From assembly GCA_012842685.1 (NCBI GenBank), contig DUSI01000049.1, positions 141,691-205,690 of the forward strand: a DNA stretch of 64,000 nt, written 5' to 3'. Made by a program: the position numbers and the translations under genes. This document shows positions 1 through 64,000 of the stretch, one piece after another. The stretch is from Candidatus Fermentithermobacillaceae bacterium. Lineage in GTDB: Bacteria; Bacillota; Sulfobacillia; Fermentithermobacillales; Fermentithermobacillaceae. Position 1 is the stretch's first letter. Every line of letters begins with the position of its first letter. Below the pieces are notes generated by a model. It was not told where the DNA came from. It saw only the letters and a program-made list of their open reading frames with translations, and did no database searches.

Positions 1-1479
1 GATCTTGCCCGTGCCCTTCCCTCCGGACGACCCGAATTCGACTTTGAGGCTGAAATCAGGGAAGTAGACATCGAGCGCTACCTGGAGCGCGGCGACTGCC
101 GCCGAACTGGCCACGCCGCCGATGAGGCCCAGCCAGAACCGCCCGCGAGGAAGGGCCGTAAACTCCAGGAACACCTGAAAAACCAGGGAAAAAGCCAGAG
201 GAGGAAGCATGGCATAGGTGAACTTGGCCAGGATGAGCTCCCTTGACCCAACGGGACAGGCCCTGAGGATCCAGAATGCGTCGCCCTCCCTGGACAGCGA
301 AACCCCTCCCGTCTGGGCCGAGGTTACCCCGCCCATGAGGACGGGCATCAGGACCATCAAGGCCGATAGGATGGCTATCTCGGCAGGGTCGGGCGTTACG
401 GGACTTCCCTTTCCCGCGGCGTTCATCATGTTATAGGCGAAGAAGCCCAGCCCGATAGCAGCCACCGCCGCCGTATACCATACGAGGGGGTCCCTCACGA
501 AGCCCGTGAGGTCCTTCCGCAGGACAGACCAATACGCGCCCTGAAGGCGCAGGCCTCCGGTCCGCGCGCTTTTCCGGTGCTTCCTCTTCGCGGGCGATAT
601 CTCTTCGCCCCGGCCCGCCCAGCCTGCAAGGTACCATTTCTCAGACAGGGAGAACGACGCATAGGAAGACAGGGCAGAAAGGCCCACGAGAGCTGCCCAG
701 CCTCCAGTACCGCTCACACCAAATCCCCTGAGGCACCCTAGGACAGCCCGCGTCATCCAGGTGGCCGGAAGGTACCACATGGCAGCCAGCTGGCCCCTTC
801 CGAGGGACTCTATTATCGCGGTCGGGTCGCCCGACTGGCTCAACCTGGCGCTCAACATCTGGCTCACAAGCACCGTGAGTATCCCGAAGATGGCCGAGAA
901 GGCTATGAAGAGCTGTTTGAGCTTCCGTCCCGGGAGGAACCTCATGGCCGCGATGAGCACCAGGCTTATGACCCCATGGCACACCATGAGGAGCAATAGG
1001 AACGCGGCCGCGGTCAGAAGATAGAAGCCGGCTCCCAGGCCGCGGGCAGCTCCGAAGGCGAGCCACACGGGAAATCCCCAAGGCGCCGTCATGGCAGCGA
1101 GCGCGATGAAGGACGAGAGGAACTTCGCTCCGAAGACCGCACGTGCAGGCACAGGCTGGCAGAGCAAGAAACCGACGTCGGGGGACTCGTACACCGTCCT
1201 GTAGGTCATCTGCATTCCCGTAAGGATGGCCATGGTCAGCACGAACAGGTTGGAGGCGTTGAGCAGGTTTATCTCTACAGCCGCCCTGAAGTCGGGAGCC
1301 GCGCCAAAGACGTCTCCCAAGTATCCGAAAAGCCGCCACGTCCCGTAGCCCAGGGCGCACCCCAGGATGATCCATAGGAGGGCCAGGGAAGCTGCACCGA
1401 TCCTTTGTCTCATGGTACGGCCCCTGCCCAGGGCGAGGGACTTCAGGTCTTGCCTGAGGATAAGCCACATGGAATCCAC
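1..1479 (-). CDS. ABC-2 type transporter permease (partial, runs off left edge)
   Basis: Minus-strand frame open from GTG at 1479 (SD GGAGGTGA) to base 1; reads VDSMWLILRQDLKSLALGRGRTMRQRIGAASLALLWIILGC... with many hydrophobic segments; directly downstream of an ABC ATPase. Absent from the ORF track because there is no in-window stop. Confidence 0.85.
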   Translation of the reverse strand, partial: MDSMWLILRQDLKSLALGRGRTMRQRIGAASLALLWIILGCALGYGTWRLFGYLGDVFGAAPDFRAAVEINLLNASNLFVLTMAILTGMQMTYRTVYESPDVGFLLCQPVPARAVFGAKFLSSFIALAAMTAPWGFPVWLAFGAARGLGAGFYLLTAAAFLLLLMVCHGVISLVLIAAMRFLPGRKLKQLFIAFSAIFGILTVLVSQMLSARLSQSGDPTAIIESLGRGQLAAMWYLPATWMTRAVLGCLRGFGVSGTGGWAALVGLSALSSYASFSLSEKWYLAGWAGRGEEISPAKRKHRKSARTGGLRLQGAYWSVLRKDLTGFVRDPLVWYTAAVAAIGLGFFAYNMMNAAGKGSPVTPDPAEIAILSALMVLMPVLMGGVTSAQTGGVSLSREGDAFWILRACPVGSRELILAKFTYAMLPPLAFSLVFQVFLEFTALPRGRFWLGLIGGVASSAAVAALQVALDVYFPDFSLKVEFGSSGGKGTGKI

Positions 1480-1484
1480 CGGCC

Positions 1485-2318
1485 TCACCTCCGCCCGCCC
1501 GGGCCCTCTGCGCCGGAAGGAGATCCCTCAGAGGACAAGTGCCGTATGAGGTCCCGGTATTCCTCGCCGCCTGTGAGTTTGAGGAAGAGGTCCTCCAAAG
1601 AAAAGGCCGCGCCTTCCTTGCCGGGCACCGTCTTTGAGCGGAGTTCCTCTACCGTGCCTTCGGCTATGAGGGTGCCGTTTTGGATGATCCCGACCCGGTC
1701 GCACATCCTCTCAGCTATCTCGAGAACGTGGGTCGACAGGAAAACCGTCCCGCCGGCGTCGGCGATCGCCCTCAGGACATCCTTGACTAGCCGGGCGCTC
1801 TTCGGGTCGAGGCCTACGGTAGGTTCGTCCAGGAAAAGCACCTTGGGCTCCCCCAAGAGGGCGCAGGCTATACAGACCTTCTGCCTCATGCCGTGGGAGA
1901 AGCTCCCCAGCAGCTCATCCTGCCTGTCCGTAAGCTCGAAAAGGGCCATGAGCTCGTCTATCCTCTGCTCGGTCTTGCGAGGCGGAAGCCGCCTGAGGTC
2001 TCCGACGAACCTGAGGAGTTCACGCGCCGTGAGGCGCTCGTACACGTGTGGCGTATCGGGCACGTAGCCCAGCACGCTCTTTGCGGCGACCGGGTCCTGA
2101 GCAACGTTTATCCCCGCTATATAGGCTTCACCGGACGTCGGCGCAAGAAGCCCGACGAGCATCTTGATGGTCGTCGTCTTCCCCGCGCCGTTTGGCCCCA
2201 AAAACCCGTAGATCTCTCCGGGTTTCACTGAGAGGTTCAGACCATTTACCGCGCTGAGAGTTCCATATCTCTTGGTAAGGTTTACGGCTCTTATCACGGC
2301 TCTTCCCCACATGATCAC
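1485..2318 (-). CDS. ABC transporter ATP-binding protein
   Basis: Walker A GPNGAGKTTT, signature-like SFSHGMRQK, Walker B VLFLDEP. An alternative GTG start at 2297 has a better SD. Confidence 0.95.
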   Translation of the reverse strand: MIMWGRAVIRAVNLTKRYGTLSAVNGLNLSVKPGEIYGFLGPNGAGKTTTIKMLVGLLAPTSGEAYIAGINVAQDPVAAKSVLGYVPDTPHVYERLTARELLRFVGDLRRLPPRKTEQRIDELMALFELTDRQDELLGSFSHGMRQKVCIACALLGEPKVLFLDEPTVGLDPKSARLVKDVLRAIADAGGTVFLSTHVLEIAERMCDRVGIIQNGTLIAEGTVEELRSKTVPGKEGAAFSLEDLFLKLTGGEEYRDLIRHLSSEGSPSGAEGPGGRR

Positions 2319-3529
2319 GTCCTGGCGACCACCCCGGCGTGGCGCTTAGCCCCAGAACTCGCCGGAAGCCCGCCCACGGACAGCCTACTTCCCAGGACCT
2401 CATCATATACCGCGACCGTCTTCCCGGCAATGTCGGCCCAAGAGTACTCAGAAAGGGCCCTGCTTTTGGCCTTGGCTGCCATCGCCTCGGCCGCCTCTGG
2501 ATCTGAGAGCAGCCGGGTTATGGCCTCGGCGAGGGCGATGGGGTTGTTGGGCTCGACCACGAGACCCACCTCGCCCCCGGCCACGATCTCCCTGAGCCCA
2601 CCTGCGCTTCCGACGACTACTGGGACGCCGGTTGCCATGGCCTCGAGGGCCACGATACCGAAGGGTTCATAGGCGCTCGGGAACGCGGCGACCCAGGCCT
2701 CCGAATAGAGATCTCTGAGTCTTTCGTCGTCCAGGTGTCCCAGGAGCCGGGCGCGTCCTTCCAAGCCCTTGGCGGCGATGCGGGAGGCTATCTCGCCCTG
2801 AAGCGGGCCGGTCCCGGCGAACAAGAGGCGGGCCTCGGGGACCTTCTTCACGACCTCGGCCATGGCGTCCACCAGGACGAGCGGACCCTTTTCCACAACC
2901 AGACGTCCGATGTAGATGACAAGGGGTTCTCTGGTTTTCTGCCTCCGCACCAGGAACCACGAAGAGTCGATCCCGTTGGGGATGACCCGTATTTTGTCCC
3001 TGGGCACGTGGAAAACGGCCGCCACCTCCGCCCGCATGTAGCGGCTGCAGACGATGACCCTGGAGGCTTCGTAGCAAAGCCACCACTCGGTTTCAGATAT
3101 GTGCGCCTGCATCGGGTTATGAATGCCGCCCTGCCTGCCGAATTCGGTGGCGTGTATGGTGGCGACAAGGGGAACCTTCCAGGTATCCTTAAGGGCTTTC
3201 GCGGCGTAGGCGACTATCCAATCGTGTGCGTGGACAAGGTCGAAGTCTCCCGCCGAAAACTCCCCCACCGCCTCTTTCAAGAGGGCTACGTTGAACTGGG
3301 CTGCCCACGAGATGAAGTCCGGGGGATGAAGGTGAAACGGCGCGACTGCGACCACCTTCACGCCTCCGTCATCCCAGACTTCGGTGTTTCCCGAAACGGA
3401 GCGAGTAAGGACCGTGACCTCTGCCCCGCGCTCCAGAAGGGCTTTGCCGAGATGCCCCACGTGCCTTCCCAGCCCTCCGACGTGGTGGGGCGGGTACTCC
3501 CACGCCAGCATCAGCACTCTCCATGTCAT
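2315..3529 (-). CDS. glycosyltransferase family 4 (glycogen synthase-like)
   Basis: MTWRVLMLAWEYPPHHVGGLGRHVGHL..., ...PSAYEPFGIVALEAMATGVPVVVG; ATG at 3529 preferred over track start 3538. Confidence 0.92.
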   Translation of the reverse strand: MTWRVLMLAWEYPPHHVGGLGRHVGHLGKALLERGAEVTVLTRSVSGNTEVWDDGGVKVVAVAPFHLHPPDFISWAAQFNVALLKEAVGEFSAGDFDLVHAHDWIVAYAAKALKDTWKVPLVATIHATEFGRQGGIHNPMQAHISETEWWLCYEASRVIVCSRYMRAEVAAVFHVPRDKIRVIPNGIDSSWFLVRRQKTREPLVIYIGRLVVEKGPLVLVDAMAEVVKKVPEARLLFAGTGPLQGEIASRIAAKGLEGRARLLGHLDDERLRDLYSEAWVAAFPSAYEPFGIVALEAMATGVPVVVGSAGGLREIVAGGEVGLVVEPNNPIALAEAITRLLSDPEAAEAMAAKAKSRALSEYSWADIAGKTVAVYDEVLGSRLSVGGLPASSGAKRHAGVVART

Positions 3530-3654
3530 ACGCCACACCCCTTTTATGGAGGCTAAACCGCAGCCAAACCCAGATCCTTTTGCCCTTTGCCCGAGGTGCC
3601 TATACGAGCCAACGCTCGCCCCGGAACATACCCTGGTATGAAAGGGGGAGTTGT

Positions 3655-4593
3655 ATGGCTGTTTCCCCGTGCTTCGACGCAGGCTCAGATTACTGCCCTT
3701 GCGTACTCGCCGAACTCGGACAGTGCGTCGCCTGTTCGCTTATACGAGGAGAGCCAACGTGCAAGTGCGGCTGGAGCGGACTCTGCATCTACGCTGAGTT
3801 CCTACGCGCCGGAAGTAAGGCAAGACCCAGGAGACGTGAGCTTTCAGCTCGGATCCTCTCCAGGGAAGAGATCGCCCGGACTCCGAGGACCCGGGCTTTC
3901 CTCTTGGAACTCGAGGTCCCCAAGGAACTCTCCGCTTGGTGCGAGGCGCCGGGGTCCTTCGTCCTGGTGCGGCCGAGGGGTCTACCTGAAAGGTTCAACG
4001 TCCCGCTTTCGGTCATGTCGTCGCGAGACGGCATCCTGACTCTGGCAGTCCAGGTAGTAGGCCCCAAGACGGTCGCCCTCGAGGGCTCGTCCCGTGAAGG
4101 CAGGCAAGTGACCCTGGTAGGCCCGTTTTGGGCGGGTATCCAGGGCTTAGAACACCTAAGCAGACACGCGGGCGGGAGCGTCCTCATAGTCGCCAAGGGG
4201 ATCGCACAGGCTTGCGTGGTTCCCGCCGCCAGGTACGTGAACCTCAAGAGAGGTACTGTCCGGGCGCTCCTCGGAGGCGGGACTCTCGGGTCCGTCTTCG
4301 TCCTCAGCCGGCTCTTGGCCGCCGGCGCCTCGGCCGAGGTATTGCCCAAGGAAGACGACCACAACCTGGGCAGGATATCGTCTGAGCTTTCGGCGCATCG
4401 CTACGATGTGCTCCTCAGCGCGGGAGCAGATGTCCAGCACAACGGGCTCAGGCAGCTGCTCAAGCAGATGGAGGACCCGCCTGCGTTCGCGTGGACCTCC
4501 AACTTCTCCATGACCTGCGCGGAAGGCATCTGCGGCTCTTGCCTCACGGGCGGCCTGAGATCCTGCAAGGCCCATATCCCGGAAAGCATCTAG
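3655..4593 (+). CDS. PyrK/sulfide dehydrogenase-like FAD/NAD(P)-binding electron-transfer subunit with Cys-rich N-terminus
   Basis: ATG 3655 with SD GGGGGAG; N-terminal CPCVLAELGQCVACSLIRGEPTCKCGWSGLC; C-terminal CAEGICGSC...C resembling the PyrK [2Fe-2S] motif. Confidence 0.8.
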   Translation: MAVSPCFDAGSDYCPCVLAELGQCVACSLIRGEPTCKCGWSGLCIYAEFLRAGSKARPRRRELSARILSREEIARTPRTRAFLLELEVPKELSAWCEAPGSFVLVRPRGLPERFNVPLSVMSSRDGILTLAVQVVGPKTVALEGSSREGRQVTLVGPFWAGIQGLEHLSRHAGGSVLIVAKGIAQACVVPAARYVNLKRGTVRALLGGGTLGSVFVLSRLLAAGASAEVLPKEDDHNLGRISSELSAHRYDVLLSAGADVQHNGLRQLLKQMEDPPAFAWTSNFSMTCAEGICGSCLTGGLRSCKAHIPESI

Positions 4594-4625
4594 AGGCGAA
4601 AACTCGCATGGGGGAGGTCTCACCT

Positions 4626-5930
4626 TTGAAGAGATATCACGAAGTTGTCGTCGTCGGCGGCGGTTGGGCAGGCGTCTCGGCCGCGATAGCCGCGAAGAAG
4701 GCCGGCTGCGACGTCGCCATCTGCGAGAGGACCGACATGCTCCTCGGGGCAGGCCTGGTTGGAGGCATCATGAGAAACAACGGGAGGTTCACGGCTGCCG
4801 AAGAGGCGATCGCCATGGGCATAGGCGACCTCTTCCACCTCCTCGACGGTATATCGCGCCACAAGAACGTGGGTTTCCCCGGCCACTCCCACGCCAACCT
4901 GTACGACGTTTTCCTCGTCGAGCCAAGAGTCCGGGGTCTCCTCGAGAGGTCCGGGATCCATGTCTACACGGGCAAGCGGATAACCGGGCTGCGGAGAGAC
5001 GGCGGCCGCATAACGGCCGTCACGTCTGAAGACGGCGATGTCCTATGCGCAGAAGCCTTTGTAGATACGACCGGTTCCTCGGGCCCGCCCGGGATGTGCA
5101 GGCGGTTCGGGAACGGCTGCGTCGCATGCATCCAGAGGTGCCCCGCGTTTGGCCCGAGGGTAAGCCTCACCTCCCTAATGGGTCTTCCGGAGTTCATGTC
5201 TAGCAGGAGGCGGGGAGCCTACGGGGCAATGTCGGGGTCTTGCAAGATACACAAGGAAACCCTTTCAAAGGACATACGCGAAGAGCTTGAGAGGACCGGC
5301 GTCGTCGTCGTGCCCCTTCCGGAGAGGCTCAGAAACCCATCAAAACTCGAGACAAAAGTCTGCCAGCAGTACGCCCTGCGCGAGTACGCCGATTCCCTCA
5401 TCCTTCTCGACACCGGACACGCCAAGCTCATGTCCCCTTACTTCCCGCTGGAGGAGCTCCGCTCCGTGGAGGGATTTGAGGAAGCCCGTTACGCTGACCC
5501 TCTTGCGGGGGGCACAGGCAACTCGGTCCGCCTCACGGCGGTCTCGCCCAGGGACTTCACGATGAAAGCCACGGGGACCGACAACTTGTTCGTAGGCGGT
5601 GAACGGGCAGGAGTGTGCGTGGGACACACCGAGGCGATAGTCACAGGCGCTCTCGCCGGGCGAAACGCCGCTCTTCTCGCCCGAAAGAAGCCACTCACGG
5701 TCATCCCCGGGGACACCGCGATAGGAGACTTCATAGCCCAGTCGGCCATCGACACGTCGGGGAATCCGCTGACGCCGGGAAGCCACGGCCTTTCGGCGTC
5801 CCACACCTTTGCCGGTTCGGTTTATTTCGAAAGGATGAAATCCCTGGGTCTATATTCGTCCGATCCGGTGGAAATAGCCCGAAGGGTGCGGAGCTGCGGG
5901 GCCGAAGGGCTCTTTCTCGCGGGGGAATAA
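4626..5930 (+). CDS. FAD-dependent oxidoreductase
   Basis: N-terminal EVVVVGGGWAGVSAAIAAKKAGCDVAICER Rossmann fingerprint; TTG start at 4626 has SD GGGGGAGGT; ATG 4608 is the alternative. Confidence 0.85.
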   Translation: MKRYHEVVVVGGGWAGVSAAIAAKKAGCDVAICERTDMLLGAGLVGGIMRNNGRFTAAEEAIAMGIGDLFHLLDGISRHKNVGFPGHSHANLYDVFLVEPRVRGLLERSGIHVYTGKRITGLRRDGGRITAVTSEDGDVLCAEAFVDTTGSSGPPGMCRRFGNGCVACIQRCPAFGPRVSLTSLMGLPEFMSSRRRGAYGAMSGSCKIHKETLSKDIREELERTGVVVVPLPERLRNPSKLETKVCQQYALREYADSLILLDTGHAKLMSPYFPLEELRSVEGFEEARYADPLAGGTGNSVRLTAVSPRDFTMKATGTDNLFVGGERAGVCVGHTEAIVTGALAGRNAALLARKKPLTVIPGDTAIGDFIAQSAIDTSGNPLTPGSHGLSASHTFAGSVYFERMKSLGLYSSDPVEIARRVRSCGAEGLFLAGE

Positions 5931-5962
5931 CCCACGTGCCCGGTGGGAACTCCTAGATACGG

Positions 5963-6324
5963 TCCATCATGGCCGAGCGAAGATCGGCCGGAGCCTCGTC
6001 CGGTTCTGGCCGGTCGGGCAAAGGTAGTGCTGCCCGGAAGGGCAGTACTGCCGGAGCTAAGGTCGTGGCGTTTCCCTACGCCCTTCCGGTTTGTCTTGGC
6101 CCGAACTGTCAACACAGGCCGGACTGGGAGACGGTACGGCTGAGCCAAGGCTTATCAGGTTGCCGTATCTTTCTGTGTGGGTCGCAAGATCCTCACAGGC
6201 GGAAAAGGTAGCCTGATGGGCCGGGCAAAGGTTTCACGGCTGCGGTCCGGTGTCTATCTGGATCGAAAGACCCACCTAGATGCCAAAACCGTGGCCTTGA
6301 AGCCGGCGCGAAGGTCATGATGGA
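5963..6324 (+). ncRNA. candidate structured noncoding RNA, family unknown
   Basis: 12-bp closing helix TCCATCATGGCC/GGTCATGATGGA enclosing several hairpins, three capped by GNRA loops (GGAA, GCAA, GAAA); lies between convergent stops with no convincing ORF. Confidence 0.6.
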
Positions 6325-6343
6325 TTTTCCTCTTGGAAAGCCT

Positions 6344-8686
6344 TTACTCGTGGCGAAGTATCCTGAGCCCGTTCAGGGTGACCAAAACTGCCGCGCCGGA
6401 GTCAGACAGTACCGCAACCCAAAGCGGCAGGATCCCGGCCAAGACCAGCGCCAGGGCCGCACCTTTTACCACTAGGGAAAAGGCGACGTTCTGCGCTATA
6501 AGCAGCCGTGCCGCCCGGCCGAGCCTGAGGGCCCACGGTACCTTGGAAAGACTATCTTTGAGCAGGGCGACATCTGCCGTTTCCAGGGCAACGTCGGCTC
6601 CTGCACCCATGGCTATACCCACGTCCGCCGCGGCCAGGGACGGAGCGTCGTTCACACCATCGCCCACCATGGCGACCGTACCGTGCTCCTCTTTGAGCGC
6701 GGCGATAAGGTTTTTCTTGTCTTCGGGCATAAGACCGGCGCTGTAGGAACCTACTCCGGTTTGGGACGCCACGCGCCTGGCGGTCGCCTCTTCGTCCCCG
6801 GTGAGCATCACGGTCGCGATCCCCATGTTCCGGAGCTCCGCCAGGGCGTGAGAAGCGTCCGGCCGCACCTCATCGGCGAGACCTATGACCCCCAGGACTT
6901 CCTGACCGGTCCCGACGAATACCGCGGTCTCTCCCCTCTCCCTCATGAGCGCCGCGTCTCGAACCAGGTCTTCCGGGATATGGACGCCCATCTCTCCGAA
7001 AAGCCTCTCGTTTCCTACATAGACATTGCGTTCCCCTACGCGTGCCTTGGCGCCCTTCCCCCTGATCGAAACGAAGTGCTCTCCGGGTTCGAAATCGAGG
7101 CCCATCTTTTCCGCGTGAGCCACGATGGCCCTGGCCAGCGGGTGTTCGGACCTGGCCTCTACTGCCGCGGCAAGGGCGAGAACGTGGGCGGGACCTGGAG
7201 CGAGTTCAACGACCGGCTCAGAGGGCCCCATCTCCCAGACCTCGCCTCCCCCGTTTCCTCCGGCCAGAGCAGGAAGAGCGGCGCCGGCCTTTGCCGAAAC
7301 GCGGCTCACAGCAATACGCCCCATGGTGATCGTACCGGTCTTGTCGAACGCGACGGCCTTCACCTTGCCCAGGTCCTCCAGGTGGATCCCGCCTTTCACG
7401 AGTACGCCGAAACGGGCTGCCCGCGCTATGGCGGCCACCACCGTAACGGGGGTTGATATAACCAAGGAGCACGGGCAGGAGACTATGAGCACCGTGAGGC
7501 CACGGTAGATCCACGGTCTAAACTCCGCCTTGAGTACGAGGGGCACACCCAGCGCGATGACGAGGGACAGGAGCACCATGGCGGGAGTCCAGTACCTGGC
7601 GAAAACGTCGACCATCCGCTGGGACCTGGCTTTCTTGGCCTGGGCTTCCTGGACCATGGCGATTATCCTTGAGACGGTGGTGTCCTCGGCAGTCCTCTCT
7701 GCGCGGAGCTCCAGCGCCCCTTCGCCGTTCAGACTACCCGCGAAAACCCTGCTCCCCACACCTTTGTCCACTGGAACAGACTCCCCGGTCAGAGACGACT
7801 CGTCTACGCTTGACTCACCTTTGACGACGTAGCCATCGGCCGGGATCATCTCTCCGGGGAAGACCACAACTATGTCTCCAGGAGCGATCGCCGAAGCCTC
7901 GACCTCGACCAGGGCATCGCCTCTCTTCACGCGGGCCGTCCGGGGGCTCAAATCCATGAGGGCCTGTATCGAGGTTCTGGCCTTTTCGCTGGCCTTCTCT
8001 TCGAGGAACTCACCTATGGAAAAGAGCGTCATGACGGCCGCGGCTTCTCCGTACTCGCCGATCAGAAGCGCTCCGGCACCCGCTATCGTAGTAAGGAGGT
8101 TGATGTCCGCTCCTCCACCGCCCATGAGAGCCCTGAACCCGGCCCTGGCGACGGGGATCCCCGCCACCACCGCGGCCAGCACGAATGGGACCCAGTACCA
8201 CCCCTGCCCGGCGCGCTCCGCCAGAAACCCCGCGGCGAGCCCAAGAGCTCCCATGAGAGGCGCCCACATCCCGCCGGCATGGGAGTGGCCTTCGTGGGAA
8301 TGGACATGGATAGAGTGGGAATGGTCGTGATGGGAATGGCCGCGCGCATGGTGGGCATGGTCGTGGGGATGGTCGTGGTCTCCATGGTCTTCATGGCATC
8401 CATGGGCGTGGCATGCCGGGCGATCTTGCCTATGGGCTCTGGATCCTTTCGCCCTGTATCCCAGGGCCACTATCTTGGACAGGATGTCTTCCGGGCCTAC
8501 CTCTTCGAGAGAATACTCGGCCCGTAGAAGCCCCGAGGGGAAACCTACCGTCGCTCTCCTCACTCCTGGGAGCGAGGCCACCGCCTTCTCAACCCTCGCC
8601 GCGCAATCGTGGCAGTGTAAACCCTCTAAGATCCACTCGCCTGTCACCAGAGAAGCGCAGACTTCTGTTCTGTCGTCTATACCCAC
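6344..8686 (-). CDS. heavy-metal-translocating P-type ATPase (Zn/Cd/Pb type) with His-rich linker
   Basis: HMA motif GLHCHDCAARVEKA, CPC motif SCPCSLVIS, DKTGT, GDGVNDAPSLAAADVGIAMG; GTG at 8686 with SD GGAGGAA. Confidence 0.95.
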   Translation of the reverse strand: MGIDDRTEVCASLVTGEWILEGLHCHDCAARVEKAVASLPGVRRATVGFPSGLLRAEYSLEEVGPEDILSKIVALGYRAKGSRAHRQDRPACHAHGCHEDHGDHDHPHDHAHHARGHSHHDHSHSIHVHSHEGHSHAGGMWAPLMGALGLAAGFLAERAGQGWYWVPFVLAAVVAGIPVARAGFRALMGGGGADINLLTTIAGAGALLIGEYGEAAAVMTLFSIGEFLEEKASEKARTSIQALMDLSPRTARVKRGDALVEVEASAIAPGDIVVVFPGEMIPADGYVVKGESSVDESSLTGESVPVDKGVGSRVFAGSLNGEGALELRAERTAEDTTVSRIIAMVQEAQAKKARSQRMVDVFARYWTPAMVLLSLVIALGVPLVLKAEFRPWIYRGLTVLIVSCPCSLVISTPVTVVAAIARAARFGVLVKGGIHLEDLGKVKAVAFDKTGTITMGRIAVSRVSAKAGAALPALAGGNGGGEVWEMGPSEPVVELAPGPAHVLALAAAVEARSEHPLARAIVAHAEKMGLDFEPGEHFVSIRGKGAKARVGERNVYVGNERLFGEMGVHIPEDLVRDAALMRERGETAVFVGTGQEVLGVIGLADEVRPDASHALAELRNMGIATVMLTGDEEATARRVASQTGVGSYSAGLMPEDKKNLIAALKEEHGTVAMVGDGVNDAPSLAAADVGIAMGAGADVALETADVALLKDSLSKVPWALRLGRAARLLIAQNVAFSLVVKGAALALVLAGILPLWVAVLSDSGAAVLVTLNGLRILRHE

Positions 8687-8759
8687 CCGGATTCCTCCGT
8701 TCCCGAACAAAGTGTCCAGGTGGGATAAGGCCTGCCTGCTTAGTTACTGCCCTTGCCCG

Positions 8760-9131
8760 CTACCCGTGGGCCGCGTGCTTGAAAGCCTCCGACATCAGGG
8801 TCTCAACGTGCTCGTCATCTAGCGAGTAGACCACCCTTCGGCCCACCTTGGTCGCCTTCACTAGGCGCATGGTCCTGAGGAGCCTGAGGTGATGGGACAC
8901 ATTGGATACCGACGTGTCCAAGATAGTCGCCAGATCGTGGACGCACCACTCGCGTTTCAGCAAGAGATACAAGATGGACAGCCTCGTGCTGTCCCCCATT
9001 ACCCTGAATACCTCAGCGACGTATCCCGTGTCGGGTAACGACGCCCTAGCTTCTTCGGCCGAACGGAAATCCACCTCGTGTGTCTCGCACATGTCAAGGT
9101 CGTCTCGTTCAAGGCCCGGTTCGCAGGTCAA
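8760..9131 (-). CDS. ArsR/SmtB-family metal-responsive regulator
   Basis: wHTH VFRVMGDSTRLSILYLLLKREWCVHDLATILDTSVSNVSHHLRLLR; C-terminal DEHVETLMSEAFKHAAH. Confidence 0.92.
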   Translation of the reverse strand: MTCEPGLERDDLDMCETHEVDFRSAEEARASLPDTGYVAEVFRVMGDSTRLSILYLLLKREWCVHDLATILDTSVSNVSHHLRLLRTMRLVKATKVGRRVVYSLDDEHVETLMSEAFKHAAHG

Positions 9132-9178
9132 AGCCGCATCCCCCTTCCATGTGGGCGGCGGCAGGCCGCCTCACACGC

Positions 9179-9202
9179 ATATATGATTATATGTTCAAAT
9201 AT
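9179..9202. promoter_or_regulatory. putative ArsR/SmtB-type operator
   Basis: ATATATGAT-N6-TTCAAATAT imperfect inverted repeat, AT-rich island upstream of the arsR-like gene; resembles the published SmtB/CadC operator style. Confidence 0.55.
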
Positions 9203-9253
9203 CGAAAAGTGGAACCCCTTCGCGGGCACAGAAGAGCCTATCTTATCGGGCCC

Positions 9254-10903
9254 TCAGCGGCCGTTATGGGTGGCCTCGGCCATCACGGTGCCGGATAGGC
9301 ATGCCTTAAAGATGTGGTCTGCTATCCTTTCAAGGTAGTTCACGACATCGAGGAAGATGAGCCCCGCCTCCAGGGTGCAGCGGCCCTCTTCAAGCCTTCT
9401 GGCGTGGCCCGCCTGGACTTCCCGGCTCATCTCGTCAAGCCTGTTCTCCAAGGCCTCAACCTCTTTGATGTGGGAACCGTCGGTCCTCCTCAGGGAGTCT
9501 ATTGTGAGCTCAAACATCGACTCTATAACCCCGTGCATCTTCTTTAGGTCCGAAAGGGCTTCCTGGCTGAAGACGAAGCCGCCTTCGATCTTCATCTCGG
9601 CCAGAGACACGATGCTCAAAGCATGGTCGCCTATCCGCTCCGCGTTGTTTATGCCTGAGATCATGGCGGGGACCGCCTGGGACTGTTTGTCCGATAGGGC
9701 GTGTTTCGAGAGGTCCACAATGTACATGGTGACCTCGCGCTGGAGCGTGTTCAGAGTCTCTTCGTCTTTGCGCGCCTTCTCCAGGAGCTTCTCATCGTTC
9801 TCGTGGAACGCCCTCATAACCTCGTCCAGCATCCTCCTGCCTATCTCGATCACCCGCGCCAGCTCCGAGGCGACGGCCTTGATGGCAGCGGCCGGAGTAT
9901 CCAAGAGGAGCCTATCAAGGTACTTGGAGGTGTCCTCGTCTTCGTCTTCCTTGCTCCTTATGAGGACCTCAAGGAACCTTACATATTGCTTTGTAAAAGG
10001 CAGGAACACGACGGCGCTGAAAACGTTGAAAAGAGTGTGGGAGTTGGCTATCTGGGCCGCCAATCCTCCGCCCGGGTTAAAGCTGTCTGTAAACGCCACT
10101 ATGGACTTGAGGAACAGAGGCAGCATGATCGCCGCCAGTATGACCCCGATGACGTTGTACAGCGTGTGGGCCCAGGCCGTCCGCCGGGCAGAGATATTCC
10201 CGCTGAGAGAGGCCACCTGGGCGGTTATGCAGGTACCTATGTTGTCGCCCAGCATTATGCATACGGCAGATCTCAGGTCGAGAAGGCCTGCCTGGCCTAG
10301 GATCATGACGAGGCCTACCGTGGCGGTGCTCGAGTGAACCATGGCGGTCGCGACGGCGCCGAGCACGATGCCCAAGATAGGGTTCGAGGCGTATTTCTCA
10401 AAGAACTCCCTAAGCAAGGGGCTCTGCTGCATGAGGGGAACGCCTGAGTTCAGGATCTTGAGCCCCAGGAACATCATGCCGAAACCCATGATCGCGTTCC
10501 CGATGTACTTCATCTTTTTCCGGCCGAAGTAGGCGATGGCAAACCCCAGCCCTATGACCGGCAGGGCTATGTCGGTGAGCTTAAAGCGGAAGCTGAACGC
10601 CATGAGCTGGGCCGTGATCGTCGTGCCGATGTTCGCTCCGTATATGATTCCTACCGCTTGCGGGAGCTTCATAAGGCCGGCGTTAACGAAACCTACGGTC
10701 AAGACGGTGACGGCGGTGCTGCTCTGCACCAGGGCCGTGACGAAAGTACCCACCAGGAAGGCGCTCCAGACTCTACCGGTCAGAACGGTGAGGATCTTCT
10801 TCATCATGTCGCCCGACGCTTTTTCGAGCCCTTCTCCCATCATGTCGACTCCGTACATGAGAAGGGCGGTACCACCTATGAGGCCAAATATGAGTTCTTG
10901 CAT
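9254..10903 (-). CDS. Na/Pi cotransporter family protein with PhoU-like C-terminus
   Basis: GTALLMYGVDMMGEGLEKASG, VQSSTAVTVLTVGFVNAG, ...VHSSTATVGLVM repeated QSS motifs; C-terminal PhoU-like helices. Confidence 0.93.
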   Translation of the reverse strand: MQELIFGLIGGTALLMYGVDMMGEGLEKASGDMMKKILTVLTGRVWSAFLVGTFVTALVQSSTAVTVLTVGFVNAGLMKLPQAVGIIYGANIGTTITAQLMAFSFRFKLTDIALPVIGLGFAIAYFGRKKMKYIGNAIMGFGMMFLGLKILNSGVPLMQQSPLLREFFEKYASNPILGIVLGAVATAMVHSSTATVGLVMILGQAGLLDLRSAVCIMLGDNIGTCITAQVASLSGNISARRTAWAHTLYNVIGVILAAIMLPLFLKSIVAFTDSFNPGGGLAAQIANSHTLFNVFSAVVFLPFTKQYVRFLEVLIRSKEDEDEDTSKYLDRLLLDTPAAAIKAVASELARVIEIGRRMLDEVMRAFHENDEKLLEKARKDEETLNTLQREVTMYIVDLSKHALSDKQSQAVPAMISGINNAERIGDHALSIVSLAEMKIEGGFVFSQEALSDLKKMHGVIESMFELTIDSLRRTDGSHIKEVEALENRLDEMSREVQAGHARRLEEGRCTLEAGLIFLDVVNYLERIADHIFKACLSGTVMAEATHNGR

Positions 10904-11090
10904 TTGAACCTCCCGGGCTTACGATCTTAGCCGCTCTCACCCTTAATACTTCATACCACAATCGCGCGGACTTTTCCTTTGGTTCTTGGAGGAACGCGTG
11001 AAGGTGGTCACGACCCACCTAACGAAGTTCTCTACAGTCCCGGGAATAGCGGCGAAAAGACCCGTTTTCACGGTCGAGGAGGAATGAATC

Positions 11091-13232
11091 TTGGACATCC
11101 GCCCCATGACACCCAAAGATCTCTTCGCGTTCAAGTGCTTCGGCGACGCCCGGCTCTCTCCGGACGGGAAAAACCTGGCCTACGTGCGCCAGTACCACGA
11201 CGCCGAGAAAGAGAAGTCCTACACCGAAATCTGGCTGTATTCACTCGAGACCGGAGCTTCAAGAAGGCTGACCGGTTCGGGGAAAGACCGCTCGCCAAGG
11301 TGGTCTCCGGACGGACAGCGCCTTGCCTTTGTCTCCGACCGGTCGGGCAAGTCCCAGATCTGGATAATCGAGCCATCAGGAGGCGAAGCGTGGCGGATCC
11401 CTACAAAGGAAGAGGTGCGGGGCGACTTCGTCTGGAGCCCCGATGGGAAAAGGATATTCTTCACGTCCCAGGTATTTGCCAAACCGGATGACTGGCAGCC
11501 ATATCCGGGAGCCCCCGAGGATGACAGAGCGCGGGCAGTCGAACAGGCCAACCGGGCCCTCAAGCCCAAAGACGAAAAGCCGAAAGATGATTCTAAACCC
11601 AATGACATAAAGGTCATAACGCGCCTCCGTTACAGGATGGACGGTCAGGGTTACTTTGGAGATCTCCGCCGGCACGTATTCTGGGTGGAAGTCCCGTCCG
11701 GCCCGGTAGGCGACAAGGAGGAGCCCGCCCGGCAGCTCACGTCTGGAGACTACGACCACAGCCTCCCCGATATAACCCCTTGCGGGAGATACGCCATCCT
11801 CTCGGCAAGAAGGAGCGAGGACGCGGACTACCAGCTAAAATCCGACCTCTGGCTGCTTGAGATCGAGACCGGAAAGCATGTGCTCCTGTACGATGCTCCC
11901 GGACCTACCAGCGGACCTCAAGTCTCCCCCGATGGACGCTATGTCGCGTTCTTCGGCCACGACCTCGCGAGGAATGTGTCGACCAGGACAGACCTGTACG
12001 TGCTCGCCATCCAGGATTTCATAGAGAGAGTATCCCGAGGAGAAGAAGCCGAGCCTCTCACCCTAAAGAATGCGGTTAACTTGACGGCGCGCCTCGACAG
12101 GGGAGCCGGGCACCTGGGCGGGTCCGAGCCGCGGTATCAGGGCGCAGGGGGAGCCATCTGGCAAGGAGCCGACATATACTTCCCGCTCATGGACTGCGGC
12201 GAGACGTTCATATACAAAGCATCCCGGCGTCAAGCTTCTGACGAAGGACAGACGGAGCCTTCTCACGATTGGAAGCTGGAAAGAGTCTTCGGTACCCCCG
12301 GAAGATCTATCGGAGGGTTTGACCTGAAGGCCGGAAGGATGGCGTTTCAGGCCTCGACTCCCGAGACCCCGGAAGACGTTTTCGTGCTGAAAGACGGCGC
12401 CGAGATCAGGGTAACCACCGAGAACGACGAACTCGTGAAGAGCCTCGCCCTCGGGAAATGCGAGAAATTCCGCTACCTCTCCAAGGACGGGCAGGAGCTC
12501 GACGGCTGGCTCATCTACCCACACGGGTACGAACCCGGGAAGAAGTACCCGCTCCTCCTCCTGGTCCATGGAGGACCCCACGGGGCTTACGGTTCGTCTT
12601 TCATGTTTGGCGCCCAGCTTTTCGCGTCAAATGGATACGCTGTCGCCTATTGCAACCCGAGGGGGAGCAGCTCTTACGGCCAGGAATTCATGGCGGTGAT
12701 CGACGGCGACTGGGGCAACAAGGACTACATGGACGTTATGGCCTGCGTAGACGCCGTGGTCTCCAGAGGCTCGGTAGATGAAAACAACATTTTCGTCCAC
12801 GGGTGGTCCTACGGAGGGTATTGGACCCTATGGGCGATAACCCAGACCGGCCGGTTCAAAGCAGCCTGCGCCGGAGCCAGCGTTTCCAACCTCCACAGCG
12901 ACTACGGCACCAGCGACATCATGTGGGCCGATGAACACGAGTACGGCGGAAAGCCTTGGGAGAACGCGGATCTGTTGCTGGACCGCTCGCCCCTCAGCCA
13001 CGTGGCGAATGTGACGACCCCGGTCCTGCTCCTTCACGGAGAAAACGACCTGCGCTGCCCCATCTCCCAGTCAGAGCAGTTCTACATAGGCCTAAAGCGA
13101 CTAGGGAAGACCGCCGTGTTCGTAAGATACCCTGATGAATACCACGGACTCAGGCGGCACCTCCACAGGATAGACAGGTACAAGAGGATGTTCGCCTGGT
13201 TCGAATACTACCGGACTCAGCCTGGGAGCTGA
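11091..13232 (+). CDS. S9 family peptidase (acylaminoacyl-peptidase-like)
   Basis: TolB-like WSPDG repeats; catalytic GWSYGGYW, ...HGENDLRCPISQSEQ, DEYHG; TTG start with SD GGAGGAA. Confidence 0.93.
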   Translation: MDIRPMTPKDLFAFKCFGDARLSPDGKNLAYVRQYHDAEKEKSYTEIWLYSLETGASRRLTGSGKDRSPRWSPDGQRLAFVSDRSGKSQIWIIEPSGGEAWRIPTKEEVRGDFVWSPDGKRIFFTSQVFAKPDDWQPYPGAPEDDRARAVEQANRALKPKDEKPKDDSKPNDIKVITRLRYRMDGQGYFGDLRRHVFWVEVPSGPVGDKEEPARQLTSGDYDHSLPDITPCGRYAILSARRSEDADYQLKSDLWLLEIETGKHVLLYDAPGPTSGPQVSPDGRYVAFFGHDLARNVSTRTDLYVLAIQDFIERVSRGEEAEPLTLKNAVNLTARLDRGAGHLGGSEPRYQGAGGAIWQGADIYFPLMDCGETFIYKASRRQASDEGQTEPSHDWKLERVFGTPGRSIGGFDLKAGRMAFQASTPETPEDVFVLKDGAEIRVTTENDELVKSLALGKCEKFRYLSKDGQELDGWLIYPHGYEPGKKYPLLLLVHGGPHGAYGSSFMFGAQLFASNGYAVAYCNPRGSSSYGQEFMAVIDGDWGNKDYMDVMACVDAVVSRGSVDENNIFVHGWSYGGYWTLWAITQTGRFKAACAGASVSNLHSDYGTSDIMWADEHEYGGKPWENADLLLDRSPLSHVANVTTPVLLLHGENDLRCPISQSEQFYIGLKRLGKTAVFVRYPDEYHGLRRHLHRIDRYKRMFAWFEYYRTQPGS

Positions 13233-13292
13233 AGCCCGGGTTTCAGGACTCCAGGCGGATACCCACGGGCAAAAAGCCCGGGATCTTTGCAC

Positions 13293-13334
13293 AAAAAGGC
13301 TGCTTACGGCCTGTGCGCCGCAAGCAGCCTTTTT
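13293..13334. terminator. bidirectional intrinsic terminator
   Basis: AAAAAGGCTGCTTACGGC-loop-GCCGCAAGCAGCCTTTTT between convergent genes. Confidence 0.85.
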
Positions 13335-13345
13335 CAACCAGTCAA

Positions 13346-14527
13346 TCAAACTCGCTCCACTATCATGCTCATCCCCATGCCTCCGCCGATGCAGAGGGTG
13401 GCGAGGCCCCTCTTCGCGTCCCGCCGGGCCATCTCGTGAAGCAGGGTAACCAGGATCCTGGCGCCGCTGGCCCCGATGGGGTGCCCGAGGGCAATTGCCC
13501 CACCGTTTACGTTTACGATGGACGGATCCCAGCCCATCTCCTTCTCGACGGCCAAGCTGGTGGCGGCAAAGGCCTCGTTGGCCTCGATGAGCTCGATATC
13601 TTTGAGTTCGAGACCGGCCATGGAGAGAGCTTTCCGCGTGGCGGCGACAGGGCCCAGCCCCATGTAAAGGGGCTCCACTCCTGCCGACGCGTATGCGGCT
13701 ATCCTCGCCATCGGCTTAAGTCCCAGCGATGCCGCCTTTTCCTCGCTCATGACCACAAGCGCCGCAGCGCCGTTGTTTATGCCTGACGCATTCCCGGCAG
13801 TCACCGTGCCGTCCGGCTTGAAGGCCGGGCGAAGCGCCGCCAGCTTCTCCGGCGTAGTCCCCGGCCTCGGGTGCTCGTCTTTGTCGAACACTAGGGCTGG
13901 CCCTCTCCTCTGTGGGACTTCCACGGGGACTATCTCACCGGCGAACCTCCCGGACCTCATGGCTTCTTCGGCCCTGGCCTGGCTCCTCGCCGCGAACTCG
14001 TCCTGCATCTCGCGGGTGATACCCCATTTTTCGGCTACGGCTTCCGCGGTGAGCCCCATGTGTTTGTCCACAAAGGCGCACCATAGCCCGTCCTTTATCA
14101 TCTCGTCCACGAGCGTCCCGTGGCCCATCCGGTGGCCATACCTGCCCTTCTCCACGAGGTACGGAGCCATGTCCATGCTCTCCGTGCCGCCGGCGACCAC
14201 TACCTCGGCGTCGCCGGCCGCGATGGCCTGGGCGGCGAGGGCTACCGCCTTGAGCCCCGAACCGCAGACCTTATTCACCGTCGTCGCGGGTACTTCGTGG
14301 GAAAGGCCTGCCCTTATCGCGCACTGTCTGGCCACGTTCTGTCCCTGGCCCGCTTGGAGCACGTTGCCCATTATGACCTCGTCCACTGTGAAACTGGCTC
14401 CGCCAAGGCGCTCCAGGGCTCCCCTCACCGCCACGCTCCCGAGCTCGACTGCGCTCACGCCTGCGATCGCTCCGCCCATGGTGCCTATGGCGGTGCGGAC
14501 CGCGCTCACGATAACCGCTCTACGCAT
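13346..14527 (-). CDS. acetyl-CoA C-acetyltransferase (thiolase)
   Basis: [19 protein letters not shown]..., [32 protein letters not shown] 14527 with SD. Confidence 0.93.
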
Positions 14528-14541
14528 GTGGGCTCTCCTCC

Positions 14542-15330
14542 CTACACGGCCTCGCGGCCGATTATGTATTTCATGGGGTCGACTTCGTTCCTGAGGATCT
14601 CCAGTTCTTCGTCTGTCGGCTCTCCGCTTATGGGCACCTCTTCCGGCCACAGGAGCTCAAACCCTGTAGCGGCCACAACGTCTTCCTTGGTGACTCCCGC
14701 GTGGAGGCTCTCCACTTTCATCCTGCACGTCTCCTCGTCAAATCCCAGCACACAGAGGTTCGTGATTATCTTGTACGGCCCCGTCCCCGGAGGAAGCCCT
14801 GCGGCCTCCCTTGCCCCCTTCCCCGTGAGGTAGCCGGGGCTCGTTATGAAGTCGACCCTGGGCACAAACCTCCTCTTGTCGTGGGGTGTTATGACCATAG
14901 TCCGCCAGGTAAGCGAAGCCAGGTCGTTGGCTCCGCCAGAGCCCGGGAGCCTCACCCTGGGCTTCTCGAAATCGCCGATTACGGTAGAGTTTATGTTCCC
15001 GTACATGTCTATCTGGGCGCCGCCCAGGAAGCAGTAATCGACGATACCCCTCTGGCACGCGTCCATGATGTCGATCATGCTTGAGGCCATCACGGCCTTG
15101 TAAAACGTCCTCGAATCTCCCACAGAGATGGGCATGGTCGGAAGGAGCGGGGCGACGCCGCCGGCCTCAAAAAGCATGGTGAGGTTCGGGGCGTGGGTCT
15201 TCTGGGCCAGCATCGCCGCGGCGCAAGGGGCGCCCGTCCCGACCACCACGGTTTTCCCGTCTTCGAGAAACCTGGCCGCGAGGCATATCATGAGTTCCAT
15301 CGCATTGTACTTCTTCCCGAGTCCGCTCAT
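14542..15330 (-). CDS. CoA-transferase subunit beta (GctB-like)
   Basis: [34 protein letters not shown]; pairs with the upstream alpha subunit. Confidence 0.88.
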
Positions 15331-16313
15331 TCTAGGAGCTCCTTTCTGCGAAGGGTTTCCATTTTCGCCTCACCGCCACAAAGCTCCAGGTATTCGGCAA
15401 AATCTTTGGTCCCGTAAATGTACTTGTCGAGGAAAGGCTTAAGCGTCTCCGGGTTTCCGTCGACGGCCAGCCACTCTTTGAGGTGTTCTTCGTCGGAGAA
15501 ATAGAGGTAGGGCATGTTCCCCGGATAGCTCCCATAGGGGACGTGGCACACCGCGTCGACGCAGTAATGGGTGATGACGGTGCGGGTCGGGTCATCGCGG
15601 ATGTAATCCGTCGGGACGATCTCCTCTGTCGTGAGGATAACTCTCTTCGCCGCGCGGGCAAGGTCAAAATCGGCCACGCTGATACCGTCTATTTGGGCGT
15701 TCCCGTAGATGTCCGAGCGATGGACGTGTATGAAGGCGACGTCGGGATAGAGGGCCGGCAAGGCGACCAGCTTGAGGCCTGTATACGGACAGGTGACCGT
15801 CTTGGCCGCGCTCTTCCAGAAGGTATCCGTCCCGAGCATAACCCTGGCGGGTATATAGGGGATGCCCATCACAGCCGCCTTGTACCTCCACGCCAGGGCG
15901 CCGTTTGTCCACTCACATACTTCGACCTTGGCTTCTTCAAACAGTCTCCTGGCCGCCTTGGAAAGTCCCCGCGCCTCTAACCCCACCACGTAGGCGACGT
16001 CGACCCTGTCTATGGCTCCTCCCGCAGCCAGTATCTGAAAGTCGTGGGTCGCGGTGTGGCCGGAAAGACCGAGGTTCCTCTTGCCCTGCCGCAAGACCTC
16101 GTGCAAGAGAGCCGTGGGGATCCTGTTGGTCCCGAAACCGCCCACGGCAAGATAGTCGCCGTCATTCACGAACCGCCGGACGGCTTCGCTCACGCTCATG
16201 GTCTTATCGACCATCGCCCGGCTCTTCTTCCTGAAAAACTCGCGGGCCCTGTCGGGATGAGGGTCCGTAAAGAGCTTCCCTTCGCCCGCCTCAAGAAACA
16301 AAGTCTCCTCCAA
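15327..16313 (-). CDS. CoA-transferase subunit alpha (GctA-like)
   Basis: DGDYLAVGGFGTNRIPTALLHEVLRQGKRNL, ...AFIHVHRSDIYGNAQI; TTG 16313 with SD AAGGAGG; track start is 16343. Confidence 0.88.
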   Translation of the reverse strand: MEETLFLEAGEGKLFTDPHPDRAREFFRKKSRAMVDKTMSVSEAVRRFVNDGDYLAVGGFGTNRIPTALLHEVLRQGKRNLGLSGHTATHDFQILAAGGAIDRVDVAYVVGLEARGLSKAARRLFEEAKVEVCEWTNGALAWRYKAAVMGIPYIPARVMLGTDTFWKSAAKTVTCPYTGLKLVALPALYPDVAFIHVHRSDIYGNAQIDGISVADFDLARAAKRVILTTEEIVPTDYIRDDPTRTVITHYCVDAVCHVPYGSYPGNMPYLYFSDEEHLKEWLAVDGNPETLKPFLDKYIYGTKDFAEYLELCGGEAKMETLRRKELLE

Positions 16314-16411
16314 GAGCGCCCCTCCTTGTGAGTATTTTGGCAAGTCTCTTATTTTGCGGACGGAGGCAAATTCCTTGTGGGCATCTCACCCGCCGGCGCA
16401 CGGCCGGGGGC

Positions 16412-17020
16412 TCATTCAACGTCCTTAAGATGCTCGGTATCGTTCAGCTTGACCATCCTCCATCCGAAGTCGCCCCGCTCGACCACCGTGATGGAGCAGT
16501 TGTCGACGACGAGCCGTGGCCAGGTGCCGTCCTGGGACGCGATGCCGAGCACGGCGTTGATGGGACCGCCGTGGGATACAACGGCGACCGCTCCGTCCTT
16601 GTGCCGCTCGTATATCTCATCCAGCAGTGATTCCACGCGGGCCCGGACATCCAGCCTGGACTCTCCGCCTCCCGGCCGCCGCGTCCCGTAAGGATCTCGC
16701 TCCAGCTCCTTGTGGAACTCGGGGAACCTCTCCCGTGACTGCTGGATGGTAAGCCCAGAGATCGCCCCCATATTTAGCTCTCGGAGCCTCTCGTCGAGAA
16801 ACACAGGTATCCCCCGGCCCTCGGCGATGGCCTCGGCAGTCTCCCTCGCCCGCGAAAGGTCGCTGGAGTAAATCGCGTCCAGACGCACCGGCGATAGGGC
16901 CGCCGACACAGCCCTGGCTTGCCGCCTTCCTTTCTCCGAAAGGGGTATGTCCATCTGTCCCTGGAGTATTCCTGCTTTGTTTGCTTCGGTCTCTCCGTGT
17001 CTTACGAAGTAGAAGGTGGT
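16412..17020 (-). CDS. histidine phosphatase (phosphoglycerate mutase-like) family protein
   Basis: TTFYFVRHGETEANKAG, SDLSRARETAEAI, VVSHGGPI. Confidence 0.93.
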   Translation of the reverse strand, partial: TTFYFVRHGETEANKAGILQGQMDIPLSEKGRRQARAVSAALSPVRLDAIYSSDLSRARETAEAIAEGRGIPVFLDERLRELNMGAISGLTIQQSRERFPEFHKELERDPYGTRRPGGGESRLDVRARVESLLDEIYERHKDGAVAVVSHGGPINAVLGIASQDGTWPRLVVDNCSITVVERGDFGWRMVKLNDTEHLKDVE

Positions 17021-17197
17021 CATGACCTTTCGGCCAGAAGCGGCCTTCACCCCTTCATGGATCTTCCTGCGTGACTCCCGATCACTTCGGCACGCCCATC
17101 TTCAAGACCTCCCGGAGCCCAAATGCCAAAGGTGCAGGATAAGGGACCGCTTTTATTGAATCTCCAAGGAGTCAAACGAAAGGAGGCCTTCCCGAAA

Positions 17198-18391
17198 ATG
17201 AAAAGAGTGGCAGTCACAAACGCCAGGATCCTGACGTGCTCAGCGGGGGCCGTCCCTGAAGTCATCGAGAAGGGCACCGTCCTCTGGGTAGACGGGAAGA
17301 TCGCCGCGGTAGGATCCTCGGTGGAGATCCCCTCTGACGCCGTAGTGTACGATGCAGCCGGCAAGATCGTTACCCCCGGTTTCATAGACGCCCACTGCCA
17401 CATCGGTCTCTCGGAAGACGGGGCCGGATGGGCCGGCGAAGACACCAATGAAGCCACCGACCCGGTCACGGCCGAAGTGAGGGCGCTGGACGGCATAAAC
17501 CCGAAAGACATCGCTTTTCGTGACGCCGTCGCGGCCGGCATAACCTGCGTTCAGGTAGACCCCGGCAGCGCCAACATCATCGGAGGCGAGACGCTGGTCA
17601 TGAAGACCTGGGGGACCGTCGTGGACGACCTGGTTATAAAGCGCCCCTCGGGCCTCAAGGCCGCCCTCGGAGAAAACCCGAAGAGGGTGTACGGCACGCA
17701 GCGAAAGACTCCGGCCACCAGGATGGGCAACGCGGCAGTGATGCGGAAAGCCCTCGCCCAGGCCAGAGACTACCTGCGGAAAAAAGAAAACGCCAAAGAA
17801 CCCGACAAACTCCCCGACTACAGCCTGCGGAATGAGATGATCGCGAGAGTCCTCCGGAAGGAAATTCCTCTTAGGATCCACTGCCACAGGGCGGACGACA
17901 TAATGACCGCCATACGGATCGCCCGGGAGTTCGACATCGACATCTCGCTCGAACACTGCACCGAGGGAGACCAGGTAGGAGAATACGTCAAGGCCAGCGG
18001 CTTCCCGGTGACCATGGGTCCGTCCCTCACTGACAAGAGCAAGCTCGAAGTCAAGGACATAGGCTTCGCGGCACCCGTGGCACTCTCTAAGCTCGGCGTG
18101 AAGCTCGCCATCATCACCGACCACCCTGTCCTCCCCATCCAGTACCTGAGGATCTGCGCAGGTCTGGCCGTGCGTGAAGGGATGGACGAAGATTTCGCCC
18201 TCCTCGCGGTCACCCGTTACGCGGCCGAGATCGCGGGAGTAGCGGACAGGGTCGGCTCTCTCGAACCGGGTAAGGACGCGGACCTGGTCATCTGGTCCAA
18301 GGACCCGCTCGAGTACGACGCCAAGGCAGAACGCACCTTCATAGACGGAGAGGAAGTCGACTACAGAAGAGAGCGAGGTGGGCTCCTGTGA
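17198..18391 (+). CDS. amidohydrolase family protein (copy 1)
   Basis: DAHCHIG, LEHCTEG, ITDHPV, GSLEPGKDADLVIW; ATG 17198 with SD AAAGGAGG. Confidence 0.9.
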   Translation: MKRVAVTNARILTCSAGAVPEVIEKGTVLWVDGKIAAVGSSVEIPSDAVVYDAAGKIVTPGFIDAHCHIGLSEDGAGWAGEDTNEATDPVTAEVRALDGINPKDIAFRDAVAAGITCVQVDPGSANIIGGETLVMKTWGTVVDDLVIKRPSGLKAALGENPKRVYGTQRKTPATRMGNAAVMRKALAQARDYLRKKENAKEPDKLPDYSLRNEMIARVLRKEIPLRIHCHRADDIMTAIRIAREFDIDISLEHCTEGDQVGEYVKASGFPVTMGPSLTDKSKLEVKDIGFAAPVALSKLGVKLAIITDHPVLPIQYLRICAGLAVREGMDEDFALLAVTRYAAEIAGVADRVGSLEPGKDADLVIWSKDPLEYDAKAERTFIDGEEVDYRRERGGLL

Positions 18392-19545
18392 AAACCCGCG
18401 CCTACGTAAACGCAACCCTGTATCCCGTCTCAAGGCCCCCCATTGAGAAAGGGCTCCTCCTCGTCAGGGACGGGAAGATAGTCTTCGCGGGAAGGGGCGA
18501 GGTCCCCGCCGAGGCCGAGATCATAGACATGAGCGGCAAGGTGATCCTCCCAGGTTTCGTAGACGCCCACACCCATGTCGGCATGTGGGGCGAGTGGTAC
18601 GGGCAGCCTCAGCACGACGGCAACGAAGCGACCAATCCCGTGACTCCTGAAGTCAGGGCGATAGACTCGATATGGCCCGCCCACTCAGCCTTTGAAGACG
18701 CGAGGAGCGGCGGGGTCACTACGGTCCACGTCACCCCCGGTTCCGCCAATATCATAGGCGGCGAGACCGCGGTGATTAAGACCACGGGCAAAGTAGTCGA
18801 CGAGATGATAGTGCGCAATCCTGCCGGCATGAAAGTCGCTCTCGGAGAAAACCCGAAGGGCGCGTACGGCAGAAACGGCAAGATGCCCTCGACGCGGATG
18901 GGTAACGCGGCGGTGCTCAGGACGGCGCTATACAAGGCAAAAGACTACGAAAAGAAGCTTGAGGCCGCCAAGAAGGACCCGAGCAAGACCCCAGATACCG
19001 ACCTCGGGCTCCTCTCTCTGCTAAAGGTATTGCGCGGCGAGATCCCCCTCAGGATCCACGCTCACAGGGCCGATGACATCGTGACCGCCGTGAGGGTCGC
19101 AGAGGAGTTTGGCGTGGATTACTCCATCGAACACTGCACCGACGGCGCCACGGTCGCCGAGTTCCTGGGGAAGCGCGGCGCCAAGGTGAACGTTGGCCCG
19201 AGCATGTGGCACAGGGCCAAAGCTGAGACGTGGAACATCTCCCTGGAGACTGCGGGGATCCTTGCCAAGGCCGGGTGCCGGGTGAGCATCATCTCCGACC
19301 ACCCCTTCCACCCCATCCAGTTCCTCTCAACTGCTGCGGCGATGTGCTGGGCAAACGGCATGTCCGAAGAAGATGCCCTGCGCGCAGTGACGCTTACGCC
19401 CGCCGAGACGCTGGGCGTGGCCGACAAGGTGGGCAGCCTGGACGAAGGCAAGGACGCGGACTTCGTGGTGTGGTCTGGACATCCCTTCCGGATAAGGTCC
19501 AAGGTCGAAGAGGTCTACATCGGAGGAGTCAAGGTTTACGGCTAA
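18388..19545 (+). CDS. amidohydrolase family protein (copy 2, paralog of preceding)
   Basis: DAHTHVG, IEHCTDG, ISDHPF; GTGA overlap with preceding gene. Confidence 0.9.
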   Translation: MKTRAYVNATLYPVSRPPIEKGLLLVRDGKIVFAGRGEVPAEAEIIDMSGKVILPGFVDAHTHVGMWGEWYGQPQHDGNEATNPVTPEVRAIDSIWPAHSAFEDARSGGVTTVHVTPGSANIIGGETAVIKTTGKVVDEMIVRNPAGMKVALGENPKGAYGRNGKMPSTRMGNAAVLRTALYKAKDYEKKLEAAKKDPSKTPDTDLGLLSLLKVLRGEIPLRIHAHRADDIVTAVRVAEEFGVDYSIEHCTDGATVAEFLGKRGAKVNVGPSMWHRAKAETWNISLETAGILAKAGCRVSIISDHPFHPIQFLSTAAAMCWANGMSEEDALRAVTLTPAETLGVADKVGSLDEGKDADFVVWSGHPFRIRSKVEEVYIGGVKVYG

Positions 19546-19614
19546 GAGCCTGACCAGAGGGCTCTCGGGCCACGGCCGGCTCTCACAGAGGGTTCTTCGT
19601 CAAGAAAAGACGGA

Positions 19615-19664
19615 GGGGCGTTCTCAAAGGTTGGGTACATCGACGCTGACTGTGAGAACGCCCC
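19615..19664. repeat. 12-bp perfect inverted repeat, 26-nt loop
   Basis: GGGGCGTTCTCA (19615-19626) and TGAGAACGCCCC (19653-19664). Confidence 0.7.
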
Positions 19665-19752
19665 ATTCGTATATTGCTCAGCGCCCATGAGGGGTATTCT
19701 CCCCTTTGGGGGAGGATCTCCGGCCAAGTTTTTCCGAAGGGGAGGAGTAAAC

Positions 19753-20244
19753 GTGAAGCAGGCGGTCCTCAGGGATACACCCATAGGCCCCCTCACCATA
19801 GCGGCCCACTCTGGAAAGATCTGCGCCGTTTCGTTTGGGGACAGGCTGTCTAACGTCTCGATAGACGAGACACAACAGGTGGAGGAGCCGGCGCTGGGGA
19901 GCGAGTCCGTCCTCCGGCAGGCGATCCGGGAACTTGAAGCCTACTTCAGGGGAGCTCTCAGAGACTTCACGGTGCCCGTGAGTCTCGAGGGTCCGCCCTT
20001 TTACGTCAGAGTCTGGGAGCACCTGAGGCGCATTCCCTTCGGCCAGGTAGAAACCTACGGCCAGATCGCGACGTCTCTCCACCGGCCCGGAGGAGCGAGG
20101 GCCGTCGGGAACGCATGCGGCGCGAATCCGGTAGCCGTTATCGTCCCTTGCCACAGAGTAGTAGCCTCGGGAGGCCTGGGCGGCTATGGCGGAGGGCTAG
20201 ACGTAAAGACGTGGCTTTTGAGACACGAAGGCTCCCTGCGCTAG
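19753..20244 (+). CDS. ogt: methylated-DNA--[protein]-cysteine S-methyltransferase
   Basis: IPFGQVETYGQIA, GNACGANPVAVIVPCHRVVAS; GTG 19753 with SD GGAGGAG fits better than track ATG 19687. Confidence 0.93.
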   Translation: MKQAVLRDTPIGPLTIAAHSGKICAVSFGDRLSNVSIDETQQVEEPALGSESVLRQAIRELEAYFRGALRDFTVPVSLEGPPFYVRVWEHLRRIPFGQVETYGQIATSLHRPGGARAVGNACGANPVAVIVPCHRVVASGGLGGYGGGLDVKTWLLRHEGSLR

Positions 20245-20295
20245 AACCGCCAAGACCCGGGGCCCCTTCGCTGGACCTTGGCCGGCCTATCGCCC

Positions 20296-22341
20296 TCAGC
20301 CGCCGGGCCGGCCGGTCATGAGTGCGACTTGCAGTTCGTCCACGCTATAGATGGGTGCCCCGCAAGTGAATTGCCTGCAGATGACCGCTCTTGGACGGCC
20401 TTCTTTCGGGATTTCGTCCTCGAGAACGACGAGGCCGTTTGGCAAGTAGAGCCTCCTTACGTAGCTTATCATCGCCTGGACGGCCGGGTCGTCCCTTCTC
20501 CCCGCGATGCGGATGTCCAGCGCCCCTCCCGCGGCGTAGTCTACGGCCGAAAGGAGGTGGGAGTAGGCCATGGGATTTGCCATGAGCTCGGGGAGCATCT
20601 GCGAGATGGCTTCGTCGGCCAGTTTCCCAAGATCTTCGGCCTCGAGAAGATGGGAAAGCCTGAGGATATCCATGATTGCGGCGGAGTTCCCTGAAGGTAC
20701 GGCCCCGTCGAAAACCTCCTTGGGCCTGACGATGAGCTCCTCGGCGTCTTTGGCCGTGAGGAAAAACCCTTTGCCGTCAGGGTCCCAGAATCTGTCCACC
20801 ATTTCCCTGGCCAGCTTCTCGGCGCGTTTCAGGTATATATCCTCGAAAGTGGCCTGGTACATCTCTATGAGGGCCCATACGAGGAAGGCGTAGTCGTCCA
20901 GGTATGCCTTGTAGGCGACATGTCCGTCGCGGTACCTGGCGTGCAGCTCCCCGTCCTTCACGTTCCTTTCAAGGATGAACTCCAGGCACGCCTGAGCCAT
21001 GTCGAGGTAATCCGGATCGCTGAAGGCCCTCGCAGCCTTGGCCAGGGCAGCCGCAGCGATGCCGTTTAGAGACGTGAGGATCTTGTCGTCGGTATGGGGC
21101 CTTACGCGCTCGTCGCGCCTGGCGAGGATCCTCTTCCGGCACCGTTCCATGGCCGGCGACCTTGGCGGCAACACGACGTCTAAGTCGCCATCCTTCTCTC
21201 GAACGACCAGGTGGGGCACCGACTTACCCTTGAAGTTTCCCTGATCTGTTATCCCGTAGGTCCTGAGGAACCGTTCCGCGTCGTCATCGAGCACTTCTCT
21301 TACTTCTCCGGGCGTCCACAGGTAGTACTTGCCCTCTTCCCCTTCTGACTCGGCATCTATCGCCGTGTAGAAGGCGCCATCCGGCGACTTCATCTCCCGG
21401 TCCAGGAACGAAGCTATCTCCCATACCACTTCCCTGTAGAAGCTTTTTTGAGTCGCCTGAGCCATGTCCGTGAAGGCCATCATCATGAGGGCGTTGTCGT
21501 AGAGCATCTTCTCGAAGTGGGGCACCATCCACTTGGAATCGGTTGAGTAACGGAAAAAGCCGAACCCTATGTGGTCGTATATCCCGCCCGCGTAGATGCG
21601 CTTCAGTGTGGTGTCCACCATCTCGAACGCTCGTTTTTCCCCCGTCCTCTTCCAGTACTGTAGGAGGAACATGAGGTTATGAGGGCTCGGGAACTTGGGA
21701 GCCGCCCCGAACCCCCCGTATTCCTTGTCAAACGCGGCGTGGAAATGGCGGAATCCCTGCTTAAGTGCCGATTCGTGGGAGGCCTCTCGATTTCCTGCCC
21801 GGAGGGCATCGTCCTCGGGGAATCCGGCTTCGCGAACACCCCTCCGGAGCGCGGCCGCTATCTTTTCGGCGTGTCCTAGGAGGACCTCTCTGTCTTTTGC
21901 CCAGGCTTCCGCTAGGACGTTCAGCACGTCTACGAGACCTGGAAGGCCGTACCTTGCCCGTTTGGGAAGGTACGTGCCGACCCAGAACGGTTTCTTGTCG
22001 GGGGTCATGACGACCGACAGCGGCCAGCCGCCACTGCCCGTAAGCATCCTGCAGACGGTCATGTAGACGTGATCCACATCAGGCCTTTCTTCCCTGTCCA
22101 CCTTAACCGCTACGTAATGGCGGTTTAAGATCCCGGCCACTTCTTCGTCTTCGAAAGACTCCCGGGCCATCACGTGGCACCAGTGGCAAGTGCTGTATCC
22201 GATGCTCAGAAAAACCGGCCTATCCAAGGCTTTCGCCCGCTCGAAAGCTTCCTCGCACCACGGATACCAGTCCACCGGATTTCGGGCGTGCTGCAAGAGG
22301 TAAGGGCTCTTTTCGTGAATAAGCCTGTTGGTGAAGCTCAT
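20296..22341 (-). CDS. thioredoxin domain-containing protein, DUF255/YyaL (SSP411) family
   Basis: [37 protein letters not shown]..., [17 protein letters not shown] 22341 with SD GAGGAGG. Confidence 0.93.
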
Positions 22342-22463
22342 GCCGACCCTCCTCGCGTCGTCGTTCCCTAGTCTTCCCCGCTCGAGGGAGGAGCCGAGCT
22401 TTTCAGAATGTCCTCCAGAGGTACCCAGACCCTCCAGCGCATCTCTAGGGACCCGCAAATCAG

Positions 22464-22490
22464 AAAGCCGCGCTTCCTAAGCGCGGCTTT
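22464..22490 (-). terminator. hairpin terminator downstream of the M20 amidohydrolase
   Basis: AAAGCCGCGCTT-CCT-AAGCGCGGCTTT. Confidence 0.7.
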
Positions 22491-22507
22491 CCGTTCTCCC
22501 TTCACTA

Positions 22508-23926
22508 TCACGACCTCTTGAAGAACTCATCCAGGGGAAGCGGCCGGTCTTTCGGGAAGGGGCATTTGTAGGGCGAGTCTTTGGTCTTTTCCTTGAACTC
22601 GGCCTGAGCCTTGGCTATCTCTTCGGGATGCTCTACCAGATCCCACCCGCACAGGGCCATAGTCTTGGCAGCGACCATCATGCCCTTCTTCCCTATGGAG
22701 CTGCCCGACGACGCCACGTTCTGCCAGGAGTGGCCGGGGCAACCGATCGGGACGGTCGACGCCGACATCTGCACCGTAGGGACTATCCAGCTCACGTCGC
22801 CCACGTCGGTGGAACCGCCTCCGGTCCTCCCCTTTCCTCTTGGAGGAATAAGGATCGTGGCGAGGGGCTTTTCTCTGAGCTCGGGGAACTCCCCGAAATC
22901 GGGATTCCTCAGCATGTTCTGCACCGAGTTCGGGTCGAAGGTGGACGCGAGCTTCCTCGCGAACTCCATGTCTTCCTCGTCAAACTTGGGCGGCCCCACC
23001 CTCTGGAGGTTTCTCCACATGACTTCGGCGAGGGCCTCATTGAGGAGCACCTCGTAGCATCCTGTGAGGAAGTTCACGTCGTGGGTGGTTCCCGTCATGA
23101 GGGCTGCGCCTTTGGCGATATCCAGGAGTCTCGCGTAGATCTCCTCAACCTGGCTGCGCCTGGGGGCCCGAACGAAATACCACACCTCGGCCTCGGCCGG
23201 CACGACGTTGGGCTGGCCTCCGCCCTCGGTTATCACATAGTGGATCCTGGCATCGGGTATGACGTGTTCACGCAGGTAGTTGGCTCCCACGTTCATGAGC
23301 TCCACGGCGTCCAGGGCCGACCGCCCGTTGTGCGGATCTCCCGCGGCGTGGGCCGTCTTGCCGTGGAACCTGAATTTCACCGAGTTCATAGCCGTGCCGC
23401 TGCCCATGCTCACGGTGGTAAGGGCCCCGGGGTGCCATGTGATGGCCACATCCAGATCGTCAAACACTCCTGACCTTGCCATATATACCTTGCCCGCCAG
23501 GAGCTCTTCCGCGGGGCATCCGTAGTACCTCACCGTACCGGTCTTGCCGGCCTGGGCCAGTGCTTCCTTAAGAGCCAGGGCGGCTCCCAGGGCTGCGGTG
23601 CCCAGGAGGTTGTGGCCACACCCGTGTCCGGGCGCGCCGGGCACGACGGGCTTCCGCTCCGGCGCGACTTCTTGAGATATGCCGGCCAGGGCGTCAAATT
23701 CTCCCAGGAAACCTATGATGGGACGGCCGCTGCCCCATTCGGCTATGAACGCGGTGGGGACATCCGCCACGCCTCTCTTTACGCTGAAGCCGTTTGCCTC
23801 GAGGTAGTCGGCCTGAACCTTGGAAGACTTAATCTCCTGGAACCCGAGTTCAGCCGCTTTCCAGACTTCGTCCGCTATCCCGTACAGTTCAGGTGCTTTC
23901 TTGTCGAGGAAAGATATTATGTCCAA
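22508..23926 (-). CDS. M20 family amidohydrolase (AbgB-like)
   Basis: GFLGEFDALAGISQ, GAPGHGCGHNLLGTAALGAA, GKTAHAAGDPHNGRSALDAVELM. Confidence 0.9.
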   Translation of the reverse strand: MDIISFLDKKAPELYGIADEVWKAAELGFQEIKSSKVQADYLEANGFSVKRGVADVPTAFIAEWGSGRPIIGFLGEFDALAGISQEVAPERKPVVPGAPGHGCGHNLLGTAALGAALALKEALAQAGKTGTVRYYGCPAEELLAGKVYMARSGVFDDLDVAITWHPGALTTVSMGSGTAMNSVKFRFHGKTAHAAGDPHNGRSALDAVELMNVGANYLREHVIPDARIHYVITEGGGQPNVVPAEAEVWYFVRAPRRSQVEEIYARLLDIAKGAALMTGTTHDVNFLTGCYEVLLNEALAEVMWRNLQRVGPPKFDEEDMEFARKLASTFDPNSVQNMLRNPDFGEFPELREKPLATILIPPRGKGRTGGGSTDVGDVSWIVPTVQMSASTVPIGCPGHSWQNVASSGSSIGKKGMMVAAKTMALCGWDLVEHPEEIAKAQAEFKEKTKDSPYKCPFPKDRPLPLDEFFKRS

Positions 23927-23979
23927 TGCTCCCGCCTCCTTGGGGAAGACTTCAATAGGGTCACGAAGGATTCCTGCCT

Positions 23980-25263
23980 CTAGCCCCCGGCTTCCCGGGA
24001 TAGGCCGGATAGTGTGCTGTGGTCAGAACCGTTGTCTGAAGCGGCGGAAGTGCTCGGCTCCTCTGACTGGTCTCGAGCCGAGGACTCAGCCGCATTTATG
24101 GGCAGTACCAGGGTGAAAGTGGAACCTTGGCCAGGTTCGCTGTTCACGAGTACCTTTCCACCGTGTGCCTCGGCGATATGGCGTACTATGCAAAGGCCAA
24201 GACCGAGGCCCTTTGCCCCAGAACCTTCCACGCGGTAGAAACGGTCGAAGATCTTTGGGATGTGTGTGGAATCGATGCCGAGTCCTCGGTCTCTCACCGA
24301 GATGTGGACGGTTTCATCGTCTACCGCCAGGGAGACTTCAACCCTCGTCTCAGGTGGAGAATACTGGATCGCGTTGGTAATGAGGTTCTCCAGGCACCTT
24401 TCTACGCGGTCAGCGTCGACCACGGCCCGCACGTCATCCTCGGGGAGGCAGAGAGAGATCTCCTTGACGCACGGCCAAGACCTGTACCTGTCGATCACGT
24501 CCGAGACGAGCCTCTTCACATCTGTCTCCCTGGGCCTCAGGGACCATAGCCCCGCATCATAGCTGAGCGACTCCACCAGGTGGTCAAGCATGGCGCTTAT
24601 GCGCTTGCCGCTCTTGAGTATGGCCTGGGCGGCCCTGTTTTCGTCGTGCAGGCCCTTGAGCCTCGTCTCCTTCTCAAGAAGCTGAGCCTGCGTGAGCAGC
24701 ACGGATAGAGGATTCCTCAGGTCGTGGGACGTTGCCCTAAGGTAATCCTTCTGCTGTTCGGCGTACCGGTGCATGTCGGTGACATCACGGTACGTAAGGA
24801 CCACAAGGGCCGGTTTGCCGTCTTCCCGGATAAGCGACCCGCTGAACTGAAACACCCTGACCGATCCGTCGTTTCTCTCGGCCAAGAACTCGAGACGCTT
24901 GACTTCCTCTCCCCTCAAGATCCTGGCGACGGGATCCTGACCCTGAGGGACCGGCGTGCCGTCCATGTACCTGAGGCGGACCTGGTAGTCCGGCCTCGTT
25001 TCCTCCCCCGGTCTTAGGAGGAGCATCTCTCTGGCGGCCTTGTTCCGCATTATCACGCGGCCCTGGGTATCCGTGACCGTCACTGCTTCTGTCAGGTTCT
25101 TGAGAATAGCGTGAAGCGATCTCGTGATAAGTTCGGGTGTGGAGTTCTCCTGCAGCTTGAGGGACCTCAAAGCTCTCATCCTTCCCGCAGGGACTACCGG
25201 AACTCCTGCAATGTAGGGAATCTTCGCTCGAGCTTCTGAAATTCCTTTCTTTGGCACGTCCAA
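23980..25263 (-). CDS. PAS-domain sensor histidine kinase
   Basis: RATSHDLRNPLSVLL H-box, LENLITNAIQYSPP N-box, GLGLGLCIVRHIAEAHGG G-box; no adjacent response regulator. Confidence 0.92.
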   Translation of the reverse strand: MDVPKKGISEARAKIPYIAGVPVVPAGRMRALRSLKLQENSTPELITRSLHAILKNLTEAVTVTDTQGRVIMRNKAAREMLLLRPGEETRPDYQVRLRYMDGTPVPQGQDPVARILRGEEVKRLEFLAERNDGSVRVFQFSGSLIREDGKPALVVLTYRDVTDMHRYAEQQKDYLRATSHDLRNPLSVLLTQAQLLEKETRLKGLHDENRAAQAILKSGKRISAMLDHLVESLSYDAGLWSLRPRETDVKRLVSDVIDRYRSWPCVKEISLCLPEDDVRAVVDADRVERCLENLITNAIQYSPPETRVEVSLAVDDETVHISVRDRGLGIDSTHIPKIFDRFYRVEGSGAKGLGLGLCIVRHIAEAHGGKVLVNSEPGQGSTFTLVLPINAAESSARDQSEEPSTSAASDNGSDHSTLSGLSREAGG

Positions 25264-25312
25264 ATTTTGGTAAAGCTACAACGGGCAAAGTCTGCTGGTC
25301 TCCATGGAGCTT

Positions 25313-26305
25313 CTACCCCTCACGGGAGTGCCATCTCCAGGCGGTCTCGACGATCTCCCGCAAGGAAGAGTGGGACGGGGACCATCCAAGGACTTCTCTC
25401 GCCCTGGCGCATTGGGCGACCAAGATAGCAGGGTCGCCCGGCCTTCGCTCCCCGATTAAGTACGGCACTTTCTTCCCGGAAACCTCCTCCACGGCCTTGA
25501 TGATCTCGAGGACCGAGAAACCCGCCCCGGTCCCCAAGTTGAGCGCCGTGGTCTCAAGTCCCTCGGACAGCGCTTTGAGAGCCAAGACGTGGGCTTCCGC
25601 CAAATCGCTCACGTGTATGTAGTCGCGTACGCACGTGCCGTCTGGGGTCGGGTAGTCGTCCCCGAAGACGGTGATGGGCTCTCCCGTGAGCGCCGCGCGG
25701 ATCACCAGGGGGATTAGGTGGGTCTCTGGGTCGTGCTCCTCGCCGAGTCTCCCCGAAGGGTCCGCTCCCGCCGCGTTGAAATACCGCAAGGAGACGGACC
25801 TCAGCCCATAGGCCTTGTCGTACCAGAGGAGGGCTCTTTCGAAAAAGACCTTGGATTCCCCGTAGGGGCTCAGAGGTCTGAGAGGTGCTGTCTCGGGTAT
25901 GGGCACAGACTCAGGGTCTCCGTACACTGCGGCTGACGAAGAAAAGACGATTTTCTTCACTCCGGCTCTAACCATGCTCGAAAGCAGGGAAATACCGCCC
26001 GCAACGTTCCTCCGGAAGTATTTGTCGGGGTTTCGCATGGACTCACCCACGAGGCTTTCCGAAGCGAAATGCAGCACGGCGTCGAACTTCCACTCGGTGA
26101 ACACGTCGGATAGGGCTCTCTCGTCTGAAAGCTCCCCAATCACCAGGGGCACTCCCTGGATGAACTCGGGATGCCCTCGAGAGAGGTCGTCGAAGACCAC
26201 TACGTCGTAGCCTGCCTCGAGCAGTGCCTTTACGGTGTGAGACCCGATGTAGCCGGCTCCTCCGGTCACCAAGACGCTGGATGCGGAAGACCGCTCGCGC
26301 CGCAC
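25313..26305 (-). CDS. galE: UDP-glucose 4-epimerase
   Basis: VLVTGGAGYIGSHTVKALLEAGYDVVVFDDLSRGH, YGESK, RYFNAAGADPSGRLGEEH. Confidence 0.93.
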   Translation of the reverse strand: MRRERSSASSVLVTGGAGYIGSHTVKALLEAGYDVVVFDDLSRGHPEFIQGVPLVIGELSDERALSDVFTEWKFDAVLHFASESLVGESMRNPDKYFRRNVAGGISLLSSMVRAGVKKIVFSSSAAVYGDPESVPIPETAPLRPLSPYGESKVFFERALLWYDKAYGLRSVSLRYFNAAGADPSGRLGEEHDPETHLIPLVIRAALTGEPITVFGDDYPTPDGTCVRDYIHVSDLAEAHVLALKALSEGLETTALNLGTGAGFSVLEIIKAVEEVSGKKVPYLIGERRPGDPAILVAQCARAREVLGWSPSHSSLREIVETAWRWHSREG

Positions 26306-26574
26306 GTTTCTTCCTCCCCGGTTGGTTCGCTTACCACCTGGGTGTTGGCCTACCGTTCGCTTTCTGCTTCTCTTGACGACTGGGCTTCTCCGCTACCCTA
26401 AGAGTAATCGATCCAGAGGACTAAGCTCCGGGCTTCCTCATGCGTCTATAATATCCCGAGGCTTGTCCCGGCGCCATACTTCAACGCCAACCCGTGGCCC
26501 ACATTGGCCAGTCCATTCCGCTCACTTCAGGTTCCAATCAGCAGGATTCCTAGCCTCAAAAATAGAAGGAGCCA

Positions 26575-26607
26575 ATGGTACAATGTGCTTGTACTTGTGC
26601 TTGCACT
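26575..26607 (+). promoter_or_regulatory. putative extended -10 promoter and 12-bp direct repeat upstream of pckG
   Basis: TGGTACAAT extended -10-like element followed by TGTGCTTGTACT/TGTGCTTGCACT (11/12 identical). Confidence 0.4.
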
Positions 26608-26626
26608 CAAAAAGGAGGCATCCGCG

Positions 26627-28414
26627 ATGTATCAGGTACGCCATGAGAAGCTGAACCAGTGGGTTCGCGAAGTGGCGGAGCTTTGCCAGCCTGACTCCAT
26701 CTACTGGTGCGACGGCAGCAAAGAAGAGTACGACAGACTTATGGATGAAATGGTCAAGAGCGGGATGGCCACTAAGCTGGCCAAAAGGCCCAACAGCTAC
26801 CTCTTCCGCTCTGACCCGAGCGACGTAGCCAGGGTTGAAGACCGCACCTTCATCGGGACCCAGAAGCAAGAGGACGCCGGCCCGACCAACAACTGGATCC
26901 AGGCCGACGAACTCAAGAAGACCATGCTGGAGCTGTACAAGGGATGCATGCGTGGGCGCACTATGTACATCATCCCCTTCTCCATGGGACCCATCGGTTC
27001 GCCCATGTCCCGCATAGGCGTGGAGATCACCGATAGCCCGTACGTGGTCTGCAACATGCACATCATGACCAGAGTTGGACCTGAGGTCATCGAGGCCCTG
27101 GGCACCGACGGAGACTTCGTTAAGTGCCTGCATTCTGTAGGCGCACCTCTCGAGCCCGGCCAGAAAGACGCCCTCTGGCCGTGTGCCCCGATGGAGAAGA
27201 AGTACATCAGCCACTTCCCCGAGGAGGACACCATTTGGTCCTATGGCTCGGGATACGGTGGAAACGCCCTCCTGGGTAAGAAGTGCTTCGCCCTCCGCAT
27301 AGCCTCAACCATCGCCCGCAGAGAAGGCTGGATGGCCGAACACATGCTTATCCTGAGGCTCACCAGCCCCGAAGGCAAGCAGTACCATATCTGCGGCGCC
27401 TTCCCGTCGGCTTGCGGAAAGACCAACCTGGCCATGATCCACCCGACCATCCCCGGCTGGAAAGCCGAATGCCTGGGCGACGACATCGCCTGGATGAAGA
27501 TCGGTCCCGACGGCAGGCTCTACGCCATCAACCCCGAGGCAGGCTTCTTCGGAGTGGCGCCGGGTACATCTTACAAGACCAACCCGTCGGCCATGGACAC
27601 CCTCAAGGAGAACACCATCTTCACCAACTGCGCTCTCACGGACGACGGAGACGTATGGTGGGAAGGCATGGGGCCGGCCCCCGATCACCTCATCGACTGG
27701 AGGGGCAGGGACTGGAATCCTTCCATGAATGAACCTGCCGCCCACCCGAACGCTAGATTTACCGCGCCTGCCAGGCAGTGCCCGGTCATATGCCCCGACT
27801 GGGAGAAGCCTGAAGGCGTGCCCGTTGATATCTTCATCTTCGGTGGGCGCCGCGCGAAGAACATCCCGCTGGTCATCGAAGCCTTCGATTGGGACCACGG
27901 CGTGTTCCTGGGCGCCACGGCCTCGTCCGAAACCACCGCGGCCAACATCGGCGCCATCGGCAAGATAAGGCGCGATCCCTTCGCCATGAAGCCTTTCTGC
28001 GGCTACAACATGGGAGATTATTTCGCCCACTGGCTCACGATGGGTGACAGGCTGGGCAGCAAAGCGCCTAAGATCTTCTACGTGAACTGGTTCAGGAAGG
28101 GCGAAGACGGCAGGTGGCTCTGGCCCGGATTCGGCGAGAACAGCCGCGTCCTCAAGTGGATGTGCGAGAGGCTCGAAGGCAAGGCCGAGGCCAAGGAAAC
28201 CCCCATCGGACTACTTCCCACGCCCGACGCCCTTGACCTCACCGGTCTCGACATACCCAAGGAGGACCTGGAAGAACTCCTCAGCGTCGATGTGGAAGCC
28301 TGGAAGACCGAGATCCAGGACCTCGACGAGCACTTCGGTCAGTTTGGCGACAGGCTGCCGAGGAGGCTCGCGGACCAGCTCGACGCCCTCAAGAAGAGGC
28401 TGGGTGTGAAGTAA
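26627..28414 (+). CDS. pckG: phosphoenolpyruvate carboxykinase (GTP)
   Basis: [50 protein letters not shown] 26627 with SD AAAGGAGG. Confidence 0.96.
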
Positions 28415-28483
28415 TCGAGAAGAGGTTGCCATAGGCCTCGCGTCGCGGGATCGCGGCGCGGGCAGGTCATCGACGGATAACTG

Positions 28484-28518
28484 AAAGCGGATTTCCCTGA
28501 GCGGGAAATCCGCTTTTC
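28484..28518 (+). terminator. intrinsic terminator after pckG
   Basis: AAAGCGGATTTCCC-TGAGC-GGGAAATCCGCTTTTC. Confidence 0.85.
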
Positions 28519-28718
28519 ATGCTTGGGTCAATGCTATCCCAGAGCTCATCGCCCCGAGTCATAGACTCCAAGATGCTGCCTCCTCAGCCGTAGCGCCGCA
28601 TGTGCAAGCACACACGCGACCCAATTTTCCACTCCGTGAAAGCCGGGACGCGTTTCTCGAGATACCTTTTCCGGTTCGAAGGTCCCATAGATTCCCGTCA
28701 CCGGTCTAGCGCGATGGG

Positions 28719-30743
28719 TTACTCGCTCTTGGAGATGACCTCAAGACCGCTTCCGTCCGTGCGCATCCGGTACAAGGTGTAGGCAACACCGTATGGAACC
28801 GTCTTGCTCGGCGACGTGGTCTCGAAGAAAACCCAGCCTTCTTGTACGCAGATGGCCCAGCACTGGGCGTCTTCGTCTAGAGTCGCCACTACCCGAACCT
28901 CGCTGCCGTCAAGCCTCATCCTCCGGATGGCGAGTGAAACCGACCGGTCGGGGTCATCGGTTCCGGACGCTTCTGTAGCGAAGTACACCCACCCACCCGC
29001 TACATTAAGTCCCTGACAGCGGTAATCCCCGAAAAGACGCTGAACATCGCTTCCATCGGTGCGTATGCGGTAAAGACAGCCGTCGTCGTATCTGACGCAA
29101 TAGACCCATCCATCATGTACAACCAAGTAGGTGTGAACGAGGAAGTCGCTGATCTTCTCGACTGCCGAGCCGTCAGCCTTAGCCCGGTATAGACCTTTGC
29201 CGGTGTAGTAGACCCAGTCCCCGTCTATGTAGAACCGCGATACCACGTTCCTAACCACTGGTTCGGGTTCACCACCGTCAAGTCTTACACGATAGATGCT
29301 TTTCTCAAATGTCTCGAAGTCGATCCCGCTGTAGTAGACGTAGTCGCCAAGTACAGTTACCTGCTGCGCCTCAACATGGGCTACTTCCTGGGGTTCGCCA
29401 CCATCCACGGGGACGCGGAATATCCAGGGAGAACCGGAGTACTCATTGTTCGAGCTGTAGCTATAGTGATGGGGAGAGAAGACCAGCCAGTCTCCCCGTT
29501 TGTTCAGGTGAGAAGCCTCGGTATCAGCTATCTTTTCGCTTTCGCTTCCGTCTATCCTGGAGCGGTAGATCCCGTCATAGGTGGCGTAGTAGAGCCACCC
29601 ATCTTCTCCTGTTGCGAGCCCCTTGTTCATCAGGTTGGCCATGAGAGGAGAGGTAGGCGGTGAGGAATACACACGGATGCATAGGTCGTCATTCCACCAC
29701 TCCACCCACATGCCCAGCGCTTCGCATATGAACCGGAAGGGCAGCATCAGCTCACCGTCCAGTAGCCTAGGGGGAACCTCCAGGGTCACAGCCTCGCCGT
29801 TCACAGAGGCTTCGTAGCTGGCAAGGACCAGGAGGAGCGTATCATCGCCCCTTGTGATGGTGATCCTCCCTGTGAGATTGTCGTGATCAACCTTGGCTCC
29901 CATGGCGGCAGATACGTAGCTGGAGGGCACGAGAGCACAGCCGTATTGATCCGCGCCCTCGAACTCGACTTGGGTATCCTCGAAGCAAACCCTCACCTTG
30001 GGGTGCTCAAGCGCCGGTCGGGTGGAAGTCTGACCGCCCGGGAAAGGCAGAATATTCCGTAATCTAAGTATCGCGACATAAGCCTGCTCCCGGGTGAGTG
30101 TGCCTTTCGGGTCGAACAGGTTGTTGCCGACGCCGACCATTATACCTGCTCGCTTAAGATTTGCCACGTGCCATTGGGTCAGGGGGTCCATCTGACTGTA
30201 ATCGGTGTACGGTTCGTCAGGGCCATATGGGAGGTCCGCCGCATACCAGTATAGGAGCGTGGCCGACAGGCTCCTGGCCGCCTCTTCCCTTGTTACGTTG
30301 CCATCGGGGTCGAAGTGATTCTCATCCCTTCCCTGGATTATGTTGAGGTAGCAGGCAGCCAAGACATTGCGGTCTAACGTGTCTGAGAACGGCGAGACCG
30401 TGAAATCGAAATCGGTGCGTTGCATATGCGCCCGCAGCCACTCCTCCATGCTCGTTCCAGCCGCCTTCTCCATCACGATGATTAACAGGCGGCAGAACTC
30501 AGCCCTTGTTATCGGTTTTGTGTAATCTCCGAGCATGTCCGCTGGGACAAGGCCTGCGGCGATAGCCTGTTTCACTTCGTCTTGCGCCCATGGCGAGGGG
30601 AAAGATGCGGCGTGGGAATGATTGCCTGTCACAGACACCACGCATATGGTAACCACTAGGATTACGAGAGAGATCCTACCAAGCCCCATCGCCCTACTCA
30701 GTGCTGGGCCACAGCGCCCCTTGGATGCCACCATCAGGATCAC
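28719..30743 (-). CDS. secreted SLH-domain protein with copper amine oxidase N-like domain and DUF5050-like beta-propeller repeats
   Basis: Signal peptide; TREEAARSLSATLLYW and TREQAYVAILRLRN SLH-type segments; VNGEAVTLEVPPRLLDGELMLPFRFICEALG; repeated GDWVYYTGKGLYRAKADGS units. Confidence 0.85.
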   Translation of the reverse strand: MILMVASKGRCGPALSRAMGLGRISLVILVVTICVVSVTGNHSHAASFPSPWAQDEVKQAIAAGLVPADMLGDYTKPITRAEFCRLLIIVMEKAAGTSMEEWLRAHMQRTDFDFTVSPFSDTLDRNVLAACYLNIIQGRDENHFDPDGNVTREEAARSLSATLLYWYAADLPYGPDEPYTDYSQMDPLTQWHVANLKRAGIMVGVGNNLFDPKGTLTREQAYVAILRLRNILPFPGGQTSTRPALEHPKVRVCFEDTQVEFEGADQYGCALVPSSYVSAAMGAKVDHDNLTGRITITRGDDTLLLVLASYEASVNGEAVTLEVPPRLLDGELMLPFRFICEALGMWVEWWNDDLCIRVYSSPPTSPLMANLMNKGLATGEDGWLYYATYDGIYRSRIDGSESEKIADTEASHLNKRGDWLVFSPHHYSYSSNNEYSGSPWIFRVPVDGGEPQEVAHVEAQQVTVLGDYVYYSGIDFETFEKSIYRVRLDGGEPEPVVRNVVSRFYIDGDWVYYTGKGLYRAKADGSAVEKISDFLVHTYLVVHDGWVYCVRYDDGCLYRIRTDGSDVQRLFGDYRCQGLNVAGGWVYFATEASGTDDPDRSVSLAIRRMRLDGSEVRVVATLDEDAQCWAICVQEGWVFFETTSPSKTVPYGVAYTLYRMRTDGSGLEVISKSE

Positions 30744-30973
30744 TCCTCAAAAAACGACTTACTGTGCACTGACGCAGACCGGCCGCCTGGCTACCAGACT
30801 GTCGTAGCCTTCCGCTCCGGCTGCCACTCGCTCGATTAGACGGGGACTCACATACTTCCTCCCAAGTTGTTCCAACCGCAATACACTTACGACCTAGTTT
30901 GGAGTGCTCGTACTAATTGCTGAGAGGCACCAGCAGGAAAGAGACGCTCGGTCCCGAAGCCCTTAAGGCGGAC

Positions 30974-31105
30974 ATGGATAACCCGTTTGCCTTCTACCGC
31001 CTGTACAACCAAGCGGCGGAGAAAGCGGGAAGCCCGGTTCTCTCGCCCAAGGCCTTGCATGCGCTCGAGAGACTGGAGTACAAGTATCTCAGGTATGACG
31101 GCTGA
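30974..31105 (+). CDS. small hypothetical protein (possibly a gene remnant)
   Basis: MDNPFAFYRLYNQAAEKAGSPVLSPKALHALERLEYKYLRYDG; GC-biased third positions; immediately upstream of 31132 gene; track start is 30917. Confidence 0.4.
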   Translation: MDNPFAFYRLYNQAAEKAGSPVLSPKALHALERLEYKYLRYDG

Positions 31106-31131
31106 ACGCGGCGGGTGGGGGGAATAGGTGA

Positions 31132-32064
31132 ATGGAACGCTCCAGGTACGTGCTCATCGGGCTCTTGGTCCTGAGTGTCTGCCTTAACATATACGCACTC
31201 AGTCGGATTGCTGACCTTTCGGCCGCAGTTCGAGATACGCGGAATGAGATATCGCGCATGAAAGACTCACTTTACGATGCTCTTACTTCGGTAGGAGATG
31301 AGCTAGAGAAGATCCGCGAGGAAGCGCGATGGATATCTAATCTAGAGGTGACTCCCGGAAAACCCACGGGCAGAGTCCAACCCGTAACCCTCAGCTGGCA
31401 AGTACGCGAGTACCCTGTAGCCGCCTCCGTTACGCTGTATCTCAGGGAACGCGGGCAGGTTGACTTCACCCCTTATCCCGCCCAAAGCACCGGCGGAGGG
31501 GGCTTCAAGGTCACGTTCGACCACGTCGTGCAGCCGGAACCTCCGATCTCCATAGTTCTCTACGTTGAAGGCTCCTCCTCAAAGAAAGAGACGGTCATAG
31601 CCGAATCTTCGGGGATGTACATTACCGGACAGTACGAGTATTACGTGACCATGACCGACGGGCGGGAAATGAAGACGACGGAGGTAGCTCCCATCAACAT
31701 CAAGCAAGACTCAGCCGGCCTGGCCGCCCCCGTCACGATGGAAATAAGAGCCCAAAAGGACCCTCTCGCCTTTGACATCGTCGTCTACGAGGATCCCAAG
31801 CCTGAGGATTACTACTACCGGCTTCAAGGGGCCCTAATCCGAGTCAGAGACGGCGAGAAGGTGGTCAAAGAAGTGGACCTTACTGCAGAGCGAACCATTG
31901 AGGTCCAGACGCCGCAAGGAGAAGAACTGATTCCTGTCTTTGAAGGCCGGCTGGAAGACTACTTGACTCCTGCCGAGGTATTTCTCGTGCTTACGTACGG
32001 AGAGGGCCTATCCAGCGAAGTCCCGATCAAGTACCTGATGCGTCCGGCAGACATCTACTTCTAG
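31132..32064 (+). CDS. membrane-anchored hypothetical protein with coiled-coil and extracytoplasmic beta-rich region
   Basis: N-terminal TM YVLIGLLVLSVCLNIYAL, then heptad-like region; no family recognised. Confidence 0.75.
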   Translation: MERSRYVLIGLLVLSVCLNIYALSRIADLSAAVRDTRNEISRMKDSLYDALTSVGDELEKIREEARWISNLEVTPGKPTGRVQPVTLSWQVREYPVAASVTLYLRERGQVDFTPYPAQSTGGGGFKVTFDHVVQPEPPISIVLYVEGSSSKKETVIAESSGMYITGQYEYYVTMTDGREMKTTEVAPINIKQDSAGLAAPVTMEIRAQKDPLAFDIVVYEDPKPEDYYYRLQGALIRVRDGEKVVKEVDLTAERTIEVQTPQGEELIPVFEGRLEDYLTPAEVFLVLTYGEGLSSEVPIKYLMRPADIYF

Positions 32065-32234
32065 GCTTGTCGAGGTTCCGACCGCGCCGCGGTCATGCAC
32101 TCGCCTTTCCCACCCACTGCTCGTTCAAGGAAGAAAGACGGGCTCAAATTCTTTTATCTGCCCCCTTTACTTTTTTAATGCCATCATAGATAATTCTCAG
32201 TAGTCCATTTACTCATCGTGAGAGGGTGACCTGA

Positions 32235-33530
32235 GTGAGCAGCGCCACCGCTTCAAAGCATGGATTCCGTTCTCTGTTCAAAGCCGTGGACCCTACCATA
32301 CGGTTACTTCTTATCATAGGCTTTCTCGAGACTACCGCAGTTGTTTTCTACACCTCGGTGCTGATGCCCTACTACCGCCATCTCGGCTTCGGCCCGGAGG
32401 CGGCCGGAGTCTTTAGCTCCATCCTCCAGGTCGTTTCGGCGGTCACGCTCACCATATCGGGCTTCGCGGCCGACAGGCTCGGCAGGAAGACACTCTTTAT
32501 CGGGGGGCAACTCACAAGGTGCGTGGTCGCGGGATCCCTCCTCTTCACAAGGAGCTACTGGGGCTTCGCGCTCATACACGTGTTCCGCGGCCTCGGCAGC
32601 ATGCAGTCGCCGGCGCAAAACGCGATCGTCGCGGAGCGCTCCGACCGTTCCACGCTGGCTACGAGTTTCGCCTTCGTGGATACGCTGAGCCAGTTTGCCA
32701 GTTTCTGTGCGCCGATCCTGGCCGGCGCCGTGGCGGATAGGTTCGGCGTCAGAGTGCCTTTCATAATCGGCCTCAGTCTGACCATCGCGTCGGTGATACT
32801 GGGTCTGGGGATCAAGGAGGCCAAGAGAGATACCGGCACCGACTCCGAGGCCGCGGCACCGGTCGCAGTCGCTCGAGAGAGCCATGCGGTTCCCAAGGGC
32901 TCCAGGTCGCTCTTCGCCCAAGTACGTGATATGTTCGTGGGTAGCGGCACCGCGATCCTAGTCCTCCTCCTGGGCGCCAACTTCCTGTCGGGGCTTGCGA
33001 ACGGCGCGGTGGGGATCCTACTCCCCTTCACAATCATGGACAGGTTTTCGGATTCCTACAGCGCGGTATCCGGCACGCAAGCCGCAGGCGCGCTCGGAAC
33101 CATGCTTGTCCTCCTCCTCGGAGGAAGGCTTGCCGACGTCTACGGACGAAAGAAAGTGATGCTATCGTTCCTGGCGGCACCGCCGGTCATGGCTCTCCTC
33201 TTCGCGGCAAGTTCTCTCTGGCAGATGTACGCCGTGGTCACCGTCGTAACCCTCATCGGAAACCTATCCACTCCGGCGATACGAGCCCTGCACCAGGAAG
33301 TCGTCCGAGAGAGGGATAGGGCCTCGTTCTCGGGACTTGCCGGCGGGCTGTCGGCAGCGGGCTTTGCCCTAGGTTCCGTCGTGGCAGGGTTCGCCTACAA
33401 CTGGTCTCCCCAAGGGGCATGGCTACTGACCATCGCCATGTTCGCGTTGGACGGCATACTGTTCGTGATTGCGGCCGCGAAGCACGAAGGCGCACGAGGA
33501 ACCCAAAAGGAAGCGGCGGCGGTCTCGTAG
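32235..33530 (+). CDS. major facilitator superfamily transporter
   Basis: SGFAADRLGRKTLFIGG and GGRLADVYGRKKVMLSF loop motifs; about 12 hydrophobic segments. Confidence 0.92.
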   Translation: MSSATASKHGFRSLFKAVDPTIRLLLIIGFLETTAVVFYTSVLMPYYRHLGFGPEAAGVFSSILQVVSAVTLTISGFAADRLGRKTLFIGGQLTRCVVAGSLLFTRSYWGFALIHVFRGLGSMQSPAQNAIVAERSDRSTLATSFAFVDTLSQFASFCAPILAGAVADRFGVRVPFIIGLSLTIASVILGLGIKEAKRDTGTDSEAAAPVAVARESHAVPKGSRSLFAQVRDMFVGSGTAILVLLLGANFLSGLANGAVGILLPFTIMDRFSDSYSAVSGTQAAGALGTMLVLLLGGRLADVYGRKKVMLSFLAAPPVMALLFAASSLWQMYAVVTVVTLIGNLSTPAIRALHQEVVRERDRASFSGLAGGLSAAGFALGSVVAGFAYNWSPQGAWLLTIAMFALDGILFVIAAAKHEGARGTQKEAAAVS

Positions 33531-33653
33531 AAATCCTCGCTGGATCGGCGGCAGGAGCTCCGGTCCGGTGACGCTCGAGAGCCCCATTCGAGCGACTTGG
33601 CAGGCGGAGCCGCCCCATCCCACCGAGAAAAACCTATCGAAGGGAGTGCTCAC

Positions 33654-34148
33654 ATGGACGTTTTCGAGGCCATAGCCAACAGAAGATCCATAAGGGCCTA
33701 CAAGAACGAACCTGTCCCGGCCGACGCCCTTGACAAAATCCTCGAGGCCGCGAGGATCGCCCCGTCTGCGGGCAACCGCCAAGAGTACAAGTTCATCGTC
33801 GTGACCGACGAGGCCACGAGGAAAGCTCTCGTGCCAGCGTGCAACAACCAGACTTTTGTGGGAGACGCCGGAGCGGTCATCGTGGGGTGCGCGACAAATC
33901 CTGAGCGCCGCTATCACGCCGTCGACGTGGCTATCGCCATAGACCATATGACTCTCGCCGCCCACGCCCTTGGTCTCGGCACCTGCTGGATCGGCGCGTT
34001 CTCAGAGGAGAAGGTGAAAGAGCTTCTCGGCATCCCCGCGGAGGTCAAAGTCGTCGCCCTCCTGCCCGTTGGGATACCGGCCAGAGAAGGCGTCGTAAGG
34101 CCGCGCAAGTCCAAAGAGGAGCTTTTCGTGAAAGAAAGGTGGCAGTAA
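33654..34148 (+). CDS. nitroreductase family protein
   Basis: MDVFEAIANRRSIRAYKNEPVP..., AARIAPSAGNRQEYKFIVV, GLGTCWIGAF. Confidence 0.93.
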   Translation: MDVFEAIANRRSIRAYKNEPVPADALDKILEAARIAPSAGNRQEYKFIVVTDEATRKALVPACNNQTFVGDAGAVIVGCATNPERRYHAVDVAIAIDHMTLAAHALGLGTCWIGAFSEEKVKELLGIPAEVKVVALLPVGIPAREGVVRPRKSKEELFVKERWQ

Positions 34149-34160
34149 GGATCTCAGGCG

Positions 34161-35105
34161 CTACGACAGCGCCGACCATGCCCTGAACAAGTTCTCACGG
34201 TGTGTTTCAAGGTAGAATTCCCGGTCCCGGGGGTCCATGGAGCTGAGCCTCTCCATGATCTCCGGGAACGCTTTTTGGAGCCCGTACTCGTCGTCCAGAT
34301 TCTCAGGCGGTAGGCCTTTGGAAGCGGCTTCCTTGATGATCCCCATGACGGCCCTCAGATATTGGGCGTTCCGCTTCAGCAGCTCGGGTCCGGACACGGG
34401 TCCGTGCCCGGGGATGACGGTCCTCGCACGGGCGGCCCACTCCATGAGGCCGGATATCCATACCTGGAGGGACCTTGGATCCCCGATGGACGGGAAGGGA
34501 TCCTCTGCCGCGTCGCCAGCCGCGAGCACCCCTGTAGCTACGTCGTAGGCAACGCACGAGTCGGCCGTATGTCCGGGCAGGTGCCGGATCTCTATCCTTC
34601 TCCCCGATGGATCGCCCGTGAGGACAGGTTGCACGTGGCGGAGAGCGCCTTGCCTGCGTCTTCCTGAGTCGCCCGGGACCCAGTGAGGCACCCTCTCCAG
34701 GTCGAGCGCCAATGAGTTCGTGAAGGTGAGGCACGGGAGGACAAACTCTCCCCCCGCCACAAGATCGGGGCTTTCTCGTCTAACCGTCTCCAGATCAGGG
34801 TGCACCGGCGCCAGTAGCCTTCCGCGCGCGAACTCGTGAGCGATGACTACCGGTGCGCTGAAAGCTCCTGTCCCGAGGCAGTGATCCCAGTCCGCGTGAG
34901 AATACGCTACGTATACCTGCCTGTCCCCGGCCATCTTGGAGAAGAACGTCATATCCCTGGGGCCACACAGCGTGTCGAAAGCGAGGACGCTCTCTGTTCC
35001 CATGAACAGCACGCTGGCGACGGCGGGGCCGTGTTTTCCAAGCGGACGCAAGTAGGTGAACACGCCTTCTTCTACCCGTCGGAATAAAGGTCCAGACAGC
35101 GACAA
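34161..35105 (-). CDS. MBL-fold metallo-hydrolase
   Basis: SHADWDHCLG, HLPGHTADSCV, VIPGHGPVSG; TTG 35105 with SD GGAGGG inside the glpX 3' end; track start is 35138. Confidence 0.88.
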   Translation of the reverse strand: MSLSGPLFRRVEEGVFTYLRPLGKHGPAVASVLFMGTESVLAFDTLCGPRDMTFFSKMAGDRQVYVAYSHADWDHCLGTGAFSAPVVIAHEFARGRLLAPVHPDLETVRRESPDLVAGGEFVLPCLTFTNSLALDLERVPHWVPGDSGRRRQGALRHVQPVLTGDPSGRRIEIRHLPGHTADSCVAYDVATGVLAAGDAAEDPFPSIGDPRSLQVWISGLMEWAARARTVIPGHGPVSGPELLKRNAQYLRAVMGIIKEAASKGLPPENLDDEYGLQKAFPEIMERLSSMDPRDREFYLETHRENLFRAWSALS

Positions 35106-35107
35106 CC

Positions 35108-36094
35108 CTATTCCCTCCAAGAGCCGGCGGTTTTCCACTTCTTATCCAAACGGTGTATGGCTTCAATGAACCTTACGGTACCCGTCGTACCGCGCATGAC
35201 AAGCGAGTGAGTCCTGGCGATGGGTCCCGAATACCTGACTCCTCTCAAGAGTTCTCCGTCGGTGACACCGGTTGCCACAAATACTACATCGTCACCGCGG
35301 ACCAGATCGTCCATAGTCAGCTTGCGCCGCACGTCCTCGATGCCCATGGCTTCGGCGCGGGCGATCTCCTCCTCCTTCGTGGGACAGAGACGTCCCTGCA
35401 TCTCTCCACCTGCACATCGCAAGGCCACCGCTGCCAGGACTCCTTCGGGAGCGCCGCCTATTCCGGCCAAGACGTCGACCCCTGAGTCTTCAAACGCCAC
35501 GGATACAGCGGGGCTTAGGTCTCCGTCGGGTATGAGCTTTATCCTCGCGCCCGCCTTTCTCACTTCTGCGATCAGGGCTTCATTTCTGGGGCGGTCGAGT
35601 ATGACCACGACGAGATCGCGCACGTTTTTCCCGAGGGCGTCTGCCACCTCTTTGAGGTTATCGCCGATGGGAGCATCCAGGTCTATCCTGCCTGCGGCCT
35701 TGGGTCCTACGGCGAGCTTATCCATGTACATATCAGGGGCGTGAAGCAGGCAGCCGGATTCGGCTACGGCGAGGACAGAGAGGGCACGCGAAAGCCCTTT
35801 CGCGAGCACATTGGTACCCTCGAGAGGGTCGACGGCGACATCCACCCTTGGCCCCCTGCCGGTTCCCACCTTCTCGCCTATATAAAGCATGGGCGCTTCG
35901 TCCATCTCCCCTTCACCGATCACCACGGTGCCGTCAATGTCGACAGTGCCCAGGAGCTCCCGCATCGCCCTCACCGCGGCTTCGTCGCAGGCTCCGGCAT
36001 CTCCGGTGCCCATGAGGCGCCCTGAAGCCAGGGCGGCCGCTTCCGTAACCCGTACAAACTCCAGGGCCAGTTCCCTCTCGATTCGCTCGCTCAA
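35108..36094 (-). CDS. glpX: class II fructose-1,6-bisphosphatase
   Basis: [59 protein letters not shown] 36094 with SD GGAGGT. Confidence 0.95.
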
Positions 36095-36184
36095 GAGACT
36101 ACCTCCAGTCCTGCATCCTCTCCGGTAGTTCAATACTAACACCGTCCGGCAGGAACCGACACCCGTTTACAGAACTTGCTTTCT

Positions 36185-36208
36185 CCACCCTAGAGGGTGG
36201 GATATAAT
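36185..36208 (+). promoter_or_regulatory. 7-2-7 palindrome adjoining a consensus -10 TATAAT
   Basis: CCACCCT-AG-AGGGTGG (36185-36200), then GA, then TATAAT (36203-36208), upstream of rubrerythrin. Confidence 0.6.
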
Positions 36209-36248
36209 TGCCAGTGACAGTAAGCAAATCGGAGGAGGTGCCTAGCCG

Positions 36249-36782
36249 GTGAATCTCAAAGGAACACAGACGGAAAAAAACCTCAAGGTCGCCTTCGCGG
36301 GCGAATCTGAGGCGAGGAACAAGTACTGGTACTTCGCAAGCGTCGCCAAGAAGGAAGGCTATGAGCAGATAGCGGCCATTTTCCTTGAGACTGCCGAGAA
36401 TGAGAAAGAGCACGCCAAGCTCTGGGCCAAGGCCCTCGGGCTTATCGGAGACACCAAGCAGAACCTCGAGCACGCTGCCGCCGGCGAGCATTACGAGTGG
36501 TCTCAGATGTACAAGGAGTTCGCCGAGACAGCTGAGAAAGAAGGGTTCCCCGAGCTCGCCAAGATGTTCCGCGAGGTGGCCGAGGTCGAGGAGGCCCACG
36601 AGAAGAGGTACCGGCAGCTGATTGAACGCCTGGAGAGCGGCACCGTCTTTAAGCGCTCCGGAGTGACAAAGTGGCAGTGCAGGAACTGCGGTTACGTATA
36701 TGAAGGTACCGAGGCGCCGGAGTTCTGCCCGTGCTGCGCCCATCCAAGGGCTTTCTTCCAGGTGTACGCCGAAAACTACTGA
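36249..36782 (+). CDS. rubrerythrin
   Basis: [37 protein letters not shown]-terminal rubredoxin [20 protein letters not shown]. Confidence 0.96.
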
Positions 36783-36843
36783 TCCCTGGCCGTTTTCCGC
36801 CAGGGCCGGCTTTCCTGTAACGAAGAGATCCGGCCTGAAAAGC

Positions 36844-36869
36844 GCCCCCAGTCCCCAAGGATTGGGGGC
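36844..36869. terminator. putative terminator hairpin
   Basis: GCCCCCAGTCC-CCAA-GGATTGGGGGC; no strong T-tract. Confidence 0.5.
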
Positions 36870-37038
36870 GTCTGACTTGGTTCTGAGAGTCACGAAACCC
36901 GCTCTCCCGGTTTGCTCTGTCCACTCCTTTGCCCCCAAGCAGGGATAGGGCTCTACCACCCTTCGCTTCTGGAGACACACCCAAGCTCCAGTTTACATAA
37001 AATACATCGACGCAAATCTCACAAGGAGGGTGTTTTCA

Positions 37039-37554
37039 ATGCGTAGGAGTCCTTTCCGGGGCGATCCTGCGGCAGGCGACCGGGCTCTTCTCGGGCGGTC
37101 CGCGCCTGCGGTCGCGGAATCAGTCATCCAGACGCCCCCAGAAGCACCGTCCCCGCCGCAGGTGGACTCCGGCTTACCAGGAAAAGAGGATGACGAGGGC
37201 GCCAAGGAAAGCGCCTTCAGCTTGAGGAGGAGAAGACCGCCGTGGTGCCCTCCTGAAGAACCGTGCCCACCTGAAAGGCCCCCATGGTCTCCGCCCGAGA
37301 TCACGCCTCCTCCCGTAGAACCTCCCTGGGGGAGGCCTGGTGGACCCCAGGGTCCGGGCAGCGGTCCTTCTTGGCCGCCGGGATCCTCCTTCCCCAGAAC
37401 CGTACAGCTGGCGGAAGCCTTCGTGCCCTGGCAGGTCTACAGCGGCTACTGCATGCCGAGCCAGATGAAAGGGCCGGGGACCATCTTCCCTGAACTCTTG
37501 AGGACGCCGCCTCTATACCAGTATCCGCCGGGTACGGGCGGGAGGAGGGGATAA
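37039..37554 (+). CDS. cotJA: spore coat associated protein CotJA with proline-rich N-terminal extension
   Basis: C-terminal QLAEAFVPWQVYSGYC...GTIFPELL is CotJA-like; followed by cotJB and cotJC; ATG 37039 with SD AAGGAGGG. Confidence 0.85.
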   Translation: MRRSPFRGDPAAGDRALLGRSAPAVAESVIQTPPEAPSPPQVDSGLPGKEDDEGAKESAFSLRRRRPPWCPPEEPCPPERPPWSPPEITPPPVEPPWGRPGGPQGPGSGPSWPPGSSFPRTVQLAEAFVPWQVYSGYCMPSQMKGPGTIFPELLRTPPLYQYPPGTGGRRG

Positions 37555-37556
37555 GC

Positions 37557-37829
37557 ATGGACGCGCGGTACTTCGACATGCTCAGGCGCATCATGGAGCT
37601 TCAGTTCGTGACGCTCGAGCTGAACCTGTTTCTCGACACACATCCCTGCGACGAAAGGGCACTCCACGACTTCAAGGAAGCCCAAAAAGCCCTCACGCAA
37701 GCCATAGGGGAGTTCGAGAGGTCATTCCATCCTCTCTTTAGCTTCGGAATCGGACACGTCGAAGACGGCTGGAACTGGATCTCCGACCCGTGGCCGTGGG
37801 AGATCAACTGGCACAAAAGGAGGGGTTAA
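37557..37829 (+). CDS. cotJB: spore coat protein CotJB
   Basis: MDARYFDMLRRIMELQFVTLELNLFLDTHPCDERALHDF...; operon position. Confidence 0.9.
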   Translation: MDARYFDMLRRIMELQFVTLELNLFLDTHPCDERALHDFKEAQKALTQAIGEFERSFHPLFSFGIGHVEDGWNWISDPWPWEINWHKRRG

Positions 37830-37832
37830 GCC

Positions 37833-38462
37833 GTGTGGGTCTATCAGAAAACGCTTCAGTACCCTGCCGGAACGGTCAGCACGTGCAACCCGAAACTCGC
37901 GAAGGCCATCATTACGCAGTACGGAGGTCCCGACGGCGAGCTTGCGGCCTCGCTCCGCTATCTGACTCAGCGGTATTCCATGCCGATACCTGAGGCGAAG
38001 GCGGCTCTTACTGACATCGGTACCGAAGAACTCGCCCATATGGAGATCGTGGCGACGCTCGTCTACCAGCTCATACGCGACGCGAGCGTCGATGATATCA
38101 TCGCGGCAGGCCTGGAAGGCTACTACGCCGACCACGACAAGGGTCTATACTTCGTAAACGGCGACGGGGTGCCATGGACCGCCGCTTATATCCAGTCCAA
38201 GGGCGACCCGATAACAGACATGCACGAGAACATGGCGGCCGAACAGAAGGCGAGGTCAACCTACGAATACCTCATACAGATCTCAAATGCCTTCGGCGAC
38301 AAAGCGGTTACGGATACCCTCACGTTCCTGTGGCAGAGAGAGATCGTCCACTTCCAGAGGTTCGGAGAGGTCCTCAATCTCCTCCACGACTACTACAGCC
38401 GGGATCACATCTTCGAGATGCGCGGGTGGAACCCGTACAAAGTACCGGAGGTAGACAAGTAG
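37833..38462 (+). CDS. cotJC: spore coat protein CotJC (manganese catalase family)
   Basis: GGPDGELAASLRYLTQRYSMP, DIGTEELAHMEIVATLVYQL, MAAEQKARSTYEYL. Confidence 0.94.
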   Translation: MWVYQKTLQYPAGTVSTCNPKLAKAIITQYGGPDGELAASLRYLTQRYSMPIPEAKAALTDIGTEELAHMEIVATLVYQLIRDASVDDIIAAGLEGYYADHDKGLYFVNGDGVPWTAAYIQSKGDPITDMHENMAAEQKARSTYEYLIQISNAFGDKAVTDTLTFLWQREIVHFQRFGEVLNLLHDYYSRDHIFEMRGWNPYKVPEVDK

Positions 38463-38538
38463 CTTAGAGTAACTTAAGCGAGGCTGAAGGGGCGGCGTTC
38501 CTGAGCGGTCATCCGCCTCCGCATCGGGCGAGGATCTA

Positions 38539-38557
38539 GGGGCGGTAAACCCGCCCC
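38539..38557. terminator. putative terminator hairpin
   Basis: GGGGCGG-TAAAC-CCGCCCC between convergent genes. Confidence 0.45.
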
Positions 38558-38614
38558 ATCTTCGCGCTTTGCCTTCTGGCAGGTGCCCGATCCCGCGCGG
38601 GCAGGACCACGGGT

Positions 38615-39094
38615 TTATCCTTCCATCGCCCGGATCGCCGCCTTTATGGCGACTTCGATGGCCTTTCCGCACCGGCCGGTCCGGAACTGCTGCGACCACT
38701 GGGGCTGAATGCCTTCTCCAGAAGGGACAAAGCCGATTATCTCCCTGCACTGGGTTGTCCCCATGGCTTCCTTGAACTCTCTGGCGACTTCCTGGCCGAG
38801 TCTATAGCACAGCGCCTTCTTCTCTCCGTCGGCGGGGTCTGTCCGCCCGACCCTGGCGCTCATGGCCACTATGGCGCCCGTGAGGGCTCCGCAGGTCTCC
38901 CCCAGCCTGGCTACGCCTCCCCCAAGGCCCGTTCCGTAGCACGGTTTGAGGTCCTCGTTCCAGTACTGGCCCAAAGCCCAGATCGTGGTCTCGGCGCAGT
39001 TAAGACCCTTGAGCCTTATCTCGTGGGCTTTCTTGAGCAGGTCCTGGATCCTCTCTGTTCCTTCCGCGTCATTGACTCTCTCGGTTCCTTCCAT
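38615..39094 (-). CDS. C_GCAxxG_C_C family protein (probable redox protein)
   Basis: LKGLNCAETTIWALGQYW, CYGTGLGGGVARLGETCGALTGAIVAM. Confidence 0.88.
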   Translation of the reverse strand: MEGTERVNDAEGTERIQDLLKKAHEIRLKGLNCAETTIWALGQYWNEDLKPCYGTGLGGGVARLGETCGALTGAIVAMSARVGRTDPADGEKKALCYRLGQEVAREFKEAMGTTQCREIIGFVPSGEGIQPQWSQQFRTGRCGKAIEVAIKAAIRAMEG

Positions 39095-39144
39095 CTGCCG
39101 CGCTTCCTCCCCCTGTCTGTCACTCTTCCCCGTCTCTCATCAGG

Positions 39145-40293
39145 TCACTTTCTGGCCAGACAATCTATGAACCTGTCCAGCGCCCTCGCGGCCATCCCCA
39201 TCCTGAGGCGGATGGCCCCAGACGGGCACATCTCGTGGCAGCAGTAGCACCTTATGCACCTGCTGTCGTCGATCACTGCCTTCTTCCTCACCACCGAGAT
39301 CACCTGCGGGGGGCATGACCGCTGGCACACCGCACATCCGGTGCACTTCTCCGTATCGACCACGGGCTTCGCGGTGATTGAGCTTTTCAGGATCCCGCCG
39401 AGCCTGAGGAGAGACCTGTGCCTGTTGCCGGTAGGCATCCTGAAATCCTTGATGACAAAGGATCCGGGCTCATCCCCGACGACTTCCACGTCGCGCTCGT
39501 ACATCGCGCCGGCGCCGCGCTCGGCGGCGGCCTTGAGGTACGGTATTCCCGCGGGATCGACGCCGGCGAGTCGGAGGGCCACCGAATCCAACGCTACCGG
39601 GTCACGAGAGGCCAGGATCGCGCCGAAGGGACGGGGCCTCCCGTGGGACGGCCCATCTCCGTCCATGGCGATGACGGCATCCAGCACGGAAACCGCAGGC
39701 CTTACTGCCAAGAGAAGATCTGTCAGCATGATTCCGAACTCTTCTCTCCCCTGGTACCTGAGATGATATTTGGCCTTGCGGGTACCCGGGATACAGCCGA
39801 ACAGGTTCTTAACGGCACCCGTATACCCCATGAAGCCGTGGGTCTTCATCTTGGCCACGCTTACGACGGCATCAGCCTCGAGGACCGGGCGGGCGAGGAA
39901 AAACTCCTTACACAGGCGCCCCTCCAGGAGCCTGAAATCCGAGCCTTCGTCAAAGGGAACCACTTCCACGCCCGCATCCCTGCACGCCTGGGCAACTCCG
40001 GATGCCTCCGCGGCACCTAAGGTATCGCCGCGGCCCGGGCTGTCTCCCACGGCCACCTTCCGTGCAACCTTCTTCACTTCGATGACTACTGCCTTGACTA
40101 CCTCTGGGTGGGTGGTTATGGCCAGCTCTGGCCGGGACGGAGAGAGCAGGTTGGGCTTGACGAGGCAGGTACTCTCCCGGGGGAGGAGGCATTCGACACC
40201 TCCCAGGAGCCGGAAGGCCCTCTCAACCGCCGCTCCCACGGCGCCGGGGTCATAGGAATCGCATCTCACAAGGGCTACACGGGCTTTGGCCAC
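39145..40293 (-). CDS. DUF362 domain-containing 4Fe-4S protein
   Basis: VKPNLLSPSRPE..., KMKTHGFMGYTGAVKNLFG; C-terminal CTGCAVCQRSCPP and CIRCYCCHEMCPSGAI; GTG 40293. Confidence 0.9.
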   Translation of the reverse strand: MAKARVALVRCDSYDPGAVGAAVERAFRLLGGVECLLPRESTCLVKPNLLSPSRPELAITTHPEVVKAVVIEVKKVARKVAVGDSPGRGDTLGAAEASGVAQACRDAGVEVVPFDEGSDFRLLEGRLCKEFFLARPVLEADAVVSVAKMKTHGFMGYTGAVKNLFGCIPGTRKAKYHLRYQGREEFGIMLTDLLLAVRPAVSVLDAVIAMDGDGPSHGRPRPFGAILASRDPVALDSVALRLAGVDPAGIPYLKAAAERGAGAMYERDVEVVGDEPGSFVIKDFRMPTGNRHRSLLRLGGILKSSITAKPVVDTEKCTGCAVCQRSCPPQVISVVRKKAVIDDSRCIRCYCCHEMCPSGAIRLRMGMAARALDRFIDCLARK

Positions 40294-40425
40294 AGGGATC
40301 ACTCCAACTCGAGGATAAGTACATAGTACCACGGTGACCGCACCCTGAGGGCATCAAGAGTGGGAGACGATTTCCTTCCACACGGGCTGGACGAGAGCCC
40401 TCTTCGCTCAGGGATATCGAAGGCT

Positions 40426-42123
40426 CTACCCAAGCGTCACCACTACGCCGGCATCATCCACCATCGCCTTCGTGTGGGCAATGGTGATCACGGTCCGGCC
40501 TTGTGCCAAAAGGTCGACCGCCTGCTTGATGAGACGCTCTGATTCGGCGTCCACCGCCGAAGTGGGTTCGTCCAGGAGGAGGACGGGTGCATCTTTCAAG
40601 AACGCCCTGGCAATGCAGATACGCTGGCGCTGTCCGCCAGAGAGGTTTCCTCCCCTCTCACCAAGCACCGTGTCGAAGCCCGCGGGCAGCTCCTCGATGA
40701 AATCCGCGGCTCCCGCGGCTTGGGCCGCTCGCCTGACCTCCTGAGGAGTGGCGTCCGGCCTGCCGAGTAGGATGTTCTCCATGATGGTGCCCGGGATGAG
40801 CCAGGGCTCCTGGGGCACCACGGCGATCATCTCCCTGAGAACCCTGAGCGGCATCGAAGATATGCTCCTGCCGTCTATGAGGATATCGCCGGAAGCCGGA
40901 TCATAGATCCCGAGGAGCAGGCGGAACACGGTGCTCTTGCCCGAGCCGCTGGGACCTACTAACGCGGCCCGCGCACCGGCCGGGACGAAGAAGGAAAGCC
41001 CGTCGTGCACCAGTCTTGAACCGTAGGCGAACCGCACGTTGCGGAACTCTATGGAAGGAGGAGTGGCGACGCGCGGCCGGGCGGAGGGTTGCGCTCCGGC
41101 TCTTGCCCCTTCCTCTTCCCCGCGCCCATCCGCGTCGTCCCTTTCCTGCGGAATTCTACACGCTTCCTCAACCCTTTGGAATGCGGCCAGGTTCTGCTGG
41201 AGTCCAGCCCAGATCTCGCCCAGCCTTCCGAATGGGAAGAAAGCCCGCGAGCTCAGCTGCACGAGGCCGGTCGCGTCACCCGGGGTCAGCCTTCCTCGAA
41301 ACACCATGCTGCCCGCAATGAACATCATCCCGCCCATCCCTATAAACGGGATGGTCATGACAACGCCACTTTGGAGCGCCTGGAACAATCCCCTTCGCTT
41401 CCCTGAGCCGAGGTGTTTGTCGGCCACCCGGGCGAAGCGCTCTCCCATCTCCGCCTGAGCCCTCAAAGACTTCACCACGGCGATGCCGCCAAAGATGTTG
41501 GTCGCCGACTCGGATACGGCAGCCAGCGTCTCCTGGTATCGCTGGCCGGTTATCCTGAGGGGCTTCGAGACCAGGGCGCTCCCGAGGAAAGAAACCCCGG
41601 CCATAGCCACGAGCCCTATGGCCATCGGCCAGCTCCAGATAAAAAGCCAGGTCACCGACAGAACTATCAGGTATATCTGCTTTATCCCGTCTACGAAGGC
41701 CCTCATGCCTTCCTTGGCCGCCTCCACGTCGTTTTGTAGCCTGGATATCAGGTCTCCTGATTCGTGGGTGTCGAAATACTCGGCCTTTCCACCGGCAATC
41801 GCCTGGAAGAGCCGCCGTCTGAGGCTGAGCCCTGTATCTTCCACCACTATTGAGACCATATAGTGCCCGATAGCAGCGAGAGAAGCCCGGCAGGCCATGA
41901 CGGCCGTCAGGAACAAGACCGCATCCAGCACGGCACGGAGGTCAGCGGCGAGGGCGGCGTTGGTGACCAGCCGGATGCTCCAGGATATCCCGATGCTATC
42001 GGCCACCATGTCGACGACCGCCACGGCCAGCGTGGCGATGAGCAGGGGTTTCCTCTCGCCGGCTGCGTTCCAAAGGCTCTTTAGTCCCGCGGTCTTTCCT
42101 TCCACAGTACGGCCTCTCATCAC
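40426..42123 (-). CDS. ABC transporter ATP-binding/permease (exporter half 1)
   Basis: TM domain followed by GPSGSGKSTVFRLLLG, LSGGQRQRICIARAFL, VLLLDEPTSAVD. Confidence 0.94.
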   Translation of the reverse strand: MMRGRTVEGKTAGLKSLWNAAGERKPLLIATLAVAVVDMVADSIGISWSIRLVTNAALAADLRAVLDAVLFLTAVMACRASLAAIGHYMVSIVVEDTGLSLRRRLFQAIAGGKAEYFDTHESGDLISRLQNDVEAAKEGMRAFVDGIKQIYLIVLSVTWLFIWSWPMAIGLVAMAGVSFLGSALVSKPLRITGQRYQETLAAVSESATNIFGGIAVVKSLRAQAEMGERFARVADKHLGSGKRRGLFQALQSGVVMTIPFIGMGGMMFIAGSMVFRGRLTPGDATGLVQLSSRAFFPFGRLGEIWAGLQQNLAAFQRVEEACRIPQERDDADGRGEEEGARAGAQPSARPRVATPPSIEFRNVRFAYGSRLVHDGLSFFVPAGARAALVGPSGSGKSTVFRLLLGIYDPASGDILIDGRSISSMPLRVLREMIAVVPQEPWLIPGTIMENILLGRPDATPQEVRRAAQAAGAADFIEELPAGFDTVLGERGGNLSGGQRQRICIARAFLKDAPVLLLDEPTSAVDAESERLIKQAVDLLAQGRTVITIAHTKAMVDDAGVVVTLG

Positions 42124-43973
42124 TGGGCATCACCGCCTTCCTCAGACGAGTCCTCGGGCGAAGGCGTCCTTGAGAGGCTGATTTCTCCGGTGAAAAGGCT
42201 CCAGTACAGACCGCGGCGCTTCAGCAAGTCCTCGTGGGTCCCCGCCTCCACGAGCCGGCCGGAATCCATAACGAGCACCACGTCAGCCATCTCCGCAACG
42301 TCAAACCGGTGGGTCACGATGAGGCAGGTAAGCTCCTCCCGGGAGGAGATGGCAGACAGGATCCGGGCTTCGGTCTCCCTGTCCAAGGAAGACGTCGGCT
42401 CGTCCAGGAGAAGCACCTGGGTACCCCTGAGAAAGCCGCGGGCAAGGCAAAGCCGCTGCCTCTGCCCGCCTGAAAGCAGCCCGCCGCGCTCCCCCACTTG
42501 GGAGGAGAGCCCCTGCGGGCCATCCAGGACAAACCCGGCGCAGGCCATCTCCAGACCTTCCGTCACCCTGGCATCTAGTCGCCCGTCGCCAAGGAGCGGC
42601 TCTCCAAGACCAAGCGCTAGGTTGTCGGCAACCGACCCGGCGAAGAGGAATGGTTCCTGGGGCACGTATGTGACCATCTCGCCCAGCTTTCCGAGCCGGT
42701 AGTACGCCATATCCAGCCCGCCTATGTAAACCCGTCCGGGCTCGGGCCTATAGAGCCCCGCGAGGACCTTCATGAGGGTACTCTTCCCGCAGCCGCTCCG
42801 GCCCACGATTGCGACCTTCTGGCCCCTCTTTACCTCGAAAGAAACCCCGTCGAGCGCCTTGACTCCTGGTTCGTACTCATAGGAAAGATCCCTGACGGAA
42901 ATGAGCGCGTCCAGAGGAGCATCCGTTGAGACGTCGCCGCCAGAAAAAACCGGGAGTCCCGGGACATCTGCAGTCAAATCGGAATCCACCTCAGCCTCCA
43001 CTATCTCCTTGACCCGCCCGTAAGCTCCCGCGGCCCTCCTGAGCCCCGCCAGATGCTGCCCGATGAGTCCGAGCGGGCTTATGTGGTCGGTGCAGATAGA
43101 CGAGGAGATCATCGCCCCGATGGTTATCTTGCCGGCCACCGCCAAGTACCCGCCGTAGCCGAAGGCGACGAGCACCACAACGGAAGCCCCGCTGAAAGCC
43201 CCGAGTATGGACTTGCTCACGCGCGCCGCGAGGCTCATCGCCTTGGCTCGCACTTCCCTGGCCCGCTCGAGGAAACCGCGCGCCACGTATTCCTGAGCGC
43301 TAAAGGACTTTATGACGGAGTGCCCTTCGACGGCGTTGAGCGCGTATGAAGAAAGCGCCCCCAAGGCTGCCTGGTACTCCTTGCCCACACTTCCCATGGC
43401 CCGGCCGGCGCGGGAGTTTATGACGGCCGCTAGGGCGAGCGACGCGATGACGGCGATCCCAAGGCGGGTGGCGATGAAAAGCAGGAAGAAGACGGCCCCA
43501 ATGGCCCTGAGGATGGTGGATAGAACCACATGCGCTGTCTCGAAGACGCGGGATGCCTCGCTAACGTCGGCGGTAAGCCTTGAGACCAAATCACCGCGAG
43601 AGAGCTTTTCAAACCTCCTGAGCGGCATGTCCATGGCCCTTCTCACGAACCTCTTTCTCAGCTCCGAGGCAACCGATTCAGTAAGGCCTACTCTCACGAG
43701 CACAGACCATGTTGAGGCAGCCGTCTCCAATAAGTAGGCTGCTATGTAAAGCAGTCCGTAGTTCAGAAAGTGCGCGTACTCTGCCTGAGCCACGCCGTCC
43801 AGGCAGCGGGCCAGGAAAACCGCACTCGCGACAGGAGTCACGGCTTTCAGAAAAAGCGTTGCGAAGAAGCTTCCCCACGCTGCCCAAGGTCTTCTGACGT
43901 AGCACCCCATCTCGCGGATGAACGCCGAGAGGGACGGTGAGGGGCGTTTGGAGAGAGCGTCATCCCGCACCAT
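42120..43973 (-). CDS. ABC transporter ATP-binding/permease (exporter half 2)
   Basis: TM domain, GRSGCGKSTLMKVLAG, LSGGQRQRLCLARGFL, VLLLDEPTSSLD; ATGA overlap with 40426 gene. Confidence 0.94.
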   Translation of the reverse strand: MVRDDALSKRPSPSLSAFIREMGCYVRRPWAAWGSFFATLFLKAVTPVASAVFLARCLDGVAQAEYAHFLNYGLLYIAAYLLETAASTWSVLVRVGLTESVASELRKRFVRRAMDMPLRRFEKLSRGDLVSRLTADVSEASRVFETAHVVLSTILRAIGAVFFLLFIATRLGIAVIASLALAAVINSRAGRAMGSVGKEYQAALGALSSYALNAVEGHSVIKSFSAQEYVARGFLERAREVRAKAMSLAARVSKSILGAFSGASVVVLVAFGYGGYLAVAGKITIGAMISSSICTDHISPLGLIGQHLAGLRRAAGAYGRVKEIVEAEVDSDLTADVPGLPVFSGGDVSTDAPLDALISVRDLSYEYEPGVKALDGVSFEVKRGQKVAIVGRSGCGKSTLMKVLAGLYRPEPGRVYIGGLDMAYYRLGKLGEMVTYVPQEPFLFAGSVADNLALGLGEPLLGDGRLDARVTEGLEMACAGFVLDGPQGLSSQVGERGGLLSGGQRQRLCLARGFLRGTQVLLLDEPTSSLDRETEARILSAISSREELTCLIVTHRFDVAEMADVVLVMDSGRLVEAGTHEDLLKRRGLYWSLFTGEISLSRTPSPEDSSEEGGDAQ

Positions 43974-44229
43974 AGACCGGCCACCTACTTTCCATATCTA
44001 CCTCAGACTACTGCACAACATAAATTACGTCAATCATTATATTCAAGAATTTAAGGTCTGACTTAAAGAGTATTCCGGCGCGGCGAAGCTATGGCCGGCC
44101 ATACCCGGTAAGCTTGGTGCCGCCGAACACCCGTTGACCCTGGACGAGCGCTTGTGATAGAGTCTTGTGCGTTCGTCTTGGCTTTCCAGGCTGGATATCC
44201 TCGCCATCGGACACAGAGGAGCCTCAGGG

Positions 44230-45045
44230 ATGTCTCTCAACGGACGAGTGGCCGATCGCGCCGGCCTTCGAAAATACACGGTCCTGGCCGTCAAAGGGTT
44301 CATACAGAACTTGCAGTACTCCGCCTCCCACCTCTTGAACTCGATCGCCAGCGCCATATTTGGCGTGCTTGGGGTTTACTTCTGGCTGAACGTGATCCCT
44401 CCCCAGGGCTTCGCGGGTTACTCGCCAGAGACCGTCGTCCATTACATCACCTTCAACCAGACCGTCGTGTGGTTCACCCAGTTCGGTATACGGGTACGGA
44501 ATAGGATTAGAGACTCGGTGCGGTCGGGAAACGTCGCGACGGAGCTCATCCGTCCCGTGGACTTCTACGCCTACCACATCGCCACCGAATACGGCTCTTT
44601 GCTCTACGGACTGGTCTTCAGGGGCATCCCTGTGGGTCTTATGCTGGCCCGGCTCGGTTACTATGTGCCAAGACACCCGGCGACTTGGGGATGGGCGCTC
44701 CTGGCCCTGCTCCTCGGCGGGTACATCGCGGCGGCAGACATGTACATGGTCGGACTCTCGTCGTTCTGGACAACCGAGGTCAGGACGGCGTACTGGGTAG
44801 TGAGCTCGTTGAGCCTCGGCCTCGGCGGGGCAACGTTCCCCCTGGAAGTCCTGCCCGACTGGCTGTACGAGATCGCCCGGCTGTCTCCTTTTGCGTGCCT
44901 GAACTACAACCCGGCCCGCATCTACCTCGAGCTTTCCGGTCCGGAACTGGTCATACCCGGCTTTGTCTGGGCGATCGTCGTGACGCTCATCGCGCGCGGC
45001 CTTACCGGCCTTGCCCGGAGGAAACTGGAGGTGCAAGGCGGATGA
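44230..45045 (+). CDS. ABC-2 family permease (PF06182-like)
   Basis: MSLNGRVADRAGLRKYTVLAVKGFIQNLQYSASHLLNSIASAIFG...; six hydrophobic segments; operon with second permease and ATPase. Confidence 0.82.
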   Translation: MSLNGRVADRAGLRKYTVLAVKGFIQNLQYSASHLLNSIASAIFGVLGVYFWLNVIPPQGFAGYSPETVVHYITFNQTVVWFTQFGIRVRNRIRDSVRSGNVATELIRPVDFYAYHIATEYGSLLYGLVFRGIPVGLMLARLGYYVPRHPATWGWALLALLLGGYIAAADMYMVGLSSFWTTEVRTAYWVVSSLSLGLGGATFPLEVLPDWLYEIARLSPFACLNYNPARIYLELSGPELVIPGFVWAIVVTLIARGLTGLARRKLEVQGG

Positions 45046-45863
45046 TACGAGCACGCCTGAAGGGAGCCTTCCGGATAGTCAGGCTTTACTGGCTCCTGAT
45101 CTCGGCCGCCCTCAGAGCCAAGATGCAGTACAAGTTCGATTTCGTCGCGTCGCTCCTTGTCGAGAGCCTGATGGGCACCTACGACTACCTTGTGGCAGCG
45201 GCAGCCCTCTGGAGATTCCATACCGTAGCCGGGTGGAACATCTACGAGGTAGGCCTCCTCTACTCTGTCTCCAAGATCGGGTGGGGCCTCTACCGTGTGT
45301 TCCTGGAAGAAGTGGATAGGTTTGAGGGATACATCGTGCGGGGCGACTTCGACTCGGTGCTGGTGAAGCCCTATCCAAGCCTCTTCGTCCTGGCATCCCG
45401 GAATTTCGCCCTTGAGAGGCTTTCTTTCGTTGTGCAGGGCGCGGCCATAATGGCCATATCCCTGAAGGGGCTCCTCCCATCGGGCGCAGTAAGTCTCGCG
45501 GCCATATTTCACCTGGCGCTGGCTGTACTCTGGACGACCGTTCTCTTCTCAGCAGTGGGGATCGCCACCTCAGCGGCGGCTTTCGTTATCGTGAGGATAG
45601 AAGAACTTCAGGTGTTTACCCAAAACGCCACGAGCACCGCCACTCTCTACCCCCTGGAGATATACCCCAGGTGGCTGCGGAACATGCTCCTCTACTTCAT
45701 ACCGCTGGGAGTGGGCAACTACGTTCCAGTGCGATACCTTCTGGGCAAAGGTGGGACGTGGCTCAGCCTTGCGGCTCCCGCGGCTGCAGCGCTCGCAAGC
45801 ATGGCGGTAGCCCTCAAGCTCTGGCGCATGGGGGAAGCCCGGTACCACAGCACCGGGTCATGA
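45042..45863 (+). CDS. ABC-2 family permease (PF06182-like), second subunit
   Basis: MIRARLKGAFRIVRLYWLLISAALRAKMQYKFDFVASL...; ATGA overlap with preceding gene. Confidence 0.82.
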   Translation: MIRARLKGAFRIVRLYWLLISAALRAKMQYKFDFVASLLVESLMGTYDYLVAAAALWRFHTVAGWNIYEVGLLYSVSKIGWGLYRVFLEEVDRFEGYIVRGDFDSVLVKPYPSLFVLASRNFALERLSFVVQGAAIMAISLKGLLPSGAVSLAAIFHLALAVLWTTVLFSAVGIATSAAAFVIVRIEELQVFTQNATSTATLYPLEIYPRWLRNMLLYFIPLGVGNYVPVRYLLGKGGTWLSLAAPAAAALASMAVALKLWRMGEARYHSTGS

Positions 45864-45917
45864 GGCAGGAGACATCCGGGCGGCGCGCCCGCAAAGCACA
45901 TCAGGGAGGGGAAGAAA

Positions 45918-46976
45918 GTGGCCGTAAGCACGACCGGCGAGCAAGTCCTTGCGGTCAGCGCGAGGAACCTGAGCAAGTCCTATTTCGTCCCGGTGCGGAA
46001 ATCGGGCTTTCTGGGCGGGCTCCGCACCTTGCTGTCCCAGGAAAAGAGGCGCGTTGACGCCGTGCGGGACGTCTCTTTCGACATCCGTCCCGGCGAGTTC
46101 GTCGGCTACATCGGACCCAACGGGGCAGGGAAGTCCACGACAGTGAAGATGCTCACCGGGATACTACACCCCACTTCTGGAGAAGTGCTTGTGGACGGCC
46201 TTTCTCCCCAGACCCAGAGAAAAGAGCTGGCCAGGCGGGTCGGGGTGGTCTTCGGCCAGAGGACCCAGCTCTGGTGGGACCTCCCCACCGTCGACTCCTT
46301 CGACATCCTCGCGGCCATGTACGACGTGAGCCGGTCCGATTATCGCTCCTTCCTCAAAGAGTTCGACGACCTCCTGGGGATAGGCGAGTTCCTGGATACT
46401 CCCGTGAGGCGCCTCTCCCTCGGTCAGAGGATGCGGGCGGAGCTGGCGGCGGCCCTCATCCACAGGCCCAAGATCCTCTTCCTGGATGAACCCACCATCG
46501 GCCTTGACGTAGTCGCCAAGCGCACCATGCGTGAGTTCCTGGCGGAGATAAACGCGCGGCGCGATGTCACTGTCCTCCTTACCACCCATGACCTAAAGGA
46601 CATAGAGGAGCTCTGCCACCGGGTGATCATAATAAACCACGGAAGCCTTATCTACGACGGGACGCTGGAAGACCTGAGGCGTCACGCGGATCTGCCCACG
46701 GTCCTCGAAGTCCAGTACTACGGTCTGCCAGAAGGGCTCACCGCCGGAGCGTATGTGGGCCTTGGCGGAGAGGTCAGCCTTACGCCCGCTGACGGAGCGT
46801 GGCAGGTGGCCTCCATCGACCCCGGTTCCCGGTCGGTAAAGGTCCTTTTCGACAGAAGCCGCTGGCCCGCACCCGCCGTCATAGCCGCCATGCAGGCGCT
46901 CGGGGAGATCAGAGACGTATCCCTGGAGGAACCCGCCATCGAAGATATCATCCGGCGGATCCTGGAGACGAGGTAG
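45918..46976 (+). CDS. ABC transporter ATP-binding protein
   Basis: GPNGAGKSTTVKMLTG, LSLGQRMRAELAAALIHRPKILFLDEPTIGLD. Confidence 0.95.
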   Translation: MAVSTTGEQVLAVSARNLSKSYFVPVRKSGFLGGLRTLLSQEKRRVDAVRDVSFDIRPGEFVGYIGPNGAGKSTTVKMLTGILHPTSGEVLVDGLSPQTQRKELARRVGVVFGQRTQLWWDLPTVDSFDILAAMYDVSRSDYRSFLKEFDDLLGIGEFLDTPVRRLSLGQRMRAELAAALIHRPKILFLDEPTIGLDVVAKRTMREFLAEINARRDVTVLLTTHDLKDIEELCHRVIIINHGSLIYDGTLEDLRRHADLPTVLEVQYYGLPEGLTAGAYVGLGGEVSLTPADGAWQVASIDPGSRSVKVLFDRSRWPAPAVIAAMQALGEIRDVSLEEPAIEDIIRRILETR

Positions 46977-48138
46977 GGACCGTGAGGGCCTTTAGGAACA
47001 TGGTCGCGTACGAGCCCGCGGGGAGCGTGAAAGCCAGCCTCACCTCGAATTCCGAAGGCCTTTGCCGGTCCGGCTGAGGAGCCCCCGCGACGAGGCCTTC
47101 AGGTATCGCCCAAGCCTTCCTCGTGAACGATTTGAAATAGCCGCTCCGGAGCCCTCGCACGTTGAAGTCGGAGAGGGCGAGTCCGCGCTCAGAGAGCACT
47201 TCCTCGATCTCCACCCGGACAGAAGGGCTGCAAGGGGCGAGTTTCGCCGCTACTGTGGGGATCTCAAGGCCGGCATCCACGACCGGTCCCGGCGGAAACA
47301 GGTATGGTCCCGCTTTCCCACTGACCTCATGTAGAGGAGCGCCGGTTTTCCTCAAGTTCCTCCTCAGGACTTCGTTCCATATAAACGCCTGATATGCCGC
47401 TATGTATCGCGCCATAGCCTCGTGGGGGATCGCGTTCAGGGCCGCAATGAGGTTCTTCTTGCTCGCGCCTCCGAGAAGCGGCCTGACTACGGCCCGGTCT
47501 TCCTCCCTCTCGCAGAGCTCAAACACCTTATCCCACTCACCCCACACGGCAGCTATACTTGCTCTCCTCTCCCTCTCGGCCTTTTTCTGACCCGGAAATA
47601 CCTCGGCCAGGTGGATCTTCAGGGCGCCCCTCAGGTGCCCTCGTACAATGCGTTCGGCCGCAAAGTCCCCCGACCCGCTTACGCTCCCGAACCGCTGGTC
47701 GTCGAAATAGTTGGGAAAGCCGTCCCGCCCTACCTCACGGGCCCTTTGGGCCATACGAGCGGCATCACCGGCAGTGAGGCCCCCGACGCGGACCTCGAAA
47801 CGGTTTCCCACAAGCACCTTTGTGGATATAAAGTCACGGGAAAAACCCAGGAAGGTGAGGCGGATGTCGTCCCTCTTGGAGGTGAGCTCGTACCCCGCGG
47901 GGACCGAGAGATACTGGACGGTCCTGGCGTGGCGGTCTTTGAGCCCGGCGTAGCCTATCAGGGGAGGGTCGATCCGGCTCGCCTTCGCGATGGACGAAAT
48001 CGCGTCGAGGGTGTTCCACCCCCGTTTCTCCATGACGTAGATCCGGTACCCGGCCCTGCCCGGAGAGGGCGAAGATGACATATCGATGTCCACGATCTCC
48101 GTCACGACGAAATCGTCTGGCGTCGCCTTTATCCGCAT
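46948..48138 (-). CDS. truD: tRNA pseudouridine synthase D (TruD family)
   Basis: ATPDDFVVTEI, GYAGLKDRHARTVQYLSV, NRFEVRVGG, FPNYFDDQRFGS. Confidence 0.93.
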   Translation of the reverse strand: MRIKATPDDFVVTEIVDIDMSSSPSPGRAGYRIYVMEKRGWNTLDAISSIAKASRIDPPLIGYAGLKDRHARTVQYLSVPAGYELTSKRDDIRLTFLGFSRDFISTKVLVGNRFEVRVGGLTAGDAARMAQRAREVGRDGFPNYFDDQRFGSVSGSGDFAAERIVRGHLRGALKIHLAEVFPGQKKAERERRASIAAVWGEWDKVFELCEREEDRAVVRPLLGGASKKNLIAALNAIPHEAMARYIAAYQAFIWNEVLRRNLRKTGAPLHEVSGKAGPYLFPPGPVVDAGLEIPTVAAKLAPCSPSVRVEIEEVLSERGLALSDFNVRGLRSGYFKSFTRKAWAIPEGLVAGAPQPDRQRPSEFEVRLAFTLPAGSYATMFLKALTVPTSSPGSAG

Positions 48139-48304
48139 CCTAGCACCCTGCCCTCACCCGCCCGAAGTCTAACGGTCAAGGATAGACTAAACCCCGGGAG
48201 GAGCCCGCGCAAGTTTTGGCGCGTAGTGGCGCGAGGAAGGGATTTCCCGAGTTACAGCAAATCTGTCATTACTCACGAACTTGGGTGTCCGGGAGGCTGA
48301 AAAC

Positions 48305-50005
48305 ATGGACGATCGGAATACGGCCATCGTCATAGGCCAAGGCGCTGCGGGGCTTGCGGCCGCTTTGGCCCTCGCGAGACAAGGCGTCAAAGTGATATCC
48401 ATCTCCAAAGTGAGGCCGGGTAACGCGACGTGCACCGTGTACGCCGGCGGGGGTTTCACATTGGGCGTCGGCGGCATGAGCCCGGAAGAACACAGGGCGA
48501 TGACCTACGATACGGGGAGGCGCTTGAGCATCCCCGACCTTCTGGACACGTTCGCCTACGAGGCCCCGTCCATAGTAGAGTTCATGCAGGACGCAGGAGT
48601 TCCCCTCACGGTGAGACGGGGCGGGATTAGCGTTAAGCGAGACCCCGCGTTCCCTCTCCTTGGAGGGAAGCCCCTCACCGACGCACTTGCCAGGGCGTGC
48701 CTTGAACGCGGAGTGTCGTTCGTGCATAACACCGCGGCGATGCGCCTTCTCCTCGGTGTGAGAGGCGTCGAAGGGGTCGAATGCCTGAACCTCACATCCG
48801 GCGAGGCATCTTTCGTTCGGGCAGGCGCGGTGGTGCTCGCTACGGGAGGGGCTGGGGCCCTGTTCTACAGGACCGACAACCCTCAGCGCATAACGGGCGA
48901 CGGGTACCGGCTGGCCCTTGAGGCATCATGCCACCTCCTGGACATGGAATTCGTCCAGTTCTACCCCATCGGCATAGACATCCCAGGCGGAGCCCACTGG
49001 TTCCTGGACCTAGGCATAATCGACAGCGCGAGGCTCACCGGGCCCGACGGCCGGGAGTTTCTCAAGGAAATGCTGTTCAGAGAAGGAATTGAGTCTGGGC
49101 GAGAAGCCAACCTACTGGCCAGAGACAAATGCACTGTGGAGATCGCGCTGGAAAGCCGGAAGGGGCCCGTCCTCCTCCACCTCGAAGACATCCCGCGGGA
49201 AGAGTGGGAAAATAACCGTTATTTGGCGAGCATAGGCCGGATGTTTCCGAAGAGTGCCCCACCCTGGTCGGGGCCGGTAACGGTAAACCCCATCGAGCAC
49301 TACTTCCCCGGCGGTGTGGCCATAGGTACTTCGGGCCAGACCGAAGTCCCGGGGCTTTTCGCCTGCGGAGAAGTCACGGGAGGCGTGGACGGAGCGAACC
49401 GGGTGGGCGGAAACGCCCTCACAAACTGCGTCCTCTTCGGGAGGAAAGCGGGGGAAGCCGCCGCACGTTACCTCAGGGGCGAAGGCATTGATGTCCTGGA
49501 CTTAACGAAAGCGGGTCTGTCCGCGAGCAAGGCTGAAGCCGTGGAGAAGGAAGCAGCCGCAGGCGGCACCCCGGATACGGGCATGCACCTGAAAAGGGAG
49601 ATCCCGGCTGCCCCTGCCCTCACGGCCGCCGCGTGGATTGAGAAGTGGCGCGAGGCGGCCGAACAGGCACCGCCGGCAGGTGCACGTGCAGCTTCTTCCC
49701 CTGAAGGTCTCCGGAAATCCTTGCGGGAGTACTCGTCGAAGTACCTCCTCCCCGTGAGAGACGGTTTGTCACTCGAGGAAGGCCTGGAGCGGCTCGAGGA
49801 TCTGCGCGGCCTCCTGGAGAGGCAAGCGGTCCGATCCTCCAGGGATCTACTCTTCGCCGTGGAGAACCTTGGCCTCTGGCAGACTGCCGCAGCCGTGACC
49901 GTCGGGGCCCTCACCCGCACCGAGTCCAGGGGCGCGCACTTCCGGACCGACTGCGCCGGAGAAGACCCCCGCTGGGAAAAACACATCTACCTCTCAACGA
50001 AGTAG
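48305..50005 (+). CDS. FAD-binding flavoprotein (fumarate reductase/L-aspartate oxidase family)
   Basis: AIVIGQGAAGLAAALALARQGVKVISISK, VVLATGGAGALF, CGEVTGGVDGANRVGGNALTNCVLFGRKAGEAAA. Confidence 0.9.
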   Translation: MDDRNTAIVIGQGAAGLAAALALARQGVKVISISKVRPGNATCTVYAGGGFTLGVGGMSPEEHRAMTYDTGRRLSIPDLLDTFAYEAPSIVEFMQDAGVPLTVRRGGISVKRDPAFPLLGGKPLTDALARACLERGVSFVHNTAAMRLLLGVRGVEGVECLNLTSGEASFVRAGAVVLATGGAGALFYRTDNPQRITGDGYRLALEASCHLLDMEFVQFYPIGIDIPGGAHWFLDLGIIDSARLTGPDGREFLKEMLFREGIESGREANLLARDKCTVEIALESRKGPVLLHLEDIPREEWENNRYLASIGRMFPKSAPPWSGPVTVNPIEHYFPGGVAIGTSGQTEVPGLFACGEVTGGVDGANRVGGNALTNCVLFGRKAGEAAARYLRGEGIDVLDLTKAGLSASKAEAVEKEAAAGGTPDTGMHLKREIPAAPALTAAAWIEKWREAAEQAPPAGARAASSPEGLRKSLREYSSKYLLPVRDGLSLEEGLERLEDLRGLLERQAVRSSRDLLFAVENLGLWQTAAAVTVGALTRTESRGAHFRTDCAGEDPRWEKHIYLSTK

Positions 50006-50021
50006 AGCCAGAAAACACGCA

Positions 50022-50059
50022 GGGGCACGCCCGGTGGCCGCGACGACCGGGTGTGCCCC
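50022..50059. terminator. putative terminator hairpin, no U-tract
   Basis: GGGGCACGCCCGGT-10 nt-ACCGGGTGTGCCCC between convergent genes. Confidence 0.45.
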
Positions 50060-50077
50060 GTGAATCTATGGATACGA

Positions 50078-51337
50078 TCAACTCGCCGGCACCGCATCCA
50101 GCGCCTGGCGGAAGTCCCTCTCTATGTCCTCATAATCTTCGATGCCCACGGACACCCGCACCAGCCCGTCTCCGACGCCGCAGGCTTCCCTCTCCTCCCT
50201 GGGGACAGCCCTGTGGGACGTCTTCCCTGGGTGGGACACCGTGGTCGACACGCCCGCCAGGCTCGGGACCAGCTCCACCATACGCAGAGAGTCTATGAAG
50301 GCGCGGGCGGATTCCAGCGAACCGCCTTTCAGTTCGAAACTCAACATGCCCCCGTATCCGCCGTCCAGGTATTTCCCGGCCAGTTCGTGATAGCGGGATG
50401 ATTCGAGCCCCGGGTAATGGACCACCCCGACCTTCGGGTGTGCAGCCAGGAACCTGGCAAGTCTGAGGGCGTTCTCCGAGCACTTCCGCACCCTGAGTTC
50501 AACGGTCCTGAGGCCCCTCACGGTGAGCCAGGCGTCGAAAGGCGACGGGGTCGGACCGTACAGAGATGCCAGGGCCCTCGCTCTGGCCGCCGGGTACCCT
50601 CCCTCGCCTCCGGAACGGCCGGACGAACTCTCCCCTTCGCGAGTGCCTGAAGCGCAGGGGCCGAACACGGCCACTCCTCCGGTAACGTCGCTGTGCCCGT
50701 TCAGGTACTTGGTCGTGCTGTTTATGGAGATGTCCGCCCCGTGCTCGAGAGGCCTGCACAGGACCGGAGAAGCGAAAGTGTTGTCTACAACGAGCAATGC
50801 GCCCGCGCTGTGGGCGATCTCCGCGAGGGCGGATATATCCGCGACCTCCATGAGAGGGTTGGAAATAGTCTCGCAGTAGACCAGGCGCGTGTTCGGACGG
50901 ATGGCCAAACGGACTTCTCCGAGGTCATTGGTATCCACAAAGGTAGTCTCGACACCCCGTTTGGGGAGTTCGTCCTTGAAGAACGTGACGGTGCCGCCGT
51001 AGAGCACCCTTCCGGCCACTACGTGGTCGCCCGCCTTGACCAAGCTCAGGACCGAACACGCGATGGCAGCCATGCCCGACGCGAAAGCTACCGCCTCAGA
51101 ACCACACTCGAGGCTGCATACCGCCTCTTCCAAGAGGTCTATCCCAGGGTTCCGCTGCCTCGAGTAAACATAACCCGGCACCCTTCCCTCGTACACCTCG
51201 TCGATCTGGTCGAGATAATCGAAGGAAAACACCGAAGACGCGTAAACCGGCGGGACCTTGGGCACGGTAACCGACTTGGGAGGTTTCCCCCCGGCATGTA
51301 CCGCCCGCGTACCGACAGAAGGTCTCTTTTCGTTCAA
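50078..51337 (-). CDS. Cys/Met metabolism PLP-dependent enzyme (cystathionine gamma-synthase/lyase-like)
   Basis: FASGMAAI, VDNTFASPVLCRPLEHGADISINSTTKYLNGHSDVTGG, SIGIED-like SVGIEDYEDIERD. Confidence 0.92.
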   Translation of the reverse strand: MNEKRPSVGTRAVHAGGKPPKSVTVPKVPPVYASSVFSFDYLDQIDEVYEGRVPGYVYSRQRNPGIDLLEEAVCSLECGSEAVAFASGMAAIACSVLSLVKAGDHVVAGRVLYGGTVTFFKDELPKRGVETTFVDTNDLGEVRLAIRPNTRLVYCETISNPLMEVADISALAEIAHSAGALLVVDNTFASPVLCRPLEHGADISINSTTKYLNGHSDVTGGVAVFGPCASGTREGESSSGRSGGEGGYPAARARALASLYGPTPSPFDAWLTVRGLRTVELRVRKCSENALRLARFLAAHPKVGVVHYPGLESSRYHELAGKYLDGGYGGMLSFELKGGSLESARAFIDSLRMVELVPSLAGVSTTVSHPGKTSHRAVPREEREACGVGDGLVRVSVGIEDYEDIERDFRQALDAVPAS

Positions 51338-51373
51338 ACCGGCACCTGCTTTCTTACCTGAAAGTCACAATAA

Positions 51374-51418
51374 CTCCGGCAGGGGTCCGGCCGAGAGGCC
51401 GGCGCCACCTCTCCGGAG
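51374..51418 (-). terminator. GC-rich nested hairpin downstream of cysteine synthase gene
   Basis: Outer CTCCGG/CCGGAG, inner CCGGCC-GAGA-GGCCGG, followed on minus strand by TTATTGTGACTTT. Confidence 0.4.
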
Positions 51419-51430
51419 GAGCAGGCTAGG

Positions 51431-52366
51431 CTAGCACATGCTGAACAGAGCGGTGCTGAGGTACTTCTCGCCGCCGTCCGGGAGGACCGTGACTACCCGC
51501 TTTCCGGGTCCGAGCTCCTTGGCGACCTTGAGCGCCGCGAACACATTCGTCCCGCTGGATATGCCGCAGAAAATGCCTTCATCCCTGGCCATACGTCGGG
51601 CCGTCTGGACTGCCTCGGAATCAGTCACCAAGATCGCCCTGTCGATAACGCTCTTGTCGAGGATATCGGGCAGAATACCGTCGCCGATGCCCTCCTGCAC
51701 GTGGAAGCCGACCGGGATATCCATGAGGAGAGAAGCCTTGTCCGGTTCGGCGGCAACGACCAGCACGTTGCCCAGGGCTTCTTTCAGGCACCGCCCCGTC
51801 CCGGTCACAGTCCCTCCCGTTCCGATCCCCGCCACAAACGCATCGAGCCTGCCCCCGGTCTGCTCCAGGATCTCTTTAGCGGTAGTACACTCATGGGCGG
51901 AACAGTTGTTGGGGTTTTCGAACTGGCGGGCCCTGTACGCGCCCGGCGTCGACTCGGCGAAATCTATGGACGCTTTTACGCAGATCTCCAGCGTCTCCTT
52001 AATATCCTTTCCGAGGGGCGTAAGGCGCACTTCCGCACCGTAAGCCTCAAGCACCTTGCGCCTTTCGACGCTCATCGACTCGGGCATGAAAACAACCACG
52101 CGGTATCCCTTTACCGCGCCTATCATGGCCAGAGCTATCCCCTGGTTTCCGCTGCTTGCTTCGACGATGGTCCCTCCGGGCCTAAGTTCCCCCGAAGCCT
52201 CGGCTTCCTGGATCATCCGTAGCGCGGGCCTCGCCTTTATGCTCCCGCTGGGGTTCAGAGATTCAACCTTGACCAGCACTTCAGCAGAATCCGGACCCGG
52301 CAGTCTGTTGAGCCTTACCATGGGGGTATTGCCGATAACTTCTAGTATTGAGCTATGGATCGCCAC
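51431..52366 (-). CDS. cysteine synthase family PLP enzyme
   Basis: VIGNTPMVRLNRL, NPSGSIKARPAL, SSGNQGIALAMI, GIGTGGTVTGTGR, GISSGTNVFAAL; GTG 52366 with SD GGAGGTG. Confidence 0.9.
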   Translation of the reverse strand: MAIHSSILEVIGNTPMVRLNRLPGPDSAEVLVKVESLNPSGSIKARPALRMIQEAEASGELRPGGTIVEASSGNQGIALAMIGAVKGYRVVVFMPESMSVERRKVLEAYGAEVRLTPLGKDIKETLEICVKASIDFAESTPGAYRARQFENPNNCSAHECTTAKEILEQTGGRLDAFVAGIGTGGTVTGTGRCLKEALGNVLVVAAEPDKASLLMDIPVGFHVQEGIGDGILPDILDKSVIDRAILVTDSEAVQTARRMARDEGIFCGISSGTNVFAALKVAKELGPGKRVVTVLPDGGEKYLSTALFSMC

Positions 52367-52489
52367 CCGGTCTACACCTCCTAGACTCCTGTTTTCGACA
52401 TTCGTCCAGGGTTTCCTCCGCGCGGCTCGCCGCGTCGAAAGCGCGCCTTCCGTGCTCCGCGCGGACAAGAGACCGGGTGTCCGGACCTC

Positions 52490-53659
52490 TCACTCGTATC
52501 TCAGACAGTAGATGGGATCGAGATTGGCAGCCTTGGACGCTGGATACAGCCCGAAGAACATACCTACGCCTACCGAAAACCCTACGGCCATGAGCACGGC
52601 GGAAGGCGACGTCCACGCCGCCCAGCCGCCCAAGCGGGCGAGGATCCCGGTGGTAAGGGTGCCCAGCACCACACCGATGGACCCACCGATACCGCTCAGG
52701 ATTGAAGCCTCTATGAGGAACTGGATCATGATATCCCTTTTCTTGGCGCCGATAGCCTTGCGCAGGCCGATCTCCCTCGTCCTCTCGGTGACCGAGACCA
52801 GCATGATGTTCATTATGCCTATCCCGCCCACCAGGAGCGAGATGCCCGCTATGGAAGCCAGGAGTACTGTGAACGTGCGGGTTACCGTCGACACGATGTC
52901 CATGAGCTGCTTCTGGCTGCTGACATTCACCGTATCCGACCTGCGGAACTTGGAGTTGAACGCCCTCTCGATAAGCGCTACCGCCTCGTCGGCCTGGGAT
53001 ATATCTCCCACCTGGACGTAGAGCGCGCTCACGTACCGTGTCCCGGACATCCTCTGGAGCGTGCTCACGGGGACCAAGACCACGTTGTCGGCATCGGTGC
53101 CCAAAGACTCCCCTTTCTCGGCCATCACTCCGACCACCGTAAACGGCTGCCCGCTCACGGTGAGGGTTTCGCCTATGGGGTCCCTGCCCTCGAACACTTC
53201 TTCCACGACGGTTTTCCCGACAACGGCCACTTTGCGGCGGCCCGATACGTCAGACGGGAGAAGAAAGCGCCCGTGTTCGACAGGATGGGCCCTGAGCTCA
53301 GGGAAATCTTCGGTGACGCCCATGAGCTGCACCGTCCGGGAACTAGACCGGTAGGTCACTTCCGAGTTTACCTGGATGACGGGCATCGCCCGCACGATGG
53401 TCTGGACGCGGTCGAGGATATACTGGGCGTCCTCGGCCTCCAGGCGGAAGCCGGAGCGGCCGGTGACGAGTATCAGGTTGCTGCCCAGAGAGTCGATCTC
53501 GTCGGAAATGGTCTTGTGGGCACTCTGCCCTGCGGACACGAGCGCTATGACGGCGGCAATGCCGATGATTATCCCGAGCATGGTGAGGACGGTGCGCATC
53601 CTGTTGGCCGCCAAAGCCCTGAGCGCAACCTTAAAGCTCTCACCCAGTACCAACCCCAA
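52490..53659 (-). CDS. ABC transporter permease, MacB/FtsX family
   Basis: ALRALAANRMRTVLTMLGIIIGIAAVIALVS, GGIGIMNIMLVSVTERTREIGLRKAIGAKKRDI. Confidence 0.93.
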   Translation of the reverse strand: MGLVLGESFKVALRALAANRMRTVLTMLGIIIGIAAVIALVSAGQSAHKTISDEIDSLGSNLILVTGRSGFRLEAEDAQYILDRVQTIVRAMPVIQVNSEVTYRSSSRTVQLMGVTEDFPELRAHPVEHGRFLLPSDVSGRRKVAVVGKTVVEEVFEGRDPIGETLTVSGQPFTVVGVMAEKGESLGTDADNVVLVPVSTLQRMSGTRYVSALYVQVGDISQADEAVALIERAFNSKFRRSDTVNVSSQKQLMDIVSTVTRTFTVLLASIAGISLLVGGIGIMNIMLVSVTERTREIGLRKAIGAKKRDIMIQFLIEASILSGIGGSIGVVLGTLTTGILARLGGWAAWTSPSAVLMAVGFSVGVGMFFGLYPASKAANLDPIYCLRYE

Positions 53660-53695
53660 ACACCTCCCGGAGCCGGCCTCATACCCGTTTTCTGC

Positions 53696-55372
53696 TCATC
53701 TAGGACCAAACATCCTGAACCCACGCAGGTTCACGGAGTAGTCGGTGAGGCCGCTCACCACTATCTCGTCCCCTTCTTCGAGCCCCGAGGCGATCTCCGC
53801 GTAGAGATCGTTCTGGACTCCTACCTTGACTCGCGTCTTCACCGCGCGGCCGTCTTCCAGCTTGGTTACGTAGGCCTGGTTGTTCTCCCAGAAAACAGCT
53901 TCCACGGGGACGACCAGCACGTCTTCCTTGCTGGATACGGATATCGTCGCCTTGGCCGACATCCCCAGCCTCACTTCTTCCGCCTCTATCTCGATGGTGA
54001 CGTCGTAGTTCGTTATTCCTTGCTGGACTTTTCCTTCGTGGGCGATCCTGGAGACCACGCCCTCAAACACCTTCCCCGGGAGGGCGTCGATTTCGACCGC
54101 TGCCCTCTGGCCGATCGCGATGGCAGCCACATCCAGCTCGTCCACCGGGATGACCACGGTAAGCGGCGATACGGATACCACTTCGGCCACAACTTCGCTG
54201 GCGCTCACCTCGTCGCCGGGCTCCACCGAGAGGCTTATGACTTTCCCGTCGATGGGGCTGGTAACCACCAGCTTGCCGGCGGCGTTTTCCCTATCCTTGA
54301 CGTTTAGCCTCGCCTGTTCCACGCGGAGGTGCTGTTCCTCTATTTGTCTCTCGCAGCTCTCGAGAGACTGCTTCGCGCTTTCGTAGGCGTTCAGGGCTTG
54401 CTCGTAGGCTATTTCAAGGGATCCTTGCTCGATTATGAGGAGTACATCTCCCGCCTGGACTACGGCCCCCTCGGCGAGGCGGACTTCCTTCACCGTGCCG
54501 GCCACTTCCGCCTCGATATCCCGCCTGTCCTTCGGGACGACGGTCCCGGTCATGGAGACCTTTGACCCGTTCCTGAGGTGGCAATCTACCTGGACGCTCA
54601 TCCCCGCCCGGAGGTCCGGCCCAGGATTGTCGATCGACACTTTCACCGGAAATTCAATGCCTTTGGCTCCCTGGAGCCCTTCACTGCCTATGGACTCGAT
54701 CTTCCCATACACAGGCTTCATATCGCCGCCAGGCTGGATCGTCACGCTGTGCCCGACAGTCAGTTTCCTGAGGTCCGCCTGCCTCACTCTCGCGTCCACG
54801 CTGAAGGAGCTCGTATCGGCGACCGTAGCCAAGATCTGCCCGGCCCGGACGCTATCGCCTTCCTCAACGTAGAGGCGCCACAGATCGCCCGATATGGGCA
54901 CGCGGACGGTCAGCGCGTCAAGTTTCTCCTTGGCCGAGCGGAGGTCCAGCTCTGCCTGCCTGAGGGCCAGCTCGGCCTTGGCCCGGGTACCCGCGGGCCC
55001 GGTCATGTTGGCGAGAGCCTGCTCCGCAAGGGCAAGATCCAGCCTCGCCTGTTCTACCTGGGTAGTCAGAGTCTCGTTTTCGAGGATGAGGAGCGGGCTC
55101 CCCGCACGGACCAGATCTCCTTCTTTCACAAAGACCTTGGCTACCGTGCCTGAAACGCCCGGCCGGATATACCTCTTGTCTTTGGTCTGCACGGTGCCTT
55201 TGCCGGTCACGACCACATCAAGGTTTTTCCGCTCCACCACGGCGGTCACTGTGTTCTGGATCGCGTCGCGAAAGGCGGCTCGGGCCTGGCGAAATTCCCT
55301 GACCCGCAGGAGGACGTATCCTCCTCCTACGACCAGCGCTATAACCAAGAGCCACTTGACGAGTCTCCTCAT
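53696..55372 (-). CDS. efflux periplasmic-adaptor (HlyD/MacA-like) protein
   Basis: MRRLVKWLLVIALVVGGGYVLL, KVFVKEGDLVRAGSPLLILE, biotinyl-lipoyl-like segments; ATG 55372 with SD GGAGGT. Confidence 0.92.
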   Translation of the reverse strand: MRRLVKWLLVIALVVGGGYVLLRVREFRQARAAFRDAIQNTVTAVVERKNLDVVVTGKGTVQTKDKRYIRPGVSGTVAKVFVKEGDLVRAGSPLLILENETLTTQVEQARLDLALAEQALANMTGPAGTRAKAELALRQAELDLRSAKEKLDALTVRVPISGDLWRLYVEEGDSVRAGQILATVADTSSFSVDARVRQADLRKLTVGHSVTIQPGGDMKPVYGKIESIGSEGLQGAKGIEFPVKVSIDNPGPDLRAGMSVQVDCHLRNGSKVSMTGTVVPKDRRDIEAEVAGTVKEVRLAEGAVVQAGDVLLIIEQGSLEIAYEQALNAYESAKQSLESCERQIEEQHLRVEQARLNVKDRENAAGKLVVTSPIDGKVISLSVEPGDEVSASEVVAEVVSVSPLTVVIPVDELDVAAIAIGQRAAVEIDALPGKVFEGVVSRIAHEGKVQQGITNYDVTIEIEAEEVRLGMSAKATISVSSKEDVLVVPVEAVFWENNQAYVTKLEDGRAVKTRVKVGVQNDLYAEIASGLEEGDEIVVSGLTDYSVNLRGFRMFGPR

Positions 55373-55479
55373 GGTGTACCTCCTCCACAGCCGTAGCCAA
55401 GAGCCCTCTTGGGACCCAACTACCATTCTAGTACAACCTGGGCGGATCTATGGAACCGCGGGGGCGTGGAAAAGTCTGT

Positions 55480-56376
55480 TCAGGCCTCGAGTTTCATCTT
55501 CACGAACAAGTACGGCGCGCCGAGGCTCACCCACATTCCCGCCAGGCCGTAGCGGACGATGTCCCAAAAAGCCCCTTCTGGGAAGAGGGCCTTGAGCCCG
55601 TACCTTACGGCCACGAGCCCTGCCATGCCGAGAGCGAACTTCAAAGCCTGTTTCACTATGGGGGCTCGTTCTTTCCACTCGAACCTCTCCTCTGCTATGA
55701 GGTTCCCCAGGGGGAACCCCATGAGGAACCCAAGGACCATGTTGGTCGTGGGATCCTTGTAGAGCGCGGCAGCGAGCGCCGGCACGGCAATTATACCCGC
55801 AACCCTCAGCCAGCGCGGCGGGTGCGCGTGGGTCCAGCCTATGGCCAGGAGGTTGAAGGCCCTGAGGATGGCTATCCCTATGAAGATGCCGCCGATTATG
55901 TCGACGGGCCAGTGCACGTTCAGGTAGATGCGGGAGAGGGATATGAAGACGATGGCCACGACGGCCACGGTCCAGAAGGCCTTCTTTCTGACTTCCACGG
56001 CGGTCTGACCCCAGAAGACCGTGCTCCCCTGGGCGTGGCCGCTCGGGAAGGAGTAGCCCCCACCGGTCTCGGGGTGCATCACGCGGGCACATTCGGTCGG
56101 CACCGGCCGGGGAGTTCGAAAAGCCGCCTTGAAGACCGAGTTCACATAAACCGAGCCAAGGTATACCACGGCGATCCTGTAACCCGCCTTCTTGTTCCAG
56201 AGCCAGTACAGGGCCGGTAGGACAAGGATGAAGAACATCTCAGAACCCAAGTTCGTAATCCAGTACACCAGGGTGTCCAGCCACGGAGTGCTGAACCTCT
56301 GGAGAAAACAAGCCCACGAATCGGTCACCCGCTCCACCTCTCCCCGCGGCTTATTCCTCAGACAGGTCACTTCCAA
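55480..56376 (-). CDS. PAP2 superfamily phosphatase, membrane-bound
   Basis: KAAFRTPRPVP, YSFPSGHAQGST, SRIYLNVHWPVDIIGG motifs. Confidence 0.92.
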   Translation of the reverse strand: MEVTCLRNKPRGEVERVTDSWACFLQRFSTPWLDTLVYWITNLGSEMFFILVLPALYWLWNKKAGYRIAVVYLGSVYVNSVFKAAFRTPRPVPTECARVMHPETGGGYSFPSGHAQGSTVFWGQTAVEVRKKAFWTVAVVAIVFISLSRIYLNVHWPVDIIGGIFIGIAILRAFNLLAIGWTHAHPPRWLRVAGIIAVPALAAALYKDPTTNMVLGFLMGFPLGNLIAEERFEWKERAPIVKQALKFALGMAGLVAVRYGLKALFPEGAFWDIVRYGLAGMWVSLGAPYLFVKMKLEA

Positions 56377-56399
56377 AGTAGAGTATACTTTGACCGGAG

Positions 56400-57428
56400 G
56401 TGTTGGACATAGACCTGCCCCTTGAACTAAGAAGCGCCATCGAGAACCTGGTCGGCCCGTCCAAGAGGGTCATTGAAGCCGTGAGGGAGATGTCCGGCAG
56501 GTACAGGGCCGGCGAAGGGACGTGCCTCGAGTCCGAAACCGATACGTACGCTTACGCCGCGTACCGGATGCCTGCCACTTACGCGGCGATATACGCAGCC
56601 CTGGAGCAGGTGAGAAGCCTTCTTCCGCGCTGGAGCCCGCGGAGCCTGCTCGACGTCGGGGCGGGTCCCGGCACAGCCATGTGGGCCGCCCTCACCCTGT
56701 GGCCCGACATAACCAAAGTGGACCTGGTGGAACCCAACCAGCGCATGGTGAAGCTGGGCAAGCAGCTGGCCGCCCGGTCGCCCTACGAAGCGATAAGGAG
56801 GGCACGGTGGTTGAGGGCAGACGCCGAAAGCATCCCCCAGGGCCCGAAGTACGACCTGGTCGTCATGGCTTATGTAATGGGGGAGATGGACGAAAGGCGT
56901 CCCAAGGTGGTTGAGCGCCTCTGGGGACGTACAGGCGGACTCCTTGTGCTCGTAGAACCCGGTACCCCCGCAGGGTTCAGGCTGATAAGGGCCGACCGAG
57001 AGAGGCTCTTGGCCCTGGGGGCCAAGGTGGTCGCCCCTTGTCCCCACGGCGAGACGTGCCCGGTCGAGGAAAACGACTGGTGCCACTTCTCTCAGCGTAT
57101 CGCCCGGTCAAGCCTCCAGAGGAAAGTGAAGTCCGGAGAGCTCCCCTACGAAGACGAGAAGTTCTCTTACATCGTCGCTTCCCGAGAAGAGGTACCCAAA
57201 CCTGTCTCTGGCCGGATCATAAGGCACCCCCACATAAAACCCGGCCACATCATCTTCCAGGTATGCACCCCCAGGGGGATCGAACGAGTCGTGATCTCCA
57301 GGAAGGATAAGGACCTGTTCAGGCAGGCCCGGGACGCCAGGTGGGGCTCACTTCTTCCCGAGAAGGCTGGCCTAAGGCACGACCGCCAAGAAGGTCGTGG
57401 CGACGAAGGTCTGGATCCCGAGGAGTAG
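56400..57428 (+). CDS. Rsm22-family SAM-dependent methyltransferase-like protein
   Basis: ARMP-like YAAYRMPATYAAIYAALEQV, LLDVGAGPGTAMWAA, VEPGTPAGFRLI, CPHGETCPVEENDWCHFSQRIARSSLQRKVKSGELPYEDEKFSY. Confidence 0.85.
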   Translation: MLDIDLPLELRSAIENLVGPSKRVIEAVREMSGRYRAGEGTCLESETDTYAYAAYRMPATYAAIYAALEQVRSLLPRWSPRSLLDVGAGPGTAMWAALTLWPDITKVDLVEPNQRMVKLGKQLAARSPYEAIRRARWLRADAESIPQGPKYDLVVMAYVMGEMDERRPKVVERLWGRTGGLLVLVEPGTPAGFRLIRADRERLLALGAKVVAPCPHGETCPVEENDWCHFSQRIARSSLQRKVKSGELPYEDEKFSYIVASREEVPKPVSGRIIRHPHIKPGHIIFQVCTPRGIERVVISRKDKDLFRQARDARWGSLLPEKAGLRHDRQEGRGDEGLDPEE

Positions 57429-58934
57429 GACTATAAGGACGCAGTAAGGCAGGCATTTCCTGAGCACCTCGTCCTCCCTACCTGTGAGGCCCGAAGTGCT
57501 GGAACCGAGTAGGACTTTGGCGGGAGCGATTGAGGACGCCAGAGACGCCCCCGCGGTCTGGGAGCTGGCGATGAGGGTCTCGCTGAGACCGAGAGCCCTC
57601 GCCGTCTCGATCTGGAACGCACCGAAGAGTATGTTCGAATTAGTGTTGCTCCCCGTCATGAAGCAGCCGAGGACGCCTATGAAAGGCGAAACCACGGGGA
57701 AGAAAAGCGAGCCAGCCACACGGGCTACTCCGGCCGCCATTTCGCGGGTCATCCCCGTGTCGTTCATCACGAGAGCCATCATCACCATTGTGAGGACCCC
57801 AAGCGTAGTGGGCCACGATTGCCTCACGGTCTCCCTCCACGCCAGGCGGATCTTGCCTTCCCCAAGAAGCCCTTTCTTCTTGTACACGAAGTACCCAACC
57901 AGGCAAGCCAGGGCGATGAGGGGAGCCGGATGGGAAAAAAGTCCTATGGACGCGTAAGCCTTCTCGGCCTGGACAACATAGCCTTGCAAAGTGACCATCT
58001 CAGGGTAGTCGAACCCCAGCTTATACGGCTTGAAGAACTCCTTTACAGGACCTACCTGAGACATGAGGGTGAGGGCAAGCAGCGCGTAGTACGGAACTAG
58101 AGCCAGGTGGATGGAGATCCCCATGCCGCCTGCCTCCTGCCCGGCACCTCTCTCCGTCCTCCTGCATCTACGGTGCCTGGACGACATGGCGGCCACCAAG
58201 GCGACACCCGCAAGAGAACCCAGCAGGGCGGCGACCTGCGCGGAGCCCGATTTGGCCACCAGCCACTGCACGATGCCCATGGCAGCCCCCACGACGGCTA
58301 TCTTGAAGAACCCTTTCCTCACTCCCTCCCAGCCTTGGACGATATGGGCCACGGCCAGGCCGGTGAGTACGGTGGGGATTACAAACGTAAGGCCTACCCA
58401 GTTGCCGCTTATCTCCGGCGGTATCTTGGTCGACAAAGTGAGCGTGTAAAAGGACGAAGCCATGGATCCAAATGTTATGGCCCAGGCGTGTCCGACAAGG
58501 CTCGCCGCCGCCGCGGTAAGGGGCTCGAAACCGGCGGCGATCATGAGGGGCGCGCACACGGCAACCGGGACGCCATACCCGGCCACCGCCTGGATAACGC
58601 CGGACAAACACCATCCCACCAGGAGGGCGAGCATCAGGGAATCGCTTGACAGCGTGGTCATCCACCTGGATATCACGGGGACCAAACCCGTCTGGTGGAC
58701 CATTTGGTACATGAAGCCGGAGGTCCAGATGATGAGGACCACGAAGAGGGTAAGGCTGATCCCTTTGGCGCACGCAATCGCAAGCAGCTCTATTTGGCCT
58801 CCAAACCCAAGCCCGCCGACCAGCAAAGCCACGCCCAGAGCAGTCGCGCCGGCATCTTTGGCTTTCCACTTCAGCTTGAGCAAGGTATATAGAAGTACGA
58901 ACAAAGGCGAACCAGCCAGCAGCCAGCGGACCAT
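57372..58934 (-). CDS. lctP: L-lactate permease
   Basis: SLVGHAWAITFGSMASSFYTL, GSNTNSNILFGAFQ, SQTAGASLASSIAPAKVLLGSSTSGLTGREDEVLR; ATG 58934 with SD GGAGGG. Confidence 0.92.
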   Translation of the reverse strand: MVRWLLAGSPLFVLLYTLLKLKWKAKDAGATALGVALLVGGLGFGGQIELLAIACAKGISLTLFVVLIIWTSGFMYQMVHQTGLVPVISRWMTTLSSDSLMLALLVGWCLSGVIQAVAGYGVPVAVCAPLMIAAGFEPLTAAAASLVGHAWAITFGSMASSFYTLTLSTKIPPEISGNWVGLTFVIPTVLTGLAVAHIVQGWEGVRKGFFKIAVVGAAMGIVQWLVAKSGSAQVAALLGSLAGVALVAAMSSRHRRCRRTERGAGQEAGGMGISIHLALVPYYALLALTLMSQVGPVKEFFKPYKLGFDYPEMVTLQGYVVQAEKAYASIGLFSHPAPLIALACLVGYFVYKKKGLLGEGKIRLAWRETVRQSWPTTLGVLTMVMMALVMNDTGMTREMAAGVARVAGSLFFPVVSPFIGVLGCFMTGSNTNSNILFGAFQIETARALGLSETLIASSQTAGASLASSIAPAKVLLGSSTSGLTGREDEVLRKCLPYCVLIVLLLGIQTFVATTFLAVVP

Positions 58935-59077
58935 CGAACGACCCTCCGTAAGCAAAGTAACGCGCTTTTCCTGACTGAGATTCCCCTGCAGGGGCTCCCG
59001 TTCCTCCATGACATCTATAGCCGCTTTTTGGAGCAGACTAATCGCGGCATCGAGAACCCAAAAAGGAGTGAAGGACT

Positions 59078-59842
59078 GTGTCTAGGCTGACTCAAAAGGA
59101 GCGTATGCTCCTCCAGGACCAGCTGAGCCACGAACAGATCTGCATCACCAAGTACTCGGGTTACGCCGCAAGGGCCAAGGATCCGGAGCTCAAGAAGCTC
59201 TTCTACGAGTTCGCGGCCGATGAGCAGCAACACTACGACACCATCAACAGCCTGCTCCAGGGAACAGGCCAGAGCCAAACCCAGACCCAGTACCAGTCCC
59301 GGGGGCAGGGTCAGGGACAGTTCCAGGGCCAGTCTCAAGTGGGGATGCAGCAGTCCGGCACGCAGCACTTTGTCGCCGGACAGTCGGGCTCCCAGCAGGG
59401 AGGCATGCAGCACCAGTACACCGCGCAGGCTACCGGGCACCAGGCACCGCCTCAAGCCGGCGCATGGCAGTCAACCGGCGGCCAGGGCGCAGCGGCGGGA
59501 CAGAACTGGATGTCGGAATCGAGGACCATCTACGGCGGTCAGATCTCCCAGGGCAACCAGCAAGCTGCCCAACAAGGCACTCAGCAAGGCACCCAGCAAG
59601 GAATGCAGCATGGCGCTCAGCAAGGCGCCCAGCATGCCATGGCTACGAGCGACGACAAATCCATGTGCGAAGACATGCTCATGACCGAGAAGTACATCTC
59701 GGGTACCTATGACACCGCCGTCTTCGAAGCCACCAACCCCCAAGTCAGGCAGGCCCTCCAGCACATCCAAAAAGACGAGCAGACGCACGGAGAGCGCATC
59801 TTCAAGTACATGCAGCAGAAGGGCATGTACCAGCCGCAGTGA
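59078..59842 (+). CDS. CotF-like spore coat protein with Gln-rich central linker
   Basis: LTQKERMLLQDQLSHEQICITKYSGYAARAKDPELKKLFYEFAADEQQH; Q-rich centre; C-terminal CEDMLMTEKYISGTYDTAVFEATNPQVRQALQHIQKDEQTH. Confidence 0.88.
   Translation: MSRLTQKERMLLQDQLSHEQICITKYSGYAARAKDPELKKLFYEFAADEQQHYDTINSLLQGTGQSQTQTQYQSRGQGQGQFQGQSQVGMQQSGTQHFVAGQSGSQQGGMQHQYTAQATGHQAPPQAGAWQSTGGQGAAAGQNWMSESRTIYGGQISQGNQQAAQQGTQQGTQQGMQHGAQQGAQHAMATSDDKSMCEDMLMTEKYISGTYDTAVFEATNPQVRQALQHIQKDEQTHGERIFKYMQQKGMYQPQ
59570..59637 (+). repeat. degenerate 12-bp tandem repeat (CAGCAAGGCACC-like) inside coat protein gene
   Basis: Encodes QQGTQQGTQQGMQHGAQQGAQH. Confidence 0.8.
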
Positions 59843-59956
59843 AAAAGGGGACGGCGGGCTTAGAAGGCGAGCGGATAAGCGAGGTACCGCCCTCGCGGGC
59901 TTCGCGATATGTACGCCAACCATAACGCCACGCCTGCCGGCCTCGTGGAAGAGGAA

Positions 59957-59977
59957 GAGGGGGCTGCCTGCCCCCTC
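59957..59977. terminator. putative terminator hairpin between convergent genes
   Basis: GAGGGGGC-TGCCT-GCCCCCTC. Confidence 0.5.
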
Positions 59978-60013
59978 CCTCGATTCTAGCCCCTATCAGA
60001 CGGACGGGATAAC

Positions 60014-61642
60014 TTACTTCTTCCAGACCAGCTCCGCCTGGTAAGTGTTCTTGTTCAGGTCGAAGAACCAGAAGGTGTAGGTACCGGGCTCGCTGCTGTC
60101 CTTAAACCAGAGGAGGTTCGACTCAGGCAGGACCGACACCCTGAGCGTCACCGGGGTGGTCTTCTGGCCGTTGAAAGAAACCACAGCGCTGCGGATGTTG
60201 GCGTCGCTTAGGTTCACGGGCTGGCCGTCCACGATGAGTTCGAACTTCTGGTACCCGCCCGACGGTTCGCCGACGGCGACCAGCTCACCCTTGATCGGCT
60301 CGGCCACGCAAGCTACTGCGCCTTCGCTCTCATCCCTATGGATTACGTACATGACCTTCTTGGTCCACGCCTCAAAGAACTGGTCGGCAGGATAGAGGCG
60401 TCTCACCTCTTCGTCCTTGGCAGCCGCAGGGTCGTTCACTATGACGTACTCTCTACCGTCTTTCAAAGTAAAGCCCCTCACGAGCACCAGGTGCCCGGGG
60501 GTGTAGTTGATGGGCACGTTTTCGACCTCGGGCTCCGTGCGACCCTCGTAACCGGGCTTCCTGTACTTCACGCTCACGATGACCGGATTGCCCCGGTAGA
60601 TCTCCTGCTTTACCGCGTACCAAGGATCCTTCCCGTCGGCAGGAGTACCGTACTGCACGTAGGCCGTGAACCCGTTTGCCGCCGCGAAAGCCGTGTTGAA
60701 CGGCCAGTTCCCGAACATGGGAGCCCTGTAGTCGTTGACGCCCCAGGCTGCCTGCTCAGGCGACATATCTACTCCGTAGTAACCCAGGGCCATGGCCACA
60801 CTCGTGGGGCTGCAGATGGAGTTCGCTATCTTGGGATCGCGCAAGTACTGGGAATACATAGGCACGTCCAGATCCATATCCATCTGCGTAAGATCGGGCA
60901 GGCTCTCGTCGTAAGCCGCCGGGATGGACTGACCCTCGAGGGTGTTCCTTATGGTACCGGCCATGAGCAGTACTTTCGGGCTCGTCTCCTCAGTACCGGG
61001 TTGACCGTCGGGCCCGTAGAGGGTCACCCTGAACTGGAACTTATCTGCCGTTTCCCCTGAGGTGCCGATTACGATGAGTTCATCCGTGGCGACCTTCGCG
61101 ATCCCGTCCGAGGTCTTGGACGCGGGGGCGGAACCGGGCAACATCACCTTGCCGTCGGTCCCCGTGAAGGCATGGGCGCTCCAGGTCCCCCAAGAGAGCC
61201 ACGAGCTCCACTGCCTCGCGCCTTCTTTGCCTGCGTGGACCCTACCCTCGATCTCGATGTAGGTGCCCTTCGGCGTATCCGCGTTCCACGAGAGGATCAG
61301 GTACTCGAAAGGCTTTGCCTCGATCTCGGGAGACGTGTACGTGCCGACGGCTGCGCCCTCTTTCAGGGTGATGGCTCCGTTTCCGACCGGTACCACCCTG
61401 GTGTTCTCATGGTTCCCGTTCTCGAAGTCTTCGACCGTCGTGAAAATCAGAAGGTTGTCTTCCATAGCAACCGGTTCCCCTTTCGGAGCCTCAGCCGGCG
61501 GTTGGACTGCGCCAGTGGGCGTCTCCGACACAGGCGGGCTCGAGCTCGAACACGCAGAAAGCGCCATGGTGATGACCAGTAGAAGGGCGAACGCCACCGG
61601 CAGCGCGAACCGCGGAGACCCCATCCCCATGAGCTCGTTCAC
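60014..61642 (-). CDS. C39-like peptidase-domain lipoprotein
   Basis: Lipobox-like ALSACSSSS; VPMYSQYLRDPKIANSICSPTSVAMALGYYG, YTPGHLVLVRGF, VIVNDPAA; GTG 61642 plausible, track start 61684. Confidence 0.85.
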   Translation of the reverse strand: MNELMGMGSPRFALPVAFALLLVITMALSACSSSSPPVSETPTGAVQPPAEAPKGEPVAMEDNLLIFTTVEDFENGNHENTRVVPVGNGAITLKEGAAVGTYTSPEIEAKPFEYLILSWNADTPKGTYIEIEGRVHAGKEGARQWSSWLSWGTWSAHAFTGTDGKVMLPGSAPASKTSDGIAKVATDELIVIGTSGETADKFQFRVTLYGPDGQPGTEETSPKVLLMAGTIRNTLEGQSIPAAYDESLPDLTQMDMDLDVPMYSQYLRDPKIANSICSPTSVAMALGYYGVDMSPEQAAWGVNDYRAPMFGNWPFNTAFAAANGFTAYVQYGTPADGKDPWYAVKQEIYRGNPVIVSVKYRKPGYEGRTEPEVENVPINYTPGHLVLVRGFTLKDGREYVIVNDPAAAKDEEVRRLYPADQFFEAWTKKVMYVIHRDESEGAVACVAEPIKGELVAVGEPSGGYQKFELIVDGQPVNLSDANIRSAVVSFNGQKTTPVTLRVSVLPESNLLWFKDSSEPGTYTFWFFDLNKNTYQAELVWKK

Positions 61643-61882
61643 AGATCCAACACTCCTCTCAAAGAGATAGGAGAATAAGCTCATCCTGCCGGCTTCGCCG
61701 AAGCCGGCCAGGCCTAGCTCACAGGGACAAATACGGCCTCGTAGCAGGTTTTCCTGCCTAGTTGGTGCCGTTCTGCCTGCTCCTCACACAGATCCGTGCT
61801 CGGGGCGCAAGTAGATCTTCCCGGGGCCACATGTCCACGCAGCTACGGTCCCGGGACATCTGCCGCGCTCAAGCGGAGACAC

Positions 61883-63925
61883 CTACCCGGCAAGGAATAC
61901 GCCCTGCTCTACCATGAGGTGGTAATACTCCACCAGGGCTTCGGTGTTGCGGAAGCCGGTCTCCCCTTCCAAGAGATCTGCGATCTCGGCGAGAGTTCTG
62001 GTCCCGTCGGCCCAGTACTGGAGGTATATTGAGGGCACGGGTGTCTCCCGGTACTTCTCCCTAAAGGCCTTTAGCTTCTCCCTGAGCTCCGGCCGCGTCT
62101 CCATGCTGATACCCGACCATGGTCCACGGAAAGCCCGTTTGGGGACGATCTCGGATGCCTTCTTGAGAGCCTCTTCCTCGTCGGGACGCCACGGTCCAGG
62201 AAGATCTGACACGTCGCTGAGCCCAGACGCGACAGCCAAGTCTCTCAGGGCTTTCGCCCAGAGATAGTCGGCTGTCTTGGCTATGTATTCCTGGGCCGCC
62301 GAACGCGCCTGGCAGGACATCACCGAATCGGGGATGAGCTTCACGAGGCTGGCTATGTCGGCGCGCCGGCGTTCAGAGATGAAAGCTATCTTCTTTTCGA
62401 TTGCTCGCCTTGTCTTAGCAAGGATATTCCTCACTTCGCCCGGGTCTTTAGCCTTGGACATATCCTGCCGGGCCCGGTCTATGAGGTGCGAGAGGATAGA
62501 GTTGGCCTCGGCGGCAAACCCAACGGCAGCCTGGTCTGCGATGAAGGATACGTCCGCCGCGGTCGGCGCCGCTGCCGTATAGAGATAGGTGGCGGTAAGG
62601 GTGCCCGCTACCTTGAGCATCTTGGGATCGACCTTGTCTATGGTGTCCTCGCTCGTGTGGTAGAACTTGTCGGGCCACTGTATCAGCATTGGGCAGGTGA
62701 CCCCTACGGACGGGTCTCCCCAGACATAGTGGTCGCTCCCACCCGCAAAAGGAGACACGCTGTACCTGAACATCGCGTTGGAGTGGTTACCCGCGTAGTT
62801 TCCCACTTCCCTGGTAAGCAGGCCGAGGATGCAGGCGGCAAGATCCCCGCCGAATCCGGGAAGAGCAGCGACCGGCCTCTCTACCATGAAAGTGCTGCCG
62901 CAGAGCGCCTGGTTCTCGCCGACCATATCGAGGTTTATGGCAGCGACGGTCCTCGCCAGGACGTCCTCGTTTGTCGCGAGGAACGCGTAAGAACCGGTCA
63001 TCTCGGGGAGCCACAAGAACCTTATCGTCCTCCGCGGTTTGGGGAGGGCACCCCTCGCGACGAGGGCCGACAAAGTCCTGGCGGCCTCCATGAGCGCACC
63101 TGCCCCGGAAGCATTATCGTTGGCCGAGGGCTCGGGATGACAGAGGTGGGCCATGGCGGTAACTTCCTCGTCAGTCTCCCCAGGTATCAGGGCGCTCACG
63201 ATCTCAAGGGAGCCATCGAAGAACTCGGAATCCACCCTCGCGAACACTCTGAGCTCCTTTTTCCCCGAAGCAAACATCTTCCGGATGGCCTCGCCCTGGC
63301 GGGGCGAAACGACGAACCCGAAAGCAGTATGCTTTTCCGGGTCCGCAGGCCAGAAAGAGAGGTACTGTCTCCCGTCGGGAAGGTCGAACCTATCGCGGAC
63401 GGGAGGCTGCTCCCTCATGGTATCCACCACGATGCCTGCGGCACCGAACTTGTCTACGGCCACTTTGGCGATCTCCTCAGCTGCGCCGCGAGAAAAGACC
63501 AGTTTCCCCTTTACATCGAGTCCTTCGTAGGACTTGGGATCCTCCCCGTTTTCTACAAGCACCATCGCAGTGGTGAGGCCTCCGGGCGGCGTAGGAGCGC
63601 TTCGCTGGACGACCGAAGTCTTGATCTCCGAGAAGGAGCAGAGCCTCTCTCTCTTCCCGTCTTCCAAGAGCAGGAGTTCGGCATCCCGGCATACCCACTC
63701 CGGGAAGCTCTCCTGGGACCACCAACGCACGCCTTTCTTGGCGGGCAAGGATAGGATCTCCGCCTGAATCCCGTGCTCCTTGAGGTATTCGTAAATATAC
63801 CGAGCGGCGTCCCTTATGCCCGGGCTGCACTGGACTCTGTGAAAAGATGCCAGTTTGGCAACACAGCTGAATGCCGCATTGGGCTGAAACTCCTCGCTGG
63901 TAAGTCGCAGGGTCTCGTGAATCAA
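61883..63925 (-). CDS. DUF4910/M28-like aminopeptidase with PA-like domain and C-terminal winged-helix-like segment
   Basis: GKLVFSRGAAEEIAKVAVDKFGAAGIVVD, MAHLCHPEPSANDNASGAGALMEAARTL, INLDMVGE, GGSDHYVWGDPSVG. Confidence 0.88.
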   Translation of the reverse strand: MIHETLRLTSEEFQPNAAFSCVAKLASFHRVQCSPGIRDAARYIYEYLKEHGIQAEILSLPAKKGVRWWSQESFPEWVCRDAELLLLEDGKRERLCSFSEIKTSVVQRSAPTPPGGLTTAMVLVENGEDPKSYEGLDVKGKLVFSRGAAEEIAKVAVDKFGAAGIVVDTMREQPPVRDRFDLPDGRQYLSFWPADPEKHTAFGFVVSPRQGEAIRKMFASGKKELRVFARVDSEFFDGSLEIVSALIPGETDEEVTAMAHLCHPEPSANDNASGAGALMEAARTLSALVARGALPKPRRTIRFLWLPEMTGSYAFLATNEDVLARTVAAINLDMVGENQALCGSTFMVERPVAALPGFGGDLAACILGLLTREVGNYAGNHSNAMFRYSVSPFAGGSDHYVWGDPSVGVTCPMLIQWPDKFYHTSEDTIDKVDPKMLKVAGTLTATYLYTAAAPTAADVSFIADQAAVGFAAEANSILSHLIDRARQDMSKAKDPGEVRNILAKTRRAIEKKIAFISERRRADIASLVKLIPDSVMSCQARSAAQEYIAKTADYLWAKALRDLAVASGLSDVSDLPGPWRPDEEEALKKASEIVPKRAFRGPWSGISMETRPELREKLKAFREKYRETPVPSIYLQYWADGTRTLAEIADLLEGETGFRNTEALVEYYHLMVEQGVFLAG

Positions 63926-64000
63926 GTAGCATCCTCCTCGCAGGTCCTTATGTCGAGCGCACTCTTACTTTCTTCGCCGCAGATCGCGGTTCTCCCCCTA

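Follow-up and report, generated by a model that had tools for sequence, protein, structure and literature searches.

What does the gap between two convergent genes in a genome of Candidatus Fermentithermobacillaceae encode, and what could its product do? A sequence-only reading of the window, by which we mean the whole 64,000-nt stretch analyzed here, had placed in this gap a candidate novel, plus-sense, self-contained and heavily folded non-coding RNA (ncRNA) of about 360 nt, and each sequence string that it quoted was found where it had been located. The fold statistics, the covariation in 13 order-level homologs and the absence of any Rfam match support such an RNA, its transcription being itself predicted.

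Fold and conservation of the RNA

The plus strand from 5950 to 6330 folds with a minimum free energy (MFE) of -224.7 kcal/mol, compared with a mean of -150.4 for shuffled sequences (z = -12.4; 0 of 100 shuffles were as good), while the minus strand of the structured region reaches a z of only -3.2, so that the proposed plus sense is right. The fold has the shape of a six-way junction, in which helix P1 closes the molecule and arms P2 to P6 radiate from it (Table 1). The closing helix had been described as 12 bp long; it is present and slightly longer, at 14 bp. With one exception, the remaining proposed helices are recovered in the MFE fold, and the 13-sequence consensus pairs their positions too, save at the variable tip of P6. 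The exception concerns segments 6133–6140 and 6162–6169, thought to form a helix, which are unpaired with each other in both the fold and the consensus. Specifically, GGTACGGC (6133–6140) is part of the 3′ strand of P4, and GCCGTATC (6162–6169) belongs to P5. Between the linkers, GC dinucleotides pair to give three helices of 2 bp each, which are paired in 100% of cells of the 13-sequence alignment.

Table 1 Predicted RNA, its parts and its flanking elements in the window
Feature	Position	Strand	Evidence and remarks
FAD-dependent oxidoreductase-like gene (upstream)	4491–5930	+	ORF table; weak NCBIfam matches, to FAD enzymes only
-35-like element GAATA of putative sigma-F-type promoter	5925–5929	+	Overlaps TAA stop of upstream gene
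-10-like element GGGAACTCCTA	5945–5955	+	15 nt after -35; ends 5 nt before RNA
Structured RNA of predicted 366 nt, including both strands of closing helix	5961–6326	+	Fold z; 13-sequence covariation; matches to models R1, R2 and R3
P1 closing helix, 5′ strand	5961–5974	+	14 bp with 6313–6326; fold; 99.5% of cells paired
Linker GAGCGAA	5975–5981	+	First of six, of form GRGCNAA or GGNGCNAA; linker scan
Arm P2, hairpin	5982–6015	+	Fold; compensatory changes in 7 of 13 pairs
Arm P3, hairpin, GGAA loop	6023–6052	+	Fold; compensatory changes in 7 of 12 pairs
Arm P4, 16-pair proximal helix (consensus), variable distal part	6061–6141	+	Compensatory changes in 8 of 16 proximal pairs
Arm P5	6149–6222	+	Fold and covariation analysis; proximal helix of 16 bp, then 3x3 internal loop, distal helix and GCAA tetraloop
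Arm P6, GAAA tetraloop	6230–6304	+	Fold and covariation analysis
Other linkers (GRGCNAA or GGNGCNAA)	Starts near 6016, 6053, 6142, 6223, 6305	+	Linker scan
P1 closing helix, 3′ strand	6313–6326	+	Fold; followed by TTCC; no strong intrinsic terminator
Heavy-metal P-type ATPase (convergent)	6344–8710	-	TIGR01525, 579.8 bits, above cutoff

DNA searches found a single copy of the RNA in the window's genome, homologs of 82–85% identity in three congeners, and fragmentary matches elsewhere in the family and the order. A pattern search against named genomes identified the relatives as Candidatus Fermentithermobacillaceae, a family described from a coal-fire metagenome with spore formation predicted (PMC10215811). 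Hits of the P1-motif pattern outside this family (rumen Clostridia, proteobacteria and others) lacked the fold and were set aside as chance matches. Most of the diverged homologs examined adopt this kind of junction when folded.

The proposed structure also stands up to comparison with its homologs. The alignment of 13 order-level sequences (A1) has a consensus of 111 pairs with 97.3% of cells paired; changes on both sides are seen in 51 of the 111, and every arm contributes. The covariation score of 0.448 compares with 0.232 in shuffles and at most 0.126 with the partners slid, and 0 of 500 shuffles reach any covariation measure; the compensatory changes thus exceed both controls, as looked for in a conserved structured RNA. 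No conserved reading frame was found, in agreement with the earlier view that no open reading frame here looks coding: stops interrupt every frame on both strands in 13 of 13 homologs, and most alignment gaps among them are not multiples of three. Additionally, ARAGORN detected no tmRNA or tRNA gene in the window, and neither the tRNA-like domain nor the tag frame of a tmRNA was found.

The invariant positions of the RNA are mainly linkers and helix ends. Several G-U pairs are likewise invariant, and G-U wobbles recur at set places in almost all helices (alignments A1 and A5), frequently three pairs in from the junction, which suggests that they reflect helix packing or protein contact. A separate peculiarity, seen only in genus g4 (L028, L029, L032 and L047), is a repeat of the 5′ strand of P1, CCATCATRACC, ~15–25 nt downstream of the RNA, so that the P1 3′ strand could pair either way.

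Modular arms, distribution and genomic setting

The distribution of the RNA was traced with three models, built from the P2-P3 region (R1), from arm P5 (R2) and, as a covariance model, from arms of many families (R3). R1 matches in 13 of 17 genomes of the order and hits every RNA at two places, showing that the molecule contains an internal two-fold repeat. One genome of the same order, G016, has spoIIR and no R1 match, which could reflect an assembly gap or loss. P5 is the most conserved arm, and R2 and R3 recovered it across class and phylum: R2 matches in 40 and R3 in 43 of 154 class genomes, and R3 in 169 of 399 genomes spread over the phylum (~40%; best E about 1e-22), with matches in 3 of 64 spoIIR-negative genomes as a rough ceiling on its false positives. 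The arm alignment behind R3 has both-side changes in 26 of 33 pairs and a covariation of 0.747, against 0.286 in the control. Many arms consist of a proximal helix of 15–16 bp, a ~3x3 internal loop, a distal helix of ~16 bp and a GNRA cap, and their sequences diverge freely across families while the pairing is kept. Folding of the loci in class and phylum members often gave a longer RNA, of six or seven arms.

No Rfam 15 family accounts for these arms. Scanning the window with Rfam 15 gave no credible match at E up to 10, and in 31 class and phylum relatives, scanned at E up to 1 or 0.1, the RNA itself drew no hit either; the few hits in relatives, all away from the RNA, were a riboswitch, a tRNA and a sub-threshold TwoAYGGAY. 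OLE, ROOL, GOLLD, HEARO, raiA, RNase P, tmRNA, SRP and 6S all stayed below the gathering threshold in Rfam 15. A description of the RNA family was not found in the text of the freely accessible articles searched, three ncRNA discovery studies (PMC11109978, PMC8632094 and PMC6429828) among them. On the best explanation, the window RNA belongs to a so far undescribed family of structured, free-standing RNAs that spans the phylum.

In Fermentithermobacillaceae, a heavy-metal P-type ATPase gene usually lies with its 3′ end toward the RNA. Because its neighbors differ from family to family, it is probably an independent unit. A clear terminator hairpin lies directly downstream of the RNA in several relatives; for the window copy neither an intrinsic terminator nor a sigma-70 promoter was found. 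The convergent ATPase of the window carries a long His-rich stretch near its N-terminus and adjoins an ArsR-family regulator (8760–9131). In other class members, a gene for a LigD-type polymerase (one was tested and scored above cutoff for TIGR02778) adjoins the RNA in L182, L183, L185, L186, L190 and L193, and genes that by their look, unconfirmed by NCBIfam, resemble the spore maturation genes spmA/spmB lie on its other side in L182, L183, L185, L188, L190, L192 and L195, a possible sporulation gene neighborhood.

Seven genomes (G226, G185, G191, G443, G464, G485 and G523) have six to eight R3 matches each, in several of these genomes at well separated places, and apparently carry two copies of the RNA. 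Repeated modules, and hits at two separate places as in G226, G185, G443 and G464, are also what a mobile or repetitive DNA element with cruciform-forming arms would display. Such an element is nevertheless highly improbable, since the window's genome has the RNA at a single place, the G-U pairs impose a strong strand asymmetry, a promoter and a terminator flank many copies, and searches of plasmid and phage collections and two pattern scans of viral contigs gave no match.

Candidate sigma-F-type promoter and link to sporulation

In B. subtilis, sigma-F recognizes GYATA...GGNNANANTR. The weak -10 hexamer TAGATA that had been suggested for the window RNA does exist, and it overlaps the end of an element that is better read as a sigma-F-type -10 (Table 1). 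In most order-level homologs, GMATA-N15-GGRRA can be read by eye some 38 nt ahead of the RNA. The Fermentithermobacillaceae -10 is a one-nucleotide-longer variant of GGNNANANTA, and as a variant it does not tell sigma-F from sigma-G or related sigmas. Class and phylum relatives have a more textbook-like form, for example GTATA-N14-GGGCACACTA or GCATA-N14-GGAGAAAATA, and in some class members the -35 reads GGTTA or GTTTA.

Across 50 upstream regions, NNWTA-N13-16-GGNNAN3-4TA was found in 37 (shuffle mean 1.1, maximum 4) and the strict GGNNANANTR at the right distance in 21 (shuffle mean 0.6), with a search pattern that was settled after the sequences had been viewed and follows the sigma-F consensus and the in-clade sigG control. 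The upstream start positions were set automatically, some being missed or misplaced, and 37 of 50 is likely an undercount because several misses (L022, L024, L030, L204 and L220) had evidently wrong starts. The motif alone is not diagnostic, as GMATA-N15-GGRRA occurs 34 times genome-wide and its reversed-pattern control 28 times. The sigF-like protein of the window's genome scores 194 bits, below the curated NCBIfam cutoff of 321 bits.

For comparison, sigG in the same clade is preceded by GYATA-N15/16-G(G/T)CAATACT, and most of the clade's SASP genes that were checked (L092–L097) have a very uniform, sigma-G-like promoter, GCAT(A/G)-N17-CATAATA. As the SASP -10 differs from the sigG -10 type, the RNA promoter is closer to the sigma-F class than to the sigma-G class; sigma-G was set aside as the sigma factor for the window copy, which lacks the CATAATA that SASP promoters carry 17 nt after the -35. 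A putative sigma-F-type promoter thus stands where it should relative to the 5′ end of the RNA, as looked for in a member of the forespore (sigma-F/sigma-G) regulon, and the computational case for this assignment is strong.

The distribution of the RNA points in the same direction. In the phylum sample of 399 genomes, spoIIR is present in 166 of 169 RNA-positive and 169 of 230 RNA-negative genomes (Fisher p = 3.3e-13, kinship ignored), and within the class all 40 R2-positive genomes have it (40/40; p = 3.3e-4, kinship ignored). In the window's family, three genomes of one genus without spoIIR are also without the RNA. spoIIR is common in the genome sample, and many sporulators have no detectable copy of the RNA; sigG, spoIIR and SASP genes are present in the clade genomes checked.

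Sigma-B, -F and -G promoters are alike. This likeness, with the GGTTA and GTTTA -35 elements of some class members, leaves room for a general housekeeping or stress RNA that is read from a sigma-B-like or other promoter and merely kept in spore-formers. We consider a function of this kind rather improbable, given that the RNA is almost confined to spoIIR-positive genomes across the phylum sample (166/169), the parallel absence of both in some members of the window's family, and the same motif class before sigG in the clade.

A possible structural role in the forespore

The conserved structure and wide distribution of the RNA family are well supported. As to its role, we think it probable that this is a free-standing, forespore-expressed ncRNA that serves the developing spore as a rigid scaffold, structural or RNP, where expression and sigma-F dependence are predicted from the promoter and the scaffold role from conservation. 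The predicted molecule is radial, with one closing helix and five to seven hairpin arms, many of them of near-constant length and ending in a GNRA tetraloop, joined by short GRGCNAA linkers whose GC dinucleotides pair together. It would most likely be transcribed in the forespore, as compartment-specific sporulation begins, by RNA polymerase with sigma-F (or the closely related sigma-G), and could act as a scaffold either by self-assembly, through GNRA tetraloops and helix packing, or by binding spore proteins. We infer that it acts by its shape and not by pairing with mRNAs, since hardly any bases are left unpaired and conservation falls on shape, linkers, wobble positions and tetraloops.

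Several known RNAs offer points of comparison. CsfG is a sigma-F/sigma-G-controlled sRNA conserved in endospore formers, far shorter and with a simple hairpin layout; set against its general description, the window RNA would have forespore sigma control in common with it and differs in layout. The raiA RNA is a structured RNA of Firmicutes whose reported roles include sporulation, and it had no match in the Rfam scans of the window and its relatives. OLE, ROOL and GOLLD, studied by cryo-EM (PMC12286853), are, like the window RNA, hundreds of nucleotides long and highly folded, and the GNRA loops and repeated modules of the window RNA would be compatible with RNA-only assembly. Unlike these three, it has no Rfam match, a single closing helix with near-equal arms, and a link to sporulation.

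A further parallel by description is Bvs196/S547 of Bacillus, a 294-nt RNA that is reported to be forespore-specific and independently transcribed under sigma-F and sigma-G, to have a conserved stable secondary structure and to bind the spo0A and sspN-tlp mRNAs (PMC9147052). The window RNA is similar in its stable structure and, by prediction, in its expression, and the promoter class of its family matches that of Bvs196. It could be a trans-acting sporulation sRNA of the conventional kind, which is produced in the forespore and pairs with mRNAs through its loops or linkers, as has been proposed for Bvs196/S547, and perhaps a distant homolog of the latter. We regard this as unlikely, since the RNA is mostly base-paired, its invariant positions are mainly linkers and helix ends, and the arm sequences diverge freely with the pairing kept. 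Bvs196/S547, compared here by its description only, further differs in being a reported mRNA-binding regulator, encoded in Bacillus between hinT and ecsA, a context that we did not notice among the RNA neighbors examined.

Returning to the scaffold reading, one may tentatively go further, to a phylum-wide forespore-specific RNA that, alone or together with proteins of the spore, assembles into a defined particle and so becomes part of the architecture of the spore core. This stronger form is possible but doubtful; if true, it would be an RNA-built endospore component, unlike any known regulatory or catalytic RNA. A structured RNA found in ~40% of the sampled genomes of a spore-former phylum, having no Rfam family and absent from the articles searched, is unusual in any case. 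Promoter and distribution point to the early forespore as the place and time of action, which makes the function directly testable. If the family is confirmed, endospore development, a program usually described through proteins, would gain a large RNA, and there would be a natural example of modular RNA architecture with arms of near-constant length.
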